The notes below the pieces were generated by a model. That model saw nothing but the letters and a program-made list of their open reading frames with translations, did no database searches and had not been told where the DNA came from. Positions 1-64,000 of a stretch of DNA of 64,000 bases are shown here, piece by piece. Every line of letters begins with the position of its first letter. Within the stretch, counting starts at the first letter, position 1. A program made the position numbers and the translations under genes. Source of the DNA: an uncultured Paracoccaceae bacterium (GTDB lineage Bacteria; Pseudomonadota; Alphaproteobacteria; Rhodobacterales; Rhodobacteraceae); contig CANKVU010000005.1 in assembly GCA_947487205.1 (NCBI GenBank), positions 62,001 through 126,000 on the forward strand, written 5' to 3'.

Positions 1-473
1 TCGAGGTCCTGATCCATCCCGAATCGCTGGTCCATGCGCTGGTCGGGTTCGCCGACGGGGCGCTGATGGCGCATATCGGCCCGCCCGACATGCGCCACGC
101 GATCGGCTTCGCGCTGAACTGGCCCGAGCGGCGCGACCTGCCCGTGGAGCGGCTGGACCTGGCCCGGATCGGGCAGCTGACCTTCGCGGCGCCCGACGAG
201 GCGCGGCACCCGGCGCTGCGGCTGGCCCGGGACGTGATGCGCGACGGGGGATTGTCGGGCGCCGTCTTCAACGCCGCGAAGGAACGCGCGCTCGACCATT
301 TCCTGGGCCGGCGGATCGGATTTTTGCAGATGGCCGAGCTGGTGGAACGGGTGCTGGACAAGATGTCGTCAGACCGCCTTGGCAATCGGGTGCCGACGCT
401 CGATATGGTCCGCGACGCCGATGCCCGCGCGCGCGCGCTGGCGGACGAAACCCTCGGCGCGCTGACCGCCTGA
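1..473 (+). CDS. dxr: 1-deoxy-D-xylulose 5-phosphate reductoisomerase, C-terminal part (5' end outside window)
   Basis: This is the C-terminal portion of DXR, the NADPH- and metal-dependent cytosolic enzyme that converts DXP to 2-C-methyl-D-erythritol 4-phosphate in the MEP isoprenoid pathway. The reading frame is open from the first bases and carries the DXR signature around VLIHPESLVHALV, then GPPDMRHAI and FALNWPER, followed by the helical C-terminal domain ending in ETLGALTA. The start and the NADPH domain lie upstream of the window. It sits 10 bp before rseP, whose ribosome site (AAGGAG) begins at the dxr stop, so the two are probably co-transcribed, as in many alphaproteobacteria (dxr-rseP-bamA order). 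Confidence 0.93.
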   Translation, partial: EVLIHPESLVHALVGFADGALMAHIGPPDMRHAIGFALNWPERRDLPVERLDLARIGQLTFAAPDEARHPALRLARDVMRDGGLSGAVFNAAKERALDHFLGRRIGFLQMAELVERVLDKMSSDRLGNRVPTLDMVRDADARARALADETLGALTA

Positions 474-483
474 AGGAGACCAC

Positions 484-1821
484 ATGGACATCGTGGGACT
501 GATCCCCGATTTCGGCTCGCTCATCGTCACGGTCCTGGCCTTCGTCGCGGCATTGAGCGTGATCGTCGCGATCCACGAATACGGCCACTACATCGTCGGC
601 CGCTGGTCGGGGATCGAGGCGGACGTGTTCTCGATCGGCATGGGGCCGGTGATCGCGTCGCGGATGGACCGGCGCGGCACGCGCTGGCAGATCGCGGCCT
701 TTCCGGTGGGCGGCTACGTCAAGTTCCGGGGCGACGCGGACGCGGCGAGCCTCAGGCAGGCCGACACGCCCGGCCTCGACGCCGAGACCCGGCGCCAGAC
801 CATGGCGGGCGCCCCGCTTTGGGCGCGGGCGGCCACGGTCGCGGCCGGCCCCGCCTTCAACTTCCTGCTCTCGATCGCGGTCTTTGCGGTGGTCCTGTCG
901 CTCCGCGGAGTGGCCAGCGATCCGCTGACCGTCGACGAGGTGCGGCCGCTTCCGGGTGTCGAGGCGCGCATCCTGCCGGGCGACCGGCTGCTTTCCATCG
1001 CCGGGCAGGAGGTGCCGCCCGTGGCCGAGCTCGGCAGCTTCTACGACGCGCTGCCGGTGGAGCCGCGCCTGCCATACGTGATCGACCGCGACGGCGAGAG
1101 GCTGGAGATCGAGGCGCCCTATCCGTTTCCGCCGATCGTGGGGGGCGTGAACCCGCAATCGGCGGCGCAGGCGGCGGGCCTTCGGGAGGGGGACGTGATC
1201 ACCGCCGTCGACGGGCAGGAGGTCTTCGCGTTCTCGCAGGTCCGCGACGTGGTCGGAGGGTCGGATGGCGGCGCCGTGGACCTGAGCGTCTGGCGGGCCG
1301 GGCAGGACTTGGGCGAGATCGAGCTTCAACCCCGCCGCATGGACCTTCCGCTGCCGGAGGGCGGGTTCGAGACGCGCTGGCTGATCGGCATCACCGGCGG
1401 CCTCTACGTGACGCCCCGGACGACGACCCCCGGCCCGCTCTCGGCGCTGGCCTATGGCGCGGGGCAGGTCGTCTATATCGTCGAGCAATCGCTCTCGGGC
1501 CTCTATCACATGGCGGCCGGGGCCATTTCGTCGTGCAACCTGCAAGGCCCCATCGGCATCGCCCAGACGAGCGGCGCGGCGGCGAGCGCGGGCGTGCTGA
1601 GCTTCGTGTGGTTCATCGCGGTGCTGTCGACGGCGGTGGGCTTGGTGAACCTCTTTCCGATCCCGGTCCTCGATGGCGGGCACCTGGTCCTATACGCCTA
1701 CGAGGCGGTGGTGGGGCGGGCGCCCTCGGAAAAGGCGCTGAACGTGCTGATGGCCGCGGGCATCGCGCTGATCGGCACGCTCATGGTCTTTGCCATCACC
1801 AACGACGTGCTCTGCCCCTGA
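484..1821 (+). CDS. rseP: RIP metalloprotease RseP (site-2 protease)
   Basis: Inner-membrane zinc protease of the S2P family; in other bacteria it completes intramembrane cleavage of anti-sigma factors and clears signal-peptide remnants. The 445-residue product has HEYGH at residues 31-35 inside the first membrane helix, a PDZ region around residues 200-280 (NPQSAAQAAGLREGDVI is the ligand-groove signature), and the second catalytic motif FPIPVLDGGH in a C-terminal helix. The start ATG has AAGGAG at about 7 bp. It follows dxr closely and precedes bamA, the usual envelope-stress and outer-membrane assembly context. Its substrate cannot be read from the window; no rseA-like gene is present. Confidence 0.95.
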   Translation: MDIVGLIPDFGSLIVTVLAFVAALSVIVAIHEYGHYIVGRWSGIEADVFSIGMGPVIASRMDRRGTRWQIAAFPVGGYVKFRGDADAASLRQADTPGLDAETRRQTMAGAPLWARAATVAAGPAFNFLLSIAVFAVVLSLRGVASDPLTVDEVRPLPGVEARILPGDRLLSIAGQEVPPVAELGSFYDALPVEPRLPYVIDRDGERLEIEAPYPFPPIVGGVNPQSAAQAAGLREGDVITAVDGQEVFAFSQVRDVVGGSDGGAVDLSVWRAGQDLGEIELQPRRMDLPLPEGGFETRWLIGITGGLYVTPRTTTPGPLSALAYGAGQVVYIVEQSLSGLYHMAAGAISSCNLQGPIGIAQTSGAAASAGVLSFVWFIAVLSTAVGLVNLFPIPVLDGGHLVLYAYEAVVGRAPSEKALNVLMAAGIALIGTLMVFAITNDVLCP

Positions 1822-1985
1822 CCCCGCCGGGCCCGGCCGGGCCGGATCGCAGACGCGCCCGCGCGCCGCGCGGCCCGGCGGAGGATCGCCCCGGCGCGGC
1901 CACGTGCCCGGGGGGATTTTCGTAACCCCCTATCGCCGCGATAAAAAATTGCGTGTCGGCGAGGTGACACCGGGGGGATCGCGTT

Positions 1986-2014
1986 TTGACACCGGGCCGC
2001 AATCGGGCTAGTCA
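1986..2014 (+). promoter_or_regulatory. Putative sigma70-type promoter of bamA
   Basis: A perfect TTGACA lies at 1986-1991, with a 17-bp spacer and a weak TAGTCA at 2009-2014, in the 227-bp space between rseP and bamA. An AT-rich run (ATAAAAAATT) lies just upstream. Because the first possible bamA start codon (TTG at 1986) is this -35 element, translation must begin further down. The -10 match is poor, so this is a motif call only. Confidence 0.45.
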
Positions 2015-2048
2015 CCGGGACGGGACAGCTGGCGATGGAAGTTTCATG

Positions 2049-4379
2049 ATGAGCGTGGAAAGAGGCCGCTACATGCGCGGTGTCGGACTGGCCGCGGCGA
2101 TGCGCGCGACCACGGTGATCGGCCTCTCCGTCGGGGCGGCGCTCGTGCCGCATGCCGCCGCGGCGCAGGCGTTCCAGGTCAACGACGTGCGCGTCGTCGG
2201 GAACGCGCGCGTCGATGCCAGCACGGTCACGAACTACCTGCAATTGCCGCGCGGCCAGGTCTCGGCCGGCGAGCTGAACGCCGCCTACCAGCGGCTGCAG
2301 CAATCCGGCCTGTTCCGCAGCGTCGACATCACGCCGCAGGGCGGCACCCTGGTGGTCACGGTGGAGGAATACCCCACCGTCGGCGAGATCGTGATCGAGG
2401 GCAATGCGCGGCTGGGGGACGAACAGCTGCAGGAGCTGATCGGCTCGGTGCCGAACCGGGTCTACAACCCCGCCCAGGTGGAGCAGGACGCCCGCGCCAT
2501 CGCCGGGGCCTACGAGGCGGGCGGACGGTTCGCCGCCTCCGTCACGCCGCGGATCATCCGCCGCGAGGGCGACCGCGTCGACGTGATCTTCGAGGTCGCC
2601 GAGGGGCAGGTCGTCGAGATCGAGCGGCTGTCCTTCGTCGGCAACCGCGCCTATTCCGACCGGCGCCTGCGCCGGGCGCTGGCAACCAAGCAGGCGGGCC
2701 TTTTGCGCCAGTTCATCGGCCGGGACACCTATGCGGCGGACCGCGCGCAGTTCGACCAGCAATTGCTGACCGATTTCTACCGCTCCCGCGGCTATATCGA
2801 TTTCCGCATCCAGAACGTGTCGAACGAGTTCGCGCGCGAGCGCGACGCCTTCTTCACGCAATACACGATCCAGGAAGGCCAGCGTTACCGGTTCGACCAG
2901 ATCACCGCGAGCACGGACGTTCCGGGCGTCGACGCGCAGGAATTTCTGCGCCTGTCGGGCATCCGGGCGGGCCAGGTCTACAGCCCCGCCGCGATCGACC
3001 GGGCGGTGGCGCGGATGGAGCGCCTGGCGACGCGGCGCGGCCTGGCTTTCGTGCGCGCCGACCCCGAGATCGAGCGCGACGACCGCAACCGCCAGCTCGA
3101 CGTGAATTTCGCGATCGAGCGGGGGCCGCGGATCTTCGTCGAGCGGATCGACATCGAGGGCAACTCGACCACGCTCGACCGGGTGATCCGGCGCCAGTTC
3201 GACACCGTCGAGGGCGATCCGTTCAACCCGCGCGAGATCCGCGCGGCGGCGGAGCGCATCCGGGCGCTCGGCTATTTCTCGGACGCGCAGGTCGAATCGC
3301 GGCAGGGCACCACCGCCGACCAGGTGATCGTCGACGTGGATGTCGAGGAACAGCCGACCGGCAGCCTGAGCTTCGGCGGCTCCTATTCCACCGATTCGGG
3401 ATTTGGCGTGAATATCGGCCTGACGGAGCGGAATTTCCTGGGCCGGGGGCAGTTCCTGTCCTTCGATGTCACGACCGGGACCGATGCCGACAGCGCCAGC
3501 CTCACCTTCGGCGAGCCGGCGCTGTTCGGCCGCGACCTGACCGGGCGGATCGAGCTGTTCTACGAGACCTCGGATTTCGACCAGGCCGCCTACAACACCC
3601 GGTCCTACGGGTTCTCGCCCTCGCTGACCTTCCCGGTCAGTCGCAACGGCCGGCTGTCGCTTCGCTATCTCTTCTCGCAGGACGAGATCTCGGACGTGAC
3701 GCGGCGCAGCTCGCCGATCCTGCGGCGCGAGGCGGGCGAGGAGCTGACCTCGGCCATCGGCTATTCCTACACCTACGACACGCGCAACGAGGGGATCGAC
3801 CCGACCTCCGGCTTCCTGCTGCGGTTCAGCCAGGATTTCGCAGGGGTGGCCGGCGACGTGGATTACGTGGAGACGCGCGCCCTCGCCCGCTACGAGAAGG
3901 CCGTCGCCAACGAGGAGATCAACCTGAGCGCCACGATCGAGGGCGGCGTGATCAACGGGCTCGGGGATTATTCGACGCGCCTGACCGACCGCTACTTCCT
4001 CTCCTCGCGGCAATTGCGGGGCTTCGAGCCGCTGGGCGTCGGCCCCCGCGACCTGGAGGCGCCGAACGAGGACGCCCTGGGCGGCAATTACTACGCGGTG
4101 GCGCGGCTCGAGGCCGATTTCCCCCTCGGCATCCCCGAGGAATACGGAATCCGGGGCGGCGTGTTCCTCGACGCGGGGTCGGTCTGGGGTCTGGAGGATA
4201 CCGACGGATACGAGGGCAACGAGGTGGATGACGGCTTCAACCTGAGGTCGTCGATCGGCCTGTCGTTGTTCTGGACCACGCCGATCGGGCCCTTGCGGTT
4301 CAACTTCGCCGAGCAGTTGCAGAGCGAGGATTACGACCGGCCGCGGAACTTCAACGTCACGATCTCCACCGAGTTTTGA
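2049..4379 (+). CDS. bamA: Outer membrane protein assembly factor BamA
   Basis: Central subunit of the BAM machine, inserting beta-barrel proteins into the outer membrane. The product has a signal peptide (hydrophobic stretch ending in AHAAAAQA-type Ala residues), five POTRA repeats (first FQVNDVRVVGNARVDAST; others recognisable by repeated IVIEGN/LSFVGN/IDIEGN-type strands), and a C-terminal 16-strand Omp85 barrel with GGSYSTDSGFG, DTRNEGIDPTSG and a terminal Phe (TISTEF). About 776 residues is normal. Start choice is open: ATG 2049 follows GGAAG, while ATG 2073 has a better spaced AAAGAGG. The TTG at 1986 is rejected because it is a promoter element. The stop overlaps the start of the skp-like gene. 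Confidence 0.96.
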   Translation: MSVERGRYMRGVGLAAAMRATTVIGLSVGAALVPHAAAAQAFQVNDVRVVGNARVDASTVTNYLQLPRGQVSAGELNAAYQRLQQSGLFRSVDITPQGGTLVVTVEEYPTVGEIVIEGNARLGDEQLQELIGSVPNRVYNPAQVEQDARAIAGAYEAGGRFAASVTPRIIRREGDRVDVIFEVAEGQVVEIERLSFVGNRAYSDRRLRRALATKQAGLLRQFIGRDTYAADRAQFDQQLLTDFYRSRGYIDFRIQNVSNEFARERDAFFTQYTIQEGQRYRFDQITASTDVPGVDAQEFLRLSGIRAGQVYSPAAIDRAVARMERLATRRGLAFVRADPEIERDDRNRQLDVNFAIERGPRIFVERIDIEGNSTTLDRVIRRQFDTVEGDPFNPREIRAAAERIRALGYFSDAQVESRQGTTADQVIVDVDVEEQPTGSLSFGGSYSTDSGFGVNIGLTERNFLGRGQFLSFDVTTGTDADSASLTFGEPALFGRDLTGRIELFYETSDFDQAAYNTRSYGFSPSLTFPVSRNGRLSLRYLFSQDEISDVTRRSSPILRREAGEELTSAIGYSYTYDTRNEGIDPTSGFLLRFSQDFAGVAGDVDYVETRALARYEKAVANEEINLSATIEGGVINGLGDYSTRLTDRYFLSSRQLRGFEPLGVGPRDLEAPNEDALGGNYYAVARLEADFPLGIPEEYGIRGGVFLDAGSVWGLEDTDGYEGNEVDDGFNLRSSIGLSLFWTTPIGPLRFNFAEQLQSEDYDRPRNFNVTISTEF

Positions 4380-4918
4380 GCCGTCTCGCCCTTCTGCTGG
4401 CGGTCCTTCTGTCCTTGGCGGGGCCGGCATCGGCCCAGCAGGACGGGGCCATCGCGGTCGTCGATCAGGAGCGCATGTTCAGCCAGAGCGCCTTCGGCCA
4501 GCGGGTGCTGGCGGAGATCGACCGCCGCGGCGAGGACCTGGCCACCGAGAACCGGCGGATCGAGGCCGAGCTGATCGCGGAGGAGCGGGCGCTGACGGAT
4601 CTGCGCCCCTCGCTCGATCCGGCGGAGTTCCGGCAGCGCGCCCAGGCCTTCGACGAGAAGGTGCGCGGCATTCGCGCCGAACAGGACGCCAAGGCCCGCG
4701 CGCTGGCGGGCTACCAGGAGACGGCGCGCCAGGATTTCGCGGCCCGCGCCGCGCCGGTCCTGTCGGACCTCCTGGAGGAGAGCGCGGCGACGATCCTGCT
4801 CGACCGGCGGGTCGTGCTGGCGGTGGAGGACGCCGCCGACATCACCGGAGAGGCGGTGGAGCGGATCGACGCGGCCATCGGGGACGGGGCGGGAGACGGG
4901 GACGCGCCGGAGCGGTAG
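4376..4918 (+). CDS. OmpH/Skp-family periplasmic chaperone
   Basis: Periplasmic chaperone of the Skp (OmpH) family that holds unfolded outer-membrane proteins on their way to BamA. The 180-residue product has a clear signal peptide ([17 protein letters not shown]), a beta strand typical of the family ([20 protein letters not shown]), a long charged alpha-helical arm (roughly residues 50-115), and a return to the body domain ([13 protein letters not shown]). The predicted start is TTG at 4376, overlapping the bamA stop codon by three bases (TTGA), which implies translational coupling. It lies between bamA and fabZ, the standard position of skp. Confidence 0.88.
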
Positions 4919-4978
4919 GCTTCCTTGCCGCCGTCGGGCGGTGTTGCTAAGGCTCGGCGAACATCTGACGGAGGCTCC

Positions 4979-5431
4979 ATGTCCGGGCTCGCCCACGCCG
5001 ATATCGACCTGATCCAGCGCATCATCCCGCACCGGTACCCGTTTCTCCTGATCGACCGGGTGGCCGATATCGACGGGGCGAACTCGGCCACCGGGATCAA
5101 GAACGTCACCTTCAACGAGCCGCATTTCCAGGGCCATTTCCCCGGCGCCCCGATCATGCCCGGGGTGACGATCATCGAGGCGATGGCCCAGACCGCCGCC
5201 GTGATGGTCGGCGTGGCCCAGGACCTGGCCGACAAGCGGTTCCTCGTCTACTTCATGGGCATCGAGAGCGCCAAGTTCCGGCGCAAGGTGGTGCCAGGCG
5301 ACATCCTGCGGCTGCACGTGACCACCCGGCGCGGCGGCGGCAAGGTCTGGAAGTTCGAGGGGCGCGCGGAGGTCGACGGCGACCTGGCCTGCGAGGCCGG
5401 CTTCACCGCGATGATGGAAGCCCCGAAATGA
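4979..5431 (+). CDS. fabZ: 3-hydroxyacyl-ACP dehydratase FabZ
   Basis: Hot-dog fold dehydratase that removes water from 3-hydroxyacyl-ACP in type II fatty acid synthesis and competes with lipid A synthesis for 3-hydroxyacyl-ACP. The 150-residue product contains [13 protein letters not shown], the catalytic His in [14 protein letters not shown] and the catalytic Glu in IEAMAQ. I chose ATG 4979, preceded by GGAGG at 4970, instead of an in-frame TTG at 4925 that lacks a ribosome site and adds an unrelated tail. The final four bases overlap the lpxA start (ATGA), so the two are coupled. Confidence 0.95.
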
Positions 5432-6225
5432 GCGGCATCCATCCGACGGCCACGATCCATCCCCAGGCCATCGTCGAAGAGGGGGCCGTGATCGGCGCCA
5501 ATTCCTGGGTGGGGCCGTTCTCGGTCCTCGGGGCGGAGGTCGAGCTGGGCGCCGACGTGACGATCAAGAGCCATGTCGTGATCGCCGGCCGGACCCGGAT
5601 CGGGGCGGGCACGCAGGTCTTTCCGTTCACCTGCCTGGGCGAGGTGCCGCAGGACCTCAAATACGGCGGCGAGGAGACGCGGCTGGAGATCGGGGCGCGC
5701 AACCGCATCCGCGAGCACGTCACCATGAATCCCGGCACCGAGGGCGGCGGCGGCGTCACCCGGATCGGCGATGACGGGCTCTTCATGGCCGGAACGCACG
5801 TCGCCCACGATTGCCAGATCGGCGACCGGGTGATCCTGGTCAACCATGCCGGGCTGGCGGGCCATTGCACCGTGGGCGACGGGGCGATCATCGGCGGCCT
5901 GTCCGGCGTGCACCAGTTCGTCCGCATCGGCGCGGGCGCGATCATCGGCGGGCTGACCAAGGTGTCGTCGGACGTGATCCCGCATGCGCTGGTCCAGGGT
6001 CCGAGCGGCGTGCTCGACGGGCTGAACCTCGTGGGGTTGAAGCGCCGCGGCGTCTCCCGCCAGGAGATCGCGGCCCTGCGCGCCGCGCTCGCCGCCCTGG
6101 CCGAGGGCGAGGGCGCGTTCCAGGACCGCGCCGCCCGGCTGGGCGAGCAGAGCGACAGCGCCCTGGTGCAAGAGATCGTCCGCTTCGTCGCCGGGGGCAG
6201 CGAGCGCGGGTTCCTGACGCCGTGA
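5428..6225 (+). CDS. lpxA: UDP-N-acetylglucosamine acyltransferase LpxA
   Basis: First enzyme of lipid A synthesis; it transfers a 3-hydroxyacyl group from ACP to UDP-GlcNAc in the cytosol. The 265 residues form the expected left-handed beta-helix of hexapeptide repeats ([26 protein letters not shown], and later copies) followed by a helical C-terminal domain. The catalytic His lies in [12 protein letters not shown], and the acyl-ACP binding region [14 protein letters not shown] is present. It begins with an ATGA overlap to fabZ and ends with a GTGA overlap to lpxI, so the block fabZ-lpxA-lpxI-lpxB is translated as one coupled series. Confidence 0.96.
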
Positions 6226-7016
6226 GCGAGCTTGCCCTGATCGTCGGAGAGGGGGCGCTGCCCGGCATCCTGCGCCGGGCCTGCCCGCAGGCCGAGGTGC
6301 TGGGGGTGGCGGGGTTCGCCCCCGCGGACGTGCCGGCCTTCGGCCTGGAGGAGATCGGCCGGGTCCTGGCCGAGCTGCCCCGGCGCGGGGTGCGGCAGGT
6401 GTGCTTCGCCGGCGCGATCCGGCGTCCGCGCATCGACCCGGCGCGGCTCGACCCCGCGACGCTGCCGCTGGTGCCGCGCATCCAGGCCGCGATGGGCGGC
6501 GGCGACGACGCGGCCCTGCGGACCGTCGTCGCCTTCTTCGAGGAGGCGGGGATGCGCGTCGTGGGCGCGGCCGATCTGATGCCCGAATTGCTGGCCGATG
6601 CGGGGCCGCTGGGCGCGGTCGGCCCCGACGCGGCGGCGGAGCGCGACGCGGCGCGGGCCGCCGCGCTCCTGTCCGCGACCGGCCCGGCGGATCTGGGCCA
6701 GGGCTGCGTCGTGGCGGGCGGACAGGTCCTGGCGGTGGAGGCGCTGCCGGGCACCGACTGGATGCTGGAGACGATCGCCGCCCTGCGCCGCGACGGTCCC
6801 GCCGTGCCGGCCGGGGGGCTTCTGATGAAGCGGCCCAAATCCGGGCAGGATCGCCGCGTGGACCTGCCGGCGATCGGGCCGGACACGGTGCGCCGCGCCG
6901 CGGCCGCCGGGCTGGCCGGGATCGCCGTCGAGGCGGGCGGCGTCCTGATCCTCGACCGCGCGGCCACGATCGCGGCGGCTGATTCCGCGGGCATGTTCCT
7001 GTGGGGCGTGGCGTGA
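6222..7016 (+). CDS. lpxI: UDP-2,3-diacylglucosamine pyrophosphatase LpxI
   Basis: Hydrolyses UDP-2,3-diacylglucosamine to 2,3-diacylglucosamine 1-phosphate and UMP, the step done by LpxH in gammaproteobacteria. The 264-residue product matches the DUF1009/LpxI family: an N-terminal Rossmann-like domain (LALIVGEGALPG, then QVCFAGAIRRP) and a C-terminal domain with DLGQGCVVAGGQVLAVE, a GTDWMLE motif and KRPKSGQDRRVDLPAIG. The start is GTG 6222, overlapping the lpxA stop; ATG is absent at this point in frame. Its place between lpxA and lpxB is the diagnostic alphaproteobacterial arrangement. Confidence 0.94.
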   Translation: MSELALIVGEGALPGILRRACPQAEVLGVAGFAPADVPAFGLEEIGRVLAELPRRGVRQVCFAGAIRRPRIDPARLDPATLPLVPRIQAAMGGGDDAALRTVVAFFEEAGMRVVGAADLMPELLADAGPLGAVGPDAAAERDAARAAALLSATGPADLGQGCVVAGGQVLAVEALPGTDWMLETIAALRRDGPAVPAGGLLMKRPKSGQDRRVDLPAIGPDTVRRAAAAGLAGIAVEAGGVLILDRAATIAAADSAGMFLWGVA

Positions 7017-8152
7017 GGGCGGCCCTCGTCGCCGGAGAGGCGTCGGGGGACCAGCTGGGCGGCGCCCTGATGGCGGGCCTGCGCGCGGCCGCGCCGGGCA
7101 TCTCGTTCACCGGGGTCGGCGGTCCGGCGATGCGCGCCGAGGGTCTCGAGAGCCTCTTTCCCTACGACGAGCTGAGCGTGATGGGGCTGGCCGAGATCCT
7201 GCCGCGCTATGCCCATCTGCGCCGGCGGCTGTTGCAGACGGTGGCGGCGGTGCTGGCGGCGCGGCCCGACGTTCTGATCGGCATCGACAGCCCGGATTTC
7301 TGCCTGCGGGTGGCCGCGCGGGTCAGGGCGGCGGCGCCGGAAATCCGCATCGTGCATTACGTGGCGCCCTCGGTCTGGGCCTGGCGGCCGGGCCGGGCGA
7401 AGAAGATGGCGCCTCATGTGGACCAGGTGCTGGCGCTCCTGCCCTTCGAGCCGCCATGGATGGAGGCGGCGGGAATGCGCTGCGACTTCGTGGGCCACCC
7501 CGTCGTGTCCGGGCCGCGGGCCACCGCCGAGGGCATCGCGCGCCTGCGGCGCGACCTCGACCTGGGGACGGGGCGCTATCTGCTGGCGCTGCCGGGATCG
7601 CGGCGCACGGAGGTGGCGCGGCTGGCGCCGGTCTTCGGCGCGGCGCTGCGCGAGCTCGCCGCGCGACGGCCGGGCCTGCCGGTGGTGGTGCCGGTGGCGC
7701 CCGGGCTGGAACGGGAGGTGGCCGAGCTCACCGCCGGCTGGCCGCAGGTGCGCCTGCTGAGCGGGGCGGATGCGGCCACCAAGGCGGCGGCCTTCGGCGG
7801 CGCGGCGGCGGCGCTGGCGAAATCCGGCACCGTATCGCTGGAACTGGCCGCCGCCGGGACGCCGATGGTCGTGGCCTATGACATGAACCGGCTGACCTGG
7901 GCCATCGCCCGGGCGATGGTGCGGGTGGACACGGCGACGCTCGTGAACCTCATCGAGGGGGAGACGGTGGTGCCGGAATTCCTCGGCCCCGCCTGCCGGC
8001 CCGGGCCCATCGCCGCGGCCCTGGCGGCGGTGCTCGATGCGCCGCAGGCGCAGTTGGCCGCCCTCGACCGGACGATGGTGGCGCTGGGGCGCGACGGTCC
8101 GCCGCCCGGGCAGCGGGCCGCGCAGGCGGTGCTGGAGGGGCTGGGGGCCTAG
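7013..8152 (+). CDS. lpxB: Lipid-A-disaccharide synthase LpxB
   Basis: Peripheral-membrane glycosyltransferase (GT19) that joins 2,3-diacyl-GlcN-1-P and UDP-diacyl-GlcN into the lipid A disaccharide. The 379-residue product begins with the family signature [11 protein letters not shown] and contains [16 protein letters not shown], the [11 protein letters not shown] stretch and the donor-site region [16 protein letters not shown] 7013 overlaps the lpxI stop (GTGA); a GTG at 7001 would overlap further and is less likely. It ends on a CTAG tetramer that also supplies the stop of the convergent mnmA gene. Confidence 0.95.
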
Positions 8153-9288
8153 CCCTTGTGGATCCAGCCGCCGCCGAAGACGCGGCTGCCTTCGGGGGCG
8201 TAGAAGACGCAGGCCTGGCCGGGCGCCACGCCTTCCTCGGGCACGATCAGCTCGACCTCGGCCTCGGTGTCGGAGAGGGGGCGGATCATCGCCTCCCGCG
8301 GGGGGCGGGTGGAGCGGACCTTGACGCCCAGATGCCATTCGGGGCGCGAGGCGAAGGGCGCGTCGCCCAGCCAGTTCACCTCCCTGACCGGCACCGTGCG
8401 GGTCGAGAGCATCTCCTTGGGGCCGACGACCACGCGGCGCGCCGCCACGTCGAGCTTCACCACGTAGAGCGGCTCGTCGAGGCCGCCGATGCCGAGGCCG
8501 CGGCGCTGCCCGACGGTGTAGTGGATGACGCCGCCATGGGCGCCCAGGACCCGGCCGTCGACATGCACGATCTCGCCCGGATCGGCCGCGCCCGGGCGCA
8601 GCTTCTCGATCACCGCGGCATAATTGCCGTTCGGCACGAAGCAGATGTCCTGGCTGTCGGGCTTGTCGGCGACCGACAGGCCGTGTTTCGCGGCCAGCGC
8701 CCGCGTCTCCGCCTTGGTCGCGAGCCCGCCCAGGGGGAAGCGCAGGTAGTCGAGCTGGTCGGGCGTGGTCGAGAACAGGAAATAGCTCTGGTCGCGCTCG
8801 GGATCGGCGGCGCGGTGCAGCTCCGGGCCGCGCGCGCCCGCCGCGCGCCGGATGTAGTGCCCGGTCGCCATGCAATCGGCATCGAGGTCCTTCGCCGTTT
8901 CCAGCAGGTCGCGGAACTTGACCCGCTCGTTGCAGCGGATGCAGGGCACGGGCGTCGCGCCGGCCAAGTAGCTGTCGGCGAATTCGTCGATCACCGAAGC
9001 GCGGAACGTGTCCTCGTAATCGAGGACGTAATGCGGAAAGCCCATCGTCTCGGCCACGCGGCGGGCGTCGTGGATGTCGCGGCCCGCGCAGCAGGCCCCC
9101 TTCTTGGCGAGCGCCGCGCCGTGATCGTAGAGCTGCAGCGTGATGCCGACCACGTCGTAGCCCTCGGCGGCCAGTTCGGCGGCCACGACGGAGGAATCCA
9201 CGCCGCCCGACATCGCGACGATCACGCGCGTCTCTGCCGGCGGCTTGGCGAAGCCGAGCGTGTTCACGGGGTGGGCGTCGAGTGCCAT
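8149..9288 (-). CDS. mnmA: tRNA-specific 2-thiouridylase MnmA
   Basis: Adds sulfur to U34 of Lys, Glu and Gln tRNAs using ATP and a persulfide carrier. The 379-residue product has the PP-loop ATP-binding motif MSGGVDSSV near residue 27, the family signature [10 protein letters not shown] with a catalytic Cys, and the second catalytic Cys in [11 protein letters not shown]. The C-terminal domain holds the VGQRRGLGI and GWIHKG segments. The start ATG 9288 is preceded by GGAG. The gene is monocistronic by layout, convergent with lpxB and divergent from sciP. Confidence 0.95.
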
Positions 9289-9419
9289 GGCGGTATCTCC
9301 GGGCGGCGGGCGGAAAGGGTGGAAAATATAGGAAAATGCGCGGAATCTGCAAGGCCGCGTTTCACCGCTCCTTAAGGCTGAGCGGGGCTTATGGGCAAAA
9401 GTCGGCTGGGAACGGACAG

Positions 9420-9698
9420 ATGTACCTCAAGAAGACGAACGGCCCCAAATCGGTGACCCTTCCCGACGGCACGACCATGACCCTGTCGGACCTGCCTGGC
9501 CGGGAGACGCGGCGCTGGGTCGCGAGCCGCAAGGCCGCCGTCGTCCGCGCGGTCGCGGCGGGCCTCATCACCCGGGCGGAGGCCTGCGAGCGATACGCCC
9601 TGTCGGACGACGAGCTCGACAGCTGGGCGAGCGCGGTGGAACGCCACGGGGAGCCGGCGCTGAAGACGACCTTCCTCCAGAAGTATAGACAACTTTAA
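9420..9698 (+). CDS. sciP: CtrA inhibitor SciP (DUF1153)
   Basis: Small helix-turn-helix protein of 92 residues; in Caulobacter SciP binds CtrA and blocks its activation of target promoters. The product matches DUF1153 well: an N-terminal [13 protein letters not shown] segment, [15 protein letters not shown], then the recognition region [23 protein letters not shown] 9420 is taken because the family begins at MYLKK; the longer in-frame extension covers the mnmA start and promoter space. It sits 100 bp upstream of ctrA in the same direction, a pairing that supports a joint role in cell-cycle or differentiation control. A GANTC site (9343-9347) lies in its upstream region. Confidence 0.9.
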
Positions 9699-9758
9699 CT
9701 TGTATAAACGGGGAATCCGATGCATCGTCAGGTGGAGTAACGATGCGTTAACCTTTCT
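9684..9758 (+). promoter_or_regulatory. Putative ctrA control region: -10-like TATAAA, CcrM site and TTAACC half-site
   Basis: The AT-rich stretch after sciP holds TATAAA at 9703-9708, a GAATC (GANTC, CcrM methylation site) at 9713-9717 close to the expected transcription start, and GTTAACC at 9747-9753, resembling a CtrA half-site (TTAACCAT). A second imperfect TTAT follows at 9758-9761, so a full TTAA-N7-TTAA box is not present. An imperfect dyad (TATAGACAA / TTGTATA) spans 9684-9706. This parallels Caulobacter, where ctrA transcription responds to CtrA and to GANTC methylation, but nothing here is tested. Confidence 0.4.
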
Positions 9759-9798
9759 TATGGCATCAGTCACTCACAGCCCGCTGACGGAGAGAATG

Positions 9799-10512
9799 AT
9801 GCGAGTACTTCTTGTCGAGGATGACCCCACTACCTCCCGCAGCATCGAGATGATGCTCACCCATGCCAACCTGAACGTGTATTGCACGGACATGGGCGAG
9901 GAGGGGGTCGATCTCGCCAAGCTTTACGATTACGACCTCATCCTTCTCGACCTGAACCTTCCGGACATGCATGGCCATGACGTGCTGCGCAAGCTGCGCC
10001 TGGCACGGATCAACACGCCGATCCTGATCCTGACGGGCGCGGACGATACCGAGACGAAAATCAAGGGGTTCGGCTTCGGCGCGGACGATTACCTGACCAA
10101 GCCGTTCCACCGCGAGGAGCTGATCGCGCGCATCCACGCGATCATCCGCCGCTCGAAGGGCCATTCGCAATCGGTCATCACGACGGGGCAGATCACCGTC
10201 AACCTGGACGCGAAGTCGGTGGAGGCGAACGGCCAGTCCATCCACCTGACCGGCAAGGAGTACCAGATGCTGGAACTCCTCAGCCTGCGGAAGGGCACGA
10301 CGCTGACCAAGGAGATGTTCCTCAACCATCTCTATGGCGGCATGGACGAGCCGGAACTGAAGATCATCGACGTGTTCATCTGCAAGTTGCGCAAGAAGCT
10401 CAGCCTCGCGACCGGCGGCGAGACGTATATCGAGACCGTCTGGGGTCGCGGCTATGTCCTGCGCGATCCCGAGCCGGCCGTCGGCACCCAGCCCGCCGCC
10501 CGCGCCGGCTGA
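9799..10512 (+). CDS. ctrA: Cell-cycle/flagellar response regulator CtrA
   Basis: OmpR-type response regulator controlling cell-cycle, motility and gene-transfer functions in alphaproteobacteria; cytoplasmic DNA-binding protein. The 237 residues comprise a receiver domain with acidic pocket ED at 7-8, phospho-acceptor Asp51 in [11 protein letters not shown] and Lys in DYLTKPF, then a winged-helix domain almost identical to Caulobacter CtrA ([45 protein letters not shown]). ATG 9799 is chosen because it gives the family start MRVLLVEDD and has GGAG at 9789; ATG 9796 is an alternative. The tail lacks the Caulobacter C-terminal Ala-Ala and ends instead in ARAG. Confidence 0.95.
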
Positions 10513-10591
10513 CCCGCTGGACGGGCCGGGCCCGCGCGCCTAGAACCCGGGGCGAAAGACCCGGGCCGCGGAGCATGCGGCCCGGACCTGA

Positions 10592-14811
<4,220 letters not shown>

Positions 14812-14818
14812 GGCGGGT

Positions 14819-14844
14819 GTTCGGCGAATGTTCCTAAAAAGTTC
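14819..14844 (+). promoter_or_regulatory. Triple GTTC LexA operator (two overlapping GTTC-N7-GTTC boxes)
   Basis: GTTC occurs at 14819-14822, 14830-14833 and 14841-14844, each separated by exactly 7 bases. Every neighbouring pair is therefore a perfect alphaproteobacterial SOS box (GTTC-N7-GTTC, established for Rhodobacter and rhizobial LexA). A -35-like TTGATC (14845-14850) abuts the last repeat. The site is 8 bp after the recG stop and 58 bp before a 38-codon ORF, so it most likely controls that ORF. Confidence 0.75.
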
Positions 14845-14901
14845 TTGATCGGGGCAGGTCGATGTGAGAACAAAGTGGCAACGAAACACTGGGAGGCCGC
14901 C

Positions 14902-15018
14902 ATGATCCGCCAATTTCGCCAATCCCTCCGCCGCGGGGAAACGAGCCTTGCCGATTTCGTGGGCTGCGTGGCGCTGACCGTGCTTCTGATCGCGGGGCTC
15001 CACCTGCCGTATCTGTGA
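14902..15018 (+). CDS. 38-residue single-pass membrane protein behind a LexA operator
   Basis: A short ORF with a strong ribosome site (GGAGG at 14892-14896, 5 bp before ATG). The product has an amphipathic, Arg-rich N-terminus (RQFRQSLRRG), a Glu and an Asp at the membrane boundary, then one hydrophobic helix (about residues 19-36, VGCVALTVLLIAG) and ends directly in LPYL. The positive-inside rule puts the N-terminus in the cytoplasm. I do not recognise the family. The upstream SOS box and the terminator at 15132 make it a monocistronic, probably damage-induced transcript; in Caulobacter a 29-residue LexA-controlled membrane protein, SidA, blocks division, so a similar role is an inference from architecture only. 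Confidence 0.6.
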   Translation: MIRQFRQSLRRGETSLADFVGCVALTVLLIAGLHLPYL

Positions 15019-15131
15019 CCGTTTCTGCCTGGGGGTCGATCAGTCCCGGTTCCGAGGCGGCGGCCAATCTGCCGGCCGCCGCCCGCCCTTCGGACGCGCC
15101 TCTGTCCCGATCGGGCCGACCCCGCACCTCT

Positions 15132-15170
15132 CCGCCGCCATCCCCCCGGATGCGCGGCGGATTTTTTATT
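15132..15170 (+). terminator. Rho-independent terminator after the SOS small ORF
   Basis: A GC-rich stem (left arm CCGCCGCCAT from 15132, right arm ATGCGCGGCGG ending 15160, with small bulges) is followed by ATTTTTTATT on the + strand. It closes the transcript starting near 14870, giving an RNA of about 300 nt. The stretch 15019-15131 in between holds no ORF I can support. Confidence 0.7.
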
Positions 15171-15225
15171 CCGCGAGGGGCCGGGGACGGGCCCGGCGCG
15201 TCCCCCGCCACCCGGACTGGCCGGC

Positions 15226-16359
15226 TCAGAGCCGCGCCAGAAGCCCCGGCGAGGGGTCGCCGGTCACCGCCAGGCCGCGGGACCGCTGGAACGCTTCGAT
15301 CGCCGCGCGGGTGCCGGACCCGATCACGCCGTCCGGCGTGCCGGCGTCGAAGCCGCGCCGGTTGAGACCCGCCTGGAGCGCGACGCGCTGGTCCTTCGTC
15401 AACCCGTAGGCGTCGGGCGGAAAGGCGCCCCGGATCGGCCCGCCGCCTCCCAGCCGATGCGCGAGATATCCCACGCCGAGCGCGTAATTCGTCGAATTGT
15501 TGTAGCGCTTGATCACGTCGAAATTGGGATAGACCCGGAAACCCGGTCCACCGGGCTGCGGGGTGATGACGCGGCCCCCGGCGGTGCCGGCGACCGCCTC
15601 GGTCGACCATGGCTGGCCCCGGCGCCATCCCGCCCGCGCCAGGTAATTGGCGGCCGAGGCGAGCGCGTCGGCGGGGTCGTCGGCCCAGATGTCGCGCCGG
15701 CCGTCGCCCGTGAAATCGACCGCGTAGGCCTGGTAGGAGGTGGGGATGAACTGCGTGTGGCCCATTGCCCCCGCCCAGCTGCCGACCATCCGCTCGGGGG
15801 CGATGTCCCCGCGTTCGAGGATCAACAGCGCGGCGACGAGCTGATCCGCGAAGAAGGCGCCGCGGCGGCCGTCATAGGCCAGGGTCGACAGCGCCGAGAC
15901 GACCGGGATCGCGCCCCGCCGCCGCCCGAAATCGCTCTCCATGCCCCAGATCGCGGCGACCACCTCGGCCTCGACACCGTGGCGGTCCTCGATCGCGCGC
16001 AGCACCGGCGCCTGCCGGGCGAAGGCCGCGCGGCCACGCGCGACCTTCTCCTCGTTCGCGGCGATCTGGAGGTAATCCTCGAGCGTGCGGGTGAACTCGG
16101 TCTGGTTCCGGTCGCGTTCGATCACCCCGGGAAGGTATCCCGCCCGCGCGAAGGCGCGCGCCCAGGTGGCGTCGGATACGCCCCGGGCGCGCGCCCGGGG
16201 GCGGAACGCGGCCACCCAGGCGTCCCACCCCGGATTGGCCACCGCGCGCATCACCTCCTCGCGCGGGGCGGGGGCGGGCGCGATGCCCGGCGTGCCCCCG
16301 CAGGCCGACAGGCCCAGCGCCCCCAATCCAAGTCCGATCTGCCGTCGGGTCATCCGCAT
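15226..16359 (-). CDS. Lytic murein transglycosylase (MltB type) with peptidoglycan-binding domain, Tat-like lipoprotein
   Basis: Cleaves the glycan backbone of peptidoglycan to a 1,6-anhydro end. The 377-residue product begins with a twin-arginine-like stretch (MTRRQIGLG) and a lipobox (LSAC), so it is probably a lipoprotein. The SLT2/MltB catalytic domain spans about residues 45-300 with the Glu-containing GMESDFGRRRG and the family strings GAMGHTQFIPTSYQAYAVD and NFDVIKRYNNSTNYALGV. The C-terminal 55 residues are a PG_binding_1 domain (GLNRRGFDAGTPDGVIG). ATG 16359 is preceded by GGAGG. It is divergent from exoD. Confidence 0.92.
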   Translation of the reverse strand: MRMTRRQIGLGLGALGLSACGGTPGIAPAPAPREEVMRAVANPGWDAWVAAFRPRARARGVSDATWARAFARAGYLPGVIERDRNQTEFTRTLEDYLQIAANEEKVARGRAAFARQAPVLRAIEDRHGVEAEVVAAIWGMESDFGRRRGAIPVVSALSTLAYDGRRGAFFADQLVAALLILERGDIAPERMVGSWAGAMGHTQFIPTSYQAYAVDFTGDGRRDIWADDPADALASAANYLARAGWRRGQPWSTEAVAGTAGGRVITPQPGGPGFRVYPNFDVIKRYNNSTNYALGVGYLAHRLGGGGPIRGAFPPDAYGLTKDQRVALQAGLNRRGFDAGTPDGVIGSGTRAAIEAFQRSRGLAVTGDPSPGLLARL

Positions 16360-16453
16360 CGTGCCGCCTCCGCCTGTATGGGGGCACATTGAATCGCGCG
16401 GAAGGCGGGGACAAGGGCTTGGAACGCAAGGCATCGCCCTCATCTGCGAGGTC

Positions 16454-17050
16454 ATGCGCGAGAATCGCCATACCGTCACGAATATCGTCGACCGCCTGGA
16501 CGGCGTGGCCGGGGACGGGCCCGTGGCGGTCGCCGATATCGTGGGCGCGTTCGGGGCCTCGGCCTTCCTGCCCGTCATGATGGTGCCGGCGCTGCTGGTG
16601 ATCTCGCCGCTCTCCGGCATTCCGCTTTTTTCCAGCCTCTGCGGGCTTACCATCGCCCTCGTGGCGGGACAGATGCTGGCGGGCCGACGCCGGTTATGGC
16701 TGCCGCAGGTGCTGCAGCGCCGGCGGATCGAGGGGGCGCGGCTCCATGACGGGGCGCGCCGGCTGCGCCGCCTGGCCGACTGGATCGACCGCCACGCCCA
16801 TGGGCGGCTGCCCGCGCTGGTCGGGCGGGGGGCCAACGTCCCCGTCCTGCTCGCCTGCCTGCTCGCCGGGCTGTCGATGCCGTTCCTGGAGGTGGTGCCG
16901 TTCTCCTCCTCCGTCCTGGGGCTGGCGGTGCTGCTGTTCTGCACCGGCCTGCTGTCGGGGGACGGGCTGTTCGTCATCGCGGGCCTCGTGGTCCTCTGCG
17001 TCGCGCTCGCCATTCCGGTCACGGTGTTCACCGGTCTCGCCACCCTCTGA
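16454..17050 (+). CDS. ExoD-family membrane protein
   Basis: ExoD proteins were first linked to exopolysaccharide synthesis and alkaline tolerance in rhizobia; their biochemical role is not known. The 198-residue product has four to five hydrophobic segments (around GASAFLPVMMVPALLVISPLSG type, FSSLCGLTIALVAGQMLAG, VPVLLACLLAGLS, VLGLAVLLFCTGLLSGDGLF, VIAGLVVLCVALAIPV), separated by an Arg-rich cytoplasmic loop (residues 75-110). ATG 16454 has GAGG a few bases upstream and gives the usual family length. It precedes the parA-like gene by 57 bp, same strand. Confidence 0.85.
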   Translation: MRENRHTVTNIVDRLDGVAGDGPVAVADIVGAFGASAFLPVMMVPALLVISPLSGIPLFSSLCGLTIALVAGQMLAGRRRLWLPQVLQRRRIEGARLHDGARRLRRLADWIDRHAHGRLPALVGRGANVPVLLACLLAGLSMPFLEVVPFSSSVLGLAVLLFCTGLLSGDGLFVIAGLVVLCVALAIPVTVFTGLATL

Positions 17051-17107
17051 TTGCGGCCTCGTGCCGCGGCGTCTACCGTCGCCGGCAAAGAGGGAGCGAG
17101 GGCGCCT

Positions 17108-17728
17108 ATGGGACAGGTCATCACCGTGGCACAGCAGAAGGGCGGCTCGGGCAAGACGACGCTCGTGGCGAACCTGGCCGTGGCCCTGGTTCAGGAGGGG
17201 CGGTCGGTCGCGCTCCTCGACACCGACCCGCAAGGCTCGCTCGGCCGGTGGTTCATGACCCGGATCGAGTCGGGTGAGCCGGACATGGAATTCTCCACCG
17301 CCTCGGCCTGGGGCGTGGGCTACGAGATGAAGAAGCTTGCCCGGTCCTGCGACGTGGTGCTGGTCGATACGCCGCCCAAGGTGGATTCCGACCTTCGCCC
17401 GGCGCTGCGCGAAAGCGACATCGTGCTGGTGCCGGTCGCCACCAGCGCCGTGGACGTGTGGGCGCTGGATTCGATCCTGGACCTGACGGAGCGCGTCGGA
17501 GTGCCCGCGATGGTGGTGCTCAACCGCTACAAGGCCGGAACGCATGTCTCGGAGGAGGTCGAGGGGATGCTGGCCGAGCGCGAGGTGCGCCGCGCCGCCA
17601 CGGTGCTGGGCAACCGCGTCGTCTATGCCGAGGCATTGGGACAGGGCAGGGGCGTGCTGGAAAAGGGCCGCGGGGCCTGGACCGCCGAGGTGGAGGCGCT
17701 GAGGGACGAGGTGATGTCGGCGCTCTAG
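17108..17728 (+). CDS. Orphan ParA/MinD-family ATPase
   Basis: P-loop ATPase with the deviant Walker A motif KGGSGKTT at residues 11-18 and DTDPQGSLGRW (Walker A' region), plus VVLVDTPPK as Walker B. At 206 residues it is a short, single-domain ParA. Such proteins position DNA, chemoreceptors or polar complexes. No parB, chemotaxis or plasmid partition gene lies nearby, so the cargo is unknown. The ATG at 17108 follows an AGGGAGCGAGGG purine tract. The stop shares a CTAG tetramer with the convergent small gene. Confidence 0.85.
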   Translation: MGQVITVAQQKGGSGKTTLVANLAVALVQEGRSVALLDTDPQGSLGRWFMTRIESGEPDMEFSTASAWGVGYEMKKLARSCDVVLVDTPPKVDSDLRPALRESDIVLVPVATSAVDVWALDSILDLTERVGVPAMVVLNRYKAGTHVSEEVEGMLAEREVRRAATVLGNRVVYAEALGQGRGVLEKGRGAWTAEVEALRDEVMSAL

Positions 17729-17880
17729 CTGCGCCGCCAGAGGGTCGTCGACGCCGCGACGCTGGCCGAGACGGCATAGGCGCACAGGCAGGCCAGAACG
17801 CCGAAATTGCCCAGGAAGACCGCCACGACCGCCAGCGGCAGGGCGAGCACGAGGGACGCGAGGAACAGAATCATCATCAT
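17725..17880 (-). CDS. Small two-helix membrane protein, unknown
   Basis: A 51-residue ORF starting with three consecutive Met codons and preceded by AGGAGAG. The product is almost entirely hydrophobic: LFLASLVLALPLAVVAVFL, a short turn GNFG, then VLACLCAYAVSASVAAS, ending in TTLWRRS, so a helical hairpin with the C-terminus in the cytoplasm is likely. I do not recognise a family. The stop codon is shared (CTAG) with the convergent parA-like gene. A toxin-like membrane peptide cannot be excluded, but nothing in the sequence shows one. Confidence 0.6.
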   Translation of the reverse strand: MMMILFLASLVLALPLAVVAVFLGNFGVLACLCAYAVSASVAASTTLWRRS

Positions 17881-18385
17881 GCCATCTCTCCTGAGGCGAT
17901 AAAGCCACGGTTGTGCGGTCCTGCAAAGCGAAGAATTGACGAACCGCCGAGATTGTGGATCGCGGGTTCGGAGCGGGCCCCGCGCCGATATGCCTTGCAG
18001 GTCGGATCCGGCCGCAGCGCAGATCGGCCTCTTCGGAGGGTGGCATGCCGGGAGGGCTGCGCCCCGCAGCGCGGTACGCGCGTTTCGCGCGGGGCGCGCC
18101 GCACGCATGGCCCGGGAATGCGGGGGGCGCCGGGTCGAGGTGGCCAGCAAGCGGCGCCAGCCCCCCACACCTCTGCATGGGGCAGGTCGCGCTTACCCGA
18201 CCGCACGCCGTCGCGCCCGGGCAAACGGTCTGGACATCTGCGGAGATCGAGGGTAGGAAAGGGGTGCAAGCTACACCGTCGATACCCTGTACTTTCCTAA
18301 CGGACCTGCAGCGCTTTCGAACCGGGCACACTTTGCCAGACTGTTGCACTTCCGCGAACAGGACATGACTACAGGAGATCTCACG
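17881..18385. other. 505-bp intergenic region upstream of the cold-shock gene
   Basis: No supported ORF. The region contains a strong potential stem with arms GGGGGGC (18122-18128) and GCCCCCC (18160-18166) enclosing further pairing GCC/GGCGCC. The last 150 bp are less GC-rich and should hold the cold-shock promoter and a long 5' leader. Overlapping ORFs on both strands have no ribosome sites or protein-like features. Confidence 0.4.
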
Positions 18386-18592
18386 ATGGCCACCGGCACC
18401 GTGAAATGGTTCAACCCCACCAAAGGCTTCGGCTTCATCCAGCCCGATTCGGGCGGCAAGGACGTGTTCGTCCACATCTCGGCTGTCGAGCGCGCCGGCC
18501 TGACCGGCCTCGCCGACAACCAGAAGGTGCAGTACGAGCTGCAATCCGGCCGCGACGGCCGTGAATCCGCCGGAAACCTGGAACTGGTGTGA
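18386..18592 (+). CDS. Cold-shock protein, CspA family
   Basis: A 68-residue single cold-shock (OB-fold) domain protein that binds single-stranded RNA/DNA and acts as an RNA chaperone. The two RNA-binding motifs are intact: KGFGFIQPD (RNP1) and DVFVHISAVE (RNP2), after the usual GTVKWFNPTKG start. ATG 18386 is chosen for AGGAGA 7 bp upstream; the in-frame ATG 18344 would add a non-homologous tail. It is followed by a hairpin terminator, so monocistronic. Whether it is cold induced or constitutive cannot be read here. Confidence 0.93.
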   Translation: MATGTVKWFNPTKGFGFIQPDSGGKDVFVHISAVERAGLTGLADNQKVQYELQSGRDGRESAGNLELV

Positions 18593-18632
18593 TCCCATCG
18601 GCGGGCTCGGCCCGCCGGATGCGACGGATCGA

Positions 18633-18655
18633 GGGCGCCTGCGGGCGCCCTTTTT
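18633..18655 (+). terminator. Rho-independent terminator of the cold-shock gene
   Basis: Arms GGGCGCC (18633-18639) and GGCGCCC (18644-18650) with a 4-base loop, followed by TTTTT. A second stem, GCGGGC/GCCCGC, lies at 18601-18615. Confidence 0.85.
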
Positions 18656-18739
18656 CATGCGCGCCGCCCGGCCGGCCGGCGAGGCAGGACGATGGATGCA
18701 GGGCGGGACTGGACCATTCCGATCCGCCGTGAAAGGGAG

Positions 18740-18760
18740 CCTTCGTTGCCACGAAGGAGG
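18740..18760 (+). promoter_or_regulatory. Hairpin overlapping the ribosome binding site of the VPLPA-CTERM gene
   Basis: CCTTCGT (18740-18746) pairs perfectly with ACGAAGG (18751-18757) across a 4-base loop; the right arm contains the first four bases of the Shine-Dalgarno AAGGAGG (18754-18760). In the folded mRNA the ribosome site would be half hidden, so melting could set translation. Confidence 0.4.
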
Positions 18761-18764
18761 TTCC

Positions 18765-19391
18765 ATGAAGGCAGTGACGGTCGCTATCCTCGTCGCCTGC
18801 TCCGGCAGCACGGCCATGGCGGGAACGCTCGGCATCGACTGGATCGGCGGCCCGACACAGGTCGTGGATTACCAATATTCCATGGCGCCGGAGATCTACA
18901 CGGTGGCGCCGGTCAGCCGGCAATTCCTGTTCGAGGTGTCGGACCTGCACGAGCCGGTGTTCGATTTCGCCTTCGACGCCCCCTTGTGGAGGTTCAGCGG
19001 AGCGAGCGTCGTCAACCCGTACGACGCGACGCTGCTCTCGCGCCCCGACGGTCATCTGGGCGGGTATGACGACATTTCCTACGCGATCCGCGTCCGGCCG
19101 GGATCGGTCGAGTTGCGCGGATACCTCGCCGATCACGACGATATCCTGACCCTGACGCCGACGCGCGTCGTCGAGGACGACAACCGGGGCATGCGGATCG
19201 AACGCAGCAGCGGGTACTGGAGCGCGTCCTACATTCCCGACGACATCTCGGACGGGAGGCCGTTCACCGTCGCGCCCGAAAGTCCCGCTCCGGTCCCCGC
19301 ACCGGCCGCGATGCCGCTGCTGCTCGCGGGCCTGATGGCGTTCGGCGGCATTGCCGGGCGGCGGCGGCGGGCGGCGCGCGACACCGCATGA
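18765..19391 (+). CDS. Secreted protein with VPLPA/PEP-CTERM-type sorting tail, unknown function
   Basis: A 208-residue exported protein. It has a signal peptide (VTVAILVACSGSTAMAG), a beta-rich middle of unknown fold (about residues 20-165) and a C-terminal sorting signal: PVPAPAAMPLLLAGLMAFGG followed by the basic tail RRRRAAR. This tripartite end (Pro-rich motif, hydrophobic helix, Arg cluster) is that of the VPLPA-CTERM/PEP-CTERM class handled by exosortase-type systems. ATG 18765 has a full AAGGAGG 5 bp upstream. No exosortase gene is in the window. The function of the mature domain is not recognised. Confidence 0.8.
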   Translation: MKAVTVAILVACSGSTAMAGTLGIDWIGGPTQVVDYQYSMAPEIYTVAPVSRQFLFEVSDLHEPVFDFAFDAPLWRFSGASVVNPYDATLLSRPDGHLGGYDDISYAIRVRPGSVELRGYLADHDDILTLTPTRVVEDDNRGMRIERSSGYWSASYIPDDISDGRPFTVAPESPAPVPAPAAMPLLLAGLMAFGGIAGRRRRAARDTA

Positions 19392-19500
19392 GCGGCCGGC
19401 CGCCCAGACCGCCGGCGAGATACGTGGAACGCGCGCCGCCGGCATGACGTTGGATGTGCCAGAGGCGGCGGAAGTCGCCGCCCAGTCAGGGAGACACGCC

Positions 19501-19668
19501 ATGAATATCGGCAGCATCGTTCGCCGCGCCGTTTCGGCATTCGGCAAGTCCAAGACACGCGGCCCCGGCAAGGTGGGATCGACCGGACCCCGCCCCACGG
19601 GCACCCGGTCCAGCCCCAAGGCCGACCTCGCCAAGAGCGCGGCCCGGGTGGCGAAGAAGAAGCTTTGA
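19501..19668 (+). CDS. Small basic protein of 55 residues, unknown
   Basis: An ORF with GGGAG about 7 bp before ATG 19501. The product is rich in Lys, Arg, Gly, Ser and Pro: an amphipathic start (IGSIVRRAVSAFGKSK), a flexible middle (TRGPGKVGSTGPRP) and a lysine-rich end (AARVAKKKL). It is predicted cytoplasmic and could bind nucleic acid or anionic membrane, but I recognise no family. It stands alone between the CTERM gene and the convergent ettA. Confidence 0.55.
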   Translation: MNIGSIVRRAVSAFGKSKTRGPGKVGSTGPRPTGTRSSPKADLAKSAARVAKKKL

Positions 19669-19906
19669 CACCCGCAAGGGAAGGTGGGGGCGATCCATGA
19701 TCCGCCATCTTCCACGCGGGTTCGACGCGGGGGCGGGCGGGTTCCGCCCCCGGTCCGATTCCGTTCGAATCTGATCTGGCCGATCAAACGGGGCTGAGGA
19801 CGACAAAGCCCCGGGCGCAGGTGTGTTGCGCGCCGACGGGTCCGGTACCATTCCGCTTGGTCCACACACGGCGAAGTACCGCGACGCGCCCGTTTGCCGT
19901 GACGGA

Positions 19907-19931
19907 GGGGCGATCGCGCATCGATCGCCCC
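19907..19931 (-). terminator. Perfect 10-bp hairpin just downstream of ettA
   Basis: GGGGCGATCG (19907-19916) and CGATCGCCCC (19922-19931) with a 5-base loop, 8 bp past the ettA stop. No U tract follows on the minus strand, so it may end ettA only weakly or act as a 3' stabiliser. Confidence 0.45.
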
Positions 19932-19938
19932 GGAGCTT

Positions 19939-21594
19939 TCAGCGCGTGAATTTCTTGTGCTTCACCCGCGTCGGGCGCACGGCCTCTTCCCCCAAGCGGC
20001 GCTTCTTGTCCTCCTCGTAGGCAGCGAAGTTGCCCTCGAACCATTCCACGTGGGCATCGCCCTCGAAGGCCAGCATGTGGGTGCAGAGCCGGTCGAGGAA
20101 GAAGCGGTCGTGCGAGATGATGACCGCGCAGCCGGCGAAATCCTCAAGCGCATCCTCGAGAGCGCGGAGCGTCTCCACGTCGAGGTCGTTGGTCGGCTCG
20201 TCGAGCAGCAGGACGTTGCCGCCGGACTTCAGGAGCTTGGCCAGGTGAACGCGATTACGTTCGCCCCCCGATGACAGGCCGACCTTCTGCTGCTGGGCAC
20301 CACCCTTGAAATTGAAGGCGCCGCAATAGGCGCGGGAGTTCATCTGCGCGTCGCCGAGATCGATCACCTCGGCCCCGCCGGAGATCTCCTCCCACACGGT
20401 GTTCTCGGGGTTGAGGGCGTCGCGGGACTGGTCGACATAGGAGAGGTCCACCGTGTCGCCCCAGTCGATCCGGCCCTGGTCGGGCTCGTCCTGCCCCGTG
20501 AGGCAGCGGAAGAGGGAGGTCTTGCCGGCACCGTTGGGGCCGATCACGCCCACGATCCCGCCGGGGGGAAGCTGGAACGAGAGGTTGTCGATCAGCAGGT
20601 GGTCGCCCTTGACCAGGCGCAGGTCCTCGACCTCCAGCACCTTGTTGCCCAAGCGCTCGCCGTTGGGAATGACGATCTGGGCCTTCCCGACGCGCTCGCG
20701 CTCGGATTGGTTCGCAAGCTTCTCGTAAGCGGAGATCCGCGCCTTCGACTTCGCCTGGCGCGCCTTGGCGCCCTGACGGATCCAGTCGAGCTCCCGGCTG
20801 AGCGTGCGTTGCTTGGCCTTGTCCTCGCGCGCCTCCTGCTCCAGCCGCTTCGCCTTCTGATCGAGCCAGTCCGAATAATTGCCCTCGTAGGGGATACCGC
20901 GACCGCGCTCGATCTCGAGGATCCAGCCGGTGATCTCGTCGAGGAAGTAACGGTCGTGGGTGACGATCAGGATCGTGCCCTTGTACCCGATCAGGTGGGA
21001 CTGGAGCCAGGCGATGGTCTCCGCATCGAGGTGGTTCGTCGGCTCGTCGAGAAGCAGCATGTCGGGCTGCTCGAGCAGCAGTCGGCAGAGCGCGACCCGG
21101 CGTCGCTCGCCGCCCGAGAGCGTGTCGACGGGGGCGTCGTCGGGCGGGCAGCGCAGGGCCTCCATGGCGATGTCGATCTGGCTGTCGAGATCCCAGAGAT
21201 TCTCGCTGTCGATCTCGTCCTGGAGGGTGGCCATCTCCTCGGCCGTATCGTCGGAATAGTTCATCGCCAGCTCATTGAAGCGGTCGAGCTTGGCCTGCTT
21301 GCCCGCGACGCCCTGCATGACGTTGCCGCGCACGTCGAGCGCGTCGTCCAGTTCCGGCTCCTGGGCGAGGTAGCCGACGCGGGCGCCCTCGGCATGCCAG
21401 GCCTCGCCGGTGAAGTCCTTGTCCATCCCGGCCATGATCTTGAGCAGGGTGGACTTGCCCGCGCCGTTGACGCCGACGACGCCGATCTTCACGCCGGGAA
21501 GGAAGTTCAGCTTGATGTTCTCGAACAGCTTCTTGCCGCCGGGGATCGTCTTGGAGACGCCATCCATGTGATAGACGAACTGGTAATTTGCCAT
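19939..21594 (-). CDS. ettA: Energy-dependent translational throttle protein EttA (ABC-F)
   Basis: Cytosolic ABC-F ATPase that binds the ribosomal E site and links translation to the ATP/ADP ratio. The 551 residues contain two ABC domains: Walker A VGVNGAGKST and IGPNGAGKTS, signatures LSGGERRRVAL and LSSGGERNRVHLA, Walker B LLLDEPTNHLD and LLLDEPTNDLD. The EttA-specific arm in domain 1 and the charged linker (LDQKAKRLEQEAREDKAKQ) are present. ATG 21594 gives the family start MANYQFVYHM; the upstream in-frame extension to 21648 is not conserved. Only a weak ribosome site (GAAG) precedes it. Monocistronic by layout. Confidence 0.95.
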   Translation of the reverse strand: MANYQFVYHMDGVSKTIPGGKKLFENIKLNFLPGVKIGVVGVNGAGKSTLLKIMAGMDKDFTGEAWHAEGARVGYLAQEPELDDALDVRGNVMQGVAGKQAKLDRFNELAMNYSDDTAEEMATLQDEIDSENLWDLDSQIDIAMEALRCPPDDAPVDTLSGGERRRVALCRLLLEQPDMLLLDEPTNHLDAETIAWLQSHLIGYKGTILIVTHDRYFLDEITGWILEIERGRGIPYEGNYSDWLDQKAKRLEQEAREDKAKQRTLSRELDWIRQGAKARQAKSKARISAYEKLANQSERERVGKAQIVIPNGERLGNKVLEVEDLRLVKGDHLLIDNLSFQLPPGGIVGVIGPNGAGKTSLFRCLTGQDEPDQGRIDWGDTVDLSYVDQSRDALNPENTVWEEISGGAEVIDLGDAQMNSRAYCGAFNFKGGAQQQKVGLSSGGERNRVHLAKLLKSGGNVLLLDEPTNDLDVETLRALEDALEDFAGCAVIISHDRFFLDRLCTHMLAFEGDAHVEWFEGNFAAYEEDKKRRLGEEAVRPTRVKHKKFTR

Positions 21595-22060
21595 GGTGCT
21601 GTGTTTCTTCGATCTGCTGGGAGAAGGGAGGATTCTTGGCGAGGGCACTGGCGCCGGGTGACATCGACGCCGGACCCGTCACCTGGGGTTAGGCATCCAG
21701 CCCTGATTTTCGCACGGCCGGTGCCGGCGAGGCTGAATGGCCGTTCATGGAAGACGGATCGGCCGGCCGTCCGGACCGTGTTGCGCGCGAGGGGGCATGC
21801 GGGGCGTCGTCGTCTGACCGGGGGTGGCACGGGTCGGTCCGATGGGCGCGCCGGTCTTCGTCAAGGTCATCCTGGGCATCATGTGGCGCCTTTCCTCGTG
21901 GGACCGTTCCAAGGCTCGGTGCTGCGTCCGGGCGCGGTCCGATTCGCTCCTGCCTGCGCGCGTCCGGCGGCGCGCGGACGCCGGGCCGGAATCGCGGGGG
22001 TCCGATTCTCGTAAGTGTGTCCGATGTCCTTAGGACATTCGCGCCTGAGCTGGAAGGCGG
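21595..22060. other. 466-bp intergenic region between ettA and the PagL-like gene
   Basis: It holds the ettA promoter side, one weak small ORF (21745-21882, minus) and a perfect 15-bp palindrome (ATGTCCT T AGGACAT, 22024-22038) 22 bp downstream of the PagL-like stop. Nothing else is recognisable. Confidence 0.4.
21745..21882 (-). CDS. Possible 45-residue basic ORF, unsupported by homology
   Basis: ATG 21882 is preceded by AGGAAAGG with good spacing and opens a 45-codon frame rich in Pro, Thr and Arg (starting MMPRMTLTKTGAPIG). There is no signal peptide, helix or family I recognise. The ribosome site is the only argument for it; a chance ORF is equally likely. Confidence 0.22.
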   Translation of the reverse strand: MMPRMTLTKTGAPIGPTRATPGQTTTPRMPPRAQHGPDGRPIRLP

Positions 22061-22681
22061 TCAGAACCGCCAGCGCAGGCCCAGCACGTTGGCATTCGTC
22101 GTATCGCCCAGGCGCCCGAGCGCCGGCAAGCCGATATTGACGCCGCCGGAGCGGTGCTGAACGCGGTAGACGAGCTCGATGCCGGGATGGCGGGCGGACG
22201 AGACGGCGATTTCCGGCGCCATGAAGTAGAGGAGCGCGGCCTCTCCATCCGCCTCGATCTCGCGCGTCCGCTCGAGCCCGTGCGATTCGGTGACGGCGGA
22301 ATAGCCCACGGTCAGGGCCGGATGCAGGCGGATCGGACCGACCGCGATCCCGTCATGGCGGATCGCGGGACCGGCCCAGATCTCGGCCGAGCTGCCGGAG
22401 GGACCGTACCGATCGCCGTCGTGCCGCAGCGCGATCCCCGCCTCGAACCCCGCGCTGAACCCCCAGGGCAGACGCAGCGGCATATCGGCGAGCGCGGCTC
22501 CGATCTGCACCTGGTGGCCCGAATGGGCCGCAAAGGGCAGCGCATCCTCCTGCCAGACGTGACCCTCCACGCTTTCCCCGCCGAAGACGAGAAGGGAGGC
22601 CGTCCCGTCCTCGCCCCGCGCCGACGGCGCGGAGAGCAGAGCGGCCGCCGCCAGGGCGGCAGGGACATGGCGCAGCACCAT
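22061..22681 (-). CDS. Outer-membrane beta-barrel, probably PagL-type lipid A 3-O-deacylase family
   Basis: A 206-residue protein with a signal peptide (AALAAAALLSAPSARG), alternating hydrophobic beta strands of about ten residues and a C-terminal aromatic end (LGLRWRF), the signature of an outer-membrane barrel. Near the C-terminus YRVQHRSGG gives the His-x-Ser arrangement of PagL-like acyloxyacyl hydrolases, which remove the 3-O-acyl chain of lipid A. The Asn that usually follows the Ser is Gly here, so catalysis is unproven. ATG 22681 has AAAGGG upstream; ATG 22711 is the longer alternative. Confidence 0.6.
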   Translation of the reverse strand: MVLRHVPAALAAAALLSAPSARGEDGTASLLVFGGESVEGHVWQEDALPFAAHSGHQVQIGAALADMPLRLPWGFSAGFEAGIALRHDGDRYGPSGSSAEIWAGPAIRHDGIAVGPIRLHPALTVGYSAVTESHGLERTREIEADGEAALLYFMAPEIAVSSARHPGIELVYRVQHRSGGVNIGLPALGRLGDTTNANVLGLRWRF

Positions 22682-22835
22682 GCCGGACCCTTTCCGTACG
22701 TGACCCGTCAAACGCAGGGGAGCGCGACCGGCGGGGCCGTGTCAACGCGCGCTCGTCCGGGGCCGGGATTCGCGCCGGGACCGTGGCGCCGATCCGACCC
22801 CGCGTTCCCGCCCGGGCACCGAGCGGTCGTCCGTG

Positions 22836-23873
22836 TCACAGGATCTCGTCCTCGTCGAACATCGGATCGGCCTCCAGGTCGGCGGCGAGCTGGCTCAGCC
22901 GATCCTCGGCATCGTCCACGGGCACGTCGGCGAGGTGATAGACGGCGTCGCCCTCGTTGACGACGGGCATGGTGGCGCGGCCCATCAGGACGCCCGCCGC
23001 CGGCGCCCGGATCTCGGCCTCGGCGGTCCCGAAGGGGCTGGCGACGATGGCCAGAAGCTGCCCGTCCGCGACATGCTCGCCCACGTCGCGGAACAGCCGC
23101 AACAGGCCGGAGGCCGGCGCGCGCACCCAGGCCGATCCGTTGACCACGACGGGCTGGGCCTCGCGTTTCGGCAGGCCCTTGGCCGGGATCATCTTCATCG
23201 CGCGCATGACCCGCAGGATCCCCGAGGCGCCGATCCGCGCCGACATCTCGTCGAAGCGCAACGCCTCGCCGGCCTCGTAGAGCAGCACGTCGCAGCCCGC
23301 GTTCCGGGCCGCCTCGCGCATCGAGCCCTCGCGCAGGCGGGCGCGGATCACCAGGGGCGCGCCGAAGGCGCGGGCGAGGTCCAGCGTCTCGCGGCTGGAG
23401 GCGGAGACGCGGATCTGGGGCAGGTTGGTCCGGTGCAGCGCCGCCGAATGCAGGTCGATCCCCAGGTCGGACCGGGCGGCGATCTCGGTCATGAAGATGT
23501 TGGCGAGGCGGGAGGCGAGGGAGCCGCGCTCCGATCCCGGAAAGCAGCGGTTGAGGTCGCGCCGGTCGGGCAGGTAGCGGGACTGGTTCAGGAACCCGAA
23601 CGTGTTGACGATGGGCACGACCAGGAGCGTGCCCCGGAGCGAGGCCAGCTGCGGCGCCTGCATCAGGCGCCGGCAGACCTCGACCCCGATGATCTCGTCG
23701 CCGTGGATCGCGGCCGAGACGAACAGGGTGGGGCCGGGTCGGCGCCCGTGGAACACCCGGACGGACATGGTGGCCGGGGTGTGATCGGTCAGGACCGAGA
23801 TCGGCAGGTCGACGGTCTCGGCCTCGCCCGCCGCGATGCGCCGTCCGCCGAAGGAGAACGGCTCAACCGTCAT
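22836..23873 (-). CDS. Succinylglutamate desuccinylase/aspartoacylase-family hydrolase
   Basis: Zinc-dependent carboxypeptidase-fold enzyme (M14-like AstE/AspA family) that cleaves an amide of an acylated amino acid; the substrate is unknown. The 345-residue product shows the zinc pair in AAIHGDEIIG (His and Glu), the substrate-binding NRCFPG after YLPDRRDLNRC, and the third ligand His in GIDLHSAALH. The C-terminal third is a biotinyl/lipoyl-like barrel (VRAPASGLLRLF; EIRAPAAGVLMG), common in this subgroup. Its start overlaps the end of the LprI-like gene by 11 bp, so it is the last gene of a four-gene unit. Confidence 0.85.
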   Translation of the reverse strand: MTVEPFSFGGRRIAAGEAETVDLPISVLTDHTPATMSVRVFHGRRPGPTLFVSAAIHGDEIIGVEVCRRLMQAPQLASLRGTLLVVPIVNTFGFLNQSRYLPDRRDLNRCFPGSERGSLASRLANIFMTEIAARSDLGIDLHSAALHRTNLPQIRVSASSRETLDLARAFGAPLVIRARLREGSMREAARNAGCDVLLYEAGEALRFDEMSARIGASGILRVMRAMKMIPAKGLPKREAQPVVVNGSAWVRAPASGLLRLFRDVGEHVADGQLLAIVASPFGTAEAEIRAPAAGVLMGRATMPVVNEGDAVYHLADVPVDDAEDRLSQLAADLEADPMFDEDEIL

Positions 23874-24189
23874 CGTCGGGCGGTCCGAGGCTCTGGCGGA
23901 TCCGCAGAAGGCGGATGCGGTCGACATAGGCCGCGCGCAGGCAGGCCACGTCCGCTCCGCAGGCATCCCGGTCGGACCGGAGCCAGGCATCCTGCCGCGT
24001 ATCGGCCGAGCGCAGGCTGCCATAGATCTCGGCCAGCCGCCGGTCGAGGCGGGCGAGCTCGTCGGTGCCGCAGATCGTGCGTTCTGCGGCGTTGAGCGGC
24101 CCCGCCCCGCACCACGGGCGCAAGTCCTGGGCCGCCGCGGGGAAGGCCAGGACGAACAGTGCCACAAGGGCGAAAGCCGGGACCGTCAT
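23863..24189 (-). CDS. LprI-like (DUF1311) periplasmic protein
   Basis: A 108-residue exported protein with a signal peptide (ALVALFVLAFPAAAQ) and the Cys-rich helical domain of the DUF1311/LprI N-terminal family: four Cys in WCGAGPL, RTICGTDELARLDRRLAEIY, RDACGADVACL, with the characteristic Y-x-x-R-I-x-x-L. LprI of mycobacteria inhibits lysozyme; for most members the role is unknown. It starts 3 bp after the stop of the MBL gene and overlaps the AspA-like gene, so it is co-translated with both. Confidence 0.8.
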   Translation of the reverse strand: MTVPAFALVALFVLAFPAAAQDLRPWCGAGPLNAAERTICGTDELARLDRRLAEIYGSLRSADTRQDAWLRSDRDACGADVACLRAAYVDRIRLLRIRQSLGPPDDDG

Positions 24190-24192
24190 CGA

Positions 24193-25017
24193 TCAGGTAT
24201 CGTGGGTGTAGCGGGCGGGGACGAAGGCGAAGCCCTCGGCGGCCCGCTCGATCCAGCCGATGCCGGGGAACCCGATATGGCTGCCGGCGATCAGCGTCCG
24301 GTCGGCCGATACGCGGTCGAGCATCCGCGCCCGCGTGTCGCGGGCCTGGTCGATATCTACGTCGAAGCCGGTGCCCACGTCGGGCCGGGCGAGCTGGACC
24401 GGGGCGATATGGACGATGTCGGTCCAGATCAGAAGGGTCTGGTCGCCGTCGGCGATCTCCAGCCCCGAATGGCCGGGCGTGTGCCCGGGCAGGGGAAGGG
24501 AGCGCAGGCCGGGGGCGATGTCGGTCTCGCCTTCGAACGTCTCGACCCGGTCGCCATAGGTCGAGAGCACGGCGGTGGCGGTGTCGTCGGACCCCTCGAA
24601 ATGCGCGCGGTCGGCGGCATGGACCCGGAGCGTGGCCCGGGGGAAGGCGGCCTCTCCGTCCGCAAGGAGGCCCGCCACGTGGTCGGCATGCATATGCGTG
24701 ACATAGACGGTGTCGATGTCGTCGGGGGCAAAGCCCGCGGCGCCGAGATTCGCCATCACGCGGCCGGTTTCGGGGCCCATGTTCCCCGCCACGCCGGCAT
24801 CGACCAGGATCGTGCGGTCGCCCGTCTCGACGACGAAGGCGTTCAGGCCCGAGCGCCACGTCTCGGGATCGGCGTGGCGGTCGCGTAGGATGCGCCCGTA
24901 ATCCGCGCGCTCGATGCCCTGTAGGTTGTCGTGGCCGAGGGGCAGCGGCCCGTCGGACAGGGCGGTGACGCGGATGCCGCCCACGTGGCGGCGCTGGGCG
25001 TCGGGAAGTCGGGTCAT
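24193..25017 (-). CDS. MBL-fold metallo-hydrolase (cytoplasmic paralogue)
   Basis: Metallo-beta-lactamase-fold hydrolase of 274 residues without an export signal. The binuclear metal site is complete: THMHADHVAGL (HxHxDH), the His in LPGHTPGHSG, the bridging Asp in LIWTDIVH and the last His in AGSHIGFPG. The family includes lactonases, thioesterases and sulfatases; I cannot pick a substrate. ATG 25017 has AAGGA 7 bp upstream. It lies 11 bp behind a paralogue that carries a Tat-like signal, so the pair probably arose by tandem duplication. Confidence 0.88.
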   Translation of the reverse strand: MTRLPDAQRRHVGGIRVTALSDGPLPLGHDNLQGIERADYGRILRDRHADPETWRSGLNAFVVETGDRTILVDAGVAGNMGPETGRVMANLGAAGFAPDDIDTVYVTHMHADHVAGLLADGEAAFPRATLRVHAADRAHFEGSDDTATAVLSTYGDRVETFEGETDIAPGLRSLPLPGHTPGHSGLEIADGDQTLLIWTDIVHIAPVQLARPDVGTGFDVDIDQARDTRARMLDRVSADRTLIAGSHIGFPGIGWIERAAEGFAFVPARYTHDT

Positions 25018-25028
25018 TCCGGTATCCT

Positions 25029-25973
25029 TCAGGTCTGGTAGGGGTAGGGCGCGGCGACCAGGCGGTAGCCGCCGCCGTCCCGCTTCACGTGGCCGAGCCC
25101 AGGAAAGTCGATATGCGATCCGGCGATCATCGTCCGGTCCGCGACGACCTGGTCGAGGATCCGCTCGCGCGTGCGCGCCGCCGCGTCGGGCTCCACGTCG
25201 AAGCCGATCGTCACCGCCGGCCGGGCGAATTGCACCGGCAGGACATGCACGATGTCCGCCCAGATCAGCAGGCTCTGATCTCCCGACGCGACGCGGTAGC
25301 CGGTATGGCCGGGCGTATGGCCCGGCAGCGGCACCGCCGTCAGGGTGGATGTCACCTCCGCCTCGCCAGAGATCGGGTCGAGCCGGTCGCCGTAGCGGTC
25401 GAGCACCGTGCGGGCCGTCCGGAAGAACGGTTCGGTGGCCTCGGTCATGTTGGCGTCGTCCGTCCAGTAGGCCCGCTCAGCCTCGGGTACGACCAGCTCG
25501 GCCTCCGGGAACGCCGCCTCCCCGTCGAGGAGGGCGCCGCCGACATGGTCGGGATGGAGGTGGGTGGCGACGAGGCGCGTCACCTCCCCCGGATCGACCC
25601 CCGCCGCGCGCAGGTTGTCGGCCAGGCGGCCCAGCCCGTCGCCCATGGTGCTGCCGGCCCCGGCATCGACGAGCGTGACCTCGCCGCCCGGCGCCTCGAT
25701 CAGCCATCCGTTGACGGGGGCGCGGAACGCCTGGGGATCGCGGAACTGCTCCTCCATCAGGGTGGCGTAGCCCGCGGCGTCGATCCCCTGGAGCGCCTCG
25801 GGGCCGATAGGGATGCTGCCGTCCAGGAGGGCCGTCACCCGCACCTCGCCCACGGCGAAGCGCTGGGCGTCGGCCAGCGGGGCGGGGTCGGGCGCGCCCG
25901 ACTGGGCCCTGGCCCCGGCGGGCAGGAGCGGCAGCGCCGCCCCGGCCGACAGCAGTTGACGGCGGTTCATCAT
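25029..25973 (-). CDS. MBL-fold metallo-hydrolase with Tat-type signal (exported paralogue)
   Basis: A 314-residue protein beginning with a twin-arginine-like signal (MMNRRQLLSAGAALPLLPAGARA), then an MBL fold with THLHPDHVGGA, LPGHTPGHTG, LIWADIVH and AGSHIDFPG. It resembles the next gene along its whole mature length (shared VTAL-DG, LQGI, SGDQ/ADGDQ-LLIW-DIVH and FPG-G strings), but has an insert around AYWTDDANMTEATEPFF. ATG 25973 follows GGAGGGG. First gene of the MBL-MBL-LprI-AspA unit. The substrate is unknown, and export to the periplasm is an inference from the signal. Confidence 0.87.
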   Translation of the reverse strand: MMNRRQLLSAGAALPLLPAGARAQSGAPDPAPLADAQRFAVGEVRVTALLDGSIPIGPEALQGIDAAGYATLMEEQFRDPQAFRAPVNGWLIEAPGGEVTLVDAGAGSTMGDGLGRLADNLRAAGVDPGEVTRLVATHLHPDHVGGALLDGEAAFPEAELVVPEAERAYWTDDANMTEATEPFFRTARTVLDRYGDRLDPISGEAEVTSTLTAVPLPGHTPGHTGYRVASGDQSLLIWADIVHVLPVQFARPAVTIGFDVEPDAAARTRERILDQVVADRTMIAGSHIDFPGLGHVKRDGGGYRLVAAPYPYQT

Positions 25974-26045
25974 GTGGTGTCCCCTCCGCAGGATCGCGTC
26001 GATCCGCCAGATAGGGCGGTCGCGCCCGGTGTCAGGGGAAGGCCC

Positions 26046-26459
26046 ATGTTCAGCCACGTCACGGTGGGCGCCGACGACCTTGAGGCGGCGGGCCGGTTCT
26101 GGGATGCGGTGCTCTCGCCCCTGGGATCGCGGCGGCGGGCGGTCGAGCCCGATGGCGGGCCCGACGCCCTGTGCTGGGTCGGCGCGCGCGCGCCCTATCC
26201 CCGCTTCTACGTCTATCGCCCCTTCGACGGGCGTCCGGCGCGCGCGGGAAACGGGGCGATGCTGTCCTTCATCGCCCCGTCGCGCGCCGCGGTCCGCACC
26301 GCCTGGCAGGCGGGCTGCGCGGCGGGGGGCATGTCGGAGGGCGCGCCGGGCCTGCGGGTGCGGTACGGCCCGGACTATTTCGGGGCCTATCTGCGCGATC
26401 CCGCGGGCAACAAGCTCTGCCTCGTGCATCGCCCCGCGCTGGAGCCGTTCGGCGCATGA
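26046..26459 (+). CDS. VOC (glyoxalase/dioxygenase fold) protein
   Basis: A 137-residue member of the vicinal oxygen chelate superfamily. The product starts FSHVTVGADDLEAAGRFWDAVL and ends with YFGAYLRDPAGNKLCLVH, the typical paired beta-alpha-beta-beta-beta units; the His at residue 4 and Asp/Asn near the end could bind metal, and the second-half Glu is replaced by Leu. The reaction is unknown. It is divergent from the MBL operon and overlaps the MOSC gene by four bases (ATGA), so the two are coupled. Confidence 0.8.
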   Translation: MFSHVTVGADDLEAAGRFWDAVLSPLGSRRRAVEPDGGPDALCWVGARAPYPRFYVYRPFDGRPARAGNGAMLSFIAPSRAAVRTAWQAGCAAGGMSEGAPGLRVRYGPDYFGAYLRDPAGNKLCLVHRPALEPFGA

Positions 26460-26925
26460 GCGCCCTGCACGAAATGATGGCCCGCCACGCGCAGCACGGG
26501 CGGGTGACGTGGATCGGTCGGCGGCCGGCGCGGCGGGCCCCGGTCGAGCCGCTCGCCCGCGCCCGGATCGCGGCGGACGGGCTCGAGGGCGATCACGGGC
26601 GGGCGGGAAAGCGGGCGGTCACGCTCTTCCAGGCGGAGCACCTGGCGGTGATCGCGGCGCTTCTGGGGCGGCCGAGCGTGCGGCCCGAGGATCTGCGCCG
26701 CAATTTGGGGGTGGCGGGCCTGAACCTCGCGGCGCTGCGCGGGGCGGAGCTGCGGATCGGCACGGCGCGCCTGCGGGTGGAGGGGCCGTGCCCGCCCTGC
26801 TCGCGCATGGAAGAGGCGTTCGGGCCGGGCGGCTACAGCGCCGTGCGCGGCCATGGCGGCTGGTACGCCTCGGTGCTGGAGGCGGGCGCGGTCGCGCTGG
26901 ACGATCGCGTCCGGCCCCCGGACGG

Positions 26926-26961
26926 ACAGGGCCCGCCCCCCGGTGGGGAGGCGGGCCCTGT
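26926..26961 (-). terminator. Perfect 12-bp hairpin beyond acnA, lying inside the MOSC frame
   Basis: ACAGGGCCCGCC (26926-26937) pairs with GGCGGGCCCTGT (26950-26961), loop 12 bases, 19 bp past the acnA stop. It is a likely acnA terminator or 3' stabiliser without a U tract. It is also translated as part of the MOSC tail. Confidence 0.5.
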
Positions 26962-26979
26962 CGCGGATCGGGCCGTCGA

Positions 26980-29781
<2,802 letters not shown>

Positions 29782-29866
29782 GGCTGTCTCCTTGTCCTGG
29801 CGGATCGTCAGAAAATGGCTGCGGGTCTCTGTGTTACGTAGCGAGCCCCTAGAGCGTTTCCAATCG

Positions 29867-29884
29867 GTATGCAACAGTATGCAA
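29867..29884. repeat. Direct repeat GTATGCAA x2 in the acnA upstream region
   Basis: GTATGCAA occurs at 29867-29874 and 29877-29884, exactly one helical turn apart, in the space between acnA and the divergent DUF1223 gene. On the acnA strand it reads TTGCATAC twice. A regulator site is possible; none is identified. Confidence 0.3.
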
Positions 29885-29986
29885 AGCCGGGGGCGGTGTC
29901 CTACAATCTATCGCAAAACCTTGATTGGCACGGTCCGGTGGGCCGGTCTAGACCTGCCCGGCAGCAGGCCGTTCCGGAGACCCCCC

Positions 29987-30697
29987 ATGTCCTTCCCCGC
30001 TACATCGCTCCTGACCGCTGCCGTGACGGCGCTGGCCGTATCGGGGGCGGGGGCGAGGGCGGACGAGGACCAGCCGGTGGTGGTGGAACTCTTCACCTCG
30101 CAGGGCTGCGCGTCCTGCCCGCCGGCCGACGCGCTGATGGCGGAACTCGCCAAGAAGGAGGACGTCCTGCCGCTGGCGCTCCACGTCGATTACTGGGATT
30201 ACATCGGCTGGCCGGACCGCTTCGCCGACCCCGCCTTCACCCACCGCCAGAAGGCCTATGCCAAGGCGGCGGGAGAGCGGATGATCTATACCCCGCAGAT
30301 GATCGTCGGCGGGTCGGACCGCGTCATCGGCAGCCGCGCGATGCAGGTCGCCGACCTGATCCAGGCCCACCGCGAGACGCCGCACCCCGTCGACGTGGAT
30401 CTGCACCGGACCGACCGGGGGCTCCGCGTCGAGGCCACGGCGCAGGCGGGCACGCCGGGGGAGATGCTGATCCAGCTCGTCACCTACACGCCGCATGAGC
30501 GGGTGGAGATCAACGGCGGCGAGAATGCCGGGGCGGTGATGAACTACGTCAACATCGTCCGCGACTGGACGGTGATCGGCCATTGGGACGGCCGGGGCAC
30601 CTGGACGAGCGAGGTCCCCCCGGTGGAGGGGCCGGGCGCGATCCTGGTCCAGCAGCCCGGGCCCGGCGCCATCCTGGGCGCGGCGCGGATCGACTGA
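29987..30697 (+). CDS. DUF1223 thioredoxin-fold exported protein
   Basis: A 236-residue protein with a signal peptide (LLTAAVTALAVSGAGARA) and the DUF1223 domain: VVELFTSQGCASCPPADALM contains a redox-type CxxC (CASC), followed by HVDYWDYIGWPDRFADP and YTPQMIVGG with a cis-Pro-like position. This is a thioredoxin-like family of unknown substrate; periplasmic thiol chemistry is an inference. ATG 29987 is used since it opens the signal peptide. It is divergent from acnA and convergent with the acyltransferase gene, with 3 bp between the stops. Confidence 0.85.
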   Translation: MSFPATSLLTAAVTALAVSGAGARADEDQPVVVELFTSQGCASCPPADALMAELAKKEDVLPLALHVDYWDYIGWPDRFADPAFTHRQKAYAKAAGERMIYTPQMIVGGSDRVIGSRAMQVADLIQAHRETPHPVDVDLHRTDRGLRVEATAQAGTPGEMLIQLVTYTPHERVEINGGENAGAVMNYVNIVRDWTVIGHWDGRGTWTSEVPPVEGPGAILVQQPGPGAILGAARID

Positions 30698-30700
30698 CGC

Positions 30701-31606
30701 TCAGGCGCGGGCGCGGCGCCGCTTCTTCTGGCGCTCCGGCTTCCACCGGCGGTGGATCCAGAACCATTGATCCATATGCGCGCGGACCACCTCCTCCAGC
30801 CGGTCGGTGATCTCCTGCGTCATCTCGACGGCGTCGCGGTGGGCCACCGGCGCCTCGAGGACCACGTCGAAATCGAGCCCGTTCTCGCGCCGGATCCCGT
30901 AGCACGGGATCACCGTCGCACCGTGTTTCAGCGCCCAGGCGCAGGCCGCGGTGGAGGTCGGCGCGGGGCGGCCGAAGAAGGTGATGTCGGCGCCCTTGCT
31001 GGAATAGACATCGGTGAGGATGCCGACCATGCCGCCGGTGGCCAGGTGGCGGACGTATTTCACGATCCCCTGCCGGGACCGGGGATAGAGCGGGGTCCCG
31101 ATCTCGGACAGGGCGCGGACGTAATGCGCGTTGAACCGGGGGTTGTTCATCGGCCGGTAGAGCGCCGCCAGCTCGTAGCCGCGGGGCACGAGCGTGGCGC
31201 GCAGGGCGTCGAAATTGCCCAGATGCGCGGTCACGAGCACCACCGGACGGCCCGCCGCCCGCGCCTCGGCCAGCACCTCGACGCCCGGGCCGCGCAGCGC
31301 GGTCCCCGCGAGGTGCGCCTTGAACTCGGCCCCCGAATAAATCTCGATCAGCGTGCGTCCGACATTGTCGGGCACCTCGCGGACCAGGCGCTCGACCTCG
31401 GCGGCATCCAGGTCCGGGCGGGCATGGGCGAGGTTCTCGCGGATCCGCGCGCGCCACCCGGCCAGCGGCGCGACGACGCGGCTCGCGAGCCACCCCATCA
31501 GGGGCACCCGCCGGCGATAGGGCAGCGCCTGGACGAGCGAGAGCGTGCCGCGCATCGCCATGTCCTGTACCGCGTCGACGAAGTCGGATCGGTCCTCTCT
31601 GGCCAC
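30701..31606 (-). CDS. Lipid A late acyltransferase, LpxL/HtrB family
   Basis: Inner-membrane acyltransferase that adds a secondary acyl chain to lipid A (or, in some relatives, acylates other lysolipids). The 301 residues contain TAHLGNFD, the family's catalytic H-x4-D box in HLGNFDALR, the RPMNNPRFNAHYVR block, GGMVGILTDVYSSKGADITFFGRPA and the terminal MDQWFWIHRRWKP. It has a weak N-terminal hydrophobic region and a very basic C-terminus (RQKKRRRARA). The other lipid A genes lie elsewhere in the window. Which acyl donor it uses cannot be read. Confidence 0.87.
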   Translation of the reverse strand: MAREDRSDFVDAVQDMAMRGTLSLVQALPYRRRVPLMGWLASRVVAPLAGWRARIRENLAHARPDLDAAEVERLVREVPDNVGRTLIEIYSGAEFKAHLAGTALRGPGVEVLAEARAAGRPVVLVTAHLGNFDALRATLVPRGYELAALYRPMNNPRFNAHYVRALSEIGTPLYPRSRQGIVKYVRHLATGGMVGILTDVYSSKGADITFFGRPAPTSTAACAWALKHGATVIPCYGIRRENGLDFDVVLEAPVAHRDAVEMTQEITDRLEEVVRAHMDQWFWIHRRWKPERQKKRRRARA

Positions 31607-31665
31607 GGACGGGTTCCCCTTGCGTGCCTGCCGCTCTCTACTAGCGGGGGCAGGTGATCACAAGA

Positions 31666-32727
31666 TCAGCCGGCGAGCCGGATATCGCCGCCGTCGGCCA
31701 TGGCGCGCACCGCGCGGACGACGGCGATCTGCGCCGCCTCGGCGGCCTTGGGCGGGACCTCTCCCAGTTCGGCGGCGCCCTCGCGGATCGCGTCGGCGAG
31801 CCGCCCGGGCAGGTTCTCGAGCAGGAAGTCGGCCGCGGCCTTCAGTCCCGGCTCGCTTCCGGCCCCCGCGATGGCCCGGATCAGCTCGGCCTGATCGACC
31901 GAGCGGGCGATGGCGGGCACGTCGCGGTGGGCCACCCGGGCGGGGATGTCCGCGAAGGTGAAGATCGCCTGCCGCACCCGCTCGGCCAGGTCCTCGTCCT
32001 CTTCCGCCAGCCCCGCCAGGACATCGTCGCGGGTCGGCCCGGCCGAGACATCGAGGATCGCCCCCAGCCGCTGCACCGCCGCGGAGGTGAAGGCGCGCGG
32101 CGGCTCGGCCCGCAGCTCGGCGGCCAGCGCCAGGCCGATCCGCGCGACGATGGAGGGGGCCACGTCCGCGGTCTCGCTGACCGCGAGGGTCAGGCGCCGC
32201 GCCTCGGGGCCGGGCAGGGCGTTCAGAAGGTCCGCGGCCTTGGCCACGGGCAGTTTCGACAGGATCACGGCGCCGATCTCGGAGCTTTCGCGCTGCAGGA
32301 TCTCGGACAGGCGCTGGTTCGAGAAATCCGCGATCGCGTCCCAGGGATCGTCGGCCCAGAGCTGGCCCGATTGCGCGCGCAGACGCGCCGCGAGGTCCGG
32401 ATTGATCGCCCCCTCCAGAACCTGCAGCGCCCCGTCCAGCCCGCCGGGAAAGCTGAGCCCGATCGAGTCGAGCTCGGTGGCGAATTCCTCGACCACCGCG
32501 CGAAGCGTGTCGCGGTCGATGAAGGACATGCCGGCGATCTGGGTGGTCAGTTCCGCCTGCAGCGTCTCGGGCAGGTTGCGGATCGGCAGGGTGGCGCCTT
32601 CGGCCAGCAGCAGGCGGACGACGATGGCGGCCTTCTGCCGCTGGCTCAGGGGCGTGCGGCCCCGCTGGCGCAGAGGCGGCGCGGCCTTCGGCTCCGAATC
32701 GCTCCGCGTCGCCAGTTCCGTCGCCAT
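31666..32727 (-). CDS. fliG: Flagellar motor switch protein FliG (divergent, without flagellar neighbours)
   Basis: C-ring protein that couples to MotA and sets rotation. The 353-residue product is recognisable by the middle-domain block ESSEIGAVILSKLPVAKAADLLNALP (EHPQ-type motif changed to ESSE), IFTFADIP and the C-terminal torque region FLLENLPGRLADAIREGAAELGEVPPKAAEAAQ. The N-terminus has an extra charged 20 residues. Sequence is far from enteric FliG, as usual in Rhodobacterales. No other flagellar gene is in the window. I cannot tell whether it serves the main flagellum or is a diverged second copy. Confidence 0.8.
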   Translation of the reverse strand: MATELATRSDSEPKAAPPLRQRGRTPLSQRQKAAIVVRLLLAEGATLPIRNLPETLQAELTTQIAGMSFIDRDTLRAVVEEFATELDSIGLSFPGGLDGALQVLEGAINPDLAARLRAQSGQLWADDPWDAIADFSNQRLSEILQRESSEIGAVILSKLPVAKAADLLNALPGPEARRLTLAVSETADVAPSIVARIGLALAAELRAEPPRAFTSAAVQRLGAILDVSAGPTRDDVLAGLAEEDEDLAERVRQAIFTFADIPARVAHRDVPAIARSVDQAELIRAIAGAGSEPGLKAAADFLLENLPGRLADAIREGAAELGEVPPKAAEAAQIAVVRAVRAMADGGDIRLAG

Positions 32728-32807
32728 GTCAGCCCCCGTGTTCGTTCCGTCTCGGGGGCGACCCTAAGGCGCGGGCCGTTAATGTCCGGTTGCCCGGCGG
32801 CGGCGCA

Positions 32808-32957
32808 TCACCCGGTCGTCGGCACGCAGCGCTGCTGGTCGGCGTCGTAGATCGTGCCGTCGGAACAGGACATGGCGGTCCGGTCGTGCCCGCAGGCGGC
32901 GAAGGCCGCGGCCGGGGCGAGCGTCAGGACGAGGCAGGTCAGCAACGTTCTCATCAT
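32808..32957 (-). CDS. Small Cys-rich secreted protein next to purB
   Basis: A 49-residue ORF with GGGAGA just before ATG 32957. It has a signal peptide (TLLTCLVLTLAPAAAFA) and a short mature part with three Cys: ACGHDRTAMSCSDGTIYDADQQRCVP, whose spacing resembles a single chitin-binding type (CBM14-like) half-domain. Similar short genes beside purB are common in this order from memory. It lies 101 bp downstream of purB on the same strand. The function is unknown; the odd Cys count suggests dimerisation or a partner. Confidence 0.65.
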   Translation of the reverse strand: MMRTLLTCLVLTLAPAAAFAACGHDRTAMSCSDGTIYDADQQRCVPTTG

Positions 32958-33058
32958 CCGTCTCCCTGTGCATGTGCGCCTCGATCCTAGCACGGATCGG
33001 CCCACCGGCGCGCGGTTTCGGCGCCGATGGTCGCTTTGTCGCATCGCCGGGGCCGCGC

Positions 33059-34366
33059 TCAGCCCTCGCCGAAGACGCGGGCAAAGATCGTGTCGACCTG
33101 CGCGGTGTGATAGGCGAGGTCGAACTTCTCGGCGATCTGGTCGCGGGACAGGATCGCCGTGACCTCGGGATCGGCTTCCAGCTCGGTCTGGAAGTCGCTG
33201 TCGTCGGTCCACACCTTCATCGCGTTGCGCTGCACCATGGCATAGGCGTCCTCGCGGCTGGCGCCGGCCTGGGTCAGCGCCAGCAGCACGCGCTGCGACA
33301 TGACGAGGCCGCGATAGCGGTGCAGGTTCTCCAGCATCCGGTCGGGATAGACGACGAGGTTGTCGATCAGCCCGGTCAGGCGCGCCAGCGCGAAATCGAG
33401 CGTCACGGTGGCGTCGGGGCCGATATTGCGCTCCACGCTCGAATGGGAGATGTCGCGCTCGTGCCAGAGCGCCACGTTCTCCATCGCCGGGATCACGGCC
33501 ATGCGGACGAGCCGCGCGAGCCCGGTCAGGTTCTCCGACAGGACGGGATTGCGCTTGTGCGGCATGGCCGAGGAGCCCTTCTGCCCCTTGGAGAAGAATT
33601 CCTCCAGCTCGCGGACCTCGGTGCGCTGGCCGTGCCGGATCTCGACCGCGATGTTCTCGATGGAGCTGGCGACCACGCCCAGCGTCGCGAAGAAGGCGGC
33701 GTGGCGGTCGCGCGGGATCACCTGGGTCGAGATCGGCTCGGGCACCAGGCCCATCCGGTCGCAGACATGCTCCTCCACCGCCGGATCGATATTGGCGAAG
33801 GTGCCGACCGCGCCCGACAGCGCGCCGGTGGCGATCTCGGCGCGGGCGTCGCGCAGGCGCGACAGGTTGCGGTCCATCTCGGCATAGAAGCGCGCGAAGG
33901 TCAGGCCCATCGTGGTGGGCTCGGCGTGGATGCCGTGCGAGCGGCCGATGCGGACGGTGTCCTTGTGCTCGTAGGCGCGCCGCTTCAGCGCGGCGAGGAG
34001 CGCCTCCATGTCGGCGATCAGGATGTCGGCGGCACGCGTCAGCTGCACGTTGAAGCAGGTGTCGAGCACATCCGACGAGGTCATGCCCTGGTGGACGAAG
34101 CGGGCGTTCTCGGCGCCGACGATCTCGCTCAGATGGGTGAGGAAGGCGATCACGTCGTGCTTCGTCTCGGCCTCGATCTCGTCGATGCGGGCGATGTCGA
34201 ACTCGGCGTCCTTCGCCGTCCAGACCGCGTCGGCGTTCTCGCGCGGGATGGTGCCCAGCTCCGCCATGGCGTCGCCGGCATGCGCCTCGATCTCGAACCA
34301 GATCCGGAACCTGGACTGTGGCGCCCAGACCGCAACCATGTCGGGGCGGGAATAGCGGGGGATCAT
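33059..34366 (-). CDS. purB: Adenylosuccinate lyase PurB
   Basis: Purine biosynthesis enzyme that releases fumarate from SAICAR and from adenylosuccinate; a cytosolic homotetramer. The 435-residue product has the family motifs: MTSSDVLDTCFNVQ, RSHGIHAEPTTMG with catalytic His, and the flexible signature loop GSSAMPHKRNPVLSENLTG with catalytic Ser. Length and architecture match the short bacterial PurB class. It is divergent from the DUF6314 gene. Confidence 0.96.
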   Translation of the reverse strand: MIPRYSRPDMVAVWAPQSRFRIWFEIEAHAGDAMAELGTIPRENADAVWTAKDAEFDIARIDEIEAETKHDVIAFLTHLSEIVGAENARFVHQGMTSSDVLDTCFNVQLTRAADILIADMEALLAALKRRAYEHKDTVRIGRSHGIHAEPTTMGLTFARFYAEMDRNLSRLRDARAEIATGALSGAVGTFANIDPAVEEHVCDRMGLVPEPISTQVIPRDRHAAFFATLGVVASSIENIAVEIRHGQRTEVRELEEFFSKGQKGSSAMPHKRNPVLSENLTGLARLVRMAVIPAMENVALWHERDISHSSVERNIGPDATVTLDFALARLTGLIDNLVVYPDRMLENLHRYRGLVMSQRVLLALTQAGASREDAYAMVQRNAMKVWTDDSDFQTELEADPEVTAILSRDQIAEKFDLAYHTAQVDTIFARVFGEG

Positions 34367-34439
34367 CGGCGCTCACCTTCCTGTTATCAGGGACGATGCC
34401 GGTCCTAGACCAGCGGTTCCGGCACGGCAAGGAGGCCCA

Positions 34440-34856
34440 ATGGGGATCGGGTTGAAGGATTTCGCCGGACGCTGGCGGCTGAACCGGCGCATCCGCGACG
34501 ATCGATCGGGTCGCGACGGGCGGCTGCGCGGCATGGCGAGCTTCGCGCCGCGGGGGGCGACGCTGCTCTATCGCGAATGGGGGGAGCTGACGATGGGGGG
34601 CGTGGCGATGGCGGCCGAGCAATCCCATTTCTGGCGCCAGGAGGGAACGCGGATCTGCGTCGTGTTCAACGACGGACGGCCGTTCCACTGTTTCGAGCCG
34701 GGGGTCGCGACCCCGTCGGCGCGTCACGATTGCGCGCCCGACATCTACGACGTGTCCTACGACCTCGGCGGCTGGCCGGAATGGCGGGCCGAATGGCGGG
34801 TGCGCGGGCCGCGCAAGGATTACGTGATGACGAGCGCGTACATGCCGGCCGACTGA
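34440..34856 (+). CDS. DUF6314 family protein
   Basis: A 138-residue cytosolic protein with a strong AAGGAGG before ATG 34440. It begins LKDFAGRWRLNRRI, typical of this lipocalin-like beta-barrel family, and has the conserved YREWGELTMG, FNDGRPFHCF and HDCAPDIYDVSYDL segments. The role is unknown; family members in Rhodobacterales stand alone or near metabolic genes. It is convergent with the first DUF1127 gene, with a GC-rich inverted repeat (34859-34878) between the stops. Confidence 0.75.
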   Translation: MGIGLKDFAGRWRLNRRIRDDRSGRDGRLRGMASFAPRGATLLYREWGELTMGGVAMAAEQSHFWRQEGTRICVVFNDGRPFHCFEPGVATPSARHDCAPDIYDVSYDLGGWPEWRAEWRVRGPRKDYVMTSAYMPAD

Positions 34857-34878
34857 TCGCGGCCGGCCCGCGGGCCGC

Positions 34879-35031
34879 TCACGACCCGTAGACGTGGCGC
34901 GCAGCGATGCTCTCGGCCCGGTCCGGGTCGAGGCCCAGGCGCTGCGCCTGGGCATCGGACATCCGGGCGATGTCGCGGCGCAGTTCGACATAGCGGGCGC
35001 GGTCGCGCATCGCTTGCATGAAGTATCCCAT
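34879..35031 (-). CDS. DUF1127-type small protein, copy 1
   Basis: A 50-residue basic protein with an excellent ribosome site (AGGAGG, 5 bp before ATG 35031). The sequence YVELRRDIARMSDAQAQRLGLDPDRAESIAARHVYG has the DUF1127 pattern (R-x-x-R-x-L then L-x-D-I/L-G-L). Related small proteins in Rhodobacter bind RNA and influence RNA turnover. It follows a paralogue after 32 bp on the same strand; both share the layout (Y-V-x-x-R-R-x-I, LGxDPxRA, Y-G at the end). Confidence 0.72.
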   Translation of the reverse strand: MGYFMQAMRDRARYVELRRDIARMSDAQAQRLGLDPDRAESIAARHVYGS

Positions 35032-35063
35032 GGTTTCCTCCTGTGTGGTGAGGGTTTCGGTGA

Positions 35064-35216
35064 TCAGCAGCCGTAGACGGCGCGGCTGGCGTAATCGGCG
35101 GCACGGGCGGGATCGATGCCGAGGTCGCGGGCGACATGGGGCGGCATCTGCGCGATCGCGCGCCGGGTGCGGACATAGGCGGAGTGATCGTGGAAGAGTT
35201 GCGTGAGGCGGCGCAT
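35064..35216 (-). CDS. DUF1127-type small protein, copy 2
   Basis: A 50-residue paralogue of the downstream gene: SAYVRTRRAIAQMPPHVARDLGIDPARAADYASRAVYGC. ATG 35216 is preceded by AAGGA at moderate distance. Identical length and aligned motifs point to tandem duplication; it ends in Cys where copy 1 ends in Ser. It is the first gene of the pair, with the promoter presumably in the 190-bp space before the divergent antiporter gene. Confidence 0.72.
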   Translation of the reverse strand: MRRLTQLFHDHSAYVRTRRAIAQMPPHVARDLGIDPARAADYASRAVYGC

Positions 35217-35406
35217 GGTGGTCGGTCCTTCGTCTGCGTTCACGGAGCATCTGGCACCGTGCTGCGGTGCAGAGAAGGTACCTTCCGCCAGACCCGCCAT
35301 GCAGCGCGTGCAAGGGCCAAGGGACGGCCCCCTGCCGCCCGGGACTTGATCGGCGGCGCGGCCGGGCCATCCTCCGCCCGGCATCACCCAAGGGCCGGAG
35401 CCAGAC

Positions 35407-36327
35407 ATGCTGTACCTGTTCATCCTCGCGGGATTCGTGCTGCTCATGGCGGGGGGCGAGGTTCTCGTCCGTGGCGCCGTGGCCCTGGCCGCGCGGCTGG
35501 GCGTGTCGCCGCTCCTTGTCGGGTTGACGGTGGTCGGTTTCGGCACCTCGACCCCCGAACTGGTCACCAGCCTCGACGCCGCCTTCGCCGGGGCGCCCGG
35601 GATCGCGGTCGGCAACGTGATCGGGTCGAACATCGCCAACATCCTGCTGATCCTGGGGATCGCGGCGCTGCTGATGCCGGTGGCGGTCGATCGCCGCGCG
35701 TTCCTGCGCGACGGCGGCGTGGCGCTGATCGCGGCGCTCGCGGCGGTCGCGGTCGTGCTGGCCGGGGCCCTGTCGCGCCCCGCGGGGGCGCTCCTGGTGC
35801 TGGGCCTGGGCGCCTATATCGCCGTCGCGTTCTGGCGCGACCGGGGGAGCGCCGACCCCGACGCCGCGCCGCCGCGCCACGGTCCCGCGGTCGCCGCGGC
35901 GCTGGCGCTCGGGGGCATCGCGCTGACGGTGTTCGGGGCGCGGCTCCTGGTGCAGGGGGCGACCGACCTGGCCACGGCCTGGGGCGTGCCCGAGACGGTG
36001 ATCGGGCTGACGGTGGTGGCGGTGGGCACGTCGCTGCCCGAACTGGCGACGGCGGTCGTCGCCGCGATGCGGCGCCAGGGCGACATCGCCTTCGGCAACG
36101 TCGTGGGATCGAACATCTACAACATCCTGGGGATCCTGGGCGTGACGGCCCTGGTCCGGCCGATCCCGGTCCCGCCCGAGATCGCGGCGTTCGACATCTG
36201 GGTGATGCTGGCCGCGACGGTCGCGCTGACGGCGGTGGCGGTGACCGGCTGGCGCGTCACGCGCGGCGAGGGCGCGGCGCTCGTCGCGGCCTACGCGGCC
36301 TATTGCGCGGTGCTCTTCCTCGGGTGA
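35407..36327 (+). CDS. Calcium/sodium antiporter (CaCA family, YrbG type)
   Basis: Inner-membrane cation exchanger of 306 residues. Two inverted halves each carry the alpha-repeat motif: GLTVVGFGTSTPELVTS with GNVIGSNIANILLILG, and GLTVVAVGTSLPELATA with GNVVGSNIYNILGILG; these acidic and Asn residues bind Ca2+ and Na+. About ten membrane helices are predicted, with a short basic loop near residue 140. It is convergent with gap, sharing a strong hairpin between the stops. Confidence 0.92.
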   Translation: MLYLFILAGFVLLMAGGEVLVRGAVALAARLGVSPLLVGLTVVGFGTSTPELVTSLDAAFAGAPGIAVGNVIGSNIANILLILGIAALLMPVAVDRRAFLRDGGVALIAALAAVAVVLAGALSRPAGALLVLGLGAYIAVAFWRDRGSADPDAAPPRHGPAVAAALALGGIALTVFGARLLVQGATDLATAWGVPETVIGLTVVAVGTSLPELATAVVAAMRRQGDIAFGNVVGSNIYNILGILGVTALVRPIPVPPEIAAFDIWVMLAATVALTAVAVTGWRVTRGEGAALVAAYAAYCAVLFLG

Positions 36328-36328
36328 T

Positions 36329-36354
36329 GCGCGCCCGCGCGGTCGCGGGCGCGC
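36329..36354. terminator. Bidirectional 11-bp hairpin between antiporter and gap
   Basis: GCGCGCCCGCG (36329-36339) and CGCGGGCGCGC (36344-36354), loop CGGT, directly between two convergent stops. No U tract on either strand. Confidence 0.55.
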
Positions 36355-36360
36355 GGGCGA

Positions 36361-37359
36361 TCAGAGGCGGCCCATGGCGACGGCGGTGTCGGCCATCCGG
36401 TTCGAGAAGCCCCATTCGTTGTCGTACCACGAAAGGATCCGGCACATGGTGCCTTCCATGACCTTGGTCTGGTCCATGTGGAAGATCGACGAATGCGCGT
36501 CGTGGTTGAAGTCGCTCGACACCAGCTTGTCGTCGGTGAAGCCGAGGATGCCCTCGAGCGGGCCGCCGGCGGCGCTGCGGACGGCCTCGTTGATCTCCTC
36601 GACGCTGGTCTCGCGCGCCGCGGTGAAGGTCAGGTCCACCACCGACACGTTCGGCGTCGGCACCCGGATCGCCACCCCGTCGAGCTTGCCCTGAAGGTCG
36701 GGCAGCACGAGGCCGACCGCCTTGGCCGCGCCGGTGGAGGTCGGGATCATGTTCAGCCCCGCCGCGCGGGCGCGGTAGAGGTCCTTGTGAAGCGTGTCGA
36801 GCGTCGGCTGGTCGCCGGTATAGGAATGGATCGTGGTCATGAAGCCGCGCTCGATCCCGATCGCGTCGTTCAGGACCTTGGCCACCGGCGCGAGGCAGTT
36901 CGTCGTGCAGGACGCGTTGGAGACGACCTTGTCCTCGGCGGTCAGGCTGTCGTGGTTGACGCCATAAACGATGGTCTTGTGCGCCTCCGAGCAGGGCGCC
37001 GAGACGAGCACCCGGCCCGAGCCGTTCTCGAGATGGAGCGCGGCCTTCTCGCGGCTGGTGAAGATGCCGGTACATTCGAGCGCCACGTCGATGTCCGACC
37101 AGGGCAGTTCCTTGGGGTCCTTGATGGAGGTCACGCGGATGCGGCCCTGGCCCGCGTCGATCCAGTCCTCGCCGGAGGACACGTCCGACGGGAAGCGGCC
37201 GTGCACGGAATCGTAGCGCAACAGGTGGGCGTTGGTCTCGACCGGGCCGAGGTCGTTGATGGCCACGACCTCGATGTCGGTGCGGCCCCGCTCGACGATG
37301 CTGCGCAGGACATTGCGGCCGATTCGGCCGAAGCCGTTGATGGCGACCTTGACTGCCAT
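36361..37359 (-). CDS. gap: Glyceraldehyde-3-phosphate dehydrogenase, type I
   Basis: NAD-dependent glycolytic/gluconeogenic enzyme forming 1,3-bisphosphoglycerate. The 332-residue product has the Rossmann start KVAINGFGRIGRNVLR, the catalytic Cys in SNASCTTNCLAPVAK, the phosphate site TGAAKAVG and the C-terminal WYDNEWGFSNRM. Asp at the end of beta-2 (INDLG) indicates NAD preference. ATG 37359 has AGGATACC upstream. The window contains no other glycolytic gene next to it. Confidence 0.95.
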   Translation of the reverse strand: MAVKVAINGFGRIGRNVLRSIVERGRTDIEVVAINDLGPVETNAHLLRYDSVHGRFPSDVSSGEDWIDAGQGRIRVTSIKDPKELPWSDIDVALECTGIFTSREKAALHLENGSGRVLVSAPCSEAHKTIVYGVNHDSLTAEDKVVSNASCTTNCLAPVAKVLNDAIGIERGFMTTIHSYTGDQPTLDTLHKDLYRARAAGLNMIPTSTGAAKAVGLVLPDLQGKLDGVAIRVPTPNVSVVDLTFTAARETSVEEINEAVRSAAGGPLEGILGFTDDKLVSSDFNHDAHSSIFHMDQTKVMEGTMCRILSWYDNEWGFSNRMADTAVAMGRL

Positions 37360-37535
37360 GGGTATCCTCCAGAATTCGGACGGCCCCCGTGGCCGGTCCG
37401 TCGGGCAGTGTTGAAGGACAAATGACCGACAGGGTCAACCGTCGCCCATGGCGGGGGCCCGGGCGCGCAACGGCCGCCGTCCCGGTGGGGGAGCGGCGGC
37501 CGCGGAGCGGGGACCCGCGGTCCCGAGGCGTGCGG

Positions 37536-38102
37536 TCAGCGGCCCCAGCTTCGGACCGGGCCGCAATCCATGTGCACGAAGTTGGAGGAGGTGTAGCGCC
37601 CGACGCCGCCCGCCCGGCAGGCCGAGGCGGCGTTGAACATCTGTGCGACCGAACGGGACTGGAGCCGCAGGTCGGCGGCCTGGCCGCGCAGGTGGCGCGA
37701 ATTCTTGGCCACCCCCGAGGAGCGCCGGCGCAGCATCGCGTTGGTCTCGGGGCTGCGATAGCCCGAGATCAGCATGTAGGGCTCGGTCGTGTCGAGAAGG
37801 TTGTGCGCGGCGGACATGATGTCGAGCGCGTTGGGATCGATCTGCTTGATCTGGTTGTTACGCCAATCGCGCATGAAGTGGTTGATCTCGTCGAGGGCGG
37901 ACCCGACATACTTACCCTCGATCCAGTAGATGGTGTCGAGGTTCTCGCCGGTCCGGCCGTTGTACATCTTGATCCGGCGGATGTCCCCGGCGCCCCTGAG
38001 GAAGCCGAAGGCGTTGGCATAGGTCGGCGCGGCCGCGAGGCCCGTGGCCGCGAAGGCACCCAGAAGGGTCCGGCGGGTCAGCCCGCTGGTCATTTCGGTC
38101 AT
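37536..38102 (-). CDS. Tat-exported DUF882 / YcbK-type M15 peptidase-like protein
   Basis: A 188-residue protein with a twin-arginine signal (LTRRTLLGAFAATGLAAAPTYANA) and a D,D/L,D-carboxypeptidase-like M15 fold: SGYRSPETNAMLRR, NSRHLRGQAADLRL (His and Asp metal ligands) and SSNFVHMDCGPVRSW (final His). It is thought to act on peptidoglycan peptides in the periplasm. Two starts are possible, ATG 38102 and ATG 38093; the second has AGGA at better spacing. It is divergent from an L,D-transpeptidase gene, so the two wall enzymes share a control region. Confidence 0.88.
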   Translation of the reverse strand: MTEMTSGLTRRTLLGAFAATGLAAAPTYANAFGFLRGAGDIRRIKMYNGRTGENLDTIYWIEGKYVGSALDEINHFMRDWRNNQIKQIDPNALDIMSAAHNLLDTTEPYMLISGYRSPETNAMLRRRSSGVAKNSRHLRGQAADLRLQSRSVAQMFNAASACRAGGVGRYTSSNFVHMDCGPVRSWGR

Positions 38103-38414
38103 GTCCTGTACGTCCCGTGCTAGTCGAACTGCTCGTCTCGAAATCTCGCGTTGTCCGCGATTGTATGCCCGTTCAGGCGTCCCTCTCCTATGCCATGCCG
38201 AAGGCCGCAACGGAAGCGTTCAGCGGCCACACGCAAAAAAGTTCCATCCCACCGGCAGGTTTTCGCTTAAACGGGTCGCAACACTTCGAGAGTATCTTGT
38301 GACTTTCGAAACCGGGGCGAACACGGGCGTGACGTGGCGTCCGCAACCCCCGGGGGTGAAACGGAACCGCATCGCCCGGCATTTCACCGGGGATCGACGA
38401 CAGGGGACCACGCC
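38103..38414. other. 312-bp divergent control region between DUF882 and L,D-transpeptidase genes
   Basis: It is less GC-rich than its surroundings, notably around 38230-38310 (AAAAAAG, TTTTCGCTTAAAC, TATCTTGTG), as expected for promoters. No consensus promoter pair, ORF or clear dyad could be assigned. Confidence 0.4.
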
Positions 38415-40034
38415 ATGATTCCGGCCGCCGCCAAGATTGCCTGCACCGCCCTGGCCCTGGCCGCCGCGAGCCTCGGCGCGGCGCCCGCCACGGCCGAGAT
38501 CACGCCCTTCGCGCTCGGCCTCGCGGCCGCGGCGGCGGATGACGACGACCTTTCCGCCTATTACCGGGACGCGGGCTACGACCCGCTCTGGGTCGGGTCC
38601 GAGGCGGACGACCGGGACCGGCGCGCGGCGCTCCTGGCCGCGCTCGGCGGCGCCGAGACGCACGGCCTGCCCGCCGGGCGCTACGACGCCGACCGGGTCC
38701 GGCGCGCGCTGCGGGACGCGGCCACGGCACGGGACCGCGCCCGGCTGGAGGTCGAGCTTTCCACCCTCTTCCTGCGCTTCGCCGCCGACCTGCAATCGGG
38801 GATTCTGGAGCCGGGCGAGGTCGTGGCCGAGATCCGGCGCGAGGCGCCGCGGCGCGACCGGCAGGCGATCCTGCGCGACTTGTCGCGCGTGCCGGCTTCG
38901 GCCTTCATGGCCGGGCTCGCTCCCGGCGGGCAGGAATATGCCCGCCTGATCGGGGCGAAGCACGACCTGGAGGCCGCGATCCGCGCCGGCGGCTGGGGCG
39001 AGCCGGTGCGGGCCTCCCGCCTGGAGCGGGGCGATACCGGCCCCGAGGTCGTGGCGCTGCGCGACCGCCTGGTGGCCATGGGCTACATGGCGCCCTCGGC
39101 GCTGCCCGAGTTCGACGCCCGGCTGGAACGGGCGGTGACGGCGTTCCAGGGCGATCACGGCCTGGCGGCGGACGGCATCGCCGGCGACCGCACCCTGCGG
39201 GAGCTGAATGCCAGCCCCGAGCGCCGGCTGGGACAGGTGCTGGTCGCGATGGAGCGGGAACGCTGGATGAACCGCGACCTGGGCGACGCCCATATCTGGG
39301 TGAACCTCACCGATTTCCACGCCCGGATCGTGGTCGGCGGCGAAACCCGGTTCCGCACCCGGTCGGTGATCGGCAAGCGCGAGCACCAGACGCCGGAATT
39401 CTCGGACACGATGGACCACATGGTCATCAACCCCTACTGGTACGTGCCCCGGTCCATCGTGGTGGAGGAATACCTGCCCGACCTGCGCCGCAACCCGCGC
39501 GCCCACGGGCAGCTGCAGATCCTCGACCGGCAGGGCCGCGTCGTCGGTCGCAACCAGAGCTTCGCCCGCTATTCCGCGCGCGACTTTCCCTATTCGATGC
39601 GCCAGGAGCCGGGGCCGTCGAACGCCCTCGGGCGGGTGAAGTTCATGTTCCCCAACCGCTACAACATCTACCTCCACGACACGCCGTCCCAGCATCTCTT
39701 CTCGGAGCCGGTGCGGGCCTTCAGCCACGGCTGCATCCGCCTCGACGAGCCGTACGATTTCGCCCGCGCGCTCCTGCGCCTCGACGGCGATGCCGATCCC
39801 GAGGGGACGTTCCGGCGCCACCTGCAATCGGGCGACAACCGGCGGGTGGACCTGTCCGACCCGTTGCCCGTGCACCTCGTCTATCGCACCGCGATGGCCA
39901 AGCCCGACGGCGGCATGGAATACCGCGACGACATCTACGGCCGCGACGCGCGCATCCTCGACGCGCTGATGACGCGGGGCGTGCGGATCCCCGGCCTCGA
40001 CCGGCAACTGGCGCTTTCGACCGCGGGCGACTAG
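38415..40034 (+). CDS. L,D-transpeptidase, YcbB/LdtD type
   Basis: Periplasmic enzyme forming 3-3 peptidoglycan cross-links (or acting as an L,D-carboxypeptidase). The 539-residue product has a signal peptide (IACTALALAAASLGAAPATA), a scaffold domain (residues 40-210), a peptidoglycan-binding domain (LERGDTGPEVVALRDRL to GIAGDRTLRELN) and a YkuD catalytic domain with INPYWYVPRSIVVEE and the Cys motif AFSHGCIRLDEP. ATG 38415 follows AGGGGACC. It lies 32 bp before lpxD on the same strand. Confidence 0.93.
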   Translation: MIPAAAKIACTALALAAASLGAAPATAEITPFALGLAAAAADDDDLSAYYRDAGYDPLWVGSEADDRDRRAALLAALGGAETHGLPAGRYDADRVRRALRDAATARDRARLEVELSTLFLRFAADLQSGILEPGEVVAEIRREAPRRDRQAILRDLSRVPASAFMAGLAPGGQEYARLIGAKHDLEAAIRAGGWGEPVRASRLERGDTGPEVVALRDRLVAMGYMAPSALPEFDARLERAVTAFQGDHGLAADGIAGDRTLRELNASPERRLGQVLVAMERERWMNRDLGDAHIWVNLTDFHARIVVGGETRFRTRSVIGKREHQTPEFSDTMDHMVINPYWYVPRSIVVEEYLPDLRRNPRAHGQLQILDRQGRVVGRNQSFARYSARDFPYSMRQEPGPSNALGRVKFMFPNRYNIYLHDTPSQHLFSEPVRAFSHGCIRLDEPYDFARALLRLDGDADPEGTFRRHLQSGDNRRVDLSDPLPVHLVYRTAMAKPDGGMEYRDDIYGRDARILDALMTRGVRIPGLDRQLALSTAGD

Positions 40035-40066
40035 GGTCCGGCCAGATCCAAGGCCCGGAGGGGAAC

Positions 40067-41158
40067 ATGGCGGAACGCCTGAGCGACATCGCGGCGGCCC
40101 TGTCGGCCCGGCTCGAAGGGGACGGCGCGATTGCCATCACCGGCGCCGCCGAGCCGGCCGAGGCGGGGCCGGGGGACCTGGCGTTGGCGATGCAGCCCGC
40201 CTATGCCGAGCGCCTGCCCGACGGGCGCGCCCGCGCCGCGATCCTGTGGGAGGGTGCGGATTGGCGGGCGCTCGGCCTCGAGGCGGCGCTCTTCGTGCAG
40301 CGGCCGCGGCTCGCCATGGCGCACCTGACCGCCCGGCTCGATCCCGGGCCCGCGATCGCGCCGGGCATCCACCCCACCGCCGTCATCGACGACACCGCCG
40401 AGATCGGCGCCGGCGCCGCGATCGGCCCGCTGGTGGTGGTGGGGCCGGGCGCGCGGATCGGCGCGCGGGCGCGGATCGCGGCCCATGCGAGCATCGCCGA
40501 AGCGGCCGCGATCGGAGACGACGCGCTCCTCTCGGCCGGCGTGCGGATCGGGGCGCGGGTGCGGATCGGGCACCGCTTCGTGTCGCAGCCCGGCGCGGTG
40601 GTGGGCGCCGACGGCCTGTCCTTCGTCACCCCCGAGATGTCGGGCGTCGAGCGCGCGCGCGAGACGATGGGCGACCAGGGCGAGATCGTCGCGCAGGGAT
40701 GGACCCGGATCCATTCCCTGGGCGCGGTCGAGATCGGCGACGACGTGGAGCTGGGCGCCAATACCTGCATCGACCGGGGCACGATCCGCGCCACGCGGAT
40801 CGGCCGCGGCTGCAAGATCGACAATCTGTGCCACATCGCCCACAACGTGGTGCTGGGCGCGGATTGCCTGCTGGCCGGGCAGACCGGGATCGCGGGGTCC
40901 ACGCAGATCGGCGACCGCGTGGTGTGCGGCGGCCAGACGGGGATCGCCGACAACCTGCGCGTGGGCTCGGACGTGATCCTCGGCGGCGGCTCCAAGGTGC
41001 TCTCGAACGTGGCCGGGGGCCGGGTGATGCTGGGCTACCCGGCGGTGCGGATGGACCAGCACGTGGACATGTACAAGGCGCTGCGGCGGCTGCCGCGCGT
41101 CCTGCGCGATCTCGGACCGCGCCAGAAAGCTGTTTCAAAAGACGCCGAGGGTCAGTAA
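40067..41158 (+). CDS. lpxD: UDP-3-O-acylglucosamine N-acyltransferase LpxD
   Basis: Third step of lipid A synthesis: N-acylation of UDP-3-O-acyl-glucosamine from 3-hydroxyacyl-ACP. The 363-residue product has the N-terminal uridine-binding domain (LSDIAAALSARLEGDG; GDLALAMQPAYAERL), a long hexapeptide left-handed helix, and the catalytic His in CHIAHNVVLGAD. It is separated here from bamA-fabZ-lpxA, where many relatives carry it, and instead heads a unit with an ACP, a ketoacyl synthase and a Dabb protein, suggesting specialised acyl supply. Confidence 0.94.
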   Translation: MAERLSDIAAALSARLEGDGAIAITGAAEPAEAGPGDLALAMQPAYAERLPDGRARAAILWEGADWRALGLEAALFVQRPRLAMAHLTARLDPGPAIAPGIHPTAVIDDTAEIGAGAAIGPLVVVGPGARIGARARIAAHASIAEAAAIGDDALLSAGVRIGARVRIGHRFVSQPGAVVGADGLSFVTPEMSGVERARETMGDQGEIVAQGWTRIHSLGAVEIGDDVELGANTCIDRGTIRATRIGRGCKIDNLCHIAHNVVLGADCLLAGQTGIAGSTQIGDRVVCGGQTGIADNLRVGSDVILGGGSKVLSNVAGGRVMLGYPAVRMDQHVDMYKALRRLPRVLRDLGPRQKAVSKDAEGQ

Positions 41159-41189
41159 ATCTCCGCCGCGAACGGACAGAGGCGGCACA

Positions 41190-41456
41190 ATGGCAGACGA
41201 CGTGAAGGACAAGGTGATCCGGATCATCGCCGAGCAGGCGATGCTGGACCCTGCCGACATCTCGATGACGCAATCGCTGGAGGAGATCGGGATCGATTCC
41301 CTGGGCCTCGTCGAATCTATTTTCGCCATCGAGGAGGAGTTCGACATCCAGGTGCCCTTCAACGCCAACGAGCCCGCCAAGAGCGAGTTCGACATCTCGT
41401 CCGTGGCCTCGATCGTCGGGGCGGTCGAGGGACTCGTGGCGGCCCAGAAGGCGTGA
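41190..41456 (+). CDS. Acyl carrier protein (second, specialised type)
   Basis: An 88-residue ACP with phosphopantetheine Ser37 in GIDSLGLVES and acidic helix II (IFAIEEEFDIQVPF). It differs from housekeeping AcpP, which is normally beside fabF/fabD, and its neighbours here are lpxD and a separate ketoacyl synthase. The stop overlaps the GTG start of that synthase. Rhizobia use a dedicated AcpXL for very long lipid A acyl chains; whether this ACP plays a similar role or carries a modified acyl chain is inference. Confidence 0.88.
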   Translation: MADDVKDKVIRIIAEQAMLDPADISMTQSLEEIGIDSLGLVESIFAIEEEFDIQVPFNANEPAKSEFDISSVASIVGAVEGLVAAQKA

Positions 41457-42664
41457 GGCGCGTCGTCATCACCGGCGCCGGCACGATCAACGCGCTGGGC
41501 GCCTCGGTCCCCGCCACGCTCGAGGCGATGCGGGAGGGGCGGTGCGGCATCGGCCCGCTCGAGATCCGGGACATCGACCGGCTGACGGTGCAGATCGGGG
41601 CGCAGATCCGCGATTACGACGAGAGCGCGCATTTCAACCGCCAGCAGATCGCGCTCTACGACCGGTTCACCCAGTTCGCGCTGCTCTCCGCCGCCGAGGC
41701 GGTCGGCCAGTCCGGCCTCGTGTTCGAGGGCGAGCTCGCGGCGCGGGCCGGGGTGATCATGGGCACGTCGGGCGGCGGGCTGAACACCCAGGACGAGAAT
41801 TACCGCGTCGTCTACGAAGAGGGCAAGAACCGCGTGCATCCCTTCGTGGTGCCCAAGCTGATGAACAACGCCGCCGCGAGCCACGTCTCGATGCAGTGGA
41901 ACCTGCAAGGCCCGTCCTTCACCGTGGCCACCGCCTGCGCCTCGTCGAACCACGCGATGGGCCAGGCCTTCGCGATGATCCGCTCCGGCCTGGCCGACGC
42001 GATGGTGACGGGCGGGTCCGAGGCGATGCTGTGCTTCGGCGGCGTGAAGGCCTGGGAGGGCTTGCGCGTCATGTCGCGCGACGGATGCCGGCCGTTCTCG
42101 GCCACGCGCAACGGCATGGTCCAGGGCGAGGGCGCGGGCATGTTCGTCTTCGAGGAATACGAGCACGCGGCCGCCCGCGGGGCCGAGATCCTGGCCGAGG
42201 TGATCGGCTTTGCCATGACCTCGGACGCCGTCGACATCGTCATGCCGTCCAAGAAGGGCGCGGCGCGGGCGATCTCGGGCGCGCTGGCCGATGCGCGCAT
42301 CGACCGCGAGGCGGTCGGCTACATCAACGCCCACGGCACCGGCACGGCGGCCAACGACAAGACCGAATGCGCCGCCGTCGCCGACGCGTTCGGCAAGCAC
42401 GCGAACGACCTGATGATCTCCTCCACCAAGTCGATGCACGGCCACCTCATCGGCGGGACGGGGGCGGTGGAACTTCTGGCCTGCATCATGGCGCTGCGCG
42501 ACGGCGTGGTGGCGCCCACGATCGGCTACGAGGAGCCCGACCCCGAATGCGCGCTGGACGTGGTTCCCAACGAGGCGCGCGAGGCGCGCGTCGAGGTCGC
42601 GTTGTCGAATGCCTTCGCCTTCGGGGGGCTGAACGCCGTGCTGGCGCTCCGCGCGGCGCCGTGA
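41453..42664 (+). CDS. Beta-ketoacyl-ACP synthase, FabF/NodE-like
   Basis: Condensing enzyme of 403 residues with the Cys-His-His triad: Cys162 in VATACASSNHA, His in INAHGTGT and His in KSMHGHLIGGTGAVE. The start is GTG 41453, overlapping the ACP stop (GTGA), and the end overlaps the Dabb gene (GTGA), so all three are translationally coupled. Compared with housekeeping FabF it has a short N-terminus and unusual segments (GGLNTQDENYRVVYEEGKNRVHP). It probably works with the adjacent ACP on acyl chains for lipid A. Confidence 0.9.
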   Translation: MRRVVITGAGTINALGASVPATLEAMREGRCGIGPLEIRDIDRLTVQIGAQIRDYDESAHFNRQQIALYDRFTQFALLSAAEAVGQSGLVFEGELAARAGVIMGTSGGGLNTQDENYRVVYEEGKNRVHPFVVPKLMNNAAASHVSMQWNLQGPSFTVATACASSNHAMGQAFAMIRSGLADAMVTGGSEAMLCFGGVKAWEGLRVMSRDGCRPFSATRNGMVQGEGAGMFVFEEYEHAAARGAEILAEVIGFAMTSDAVDIVMPSKKGAARAISGALADARIDREAVGYINAHGTGTAANDKTECAAVADAFGKHANDLMISSTKSMHGHLIGGTGAVELLACIMALRDGVVAPTIGYEEPDPECALDVVPNEAREARVEVALSNAFAFGGLNAVLALRAAP

Positions 42665-42954
42665 TCCGCCATGTCGTCCTGTTCAGCGCCCGGCGCCGCG
42701 CGGACGTGGAGACGATCGCGCGGACCTTGCGGGGCTATTCCGAGATCCCGGGCGTGCAGGCGCTGGAGGTGGGCCTGAACCGCAAGTCCGATCCCCTCTC
42801 GGACGAGGCGGACGTGGTGCTGACCGCGCTCTTCGCCGACGACGCGGCGCTGGCGTCCTACAAGGCCCATCCGATCTATCTGGCGGGGATCGCGGCGATC
42901 CGGCCCTTGCGGGACATGCGGATCGCCGCGGATTTCGTGGTCGGGGCGGGCTGA
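42661..42954 (+). CDS. Dabb (stress-responsive A/B barrel) protein
   Basis: A 97-residue dimeric alpha-beta barrel-type protein: IRHVVLFSARRRADVETIARTL, then VQALEVGLNRKSDPLSDEADVVLTALFADDAALASYKAHPIY, matching the Dabb family. Plant members include polyketide-shaping cyclases, most bacterial ones are uncharacterised. It starts at GTG 42661 overlapping the synthase stop. Being coupled to an ACP and a KAS makes an acyl- or polyketide-related role plausible, but that is inference from context. Confidence 0.82.
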   Translation: MIRHVVLFSARRRADVETIARTLRGYSEIPGVQALEVGLNRKSDPLSDEADVVLTALFADDAALASYKAHPIYLAGIAAIRPLRDMRIAADFVVGAG

Positions 42955-42976
42955 GCGACCGCCCCGGGGCCGCAAC

Positions 42977-43696
42977 CTACCGGGCGTTGGCCTCGGCCAC
43001 GGCGTCGTAGCCGGCGGTGAAGCCCGACAGGGAGATGACGAGGTTGATCTCCTGGTCGGGGGCGGCGGCGGGCACGATCGTCAGCTGCGCCTCGGCGCCG
43101 CGGCGGAATTGCTGCACTTCCGCCTGGGTGAGGCCGATCCGCGCGAAGCAGCCCTGCTGGGCGCAGAAGTCGAACGGATAGCGCTTGGCCTGGCCGCCAT
43201 CGACCGACAGGCGGATGTTGCGGGTCAGCAGCGTTTCGAGCGGCGTGATGATGGTCGACCCGGCGGCGGCCTCGCGACCCGCGGGCAGGGGGAACACGCT
43301 CATCTCGGCGACCGCGTTGCCCTCCTGGTCGCGCAGGAGCTGATAGAGCTGGCACGGATCGGTCCCGTCCTCGGTGCGCACGCAGCGCTGCTCCCAGGCG
43401 TCGAACTCGCCCTCGACATAGGTGCTGCCGGGCTGGTCGCCCTCGTTCGCGGGCTCGCCCATGCTGAGGTTGTCGGTGCCCGACGGCTCGACCAGGTCGG
43501 TCTGGGCCTCGTCCTCGGCGCCGTCCTCCTCGCCGGAGGGCGCCGCGTCGGGGGCGGTGTCGGTCTCGGCTTCGACGCCCGCGGGCGCGCTCTGCTGGGT
43601 CGATGGCTCTTCTGCGCCGTCTTCTTCCTGCGCCCAGGCCGGGCCGGAGAGGGCAAGAAGAGCGACGGCCGAGAGGGTTTTCAGTAGGTTGGGCAT
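42977..43696 (-). CDS. Invasion-associated locus B (IalB) family protein with acidic linker
   Basis: A 239-residue periplasmic protein. Signal peptide (TLSAVALLALSGPAWA), a roughly 65-residue acidic, disordered stretch rich in Glu, Asp, Ala and Pro, then the IalB domain: FDAWEQRCVRTEDGTDPCQLYQLL, EMSVFPLP, ITPLETLLTRNIRLSVDGG, and FDFCAQQGCFARIGL with paired Cys. IalB was named from Bartonella erythrocyte invasion, but the family is widespread in free-living alphaproteobacteria and its function there is unknown. It is convergent with the Dabb gene. Confidence 0.85.
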   Translation of the reverse strand: MPNLLKTLSAVALLALSGPAWAQEEDGAEEPSTQQSAPAGVEAETDTAPDAAPSGEEDGAEDEAQTDLVEPSGTDNLSMGEPANEGDQPGSTYVEGEFDAWEQRCVRTEDGTDPCQLYQLLRDQEGNAVAEMSVFPLPAGREAAAGSTIITPLETLLTRNIRLSVDGGQAKRYPFDFCAQQGCFARIGLTQAEVQQFRRGAEAQLTIVPAAAPDQEINLVISLSGFTAGYDAVAEANAR

Positions 43697-43789
43697 CGAC
43701 GCGGTTCACCTGCTGTTGCTGTTCGGATCTTCCCGCGCCTTAGCAGGTCGGATCGGGCATGTCAGGTCGGATTTGCACCCCGGACGAGA

Positions 43790-43814
43790 AAGGGACCCCG
43801 GTGAGGGGTCCCTT
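43790..43814 (-). terminator. Terminator between penicillin acylase and IalB genes
   Basis: AAGGGACCCC (43790-43799) pairs with GGGGTCCCTT (43805-43814), loop 5 bases. On the minus strand it is followed by TCTCG after TTT, so it fits the end of the acylase transcript. Confidence 0.65.
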
Positions 43815-43945
43815 ATCCGAAGTCGTTTCCCTGGCGGACTGGCCGGCCTTTGTGATTGGCGCCACGGTAATGCGGGGCTCGCGGACGGTCAAGCGGGCTG
43901 ACAGGCCCCCCGCCGGCGGCGATCCCGCCGGCCATCGCCCGCGCC

Positions 43946-46435
43946 TCACTCGCCGACGCCCGCCTCCGACGGGACCAGGGTGGTGACGCCCACCCCGCCC
44001 GCGCGGGCCAGGTCGGGGTCGAGCGTCATGGGCACGTATTCCCCGCGCCGCCAGAGCTGGCCCAGGTCGTCGTAATGGCGGCTGAGCGGATGGCCCGATT
44101 GCCCGGTCGCGATCACGAAGACAGACGAATCCGGGTCGGCGAAATCGTAGGTCCCGCGATAGCCCGCGCCGGCGACGTTGGTGAACGGCCGGGGCCCGGT
44201 TCCCTGCGTCACGCCGCGCAGCAGGGTGTTGTCGCCGCCGCTGACCGATTGGCGGATATTGACGAACCAGCCGAGGCCCGGAACCTCTCCCAGGACCGGG
44301 TGATCGTGGAGCGCCTGGTGCGCGTCGCCCCAGCGCAGCGATTCCAGCGCCGTGCCGTAGGTCTCGGAGATCTCCACCAGCGCGTCGTCGAGCGCGAGCC
44401 GCGCCATGTCGGTGCAGGTCTCCCGCTCCGCCGAGCGGACCACGTTGCACCAGGCGGCGGCCCCGCCCACGTCCCGGAACACCCGTTCGATGAACAGCGG
44501 CTCGAGGCGCTCGAAGGCGTCGGCGAGCGGGCCGAGCTCGTCGCGGATGAGCCGGTCCTGGAGCGCGCGCATCCACGCGGCGTAGAGGAGCGGTTCCGGC
44601 AGGTGCTCGCTCATCTCGCCGTTCCAGCTCGCCAGCAGGGTCAGCGCGCGCTGGCGCAGCCGCTCGGGGGTTCCCTCGGCCGCCGCTTCGCCCGTGAACC
44701 ACAGATCCGCGCCGACCAGCGGCAGAAGCGCCCGCGCGGTCGGGCTGACGGTGTCGAGCTGGGCCTCCATGAAGCTTTCGCGGGTATGCACCTCGCGGCT
44801 CTGCATCAGCCGGCGCCAGCGCTGGATGCGCTGGGTGTCGCCCCAGTGATAGGACATGTGTTCGGGGAAGGGGCGGTCGATGACCTTGTTGTTGGTGTTC
44901 CCCAGGATGGCGCCCGCGGGGTCCACGAATTCGGGGTTGTCCTCGTAGGGCAGACGCCCGTCCCACCGGTTCCGGGCCAGCCAGCCGGGCGTCGGCAGGC
45001 GGCCCTTCGACTGGTGCTCGACGTTCCGGCGGGGCAGGGCGCCGATCGTCTTCATCGCGATCGAGGAGTCGTCGGCCAGCATCAGGTTCTGGGACGGGGC
45101 AAGGAACCCGCGCGCCGCCGCGATCCCCTCCTCGACGCTCTTCGCCGCCATGAGGCGCAAGGCCGCCATCATCGACGTGTCGCGCGGCGACAGCGCCGTC
45201 CAGGACAGCGAGGCGACGTGGCCCGGCGGGGTGATCGTGCCGAGGTTCCAGTGCCGCCCGGGCAGGATCGGTCCGTTCTCGGACCAGCGCAGCGTCAGCG
45301 TGATGTCGTCGCCGTCCTTGACCTTCACCACCGAGGGGCGGGAGATCAGCGGCGCGTATCCGTCGGGCGTCAGCACCCGGGTGGGATCCTCGGGGTCCAG
45401 CCGCTCGATATGGACATCCATGTCGTCGGCATAGGACGAGGTCAGCCCCCAGCCCAGGTCGGCCGACCGCCCGAGCAGCACCGCGGGCATCCCCGGGATC
45501 GTGGCCCCGATTACCCCGCCCGAGGACAGCTCCAGCCGGGCGAGGTACCAGATCGAGGGGGCGCTCAGGTCCAGATGGGGGTCGTTGGCCAGAAGCGTGC
45601 CGCCCGTGGCCGAGCGCGCCGGCCCCGCCGCCCACGCGTTCGAGGCGCCTCCCATGCCCCGCTTAGCCAGGGGGGAAAGGGCGCCCCGCCCGTCGTCGGG
45701 CGCCGCGGCGGCGAGGCGCCGCGCCGCCGCGCCGGGAAGGAGCGCGGAATATTCGGGCAGGGCCGCAAGTCCCGATCCGGGCGCGTCGGGCATGATGTCC
45801 GCAAGCCGGTCTTCGTCCTCCAGCGCCAGCGAGGTCCGCGCGCGCAGCACCTCCTCGGAGACGTGGGAGGCCAGCTGCAGCGACATCATCTTGATCACCG
45901 CCAGGCTGTCGGCGGGCTGCCAGGGCGCGATCCGGGGCGGGAACAGCCAGAATTCCGGCGCGCCCCGTCCCAGCCCCTCGCGGTTCACCTGCGCGATCCG
46001 GGCGTTCACCCCGGCGGCATAGGCCTCGAGAGCCGCCAGCGTCGGCGCGTCCTGCGCCGCGACCGAGCGCTGGGCGAGGGGATAGAGGTCGAGCCGCCGC
46101 ATCAGCTCGTCCGTGCGCAGGGTCCGCGCCCCGAAGATCTCGCTCAACCGTCCCTGCGCGGTGCGCCGCATCAGCGTCATCTGCCACAGCCGGTCCTGCG
46201 CGTGGGCGAAGCCCAGCCCGTAGAAGACATCCGCGTCGCTCTCGCCGAAGATGTGGGGCACGCTGGCGGTGTCGCGGACGATCTCGACCGGGGCGGTGAT
46301 TCCCGCGACCTCGACGCGCGCCTCGTAATCGGGCAGGCTGCGCGAGACGAACCAGTAGGCGAGGCCGATCCCCAGCGCCGCCAGCGCCGCAAGCGCCAGG
46401 AAGATGCGGAGCAGCCAGCGGAACGTGGTGGCCAT
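43946..46435 (-). CDS. Penicillin acylase family (Ntn) amidase
   Basis: Self-processing N-terminal-nucleophile hydrolase; relatives cleave penicillins, acyl-homoserine lactones or other amides. The 829-residue precursor has an N-terminal membrane anchor/signal (residues 8-30, FLALAALAALGIGLAYWFV), alpha-chain strings VPHIFGESDADVFYGLGFAHAQDRLWQM, and the predicted autocleavage site before the nucleophile Ser in GMGGASNAW, followed by LLANDPHLDL and the beta-chain GGDNTLLRGV. Substrate is not readable; quorum-signal degradation is only one option. ATG 46435 has GGAGAC before it. It is divergent from a dehydrogenase gene. Confidence 0.9.
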   Translation of the reverse strand: MATTFRWLLRIFLALAALAALGIGLAYWFVSRSLPDYEARVEVAGITAPVEIVRDTASVPHIFGESDADVFYGLGFAHAQDRLWQMTLMRRTAQGRLSEIFGARTLRTDELMRRLDLYPLAQRSVAAQDAPTLAALEAYAAGVNARIAQVNREGLGRGAPEFWLFPPRIAPWQPADSLAVIKMMSLQLASHVSEEVLRARTSLALEDEDRLADIMPDAPGSGLAALPEYSALLPGAAARRLAAAAPDDGRGALSPLAKRGMGGASNAWAAGPARSATGGTLLANDPHLDLSAPSIWYLARLELSSGGVIGATIPGMPAVLLGRSADLGWGLTSSYADDMDVHIERLDPEDPTRVLTPDGYAPLISRPSVVKVKDGDDITLTLRWSENGPILPGRHWNLGTITPPGHVASLSWTALSPRDTSMMAALRLMAAKSVEEGIAAARGFLAPSQNLMLADDSSIAMKTIGALPRRNVEHQSKGRLPTPGWLARNRWDGRLPYEDNPEFVDPAGAILGNTNNKVIDRPFPEHMSYHWGDTQRIQRWRRLMQSREVHTRESFMEAQLDTVSPTARALLPLVGADLWFTGEAAAEGTPERLRQRALTLLASWNGEMSEHLPEPLLYAAWMRALQDRLIRDELGPLADAFERLEPLFIERVFRDVGGAAAWCNVVRSAERETCTDMARLALDDALVEISETYGTALESLRWGDAHQALHDHPVLGEVPGLGWFVNIRQSVSGGDNTLLRGVTQGTGPRPFTNVAGAGYRGTYDFADPDSSVFVIATGQSGHPLSRHYDDLGQLWRRGEYVPMTLDPDLARAGGVGVTTLVPSEAGVGE

Positions 46436-46518
46436 GGGAGTCTCCGGCAGGGCCGGTTGACCGGCGGTTCGGGGGAATTAGGACCAGCACTAGACAATCG
46501 GACAGGCGAGGTGAAGGC

Positions 46519-47397
46519 ATGGCGCGGGTGACATTTCTCGGACTGGGCGTGATGGGATATCCCATGGCGGGCCACCTGAAGGCGGCGGGGCACGACGTGA
46601 CCGTCTACAACCGGACCGAGGCCAAGGCGAAGTCCTGGGTGTCCGACCATGGCGGCGCCTCGGCGCCGACGCCGGCCGAGGCGGCGACGGCCTCGGAATT
46701 CGTCTTCGCCTGCGTGGGCAACGACGCCGACCTGCGCGCGGTCTGCACGGGGCCCGAAGGCGCCTTCGCGGGGATGGGCGAGGGCACGGTCTTCGTCGAT
46801 CACACGACCGTCTCGGCCGCCGTCACGCGCGAGATGGCCGAGGCGGCGGAGGCGCGCGGCGTCGCCTATGTGGACGCGCCGATCTCGGGCGGGCAGGCGG
46901 GGGCCGAGAACGGCCAGCTCTCGATCATGTGCGGCGGGCCCCAGGACGCGTTCGACCGCGCCCTGCCGGTGATGGAATGCTACGCCAAGATCTGCCGTCG
47001 GATCGGCGAGACGGGCGCCGGGCAGACCACGAAGATGTGCAACCAGATCGCCATCGCCGGGCTGGTCCAGGGATTGTCCGAGGCGCTGCATTTCGCCGAG
47101 CGCGCGGGCCTCGACGGCCGCGCGGTGGTGGAGGTGATCAGCCAGGGTGCGGCGGGATCGTGGCAGATGCAGAACCGCTACGAGACCATGCTCGACGACA
47201 AGTTCGACCACGGCTTCGCCATCGACTGGATGCGCAAGGATCTGGGCATCTGCCTCAGCACCGCCGACGAGATCGGCGCGCCGCTGCCCGTGACCGCGCT
47301 GGTGGACCAGTTCTACAAGGACGTCCAGGCGATGGGCGGCAGCCGCTGGGACACCTCGGCCCTGATCGCGAGGCTCCGCAGGCTGTCGCAGGGCTGA
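46519..47397 (+). CDS. NAD(P)-dependent beta-hydroxyacid dehydrogenase (HIBADH-like)
   Basis: A 292-residue member of the 3-hydroxyisobutyrate/tartronate semialdehyde reductase family. Signatures: Rossmann GLGVMGYPMAGHL, substrate loop DAPISGGQAGAENGQLSIM, catalytic Lys in GAGQTTKMCNQI and a helical C-terminal domain (FDHGFAIDWMRKDLGI). The exact substrate among 3-hydroxyisobutyrate, glyoxylate or succinic semialdehyde is not decidable from sequence; Asn-Arg-Thr after beta-2 (YNRTEAK) suggests NADP(H). ATG 46519 follows AGGCGAGGTGAAGG. Confidence 0.9.
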   Translation: MARVTFLGLGVMGYPMAGHLKAAGHDVTVYNRTEAKAKSWVSDHGGASAPTPAEAATASEFVFACVGNDADLRAVCTGPEGAFAGMGEGTVFVDHTTVSAAVTREMAEAAEARGVAYVDAPISGGQAGAENGQLSIMCGGPQDAFDRALPVMECYAKICRRIGETGAGQTTKMCNQIAIAGLVQGLSEALHFAERAGLDGRAVVEVISQGAAGSWQMQNRYETMLDDKFDHGFAIDWMRKDLGICLSTADEIGAPLPVTALVDQFYKDVQAMGGSRWDTSALIARLRRLSQG

Positions 47398-47507
47398 GCG
47401 CGCGCGGCCCGCACGAGGATGACAGCGCCGGCCGCCCGGGATAGGGTTAACACCGAGCGGCCGGCGACAGGCCGTCCAGAGGCATCGGCAGTGCAAAGGA
47501 CATCTCC

Positions 47508-48062
47508 ATGACGAACCTCACGAGGCGCGCCCTCCTGCTCGGCGCGGGGGCCGCGGGCCTGGCGGCCTGCGACAACGGCATCGGCTCGAACGGGGCGGCG
47601 ACGATCGACGCCCGGGTCGCCTCGACCCAGAGCTATCTCCATTCCGCCTATCCCTCGACCGTGCAGCTGAACGAGAAGGCCGCGGGAACGCTCGTCATGC
47701 CGCTGATGACCAAGGCGGCGCTGGGCGCGGGGGGCGCGTTCGGACGCGGGGCCCTGTCCGTCGACGGGGCGACGATCGACTATTACTCCGCCGCGCAGGC
47801 GAGCCTCGGCTTCCAGCTCGGCGCGCAGCAATACGCCCACGTCCTCTACTTCATGACGAACGACGCGCTCTACGATTTCCGGACCTCGCCGGGATGGACC
47901 GCTGGCGCCGACATCGAATACGCGCTGAACGACCGGGGGGCGAACCTGTCGGCCTCGACGGTGACGCAGCTGTCGCCGGTGATCGGGGTGGTGTTCGGCC
48001 AGGCAGGGCTGCTGGCCGGGGCGTCGCTCGCGGGGACCAAGTACACGCGCATCATCCCTTGA
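47508..48062 (+). CDS. YSC84/SYLF-domain lipoprotein with Tat-like signal
   Basis: A 184-residue protein with a twin-arginine stretch (LTRRALLLGAGAAGLAAC) ending in a lipobox Cys, so a Tat-exported lipoprotein is likely. The mature part has the bacterial SYLF/YSC84 lipid-binding pattern: LNEKAAGTLVMPLMTKAALGAGGAFGRGAL, YYSAAQASLGFQLGAQQYAHVLYFMTNDAL and GVVFGQAGLLAGASLAGTKYTRI. The function is unknown; relatives bind phosphoinositides in eukaryotes. It stands alone upstream of ppiD on the same strand. Confidence 0.85.
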   Translation: MTNLTRRALLLGAGAAGLAACDNGIGSNGAATIDARVASTQSYLHSAYPSTVQLNEKAAGTLVMPLMTKAALGAGGAFGRGALSVDGATIDYYSAAQASLGFQLGAQQYAHVLYFMTNDALYDFRTSPGWTAGADIEYALNDRGANLSASTVTQLSPVIGVVFGQAGLLAGASLAGTKYTRIIP

Positions 48063-48120
48063 GACGACCGCCCCCTTCGCCTACACCCGCCGGGACGTTT
48101 TTCCCGCGCAGGAGGACCAC

Positions 48121-49983
48121 ATGGCGAAGGGCGCCAGGAATTCGATCAGCAAGGCCGTCGTCTATGTCGTCCTGCTGCTGCTGATCGTCGGCCTCGCGGG
48201 GTTCGGGGCCACGAATTTCGGCGGCTCGACCCAGGTCGTGGGGTCGGTCGGCGACACCGAGATCGGCCTCGACCGCTACGCCCGCGCCCTGCAGCAGGAA
48301 CTCCGCGCGATCGAGGCCGAGACGGGCGAGCGGTTGCCCATCGCCGAGGCGCGCGAGCGCGGCGTCGATCGGGTGGTGCTGCAGAACCTCGTCTCCCTGA
48401 CCGCGCTGGAGGACGAGGCCGACGACCTGGGCCTGTCGGTGGGTGATGCCGTCGTCGCCGAGCAGGTGCGCCAGATCCCGGCATTCCAGGGCATGGACGG
48501 GTCCTTCGACCGCGAGGCGTACCGCTTCGCGCTCGAACAGGCCGGGCTGTCGGCCTCGGAATTCGAGGCGCAGCTGCGCGCCGAGACGGCGCGGTCGATC
48601 CTGCAGGGCGCGCTGGTCGCGGGGATCCAGCCGCCCGGGACCTTCGTCGACACGCTCTACGCCTATGCCCGCGAGGCGCGGGACCTGACCTTCGTCACCT
48701 TCGGCCCGGACGACCTCGACGAGGCCGTGCCGGAGCCGGACGAGTCGGACTTGACCGCCTATTACGAGGCCAACGAGGATCTCTTCACGCTGCCGCGGCG
48801 CAAGCGCATCACCTATGCCTGGGCCACGCCCGAGATGCTGACCGGCACGGTCGAGGTGAGCAAGGACGCCCTTCGGCGCCTCTACGAGGAGCGGTCGGCG
48901 GAATACGACCAGCCCGAGCGCCGCCTGCTCGAGCGCCTGGTCTTCGAGGACATGGCGGCGGCCGAGGCGGCGCAGGCCGCCCTCGAGGCCGGGGAGACGG
49001 ATTTCGACACCCTGATCGCGGATCGCGGCCTGGAGACCTCGGACGTGGATCTGGGCACCCGGTCGCGGCAGGATCTCGGCCCGGCAGGCGAGGCGGTCTT
49101 CGGCCTGGACCAGCCGGGCATCGCCGGCCCGGTGGACACGCCGCTGGGGCCCGCCCTCTTCCGCGTCAACGCCATCCTCTCCGCCCAGACCATCCCCTTC
49201 GAGGAGGCGCGGCCCGACCTGCGGGACGAATACGCGGTGAGCGCCGCCCAGCGGGAGCTGCGGGACACGCGCGAGCCCGTGGCCGACCTTCTGGCCGGGG
49301 GAGCGACCCTGGAGGAGATCGCGGCGGAGACCTCGCTGCAGCTGGGCGAGACGGTGTGGAGCCCGGGCGAGGCCAGCGCCGCCGGGGCCGATATCGACGC
49401 CTACGAGGCGTTCCGGGCCGCCGCGCTGGAGGCCGAGCCGGGCGATTTCCCCGAGATCGCGGAATTGTCCGATGGCGGCCTCTTCGCGCTGCGCGTGGAC
49501 GAGGTGCTGGAGCCCGAATTGCAGCCCCTCGACGCGGTGCGCGCCGAAGTCGTCCAGGGCTGGACGGCCGAGGCGGTGCGGGCGCGGCTGATGGAGCGGA
49601 CGCGGGCGGCGATGGAGGCGATCCGCGACGGCACGCCCGCCTCCGAGGTCGGCGGCACGCTGCGGCGCGAGGCCGACGTGCAGCGCGACGAGACGCTGGA
49701 GGGCCTGCCGCCGCGCCTGATCGAGGCCGCCTTCGCCCTGGACGAAGGCGCGGCGGACGCCCTGCCGACGCCGGACGGCGCGGCGATCGTGATGGTCGAT
49801 GCCGTGACCATGCCCGGCGACGCCACCGAGGAGGCGCAGGCGGTCAAGCAGGGCGTGCGGCAGGCGGCCGGGCAGGGCATCGCCGGAGACATCACGCAGG
49901 CCTTCACCCGCGCGATCGAGGCGCAGAAGGGGATCTCGCTCGACCAATCGGCCGTCAACGCCGTCCTGTCCCAGTTCAACTGA
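48121..49983 (+). CDS. ppiD: Inner-membrane periplasmic chaperone PpiD (SurA-N/parvulin type)
   Basis: Membrane-anchored folding factor at the exit of the Sec translocon. The 620-residue product has one N-terminal helix (residues 12-33, AVVYVVLLLLIVGLAGFG), a SurA_N-type domain (VGDTEIGLDRYARALQQEL; FQGMDGSFDREAYRFALEQAGLS), and a degenerate parvulin region (residues 270-360) lacking clear catalytic motifs, as in most PpiD. ATG 48121 has AGGAGG 5 bp upstream. The last base of its stop is the first base of the trpE start (TGATG). Confidence 0.9.
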   Translation: MAKGARNSISKAVVYVVLLLLIVGLAGFGATNFGGSTQVVGSVGDTEIGLDRYARALQQELRAIEAETGERLPIAEARERGVDRVVLQNLVSLTALEDEADDLGLSVGDAVVAEQVRQIPAFQGMDGSFDREAYRFALEQAGLSASEFEAQLRAETARSILQGALVAGIQPPGTFVDTLYAYAREARDLTFVTFGPDDLDEAVPEPDESDLTAYYEANEDLFTLPRRKRITYAWATPEMLTGTVEVSKDALRRLYEERSAEYDQPERRLLERLVFEDMAAAEAAQAALEAGETDFDTLIADRGLETSDVDLGTRSRQDLGPAGEAVFGLDQPGIAGPVDTPLGPALFRVNAILSAQTIPFEEARPDLRDEYAVSAAQRELRDTREPVADLLAGGATLEEIAAETSLQLGETVWSPGEASAAGADIDAYEAFRAAALEAEPGDFPEIAELSDGGLFALRVDEVLEPELQPLDAVRAEVVQGWTAEAVRARLMERTRAAMEAIRDGTPASEVGGTLRREADVQRDETLEGLPPRLIEAAFALDEGAADALPTPDGAAIVMVDAVTMPGDATEEAQAVKQGVRQAAGQGIAGDITQAFTRAIEAQKGISLDQSAVNAVLSQFN

Positions 49984-51497
49984 TGCAGCTCCTCCCCGAT
50001 TTCGACACGTTCGCCGCGGGGTACGAGGCCGGCCGCAACCAGGTCGTGCATGCCCGGATCGCCGCGGATCTCGACACGCCCGTGTCGTTGATGCTGAAGC
50101 TCGGCCAGGCCGGTCGGGACACCTTCGTCCTGGAATCCGTCACCGGCGGAGAGGTGCGCGGACGCTATTCCATCGTCGGGATGAAGCCCGACCTGGTCTG
50201 GGAATGCCGCGGAGAGACGGCGCGGCTGAACCGGCAGGCCCGCTTCGACGACGGCGCGTTCGAGGACATGCCGGGGCCGCCGCTCGACACCTTGCGCCGG
50301 ATCCTCGCCGAAAGCCGGATCGACCTGCCCGACGACCTGCCCGCCGCCTCGGCGGGGCTCTTCGGCTATCTCGGCTACGACATGATCCGCCTGGTCGAGC
50401 GGCTGCCCCACGTCAATCCCGATCCGCTGGGCCTGCCCGACGCGCTCATGATCCGGCCCTCCGTGGTGGCGGTTCTCGACGGGGTGAAGGGCGAGGTGAC
50501 GGTGGTCGCGCCGGCCTGGGCGGACGGGGCCATGTCGGCGCGCGCCGCCTATGCCCAGGCCGCCGAACGCGTCATGGACGCCCTGCGCGACCTCGATCGC
50601 GCCACCCCGGCCGAGGCGCGCGACCTGGGAGAGGCGGGTCCCTTGCCCGAGCCGGTGTCGAATATCGGCCATGACGAATACCTGCGCCTCGTCCGGCGGG
50701 CCAAGGAATACATCGCCGCGGGCGACATCTTCCAGGTGGTGCCGTCGCAGCGCTGGACGCAGGAATTCCCCCTGCCGCCATTCGCGCTTTATCGTTCCCT
50801 GAGAAGGACTAATCCTTCTCCGTTCATGTTCTACTTCAATTTTGGCGGCTTCCAGGTCGTGGGGGCCAGCCCGGAGATCCTGGTCCGCGTCATGGGCGGC
50901 GAGGTCACGATCCGGCCCATCGCCGGGACCCGGCCGCGCGGCCGCACGCCCGAGGAGGATCGCGCCCACGAGGCCGATCTGCTGGCCGACGCCAAGGAGA
51001 GGGCCGAGCACCTGATGCTGCTCGATCTGGGGCGCAACGACGTGGGCCGCGTGGCCCGCATCGGCAGCGTCCATCCGACCGAGGAATTCGTCATCGAGCG
51101 CTATTCCCACGTCATGCACATCGTCTCCAACGTGGTGGGCGAATTGCGGGAGGGCGAGGACGCGCTCTCGGCCCTCCTCGCGGGGTTGCCGGCCGGCACC
51201 GTCTCCGGGGCGCCGAAGGTGCGCGCGATGGAGATCATCGACGAGCTGGAGCCCGAGAAGCGCGGCGTCTACGGCGGCGGGCTGGGCTATTTCAGCGCCC
51301 GCGGCGACATGGACATGTGCATCGCGCTGCGGACCGCGGTCGTCCAGGACGGACGTCTCTACATCCAGTCCGGCGGCGGCGTGGTCTTCGACAGCGACCC
51401 CGAGGCCGAGTACCAGGAGACGGTGAACAAGGCGCGCGCCTTGCGCCGCGCCGCCGAGGAGGCGGCCCGGTTCGTGCGCGCCCGGGGCAACGGCTAG
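49983..51497 (+). CDS. trpE: Anthranilate synthase component I TrpE
   Basis: Makes anthranilate from chorismate with glutamine amidotransferase TrpG (not in the window). The 504-residue product has the Trp-feedback region near the N-terminus (DLDTPVSLMLKL with VLESV), PIAGTRPRGRTPEED, LMLLDLGRNDVGRVARIG, and AGTVSGAPKVRAMEIIDELEP and GGGLGYFSARGDMDMCIALRT. It is not fused to TrpG. It overlaps ppiD by one base and has no leader peptide or attenuator of its own, so transcription must come at least partly from the ppiD side. Confidence 0.95.
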   Translation: MQLLPDFDTFAAGYEAGRNQVVHARIAADLDTPVSLMLKLGQAGRDTFVLESVTGGEVRGRYSIVGMKPDLVWECRGETARLNRQARFDDGAFEDMPGPPLDTLRRILAESRIDLPDDLPAASAGLFGYLGYDMIRLVERLPHVNPDPLGLPDALMIRPSVVAVLDGVKGEVTVVAPAWADGAMSARAAYAQAAERVMDALRDLDRATPAEARDLGEAGPLPEPVSNIGHDEYLRLVRRAKEYIAAGDIFQVVPSQRWTQEFPLPPFALYRSLRRTNPSPFMFYFNFGGFQVVGASPEILVRVMGGEVTIRPIAGTRPRGRTPEEDRAHEADLLADAKERAEHLMLLDLGRNDVGRVARIGSVHPTEEFVIERYSHVMHIVSNVVGELREGEDALSALLAGLPAGTVSGAPKVRAMEIIDELEPEKRGVYGGGLGYFSARGDMDMCIALRTAVVQDGRLYIQSGGGVVFDSDPEAEYQETVNKARALRRAAEEAARFVRARGNG

Positions 51498-51551
51498 GGC
51501 GACAATCGGCTTGACCGTCGGGGCGCATGCCCCTAAGCGTCCCCCTGCTTC

Positions 51552-51625
51552 GGCGAGTTGGCGGAGTGGTTACGCAGCGGATTGCAAATCCGTGTACACC
51601 GGTTCGATTCCGGTACTCGCCTCCA
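51552..51625 (+). tRNA. tRNA-Cys (anticodon GCA)
   Basis: A full 74-nt cloverleaf: acceptor arms GGCGAGT and ACTCGCC, D-arm around GGAGTGGTTACGC, anticodon stem GCGGATT/AATCCGT with loop anticodon GCA, T-arm CCGGTTCGATTCCGG, discriminator U (the Cys identity base) and encoded CCA. It lies 54 bp after trpE on the same strand. The 3' end is followed directly by the region holding a J-domain-like gene. Confidence 0.95.
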
Positions 51626-51740
51626 CCGCTCCCGCAGGTTCCTTCCCAGGTCGCGATCCCGTTGGCCCCCGTGCCGCTTGGACCGCCTTTCCTGTCCGCC
51701 CCCCCCCACCCCCGAAATCCGGACCGGGCGTCCGGGGGCG

Positions 51741-52364
51741 TCAGCTTTCGCCCCTGTCCGGCCCGCCCCCGCGCGCGGCCAGCCCCTCGTCCCGCGCGAG
51801 GTTGAGGTCGAGCTGCGCCGCGGCGCTCGCCTGTTTCGACAGCGCGCGCCACGCGCCGCCGATCACCGCCGCCGGCGCGTCGGGGCTGACGTGAAGGATC
51901 TCGTGCCAGCGGCCCGGGTCGGACGGGCCCGGATCGGGCGGCGCCGGCGCCGGCGCCGGCGCGGCGAATCCCTGCAGCGCCCGGTCCAGCACGCCAGAGG
52001 CGCCGTGCCGGGCCGCCGCGTTGATGCCCTGGAGGGTCAGGCCGATGGCGTGGATGTTCTCCCATGTCTGGACGTGCAGGTCGCAGGCGACGCAGATCCG
52101 CGCGTCGCCGCGGCGAAAGTAGACGGCGACCCCCGGATCGTCCGAGCGGCGGTTCAGCCCCCGCGCGAAGGGCTGGCCGTCGCTCCGCCGCATCCGAAGA
52201 TCGGTGGAGATCACCGCGTCGCGCCCGTCCATTCGGGCGATCTCGGCCAGAAGCTCCACCTGCGCGCGGCGGGCGGAGATCTTGAAGGTCGATCTGGTCC
52301 GACGGCGCGCGGGGGTGCGGGGATAGGCGTCGGGCCAGTCGAGCGGGTGGGAGGTCGCGGCCAT
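51741..52364 (-). CDS. J-domain-like protein of a mobile-element-associated family
   Basis: A 207-residue protein. The N-terminal part (DWPDAYPRTPARRRTRSTFKI, VAVYFRRGDARICVACDLHVQTWENIHAIGLTLQGINAA) matches a family often found on phages and plasmids. The C-terminal 50 residues (WHEILHVSPDAPAAVIGGAWRALSKQ) resemble a J domain, but the HPD tripeptide that stimulates DnaK is absent (QLDLNLARDEG instead). An APAPAPAP linker joins them. It sits 115 bp from the tRNA-Cys 3' end and may be a remnant of an insertion; the role is unknown. Confidence 0.65.
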   Translation of the reverse strand: MAATSHPLDWPDAYPRTPARRRTRSTFKISARRAQVELLAEIARMDGRDAVISTDLRMRRSDGQPFARGLNRRSDDPGVAVYFRRGDARICVACDLHVQTWENIHAIGLTLQGINAAARHGASGVLDRALQGFAAPAPAPAPPDPGPSDPGRWHEILHVSPDAPAAVIGGAWRALSKQASAAAQLDLNLARDEGLAARGGGPDRGES

Positions 52365-52499
52365 GTCTCTCTTCCGGTCGGCAGGAGGGGGCATTGTGCC
52401 TGCCCGCGCGCCGTCGGACCACCCCGCGCGGGGTCGATCCCGCGGGGCCGAACCATGGTCGCGCTGGCAACCGGGCTCGGTCCGCCCCAGATAGGGGGC

Positions 52500-53468
52500 A
52501 TGAACGACATGACCTTCGACGCCATTCCCGAAACCGCGCTCGACTGGCATCGCGCCGGACGGGGGGCCGTCCTCGCGACGGTGATCGAGACCTGGGGCTC
52601 CGCGCCGCGCCCGGTGGGCAGCCAGCTGGCCATCTCGGGGGCGGGCGACATCGCCGGCTCGGTCTCGGGGGGCTGCGTCGAGGGCGCCGTGATCGTCGAG
52701 GCGATGGAGGCGGTGGAGGCGGGCGGCGCACGGATCCTCGAGTTCGGCGTGTCGGACGACGAGGCCTTCGCCGTGGGCCTCGCCTGTGGGGGCCGGATCC
52801 GGGTGCTGGTGGAACCGGTCCGGGAGGACGACCTGTCGCCTAACCTCCTGGCCGATCTCGTCACGGCACGGGCGGCGCGGCAGCAGATCGCCTACGAGGT
52901 CGACACGGGCGACTGGACCCGCCGCCTCCTGCGGCCGCCCGAGCATGCCGCGCGGTTCCGCCTCGACCGGTCCGGCTTTCTCGACGACGAGCACCGCTTC
53001 GTGGCGATCCACAACCCGCCGCTCAGGATGGTGGTCGTGGGCGGGGTCCATATCGCGCAGCCGCTGATGCAGATGGCGCGGCTTGCCGGGTTCGACGCCG
53101 TTCTGGTCGATCCCCGGGACAGCTTCGCCAGCCCGGCGCGGTTCCCCGGCGAGCGCCTCCTCCACGATTGGCCGGACGAGGCGCTGGCCGCCCACGGGGT
53201 CGATGCCCGGACCGCGGTGGTGACCCTGACCCACGACCCCAAGCTCGACGATCCCGCGATCGAATACGTCCTGGGCACCGAGGCCTTCTATCTCGGCTGC
53301 CTCGGCTCCACCCGCACGCACGCCAAGCGCGTCGCCCGGCTGGCCGAGAAGGGCCTGGCGCCGGATCGCATCCACGCCCCGGTGGGGCTCGATATCGGGG
53401 CGCGCAGCCCGGCCGAGATCGCGGTCGCGATCATGGCCGAGATCGTCCAGACGTTGAGGCGCGGCTGA
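52500..53468 (+). CDS. XdhC/CoxI-family maturation protein
   Basis: XdhC-type proteins bind and protect molybdenum cofactor and help sulfurate it for xanthine dehydrogenase or CO-dehydrogenase-like enzymes. The 322-residue product has the XdhC_CoxI N-domain (VLATVIETWGSAPRPVGSQLAI, GSVSGGCVEGAVI with conserved Cys) and the Rossmann C-domain (MVVVGGVHIAQPLMQMARLAG; YLGCLGSTRTHAKR; HAPVGLDIGARSPAEIAVAI). ATG 52500 follows AGGGGGC. Its stop overlaps the next gene by one base, but no molybdenum hydroxylase lies in the window. Confidence 0.9.
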   Translation: MNDMTFDAIPETALDWHRAGRGAVLATVIETWGSAPRPVGSQLAISGAGDIAGSVSGGCVEGAVIVEAMEAVEAGGARILEFGVSDDEAFAVGLACGGRIRVLVEPVREDDLSPNLLADLVTARAARQQIAYEVDTGDWTRRLLRPPEHAARFRLDRSGFLDDEHRFVAIHNPPLRMVVVGGVHIAQPLMQMARLAGFDAVLVDPRDSFASPARFPGERLLHDWPDEALAAHGVDARTAVVTLTHDPKLDDPAIEYVLGTEAFYLGCLGSTRTHAKRVARLAEKGLAPDRIHAPVGLDIGARSPAEIAVAIMAEIVQTLRRG

Positions 53469-54454
53469 TGGAATTCGGCGAGGTTCCGGTCGACCGCGCC
53501 GGGGGCATGATCCTGGCGCATTCCCATCGCACCGAAGGGGGGCGGATCCGCAAGGGGCGGCGCCTCGACGGGGCGGATATCGCGGCATTGCGCGGCGCCG
53601 GGATCGACGCGGTGGTCGTCGCCGACCCGGCGCCGGGGGACGTGGACGAGGACGCCGCCGCGGCGCGCATCGGCGCCGCGCTCTGCCCCGATCCGGTCGG
53701 CGCGGGGCTGCGCGTGACCGAGGCCCGCACCGGCCGGGTCAACCTTCACGCCACCGGGCCGGGGATCCTGCGCCTCGATGCCGAGGCGATCCACCGGCTC
53801 AACATGCTGGACCCGATGATCACCGTGGCGACCCTCGCCCCCCATGCGCGGGTCGCAGAGGGCATGATGGTCGCCACGGTCAAGATCATCTCCTACGCGG
53901 TTCCCGGCGCGGCGGTCGCGGCGGCGGCCGAGGCGGCGGCGGACGTGATCGCGGTGGCGCCCGTGGTGCTGCGCGGGGCGACGCTGATCGTGACCGAGAT
54001 GGGGCAGGGGCCCGGCAAGGGAGAGCGGGCGATGGCCGCGCGGCTCGACCGCCTGGGCATGAGCCTCGACGCGGTCGAGGTCGTGGCCCATGCAATCGAC
54101 CCGATCGCCGCGGCGCTCGCGGCGGTCCGAAGCGACCTGGCGCTGCTCCTGACCGCCTCGGCCACGTCCGATGCCCGCGACGTGGGGCCGCGCGGCCTCG
54201 TCGCCGCCGGCGGCAGCCTGACGCGGTTCGGGATGCCGGTCGATCCGGGCAACCTGCTGTTCTATGGCCGGCTGGGCCGGCGGCCGGTGATCGGCCTGCC
54301 GGGATGCGCGCGGTCCCCGGCGCTGAATGGCGCCGATTGGGTGCTGGAGCGGATCTGCTGCGGGATCGAGCCGGACGCGGCCGACATCGCCCGGATGGGC
54401 GTCGGCGGCCTCCTGAAGGAAAGCCCGGCCCGGCCCCATCCCCGTAGCCGGTGA
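53468..54454 (+). CDS. Molybdopterin-binding (MoeA/MogA-like domain) protein
   Basis: A 328-residue protein with a MoeA-like start (VDRAGGMILAHSHRTEGGRIRKGRRLDGADIAALRGAGI), and a C-terminal MogA/MoCF-type binding domain (TLIVTEMGQGPGKGERAMAARLDRLGM; LLLTASATSDARDVGPRGLVAAGG; RFGMPVDPGNLLFYG). In CO-dehydrogenase-type clusters such proteins are paired with XdhC/CoxI and a MocA-type nucleotidyltransferase; the latter is missing here. It starts one base inside the xdhC stop and ends at a strong hairpin. Confidence 0.85.
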   Translation: MEFGEVPVDRAGGMILAHSHRTEGGRIRKGRRLDGADIAALRGAGIDAVVVADPAPGDVDEDAAAARIGAALCPDPVGAGLRVTEARTGRVNLHATGPGILRLDAEAIHRLNMLDPMITVATLAPHARVAEGMMVATVKIISYAVPGAAVAAAAEAAADVIAVAPVVLRGATLIVTEMGQGPGKGERAMAARLDRLGMSLDAVEVVAHAIDPIAAALAAVRSDLALLLTASATSDARDVGPRGLVAAGGSLTRFGMPVDPGNLLFYGRLGRRPVIGLPGCARSPALNGADWVLERICCGIEPDAADIARMGVGGLLKESPARPHPRSR

Positions 54455-54457
54455 CCC

Positions 54458-54487
54458 CCCCCCTCGGCGCCGCACCGCCGAGGGGGG
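54458..54487. terminator. 12-bp hairpin between molybdopterin gene and leuA
   Basis: CCCCCCTCGGCG (54458-54469) and CGCCGAGGGGGG (54476-54487), loop 6 bases, between convergent stops. No U tract; a shared 3' structure. Confidence 0.55.
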
Positions 54488-54493
54488 ATGGCC

Positions 54494-56080
54494 TCAGACC
54501 ACGTCGCGGTAGCTGATCGCCCGCGTGTCGGCCCCCTCGGGCACGAGGCGCCGCTTCACCAGCAGGCGGTTCAGGGCCGAGATATAGGCCTTGGCGCTGG
54601 CCACCACGGTATCGGTGTCCGAGGATTGCCCGGTGACGATGCGACCGGCCTCCTCCAGCCGGACGGTCACGGTGGCCTGCGCGTCGGTCCCCTCCGTCAC
54701 CGCGTGGACCTGGTAGAGCTGCAAGGTCGCGGCGTGGTCGATCAGCGCCTTGATGGCGTTGAAGGTCGCGTCGACCGGCCCGTCGCCCTGCGCGGTGACC
54801 TGGCGATCCTCGCCATCGACCTTGAGCGTCAGGTCGGCCGATTGGGGCGCCTCGGTGCCGCAGATCACGCGCAGGAAGGTCAGCTCCAGCGCGTCCTCGG
54901 CCGCGCCCTGGGCCCGGATCAGCGCGTCGATATCCTCGTCGTAGACCTCCTTCTTGCGGTCGGCCAGCGCCTTGAACCGCACGAAGATGTCCTGCAACTG
55001 ATTGTCGCCGATATCGTGGCCCAGTTCCTTCAGCTTGGAGCGCAGGGCGGCCCGGCCGGAATGCTTGCCCATCACCAGGCTCGTTTCCTTCAGGCCGACA
55101 TCGGCGGGGCGCATGATCTCGAACGTCTCGGCGTTCTTCAGCATCCCGTCCTGGTGGATGCCCGATTCGTGCGCGAAGGCGTTCTTGCCCACGATCGCCT
55201 TGTTGAACTGCACCGGGAACCCCGAGACGGTGGAGACGCGGCGCGAGATGTTCATGATCCGGGTGGTGTCGATCTCGGTATGGTACGGCAGGATGTCGCC
55301 CCGCACCTTCAGCGCCATCACCACCTCTTCCAGCGCGGTGTTGCCCGCGCGCTCGCCCAGGCCGTTGATCGTGCATTCGATCTGCCGCGCGCCGCCCTCG
55401 ACGGCGGCGAGGCTGTTGGCCGTCGCCATCCCGAGGTCGTCGTGACAATGGGTGGCGAAGATCACGTCCTCGGCCCCCTCGACCTCGGCGATCAGCCGGC
55501 GGATCAGGTCGGCCGATTCGACCGGCGCGGTATAGCCCACCGTATCGGGGATGTTGATCGTCGTGGCGCCCGCCTTGATCGCGATCTCCACCACCCGGCG
55601 CAGGTAGTCCCACTCGGTCCGCGTCGCGTCCATCGGCGACCATTGGACGTTGTCGCACAGGTTGCGGGCATGGGTGACCGTCTGGTGGATGCGCTCGGCC
55701 ATCTCGTCCTGGGTCAGGTTCGGGATCGCGCGGTGCAGCGGCGAGGTGCCGATGAAGGTGTGGATGCGGGGCGAGCGGGCCGCGCGCACCGCCTCCCAGG
55801 CACGGTCGATATCGGTGGGGTTGGCGCGGGCCAGCCCGCAGATCGTCGCGCGCCCGGTCCGCTCGGCGATCTCCTTCACCGCGGCGAAATCGCCTTCGGA
55901 GGCGATGGGAAATCCGGCCTCGATGATGTCGACGCCCATCTCGTCCAGCAGTTCGGCGATCTCCAGCTTCTCGGCGTGGGACATGGTGGCGCCGGGCGAT
56001 TGCTCGCCATCGCGCAGCGTCGTGTCGAAGATCAGCACGCGCTGCGGCTCGCGAGCGACGGCTTTGGTATCGGGATTCAT
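54494..56080 (-). CDS. leuA: 2-isopropylmalate synthase LeuA
   Basis: First committed step of leucine synthesis: acetyl-CoA plus 2-oxoisovalerate. The 528-residue product has the catalytic TIM barrel (LIFDTTLRDGEQSPGATM, HCHDDLGMATANSLAAVEGGARQIE, FAHESGIHQDGMLKN) and the C-terminal leucine-feedback domain (LTLKVDGEDRQVTAQGDGPVDATFNAIK). ATG 56080 has AAGGA upstream and gives the normal length; the extension to 56128 is not conserved. Upstream lies a leucine-rich leader peptide and a strong RNA hairpin, so expression is probably attenuated by leucyl-tRNA supply. Confidence 0.96.
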   Translation of the reverse strand: MNPDTKAVAREPQRVLIFDTTLRDGEQSPGATMSHAEKLEIAELLDEMGVDIIEAGFPIASEGDFAAVKEIAERTGRATICGLARANPTDIDRAWEAVRAARSPRIHTFIGTSPLHRAIPNLTQDEMAERIHQTVTHARNLCDNVQWSPMDATRTEWDYLRRVVEIAIKAGATTINIPDTVGYTAPVESADLIRRLIAEVEGAEDVIFATHCHDDLGMATANSLAAVEGGARQIECTINGLGERAGNTALEEVVMALKVRGDILPYHTEIDTTRIMNISRRVSTVSGFPVQFNKAIVGKNAFAHESGIHQDGMLKNAETFEIMRPADVGLKETSLVMGKHSGRAALRSKLKELGHDIGDNQLQDIFVRFKALADRKKEVYDEDIDALIRAQGAAEDALELTFLRVICGTEAPQSADLTLKVDGEDRQVTAQGDGPVDATFNAIKALIDHAATLQLYQVHAVTEGTDAQATVTVRLEEAGRIVTGQSSDTDTVVASAKAYISALNRLLVKRRLVPEGADTRAISYRDVV

Positions 56081-56134
56081 GGGGGATGTCCTTGATGTCG
56101 TCTGGTGTGTCTCTCTCGCCGGCGCCACTCACCA

Positions 56135-56170
56135 CCCCTGAGCGCGTGCGCCGTCCGGCACGCTCAGAGG
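56135..56170 (-). promoter_or_regulatory. leuA leader hairpin covering the leader peptide stop
   Basis: On the minus strand CCTCTGAGCGTGC (from 56170) pairs with GCACGCGCTCAGGGG (to 56135) with one or two bulged bases. The left arm includes the last leucine codon and the stop of the leader peptide, so ribosome position would decide whether it forms. No U tract follows, so the effect may be through Rho or a competing structure. Confidence 0.5.
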
Positions 56171-56220
56171 CGCGTAAGGAGAAGCAGGCCGAGGGGACGA
56201 CAGGTCATCATGGCGCGCAT
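56164..56220 (-). CDS. leuA leader peptide (leucine attenuator)
   Basis: A short ORF of 18 codons (ATG 56220; or 15 codons from ATG 56211), 83 bp upstream of leuA. The end of the peptide reads RPLGLLLLTRL: six Leu in eleven residues, four of them in a row. Two use CTT, an infrequent codon in this GC-rich window. Such runs of the end-product amino acid just before a hairpin are the mark of ribosome-mediated attenuation, known for leuA in other alphaproteobacteria. There is no clear ribosome site; a TATCAT overlaps the first ATG, so the transcript may start very near the coding region. Confidence 0.65.
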   Translation of the reverse strand: MRAMMTCRPLGLLLLTRL

Positions 56221-56256
56221 GATAGTCGCCCGGCCGCCGAAGGAAACCCCGAATGC

Positions 56257-56284
56257 GCCCCCCGCCGGCTGACCGGCGGGGGGC
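56257..56284 (-). terminator. Perfect 12-bp hairpin after the OmpA-like gene
   Basis: GCCCCCCGCCGG (56257-56268) and CCGGCGGGGGGC (56273-56284), loop CTGA, 6 bp past the OmpA-like stop and just before the leuA leader region. The minus strand continues GCATTCGGGGTTTCC, without a true U tract. Confidence 0.6.
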
Positions 56285-56290
56285 GGAGGC

Positions 56291-56962
56291 TCATTGCCCG
56301 GTCGGGCGGATGACCACCTGGACGCGGCGGTTCTGCTGCCGGCCCTCGGGAGAGGCGTTGGTGGCGATCGGCTGGGCCTCGCCATAACCGACCGCGCGCA
56401 GGCGCGCGGGACTGACGCCGTTGCGGATCAGCACCTGCGTGACCGATTGCGCGCGGCGCTCCGACAGGTTCTGGTTGTAGGCGGCGGTCCCGGTATTGTC
56501 GGTATGGCCCTGGATCTCGATCCGGCTGGCCGAATACTGGTTCAGGCTGGAGGCGAGGATGCGCAGGTCCCCATAGATCCCGGGCGAAAGCTGGTCGCTG
56601 TCGACGGGGAACAGGATGTCCTGCGGCATCCGCACGATCAGCGCGTCGCCGGTGTTCTGGATGATGATCCCTTCGCCCAGCTGGGCGCGCAGCTCCTGCG
56701 CCTGCCGCTCCAGGAAGCCGCCGGTCACGGCGCCGGCGCCGCCGCCGATGGTGGCGCCGATGGCGGCGTTGCGCAGCCGGTCGTTCGTGTCGTCGCCCTG
56801 GGTCGCGCCGGCAAGCGCCCCCGCCGCGGCGCCGATCAGCGCCCCGGTGCGGACGCGGTTCGGGTTGCCGGGCCCGGTGCCGGTGGCGGTCGACTGCACG
56901 CAGGCGGTCAATGCGAGCGTCCCCGCCATGGCCAGGAGCAGGGAGGGTCTAGCGAAGGTCAT
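56291..56962 (-). CDS. OmpA-family lipoprotein (YiaD-like)
   Basis: A 223-residue outer-membrane-associated lipoprotein. Lipobox LTAC ends the signal peptide (LLLAMAGTLALTAC); a glycine-zipper segment follows (GALIGAAAGALAGATQG and GATIGGGAGAVTGG, residues 40-85), then an OmpA C-terminal peptidoglycan-binding domain: LFPVDSDQLSPG, IEIQGHTDNTGTAAYNQNLSERRAQSV and GYGEAQPIATNASPEGRQQNRRV. ATG 56962 has GAGGA 5 bp upstream. It is separated from leuA by a terminator hairpin. Confidence 0.9.
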   Translation of the reverse strand: MTFARPSLLLAMAGTLALTACVQSTATGTGPGNPNRVRTGALIGAAAGALAGATQGDDTNDRLRNAAIGATIGGGAGAVTGGFLERQAQELRAQLGEGIIIQNTGDALIVRMPQDILFPVDSDQLSPGIYGDLRILASSLNQYSASRIEIQGHTDNTGTAAYNQNLSERRAQSVTQVLIRNGVSPARLRAVGYGEAQPIATNASPEGRQQNRRVQVVIRPTGQ

Positions 56963-57063
56963 TCTCGTCCTCGGTCGATTGGTGGGGCACATCCCGCCCG
57001 CCTTATATCGAAGGCCGACGCGCGATCCGCTAACGCCCGCCAGGATCGGCGGGAAACCGCCGA

Positions 57064-57912
57064 TCAGGTCCCGGCGCGCGCGGCCTCGTCGGCGAGCAGG
57101 GCCCGCTTGACCGGCAGCCCCCAGTGATATCCGCCAAGGCCGCCGCTCGAGCGCAGCGCGCGATGGCAGGGGATCAGCCAGCCGATCGGGTTGCGCCCCA
57201 CCGCGGTCCCGACCGCGCGATGCGCCCGGGGATGGCCGATGGCGCGCGCGATCTCGGCATAGGTCGTCACCCGTCCCTCCGGCACCGCCAGCAGCGCCTC
57301 CCAGACCTTGATCTGGAACGGCCCGCCCATCAGGTGCAGCCGCGTCGATCCGCGCCCCGACGCGAGCGCGGCGAAATGGGGGGCGAGCGCCTGCGGCTCG
57401 GGCGCGAACCGGGCCCTCGGCCAGCGCGCGGACAGGTCGGCGAAGGCCGCCTCCCGCCCCGTCTCGGCGGTGAAGGCCAGCCCGGCCAGCCCCCGCTCGG
57501 TCGCCATCCCCAGCATCGGGCCGAACGGGCCCTCTCCCGTGGCCCAGCGGATCGTCAGGCCGTCCCCGCGGCGGGCGTAGTCGCCCGGGCTCATCGCCTC
57601 CCAGGTGACGAACAGGTCGTGCAGCCGCCCCCCGCCGGACAGGCCGACGGCGCCGGCCGTGGCAAGGGTGGTGTGGCGCGCCTCCAGCAGGTGCTTGGCG
57701 TGGCCTAGCGTCAGGTATTGCTGGAACCGCTTGGGGCTGATCCCGGCCCAACGGGAGAAGAGGCGCTGGAAATGCGCCGGACTCAGCCCCATCTCGGCCG
57801 CGATCTCCTCCAGCGACAGGTCCCGGCCCGCGTCGAGCCGCGCGATCGCGCGGCGCATCAACTGCCAATGGTAGCGGCTCTCGATATCGGCATGATGGTC
57901 CATGCCCCCCAT
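57064..57912 (-). CDS. Bifunctional AraC-type regulator / methylated-DNA cysteine methyltransferase (Ada-like)
   Basis: Repairs O6-alkylguanine by transfer to its own Cys and probably regulates transcription. The 282-residue product has an AraC-type helix-turn-helix (LSLEEIAAEMGLSPAHFQRLFSRWAGISPKRFQQYL, residues 33-70) and a C-terminal MGMT domain with GRVTTYAEIARAIGHP, AVGTAVGRNPIGWLIPCHRAL (acceptor Cys in PCHR) and GGYHWGLPVKRALL. The N-terminal zinc/phosphotriester domain of full Ada is missing. ATG 57912 is used, ATG 57903 being possible. No LexA box is visible upstream. Confidence 0.9.
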   Translation of the reverse strand: MGGMDHHADIESRYHWQLMRRAIARLDAGRDLSLEEIAAEMGLSPAHFQRLFSRWAGISPKRFQQYLTLGHAKHLLEARHTTLATAGAVGLSGGGRLHDLFVTWEAMSPGDYARRGDGLTIRWATGEGPFGPMLGMATERGLAGLAFTAETGREAAFADLSARWPRARFAPEPQALAPHFAALASGRGSTRLHLMGGPFQIKVWEALLAVPEGRVTTYAEIARAIGHPRAHRAVGTAVGRNPIGWLIPCHRALRSSGGLGGYHWGLPVKRALLADEAARAGT

Positions 57913-58034
57913 CTACCGGCCCGCCGCCTTCCCCGCGACCCGAAGCTTGCGCAATCGCGCGGGGCCTTCACCCTTTTTCAAGTACCCCGGTCCCGGCGCT
58001 TGCCACCGCGCCGGGCGCGGGGCAGACACGCATC

Positions 58035-58682
58035 ATGGCCCGTCCCCTGTCCTATGCCGCCCAGCGGGAGATCTTCGCCCGTTTCCACGCGGCCGAACCC
58101 GAACCCGAGGGCGAGCTTCGCCACCTCAACGCCTATACGCTGGTGGTGGCGGTCGCGCTCTCCGCCCAGGCCACCGACGCGGGCGTCAACCGCGCCACCG
58201 GCCCGCTCTTCGAGGTCGCCGACACCCCCGAGAAGATGCTCGCGCTCGGGGAGGAGGGTCTGACGGACTACATCAAGTCCATCGGCCTCTACCGCAACAA
58301 GGCGAAGAACGTCATCAAGCTCTCCCGCATCCTCGTGGAGGAGTACGGCGGCGAGGTCCCCTCGTCCCGCGCCGCGCTCGAAAGCCTGCCGGGCGTGGGC
58401 CGCAAGACGGCCAACGTGGTCCTGAACATGTGGTGGCGCCACCCCGCACAGGCCGTCGACACGCACATCTTCCGCGTCGGCAACCGCACCCGGATCGCCC
58501 CCGGCAAGGACACCGTCGCGGTGGAGCGCGCCATCGAGGACAACGTGCCGGCCGAATACCAGCTTCACGCGCATCACTGGCTGATCCTGCACGGGCGCTA
58601 TGTCTGCCTCGCGCGCAAGCCCCGCTGCCCGGATTGCCTGATCCGCGACCTCTGCCCCTATCCGGAGAAGACAGAAAGATGA
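58035..58682 (+). CDS. nth: Endonuclease III
   Basis: Base-excision repair glycosylase/AP lyase for oxidised pyrimidines. The 215-residue product has the helix-hairpin-helix LPGVGRKTANVVL, catalytic Lys in the preceding HhH region and Asp in AVDTHIFRVGNR, and the C-terminal [4Fe-4S] loop CLARKPRCPDCLIRDLC with the canonical C-x6-7-C-x2-C-x5-C spacing. It overlaps the following kinase gene by four bases (ATGA). The pairing with a PfkB kinase is common in Rhodobacterales. Confidence 0.95.
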   Translation: MARPLSYAAQREIFARFHAAEPEPEGELRHLNAYTLVVAVALSAQATDAGVNRATGPLFEVADTPEKMLALGEEGLTDYIKSIGLYRNKAKNVIKLSRILVEEYGGEVPSSRAALESLPGVGRKTANVVLNMWWRHPAQAVDTHIFRVGNRTRIAPGKDTVAVERAIEDNVPAEYQLHAHHWLILHGRYVCLARKPRCPDCLIRDLCPYPEKTER

Positions 58683-59662
58683 GCCACGACGTGATCGGCA
58701 TCGGCAATGCCATGGTCGACGTGATCTCCCACGCCGACGACGCCTTCCTCGACCACATGGGGATCGAGAAGGGCATCATGCAGCTCGTCGACCGCCCCCG
58801 CGCCGAACTCCTCTACGCCGCGATGACGGACCGGACGCAGACGCCGGGCGGGTCGGTCGCCAACACCATCGCCGGGCTGGGGCGGCTCGGCCTGTCGGCC
58901 GCCTTCGTGGGCAAGGTGCGTGACGACGCGCTCGGCCAATCCTATGCCGACGGGATGGAGGCCGACGGGATCTCGTTTCCGAACGCGCCGGTTGCGGGCG
59001 CCGAGGCGCCCACCTCGCGCTGCATGATCTTCGTCTCCCCGGACGGGGAGCGGTCGATGAACACCTATCTCGGCGCGGGCGCCGACCTCGCCGCGCGGGA
59101 CGTGCCGGACGCGCCCTTCGCGGGCGGCGGGATCCTGTTCCTCGAGGGCTACCTCTTCGACAAGGACGAGGGTAAGACCGCCTTCCGCCGCGCGGCGGAG
59201 CTGATGCACGCCGCCGGCGGACGGGCGGGGATCACCCTGTCGGATCCGTTCTGCACCGATCGCCATCGCGCCGATTTCCAGTCCCTGATCGCCGGCGAGA
59301 TGGATTTCGTCATCGGCAACGAGGCGGAATGGACCACCCTCTACGAGACCGATCTCGACGGCGCGCTCGACCGCGCGGCGCGGGCCTGCGGGACGGTGGT
59401 CTGCACCCGATCGGGCGATCCGGTGATCCTGATCTCGGGGGCGGACCGGCTCGAGGTTGCGGTGGAGCGGGTCGTGCCGGTGGACGCCACCGGCGCGGGC
59501 GACCAGTTCGCGGCCGGGTTTCTTTTCGGCTATTCCAAGGGGTTGGACCTGGAGACCTGCGGGCGGATGGGCGTCGTGGCGGGAGCGGAGGTCATCGGCC
59601 ATGTGGGCCCGCGGCCGCAGGTCGACATGGGCGCGCGGTTCCGGTCGCTCGGGCTCGTCTGA
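58679..59662 (+). CDS. PfkB-family sugar/nucleoside kinase (adenosine-kinase-like)
   Basis: A 327-residue ribokinase-fold kinase. Motifs: start DVIGIGNAMVDVI, glycine-rich substrate lid TPGGSVANTIAGLGRLG, and the anion-hole/catalytic signature DATGAGDQFAAGFLFG. The overall pattern (GNAMVD, QTPGGSVANT) resembles the adenosine kinase group, so adenosine or another nucleoside is a fair guess; it is not a fructose kinase by signature. Start ATG 58679 overlaps the nth stop. It is convergent with the DUF1638 gene, 6 bp apart. Confidence 0.87.
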   Translation: MSHDVIGIGNAMVDVISHADDAFLDHMGIEKGIMQLVDRPRAELLYAAMTDRTQTPGGSVANTIAGLGRLGLSAAFVGKVRDDALGQSYADGMEADGISFPNAPVAGAEAPTSRCMIFVSPDGERSMNTYLGAGADLAARDVPDAPFAGGGILFLEGYLFDKDEGKTAFRRAAELMHAAGGRAGITLSDPFCTDRHRADFQSLIAGEMDFVIGNEAEWTTLYETDLDGALDRAARACGTVVCTRSGDPVILISGADRLEVAVERVVPVDATGAGDQFAAGFLFGYSKGLDLETCGRMGVVAGAEVIGHVGPRPQVDMGARFRSLGLV

Positions 59663-59668
59663 GCCCGT

Positions 59669-60307
59669 TCAGGCGCGGGCCAGCGCGGTCGCGAGCTCGC
59701 CGAAGCCGGTGAAGCGCCGCTCGAAGGCGAGGCCGAGCCGGGCCGCCGCCGCCCGCGCCCGTTCGGTCAGGTCGTGATCGTCGGTCTGGGCCAGATAGAC
59801 CAGCCGGTCGTAATGGGCGAAATACATGTCGCGCAGCTGCGGATGACGGTCGAGCCCGAGCGGACGGATGACGAAGGCGTCGAATTGTTTCGCAAGGAAA
59901 TCAGTGAGGTAGAACGCGCCGATCTCGTCTTCGGCCCGCGACAGGAACTCGTCCGTGCCCGAGAAGAAGGCATAGCAATGCGGTCCCGGCAGCCGCTCCA
60001 GGCCCAGCTCGGCGCAGACCCTGTCGAGCCCGCCGCCGGTGCCGCAATCGCCGTATCCGACGAGGATCCGGTCGTAGCGGTCGCGATGGGCGAGGACCGC
60101 GTCGCGCACCGCGGACGGAATCCGGTCGGGGGTGTTGTGCAGGATCGCGGGCAGGCAGGCGAGGTCCATGTGGTCCCAGCCGTTCAGCCGTTTCAGGGCC
60201 GTGATCTCGCGGGCGAGGGCTCCGCAGGCCAAGATCAGGACCCGGCCCGACCCGGCGGCGGGCAGTCCCGCCTGCGTCAGCTCGGCGTCGGGCGGCAGGA
60301 CCGTCAT
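59669..60307 (-). CDS. DUF1638 domain protein
   Basis: A 212-residue cytosolic protein. It contains VLILACGALAREITALKR, DLACLPAILHNTPDRIPSAVRDAV, the conserved GYGDCGTGGGLDRVC and PGPHCYAFFSG segments, with Cys residues placed as if to bind a metal or cofactor. DUF1638 genes recur next to corrinoid proteins and B12-dependent methyltransferases; here the corrinoid protein gene lies 301 bp upstream on the same strand. The function is unknown; a role in corrinoid methyl transfer is inferred from neighbourhood. Confidence 0.8.
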   Translation of the reverse strand: MTVLPPDAELTQAGLPAAGSGRVLILACGALAREITALKRLNGWDHMDLACLPAILHNTPDRIPSAVRDAVLAHRDRYDRILVGYGDCGTGGGLDRVCAELGLERLPGPHCYAFFSGTDEFLSRAEDEIGAFYLTDFLAKQFDAFVIRPLGLDRHPQLRDMYFAHYDRLVYLAQTDDHDLTERARAAAARLGLAFERRFTGFGELATALARA

Positions 60308-60380
60308 GGGGCAGCTCCCTGTCGGGCGCGCGCCGGGCGCGCGTCGGGCGGATGTCGGGACGAGGCCGCGCGCGCTCCGT

Positions 60381-60557
60381 TCAGCGCCGCCCCCCGGCGA
60401 GGCGCAGGGCGAGGGCCGCGGCCAGCGTCGCGACAAGCAATGTCGGCGCGGCCCCGGCGACCCAGGACGGGCCCGCGAGCAGGGCCGCGCCGCCCACCGT
60501 CACGGCGGCGGCGAGAAGGACGGCTCCGAGGAGCAGGGCAAAACGGCGCGGCGGCAT
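60381..60557 (-). CDS. Small two-helix membrane protein, unknown
   Basis: A 58-residue ORF. ATG 60557 is chosen since AAGGAG lies six bases upstream; ATG 60563 would sit directly on that ribosome site. The product has a basic start (MPPRRF), a helix ALLLGAVLLAAAVTVGGAALLAG, and a second helix (VAGAAPTLLVATLAAALALRLAGG) ending GRR. It lies between the corrinoid and DUF1638 genes and is probably in their transcript. No family recognised. Confidence 0.55.
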   Translation of the reverse strand: MPPRRFALLLGAVLLAAAVTVGGAALLAGPSWVAGAAPTLLVATLAAALALRLAGGRR

Positions 60558-60608
60558 CGGCATCTCCTTTTACCGACAGATGGGGATGCCGGGCGGCCGC
60601 GCCAAGCG

Positions 60609-61313
60609 TCAGGTCGCCGCCGCGCCTTGGTTGTGGCGCCGCGCGACATGCTCCTTGGCCGTCTCCACCGCGACGGCGGCGTCGCGGCAATAGGCGTCGG
60701 CGCCGATCGCCTTGCCGAATTCCTCGTTCAGGGGGGCGCCGCCGACGAGAACGATGTAATCGTCGCGGATGCCCTTCTCCTTCATCGTGTCGATCACGAC
60801 CTTCATGTAGGGCATGGTCGTGGTCAGCAGCGCCGACATGCCGAGGATCTGCGGCTGCTCGGTCTCTAGCGCCTCGAGATAGGCCTCCACCGCGTTGTTG
60901 ATGCCGAGGTCCACGACCTCGAACCCGGCGCCTTCCATCATCATCGAGACGAGGTTCTTGCCGATGTCGTGGATGTCGCCCTTGACGGTGCCGATGACCA
61001 TCTTGCCCTGCTTGGGCGCCCCGGTCTCGGCCAGGAGGGGCTTGAGGATCGCCATGCCGCCCTTCATCGCGTTGGCGGCCAGCAGGACCTCGGGCACGAA
61101 GAGGATGCCGTCGCGGAAATCGTGGCCGACGATCGTCATCCCGGCCACCAGCGCCTCGGTCAGGATGCGGTAGGGGGCCCAGCCGCGCTCCAGCAGGATG
61201 TTGACGCTTTCCTCGATCTCCTCCCGCATGCCGTCATAGAGGTCGTCCATCATCTGCTGGACAAGTTCGTCGTCGTCCAGTTCGGACAGGATCAGCTCTT
61301 CGTCTTCGGCCAT
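60609..61313 (-). CDS. Corrinoid (B12-binding) protein, probable methionine synthase component
   Basis: A 234-residue two-domain B12 carrier: a helical cap domain (residues 20-95, LVQQMMDDLYDGMREEIEESVNILLERG, FVPEVLLAANAMKGGM) and a Rossmann B12 domain with the cobalt-binding His in GTVKGDIHDIGKNLV, then GMSALLTTTMPYMK and VLVGGAPLNEEFGKAIGADAY. Methyl transfer needs a partner; a homocysteine methyltransferase lies 2.3 kb away. In the related Phaeobacter a split methionine synthase with separate homocysteine, B12 and reactivation proteins has been reported, as I recall. ATG 61313 begins MAEDEELILSEL. Confidence 0.9.
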   Translation of the reverse strand: MAEDEELILSELDDDELVQQMMDDLYDGMREEIEESVNILLERGWAPYRILTEALVAGMTIVGHDFRDGILFVPEVLLAANAMKGGMAILKPLLAETGAPKQGKMVIGTVKGDIHDIGKNLVSMMMEGAGFEVVDLGINNAVEAYLEALETEQPQILGMSALLTTTMPYMKVVIDTMKEKGIRDDYIVLVGGAPLNEEFGKAIGADAYCRDAAVAVETAKEHVARRHNQGAAAT

Positions 61314-61407
61314 GGTCGCCTCGCGTAACGGTGTCCGGCCACATCTGCGCCAAAAGCGGTGCAGGTCTGATCGGTTTGCGACGTGACTTGGGCCGCAGGC
61401 GACACGG

Positions 61408-61439
61408 CGTCAAATGCGTATCATGCATGACGATCATGA
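61408..61439 (-). promoter_or_regulatory. Palindromes and -35-like TTGACG upstream of the corrinoid gene
   Basis: TCATGCATGA (61421-61430) is a perfect palindrome and TCATGA (61434-61439) follows. Both lie just upstream, on the minus strand, of TTGACG (61413-61408). A matching -10 is poor (CAAGTC). An activator site is possible; no known methionine riboswitch was recognised in this 162-bp region. Confidence 0.3.
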
Positions 61440-61475
61440 GGGCGCCGGCGGGTCCGGCCCCGATTGCCCGCCGGC

Positions 61476-62405
61476 TCAGGCGGTGCGGCGCCGGATCGCG
61501 GCGGCGCCGCCGAGCGCCAGCAGCAGGAGCGGCGCCGTTCCGGGCAGCGGCACCGGGGCGGGGTCGGTGACCGCCTCGCGCGCGGCGTCGGCGAACAAGC
61601 CGTGGATCGTCTCGCCCGGGTGGAACGGGTCGAAGAAGGCGTAGCCGTCGCATCCCGCCCCGCTCTGGATCTCGGCGTCGAGGATGCAGGGATCGGTGAG
61701 GTTCGTCAGCCCGTAGGCGGCCGGGTCGGCGAGGGCCGGCGCGATCACCGCGTCGCTGTCGACGAGGCCGACGCTGGCCGTTCGCGGCAGGCCCGCGACG
61801 ATGTCGCGGAGCCCCGCGTTGAAGAGCGCCGAGGCCTGCGTGCCCAGGGCCGACAATCCCAGCCCCGACAGGAGCGGGGTCAGGCCGATATCGGGCGCGG
61901 TGAAGACGACGATCTGGTCCACGCCGGAATCGATGAGCCGGACGAGGCCGTCGCCCATGTCGGTGACGGCGGGGCCGATCCGCGCCGACAGCGCCGCGGC
62001 GATCGCGGCGTCGGGGGCGCCGGTCGCGGCCAGCGGCGCGGCGCGCTCGACCGCGGCGGCGGCGTCGTTGCCGCCGAACCAGACATAGGCCACCCGATCG
62101 CCGTCCGACCGCAGGTCCGACATGGCGAAGGTCGCGATCTGTCCGTCGAAATCCTGGTCGGTGGCGTCATCGCCGTCGGAGAGCGCCACCGCGCCCGCCT
62201 GGGCGAAGTTGCCCGCCGCCGGAGAGGTCGCGCCGATCTGCACCGCCCAGGTATCGCCGTTGGTGTATTGCCGCGCCTCGGTGGCGAGGCCGGCGACGAA
62301 CGGATCGCTGAGGCTGTCGCCGAAGACGAGCGCATCGAGGGTGGCCGCCTGGCCCGCCGAGGCGAGGGCGGCAAGGCCGATGGTGCAGAATGCGAGGTGG
62401 CGCAT
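61476..62405 (-). CDS. SGNH/GDSL hydrolase with VPLPA-type CTERM tail
   Basis: A 309-residue exported esterase-like protein. Signal peptide (AFCTIGLAALASAGQA), GDSL block I in LVFGDSLSDPF, block III Gly-Asn-Asp in WFGGNDAAAA, and catalytic Asp-His in FFDPFHPGE. The C-terminus is a sorting signal: PVPLPGTAPLLLLALGG then IRRR. So it is probably anchored or released by the exosortase-type system like the protein at 18765. ATG 62405 has AGGAG 6 bp upstream. Substrate unknown. Confidence 0.88.
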   Translation of the reverse strand: MRHLAFCTIGLAALASAGQAATLDALVFGDSLSDPFVAGLATEARQYTNGDTWAVQIGATSPAAGNFAQAGAVALSDGDDATDQDFDGQIATFAMSDLRSDGDRVAYVWFGGNDAAAAVERAAPLAATGAPDAAIAAALSARIGPAVTDMGDGLVRLIDSGVDQIVVFTAPDIGLTPLLSGLGLSALGTQASALFNAGLRDIVAGLPRTASVGLVDSDAVIAPALADPAAYGLTNLTDPCILDAEIQSGAGCDGYAFFDPFHPGETIHGLFADAAREAVTDPAPVPLPGTAPLLLLALGGAAAIRRRTA

Positions 62406-62473
62406 GGGACACTCCTGGACGGATGCGTCCATCCTAGGACCGTGACGGGCGCTTGACCACAGACTTGTGTTGT

Positions 62474-62488
62474 GTTCCCGAAATGTTC
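62474..62488 (+). promoter_or_regulatory. LexA box (GTTC-N7-GTTC) of the radical SAM gene
   Basis: GTTC at 62474-62477 and 62485-62488, exactly 7 bases apart. It lies between a -35-like TTGTGT (62465-62470) and a -10-like TATTCT (62489-62494), 12 bp before ATG 62501. This is a classical repressor position. Confidence 0.7.
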
Positions 62489-62500
62489 TATTCTGCCTCC

Positions 62501-63583
62501 ATGTCCCGATCCGATCCCCCGCCGCGCCGGCGCCTGCGGGCCCGCGGCACCGAGAGCAACCCCGCGACCCGCCACGACGCCCATGTCCGGGTGCCGGTGG
62601 ACGATGGCTGGGCGGTGGAGGAGGACCTGCCGCTGCTGCGGACCGAGGTGGCGGTGGAGCGGCCCCGCCGGGTGCTGACGCGGAACACCTCGCCCGATAT
62701 CGGCTTCGACCGGTCGATCAATCCCTACCGGGGCTGCGAACACGGGTGCGTCTATTGCTTCGCGCGACCGAGCCACGCCTATCTGGGCCTGTCGCCCGGC
62801 CTCGATTTCGAGACGCGGCTGGTCGCCCGGCCGGAGGCGCCGGCCGTCCTGGACCGCGAATTGCGCGCCCCGGGATACCGGCCCGACGTGATCGCGCTGG
62901 GAACCAACACCGATCCCTACCAGCCGATCGAACGGGAATGGCGGGTCATGCGCGGCCTGCTGGAGGTGCTGCGGGATTTCCGCCATCCGCTGACGATCGC
63001 GACCAAGGGCACGCTCGTCGAGCGGGACGCCGACATCCTGGGCGGGATGGCCGCCGACCGCCTGGCCCGGGTCGGGATCAGCCTCACCACGCTCGACGCG
63101 GATCTGGCGCGGACGATGGAGCCGCGCGCGCCGTCCCCCGCGCGCCGGCTGGCCACGATCGAGCGGCTGGCGCGGGCGGGGATCGAGGTGCGGGCGATGG
63201 TGTCGCCGGTCGTTCCGGGGCTGACCGACGCGGAGATCGAGGCGATCCTGGCCGCGGCCCGCGACGCGGGCGCGGTGGCGGCGAGCTGGGTGATGCTGCG
63301 CCTGCCGTTCGAGGTGGCGGGCCTCTTTCGCCGCTGGCTGGAGGTGCACGCGCCCGGCCGGCGCGACAAGGTCATGGCGCGGATCCGCGAGATGCATGGC
63401 GGGCGGGATTATTCCGCCGAATGGGGGCACCGGATGCGCGGCGAGGGGGTCTTCGCCGAGCTGATCGCGCGCCGGTTCGACATCGCCGCCCGGCGGCTGG
63501 GCCTGGCGGAGGGGCTGCCGCCGCTCCGCCGCGACCTCTTCGCCGTGCCGCTGGGAACGGCCGCGCAGCCGTCGCTGTTCTGA
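62501..63583 (+). CDS. PA0069-family radical SAM protein (SplB-like)
   Basis: Radical SAM enzyme of 360 residues related to the PA0069/Rv2578c group and, distantly, spore photoproduct lyase. The cluster motif is NPYRGCEHGCVYCFARPSH (CxxxCxxC), followed by ALGTNTDPYQPIE, TIATKGTLVERD and VSPVVPGLTDAEIE. ATG 62501 is preferred since ATG 62483 lies inside the LexA box. There is no ribosome site and the predicted transcription start falls near the ATG, so the mRNA may be leaderless. The reaction is unknown; control by LexA points to DNA damage. Confidence 0.9.
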   Translation: MSRSDPPPRRRLRARGTESNPATRHDAHVRVPVDDGWAVEEDLPLLRTEVAVERPRRVLTRNTSPDIGFDRSINPYRGCEHGCVYCFARPSHAYLGLSPGLDFETRLVARPEAPAVLDRELRAPGYRPDVIALGTNTDPYQPIEREWRVMRGLLEVLRDFRHPLTIATKGTLVERDADILGGMAADRLARVGISLTTLDADLARTMEPRAPSPARRLATIERLARAGIEVRAMVSPVVPGLTDAEIEAILAAARDAGAVAASWVMLRLPFEVAGLFRRWLEVHAPGRRDKVMARIREMHGGRDYSAEWGHRMRGEGVFAELIARRFDIAARRLGLAEGLPPLRRDLFAVPLGTAAQPSLF

Positions 63584-63592
63584 GCCGCGCGG

Positions 63593-64000
63593 TCAGCCGC
63601 GGCGGCGGCCGCGACGCTCGCGCTTGGGCGTCGTGTCCTCGCCGGTGCCGTCCCCGGCCGAGGAGAAGCCGCCGAGCGCCGCCTCGATCCGCTCCAGCGT
63701 GGGGCGCTCGCCGCGCGGGCGCCTCTCCAGCGCCTCGCGCATGGCGACGAGGTGGTCGGGCGTGGTGCCGCAGCAGCCGCCGATGATCCGCGCGCCGCAA
63801 TCGCGGGCGAGGACCGCGTAATCGGCCATGACGCTCGGCGTGCCGTCGTAATGGATGTGGCCCTCGACGTATTTCGGGATCCCGGCATTGCCCTTGGCGA
63901 TGACGGGCCGCGGCGCGCCGGCCTCGACGAAGCCCAGCACGGTCCTGAGGAGGTCCGAGGCGCCGACGCCGCAATTGGCCCCGAAGGCGAGGGGGCCGGG
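63593..64000 (-). CDS. Homocysteine S-methyltransferase (Bmt/MetH N-domain type), C-terminal part
   Basis: C-terminal 135 residues of a zinc-dependent methyltransferase; the start lies beyond the window. Zinc ligands are visible: Cys in FGANCGVGASDLL and the Cys pair in IIGGCCGTTPDHLVAM. PVIAKGNAGIPKYVEG is also typical. The tail is highly basic (PKRERRGRRRG). Annotated in relatives as betaine-homocysteine methyltransferase; with the corrinoid protein at 60609 it may be the homocysteine module of a split methionine synthase. It is convergent with the radical SAM gene, 9 bp apart. Confidence 0.88.
   Translation of the reverse strand, partial: PGPLAFGANCGVGASDLLRTVLGFVEAGAPRPVIAKGNAGIPKYVEGHIHYDGTPSVMADYAVLARDCGARIIGGCCGTTPDHLVAMREALERRPRGERPTLERIEAALGGFSSAGDGTGEDTTPKRERRGRRRG

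What the first reader, a model, noticed from the sequence alone, without database searches (positions are those of the whole stretch)
14819..15170. SOS unit: triple LexA operator driving a 38-residue membrane protein
Seen: three GTTC tetramers at exact 11-bp period (14819, 14830, 14841) form two overlapping GTTC-N7-GTTC boxes; 58 bp later a GGAGG-preceded 38-codon ORF encodes an Arg-rich N-terminus plus one membrane helix; a terminator follows at 15132. Known: GTTC-N7-GTTC is the LexA operator in Rhodobacter and rhizobia, and Caulobacter LexA controls SidA, a 29-residue membrane division inhibitor. Inference: this is a damage-induced small membrane protein, possibly a division inhibitor, unlisted because it is too short for normal gene calling.
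Basis: partly seen in the sequence, partly recalled or inferred. Interest (0 to 1): 0.85.

Follow-up and report, generated by a model that had tools for sequence, protein, structure and literature searches.

The report
SOS-controlled microprotein gene behind recG
Behind the DNA-repair gene recG lies a tiny gene for a 38-residue membrane protein under what looks like the bacterial DNA-damage (SOS) switch; most sampled genera of one large bacterial family have it, and it may halt cell division until DNA is repaired, though that is untested.

Summary
A profile of the protein finds it in 347 of 394 sampled genomes of the family (Rhodobacteraceae, inferred); in a class sample one likely chance hit lies outside. 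Of 82 homologous loci inspected, all follow recG and 77 carry an exact GTTC-N7-GTTC; 0 of 28 out-of-family recG genes examined do. Of 15 profile-negative genomes with a recG hit, 10 (by eye) still hold a diverged copy and 5 none.

A third upstream GTTC is common, usually at 10 bp, not 11.

The protein has an amphipathic N-terminus, near-invariant Asp and Gly, an uncharged helix and a Leu-x-Pro end; it matched no Pfam, NCBIfam, PHROG or PDB sequence. SulA was absent from 40 of 40 genomes searched, 24 of them in the family.

Best explanation: a LexA-repressed bitopic microprotein, probably the family's SOS division inhibitor, working like Caulobacter SidA. SOS control and the protein are strongly supported; division inhibition is inference (about 0.5). 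Homology to SidA was not tested.

The parts
12730..14811 (+). recG (ATP-dependent DNA helicase), the upstream neighbour; start inferred from the frame at the end of the preceding ligase ORF
   Evidence: ORF 11902-14811; Pfam DEAD, Helicase_C, RecG_dom3_C on 13000-14808
14819..14822 (+). third, upstream GTTC half-site (11 bp from O1 here; 10 bp in most relatives)
   Evidence: 143 of 186 distinct loci at 10 bp, 5 at 11 bp, 38 at neither
14830..14844 (+). O1, LexA operator GTTC-N7-GTTC (GTTCCTAAAAAGTTC)
   Evidence: exact box in 77 of 82 homologous loci
14845..14850 (+). putative -35 hexamer TTGATC (TTTACA-like in most relatives), directly after O1
   Evidence: 68 loci; promoter function inferred; no sigma-70 match in the scan
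14868..14882 (-). O2, second, inverted, degenerate LexA-like element GAAC-N7-CAAC in the expected -10/start region
   Evidence: GAAC 37-39 bp from O1 start in 72 of 82 loci; 181 of 186 distinct loci with O1 (many of them chosen by a pattern that contains this GAAC); second half exact GAAC in 5 of 71 loci not so chosen and in diverged loci
14892..14896 (+). ribosome binding site GGAGG
   Evidence: a core of 4 or more bases in 174 of 197 homologous loci against 12% at random positions
14902..15018 (+). 38-codon gene for a small single-helix membrane protein
15131..15169 (+). intrinsic terminator (hairpin plus T-tract)
   Evidence: -24.8 kcal/mol, z -5.84 (not found by the consensus scan)

Best explanation
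The unit is an autonomous SOS gene. LexA bound at O1 (over the -35) and at the inverted O2 (over the -10/start) keeps the promoter shut and may also block read-through from recG. After DNA damage RecA triggers LexA cleavage and a 38-residue protein is made. It has a mostly basic, amphipathic N-terminus (cytoplasmic by the positive-inside rule), a near-invariant Asp and Gly at the membrane edge, one uncharged transmembrane helix and a very short Leu-x-Pro end. It most likely delays division by binding a transmembrane part of the septal peptidoglycan machinery (FtsW/FtsI/FtsN), as SidA does in Caulobacter. Shown here: conservation, operators, frame, helix composition. Inferred: LexA binding, induction, topology, target, phenotype, read-through block. 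Rough confidences: real translated protein 0.95; LexA-repressed 0.93; SOS division inhibitor about 0.5; acting on the FtsW complex about 0.4. The figure in this field is for the division-inhibitor statement.
For: Spread: 14 of 14 sampled genomes of the window's genus (its own included) match at E up to 1; 347 of 394 family genomes match the profile. Place and operator: of 82 homologous loci, 82 have the recG end upstream on the same strand and 77 an exact GTTC-N7-GTTC. Control: 0 of 28 out-of-family recG genes examined (30 loci were given for 55 genomes with a hit; 2 of the 30 are in the family) have a direct GTTC or GAAC box within 300 nt. The genome has lexA, with a box about 30 bp before the lexA match on the other strand. 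Protein: Asp in 190 of 191, Gly 187, Pro 178; no K/R/D/E in the helix in 191 of 191. SulA 0 of 40 genomes, 24 of them in the family. Papers, passages seen: SidA is a 29-residue inner-membrane SOS inhibitor acting on FtsW (PMC4211646); a Caulobacter lexA deletion filaments because of sidA (PMC12700426); YneA binds FtsW through its helix, and low-confidence models place SidA, ChiZ and SosA there too (PMC13396833).
Against: No expression, binding or phenotype data. Of 47 profile-negative family genomes 20 were followed: 15 gave a recG end, 5 of these have no such ORF or box, and 4 of those 5 keep lexA, so the gene is dispensable there and no co-loss with LexA is seen. No plausible profile hit outside the family, so homology to SidA has no support. 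pN/pS is below 1 in every bin but 0.94 in the 0.2-0.4 pS bin (156 pairs); the gene is short and synonymous sites largely saturated. The N-terminus is net positive in only 136 of 191. O2's second half is CAAC in 56 of 71 loci, one base off. The O1-O2 spacing is not exclusive: 13 of 32 matches of the bare composite pattern lie elsewhere, 5 of them a recurrent type. The D. shibae section on in-silico LexA sites does not name this gene (PMC6473078, section read; its supplement was not seen).
Confidence: 0.5

Rival explanations
1. A small modulator of another membrane protein that links DNA damage to the CtrA/CckA phosphorelay, gene-transfer-agent release or envelope stress, not to division itself.
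For: In R. capsulatus LexA acts on cckA and gene transfer (as cited in PMC6473078, passages); restriction to one family fits a lineage-specific pathway.
Against: No physical link seen to GTA or CtrA genes: the neighbours are a DNA ligase ORF, recG and a convergent lytic transglycosylase.
Confidence: 0.2
2. A TisB/DinQ-like SOS membrane toxin: the peptide depolarises the inner membrane and drives damaged cells into dormancy.
For: Size, single helix and tight-looking double operator fit a toxic product. DinQ is an SOS-regulated toxic single-transmembrane peptide (PMC3567139, start of abstract in the listing).
Against: The helix carries no charged residue in 191 of 191; TisB's helix has charges (recalled). 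No Rfam RNA at the locus (gathering threshold); no dedicated antisense-RNA search was made.
Confidence: 0.15
3. A damage-induced helper of repair coupled to recG, placed there because the two act together.
For: Position behind recG in 82 of 82 homologous loci inspected.
Against: Own operators and terminator; a membrane helix is an odd helper for RecG; in L259 O1, O2 and ORF stand with no recG found in the 1,413 nt upstream.
Confidence: 0.07
4. The ORF is incidental and the conserved thing is an operator or a small RNA.
For: Parts of the operator region are more conserved than the coding sequence.
Against: Frame, start, RBS and an Asp/Gly/Pro pattern are kept across the family; pN 0.12 against pS 0.37 with the nearest relative.
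Confidence: 0.03

Closest known systems
SidA of Caulobacter crescentus
   Same: LexA-regulated, very small inner-membrane protein (29 residues) of an alphaproteobacterium; GTTC-N7-GTTC operator class (PMC4211646 and PMC12700426, passages)
   Different: Homology was not tested (SidA's sequence was not obtained); the profile has no plausible hit outside the family; here there is an O1+O2 pair, whereas about 97% of Caulobacter SOS promoters carry a single box (PMC12700426, passage)
YneA / SosA / ChiZ (SOS division inhibitors of other phyla)
   Same: Small single-helix proteins induced by DNA damage that block late division steps (PMC13396833, passages)
   Different: YneA and ChiZ carry a LysM domain and SosA an extended region (PMC13396833, passages); this one has only a few residues after the helix
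TisB / DinQ of E. coli
   Same: SOS-regulated single-helix peptides of similar size (DinQ: abstract start; TisB recalled)
   Different: No charged residue in the helix here; no antisense RNA found, though searched only through Rfam
SulA of E. coli
   Same: Would fill the same role if the division hypothesis holds
   Different: SulA acts on FtsZ (PMC4211646, passage); no SulA match in 40 of 40 genomes searched, 24 in the family

Membership tests
Alphaproteobacterial LexA (SOS) regulon | GTTC-N7-GTTC operator at the promoter, conserved among orthologues | tested here: met
   (77 of 82 homologous loci); out-of-family control 0 of 28
Alphaproteobacterial LexA (SOS) regulon | The host encodes LexA | tested here: met
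   (own lexA, over the cut-off; box nearby); 37 of 40 family genomes tried
Alphaproteobacterial LexA (SOS) regulon | RecA-dependent induction by DNA damage; LexA binding | not testable with these tools
   needs RNA measurement and footprint or ChIP
SidA family | Sequence homology to Caulobacter SidA | not tested
   SidA's sequence was not obtained; only indirectly, the profile search of 289 class genomes gave no plausible out-of-family hit
SidA-like SOS division inhibitors (functional class) | Very small protein with a single membrane helix | tested here: met
   by composition only (helix uncharged in 191 of 191); no structure model
SidA-like SOS division inhibitors (functional class) | Overproduction blocks septation; interaction with FtsW/FtsI/FtsN | not testable with these tools
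   needs experiment
TisB/DinQ SOS membrane toxins | Charged, amphipathic membrane helix (feature of TisB, recalled) | tested here: not met
   no D/E/K/R within the helix in 191 of 191
TisB/DinQ SOS membrane toxins | Antisense or trans-acting RNA antitoxin | tested here: inconclusive
   Rfam scan only; an undescribed RNA would be missed
SulA | Pfam SulA domain | tested here: not met
   no Pfam hit for the ORF at E up to 10; SulA in 0 of 40 genomes

The most novel reading that the evidence does not exclude
A family-wide SOS effector of Rhodobacteraceae, not found described in the searches made: the lineage's missing division checkpoint protein, not homologous to SidA, using a near-invariant Asp-x-x-Gly membrane-edge motif to seize a divisome (or other) membrane partner. 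It sits under a double LexA clamp whose inverted O1/O2 pair both represses the promoter and roadblocks recG read-through.
Probability: 0.3. Interest if true: 0.8.

Novelty: new member of a known kind. Interest (0 to 1): 0.62.

Why it matters
What SOS uses to hold division in Rhodobacteraceae did not appear in the listings of ten literature searches (open-licence library only). This locus offers one defined, deletable candidate, found in most sampled genera, with its operator in 77 of 82 loci inspected. If confirmed, it would strengthen the view that tiny membrane proteins acting on septal wall synthesis, rather than FtsZ inhibitors, are a common SOS division brake.

Tried and rejected
Rejected: that the operator is a chance match; that the ORF is spurious; that the triple GTTC at 11 bp is the defining element; that loss of the gene follows loss of lexA (lexA kept in 4 of 5). 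Only partly rejected: that the O1-O2 spacing is a general SOS promoter layout. Of 32 matches of the bare composite in 40 genomes, 19 are this locus (18 at the coordinates of the small ORF; the one in G016 by a RecG-type end upstream) and 13 lie elsewhere, 5 of them a recurrent type whose gene I could not identify.

Led nowhere: Pfam, NCBIfam and PHROG scans of the protein, PDB sequences, Rfam (only a tRNA), structure prediction (not completed). SidA's sequence was not obtained. Searches used: 11 of 12 genome searches, the one genome-contig scan, 10 of 10 paper searches.

Rows dropped before counting: hits L024, L025, L027, L029 and L030 (inside ORFs of 170-930 aa), L093 (inside a 409-aa ORF); from the 87 loci, four repeats (L063, L068, L073, L076) and L138 (inside a 321-aa ORF), leaving 82. 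One search took these 82 plus 116 of the 117 loci (L199 ends too soon): 198, of which 193 are distinct; L129 (no ATG found) and one with too short an ORF were left out of the alignment (196; 191 distinct). Starts were chosen as the ATG giving a length nearest 39 codons. The ten diverged ORFs are not in these sets. Loci were chosen by a pattern that contains O1 and the first half of O2, so they are no independent evidence for these two.

Full report
Observation. GTTC-N7-GTTC is enriched in the genome, 101 against 36 for the reversed control, so a single box means little and conservation is the test. The genome has a lexA gene (match C8:118089-118775) with a box at 118042-118056 on the other strand, about 30 bp before the match. 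Upstream lie a DNA ligase ORF and recG; downstream, convergent, a lytic transglycosylase with SLT_2 and a peptidoglycan-binding domain. With its own terminator the unit looks monocistronic.

Conservation of the frame. With the single protein, 28 of 60 genomes match at E up to 1, including 14 of 14 sampled genomes of the window's genus; five of the 30 loci given were dropped as hits inside long ORFs. With a 24-sequence profile (A1), 347 of 394 family genomes match at E up to 0.01, against 5 of 289 in a class sample, 4 of them in the family and the fifth (E 0.0036) inside a 409-aa ORF. The family is unnamed in the tool. It is Rhodobacteraceae by inference: five operator-to-stop sequences are identical between named records and unnamed family loci (titles seen for three: Marimonas arenosa, Frigidibacter albus, Seohaeicola saemankumensis). 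The 80 titles shown of 117 are Rhodobacterales by name (recalled, not looked up) or uncultured Alphaproteobacteria. The 30 genomes with the weakest matches were fetched on purpose.

Conservation of place and operator. Of 87 loci examined, 83 remain after removing repeats, and 82 after removing one hit inside a long ORF (L138). All 82 have the recG end upstream on the same strand (83-627 nt from the match), and 77 carry an exact GTTC-N7-GTTC. Of the 47 profile-negative family genomes, the 20 listed were followed; 15 gave a recG end. By eye, 10 of these 15 still have a short membrane-type ORF with LexA-type repeats behind recG, 7 with GTTC-N7-GTTC and 3 only with GAAC-N7-GAAC; 5 have nothing. 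Of those 5, lexA is present in 4. Outside the family, 0 of 28 recG genes have a box within 300 nt. The simplest reading is that the unit arose behind recG in this family. In one record (L259) operators and ORF are intact with no recG found in the 1,413 nt upstream.

Promoter anatomy. Aligning 68 loci on O1 shows, in order: a third GTTC 10 bp upstream, O1 (GTTCtcAAAAAGTTC), TTtACa directly after it, about 10 poorly conserved bases, then tGAGAACAAAnnggcAACa. The GAAC lies 37-39 bp from O1's start in 72 of 82 loci. In the 71 of these with a called start, the second half, seven bases on, is CAAC in 56, TAAC in 7, GAAC in 5, AAAC in 2 and CATC in 1. Six of the ten diverged loci have an exact GAAC-N7-GAAC (L141, L142, L150, L151, L152, L153): 36-37 bp from an O1 in L141 and L150, 28 bp in L151, and with no exact O1 left in the other three. 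I read the element as a second, inverted LexA operator, O2, over the -10/start region; a -10/start sequence that resembles a half operator remains possible. The bare composite GTTC-N7-GTTC-N23-GAACA matches 32 times in 40 genomes (24 in the family; 20 genomes with a match, reversed control 1): 19 at this locus and 13 elsewhere, 5 of these a recurrent type. So the spacing is typical of this gene but not exclusive.

The protein. Among 191 distinct aligned copies, Asp is kept in 190, Gly in 187, Leu in 186 and Pro in 178; the helix has no D/E/K/R in any. An RBS core is present in 174 of 197 against 12% at random positions. The N-terminus is amphipathic by mean moment (0.51 against 0.34 shuffled) and net positive in 136 of 191. 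With the nearest relative pN is 0.12 and pS 0.37, but by bins the ratio ranges from 0.28 (6 pairs) to 0.94 (156 pairs), and the gene is too short for a strong test. Pfam, NCBIfam, PHROGs and PDB sequences gave no match at E up to 10. A structure model could not be made.

Mechanism. LexA repression follows from the operators and the known class (GTTC-N7-GTTC in Caulobacter: PMC12700426, passages). The role is inferred. Papers seen in passages report that SOS-induced small single-helix proteins act on the FtsW complex: SidA (PMC4211646) and YneA, with low-confidence models for ChiZ, SosA and SidA (PMC13396833). SulA is absent from 40 of 40 genomes searched, 24 of them in the family. The uncharged helix argues against a TisB-like pore. 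A role in the LexA/CtrA/GTA network remains open (PMC6473078, passages and one section; the section's named LexA targets do not include this gene). I put division inhibition at about 0.5.

Novelty. Ten literature searches, in an open-licence library that lacks most subscription papers, showed no paper on this gene in their listings. It is a new member of a known kind (SOS-controlled single-helix microproteins), with an unusual two-operator layout. SidA membership was not tested.

Noticed in passing
62474-62501: A LexA-type box GTTCCCGAAATGTTC (62474-62488) lies 12 nt before an ATG (62501) of a radical SAM protein (Pfam), so this gene may also be under SOS control.
   Followed up: partly
L272, L296, L297, L300, L301, near position 1501: A second layout, GTTC-N7-GTTC then a TATGAGATCAAAA-like stretch and GAACA at the same spacing, recurs in five genomes away from recG: probably another LexA-controlled gene; the gene was not identified.
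   Followed up: partly
L102 (G000:C33:6395-6895): In the window's genome another GTTC-N7-GTTC box lies just before an ORF with a UvrD-helicase domain.
   Followed up: partly
L142, L152, L153, just after recG: In three diverged genomes an exact GAAC-N7-GAAC is present while no exact GTTC-N7-GTTC remains, so the inverted element can apparently outlive O1.
   Followed up: partly
L259, around position 1413 (oriented): The operator pair and small ORF are intact with no recG found in the 1,413 nt upstream, so the unit can stand apart from recG.
   Followed up: yes
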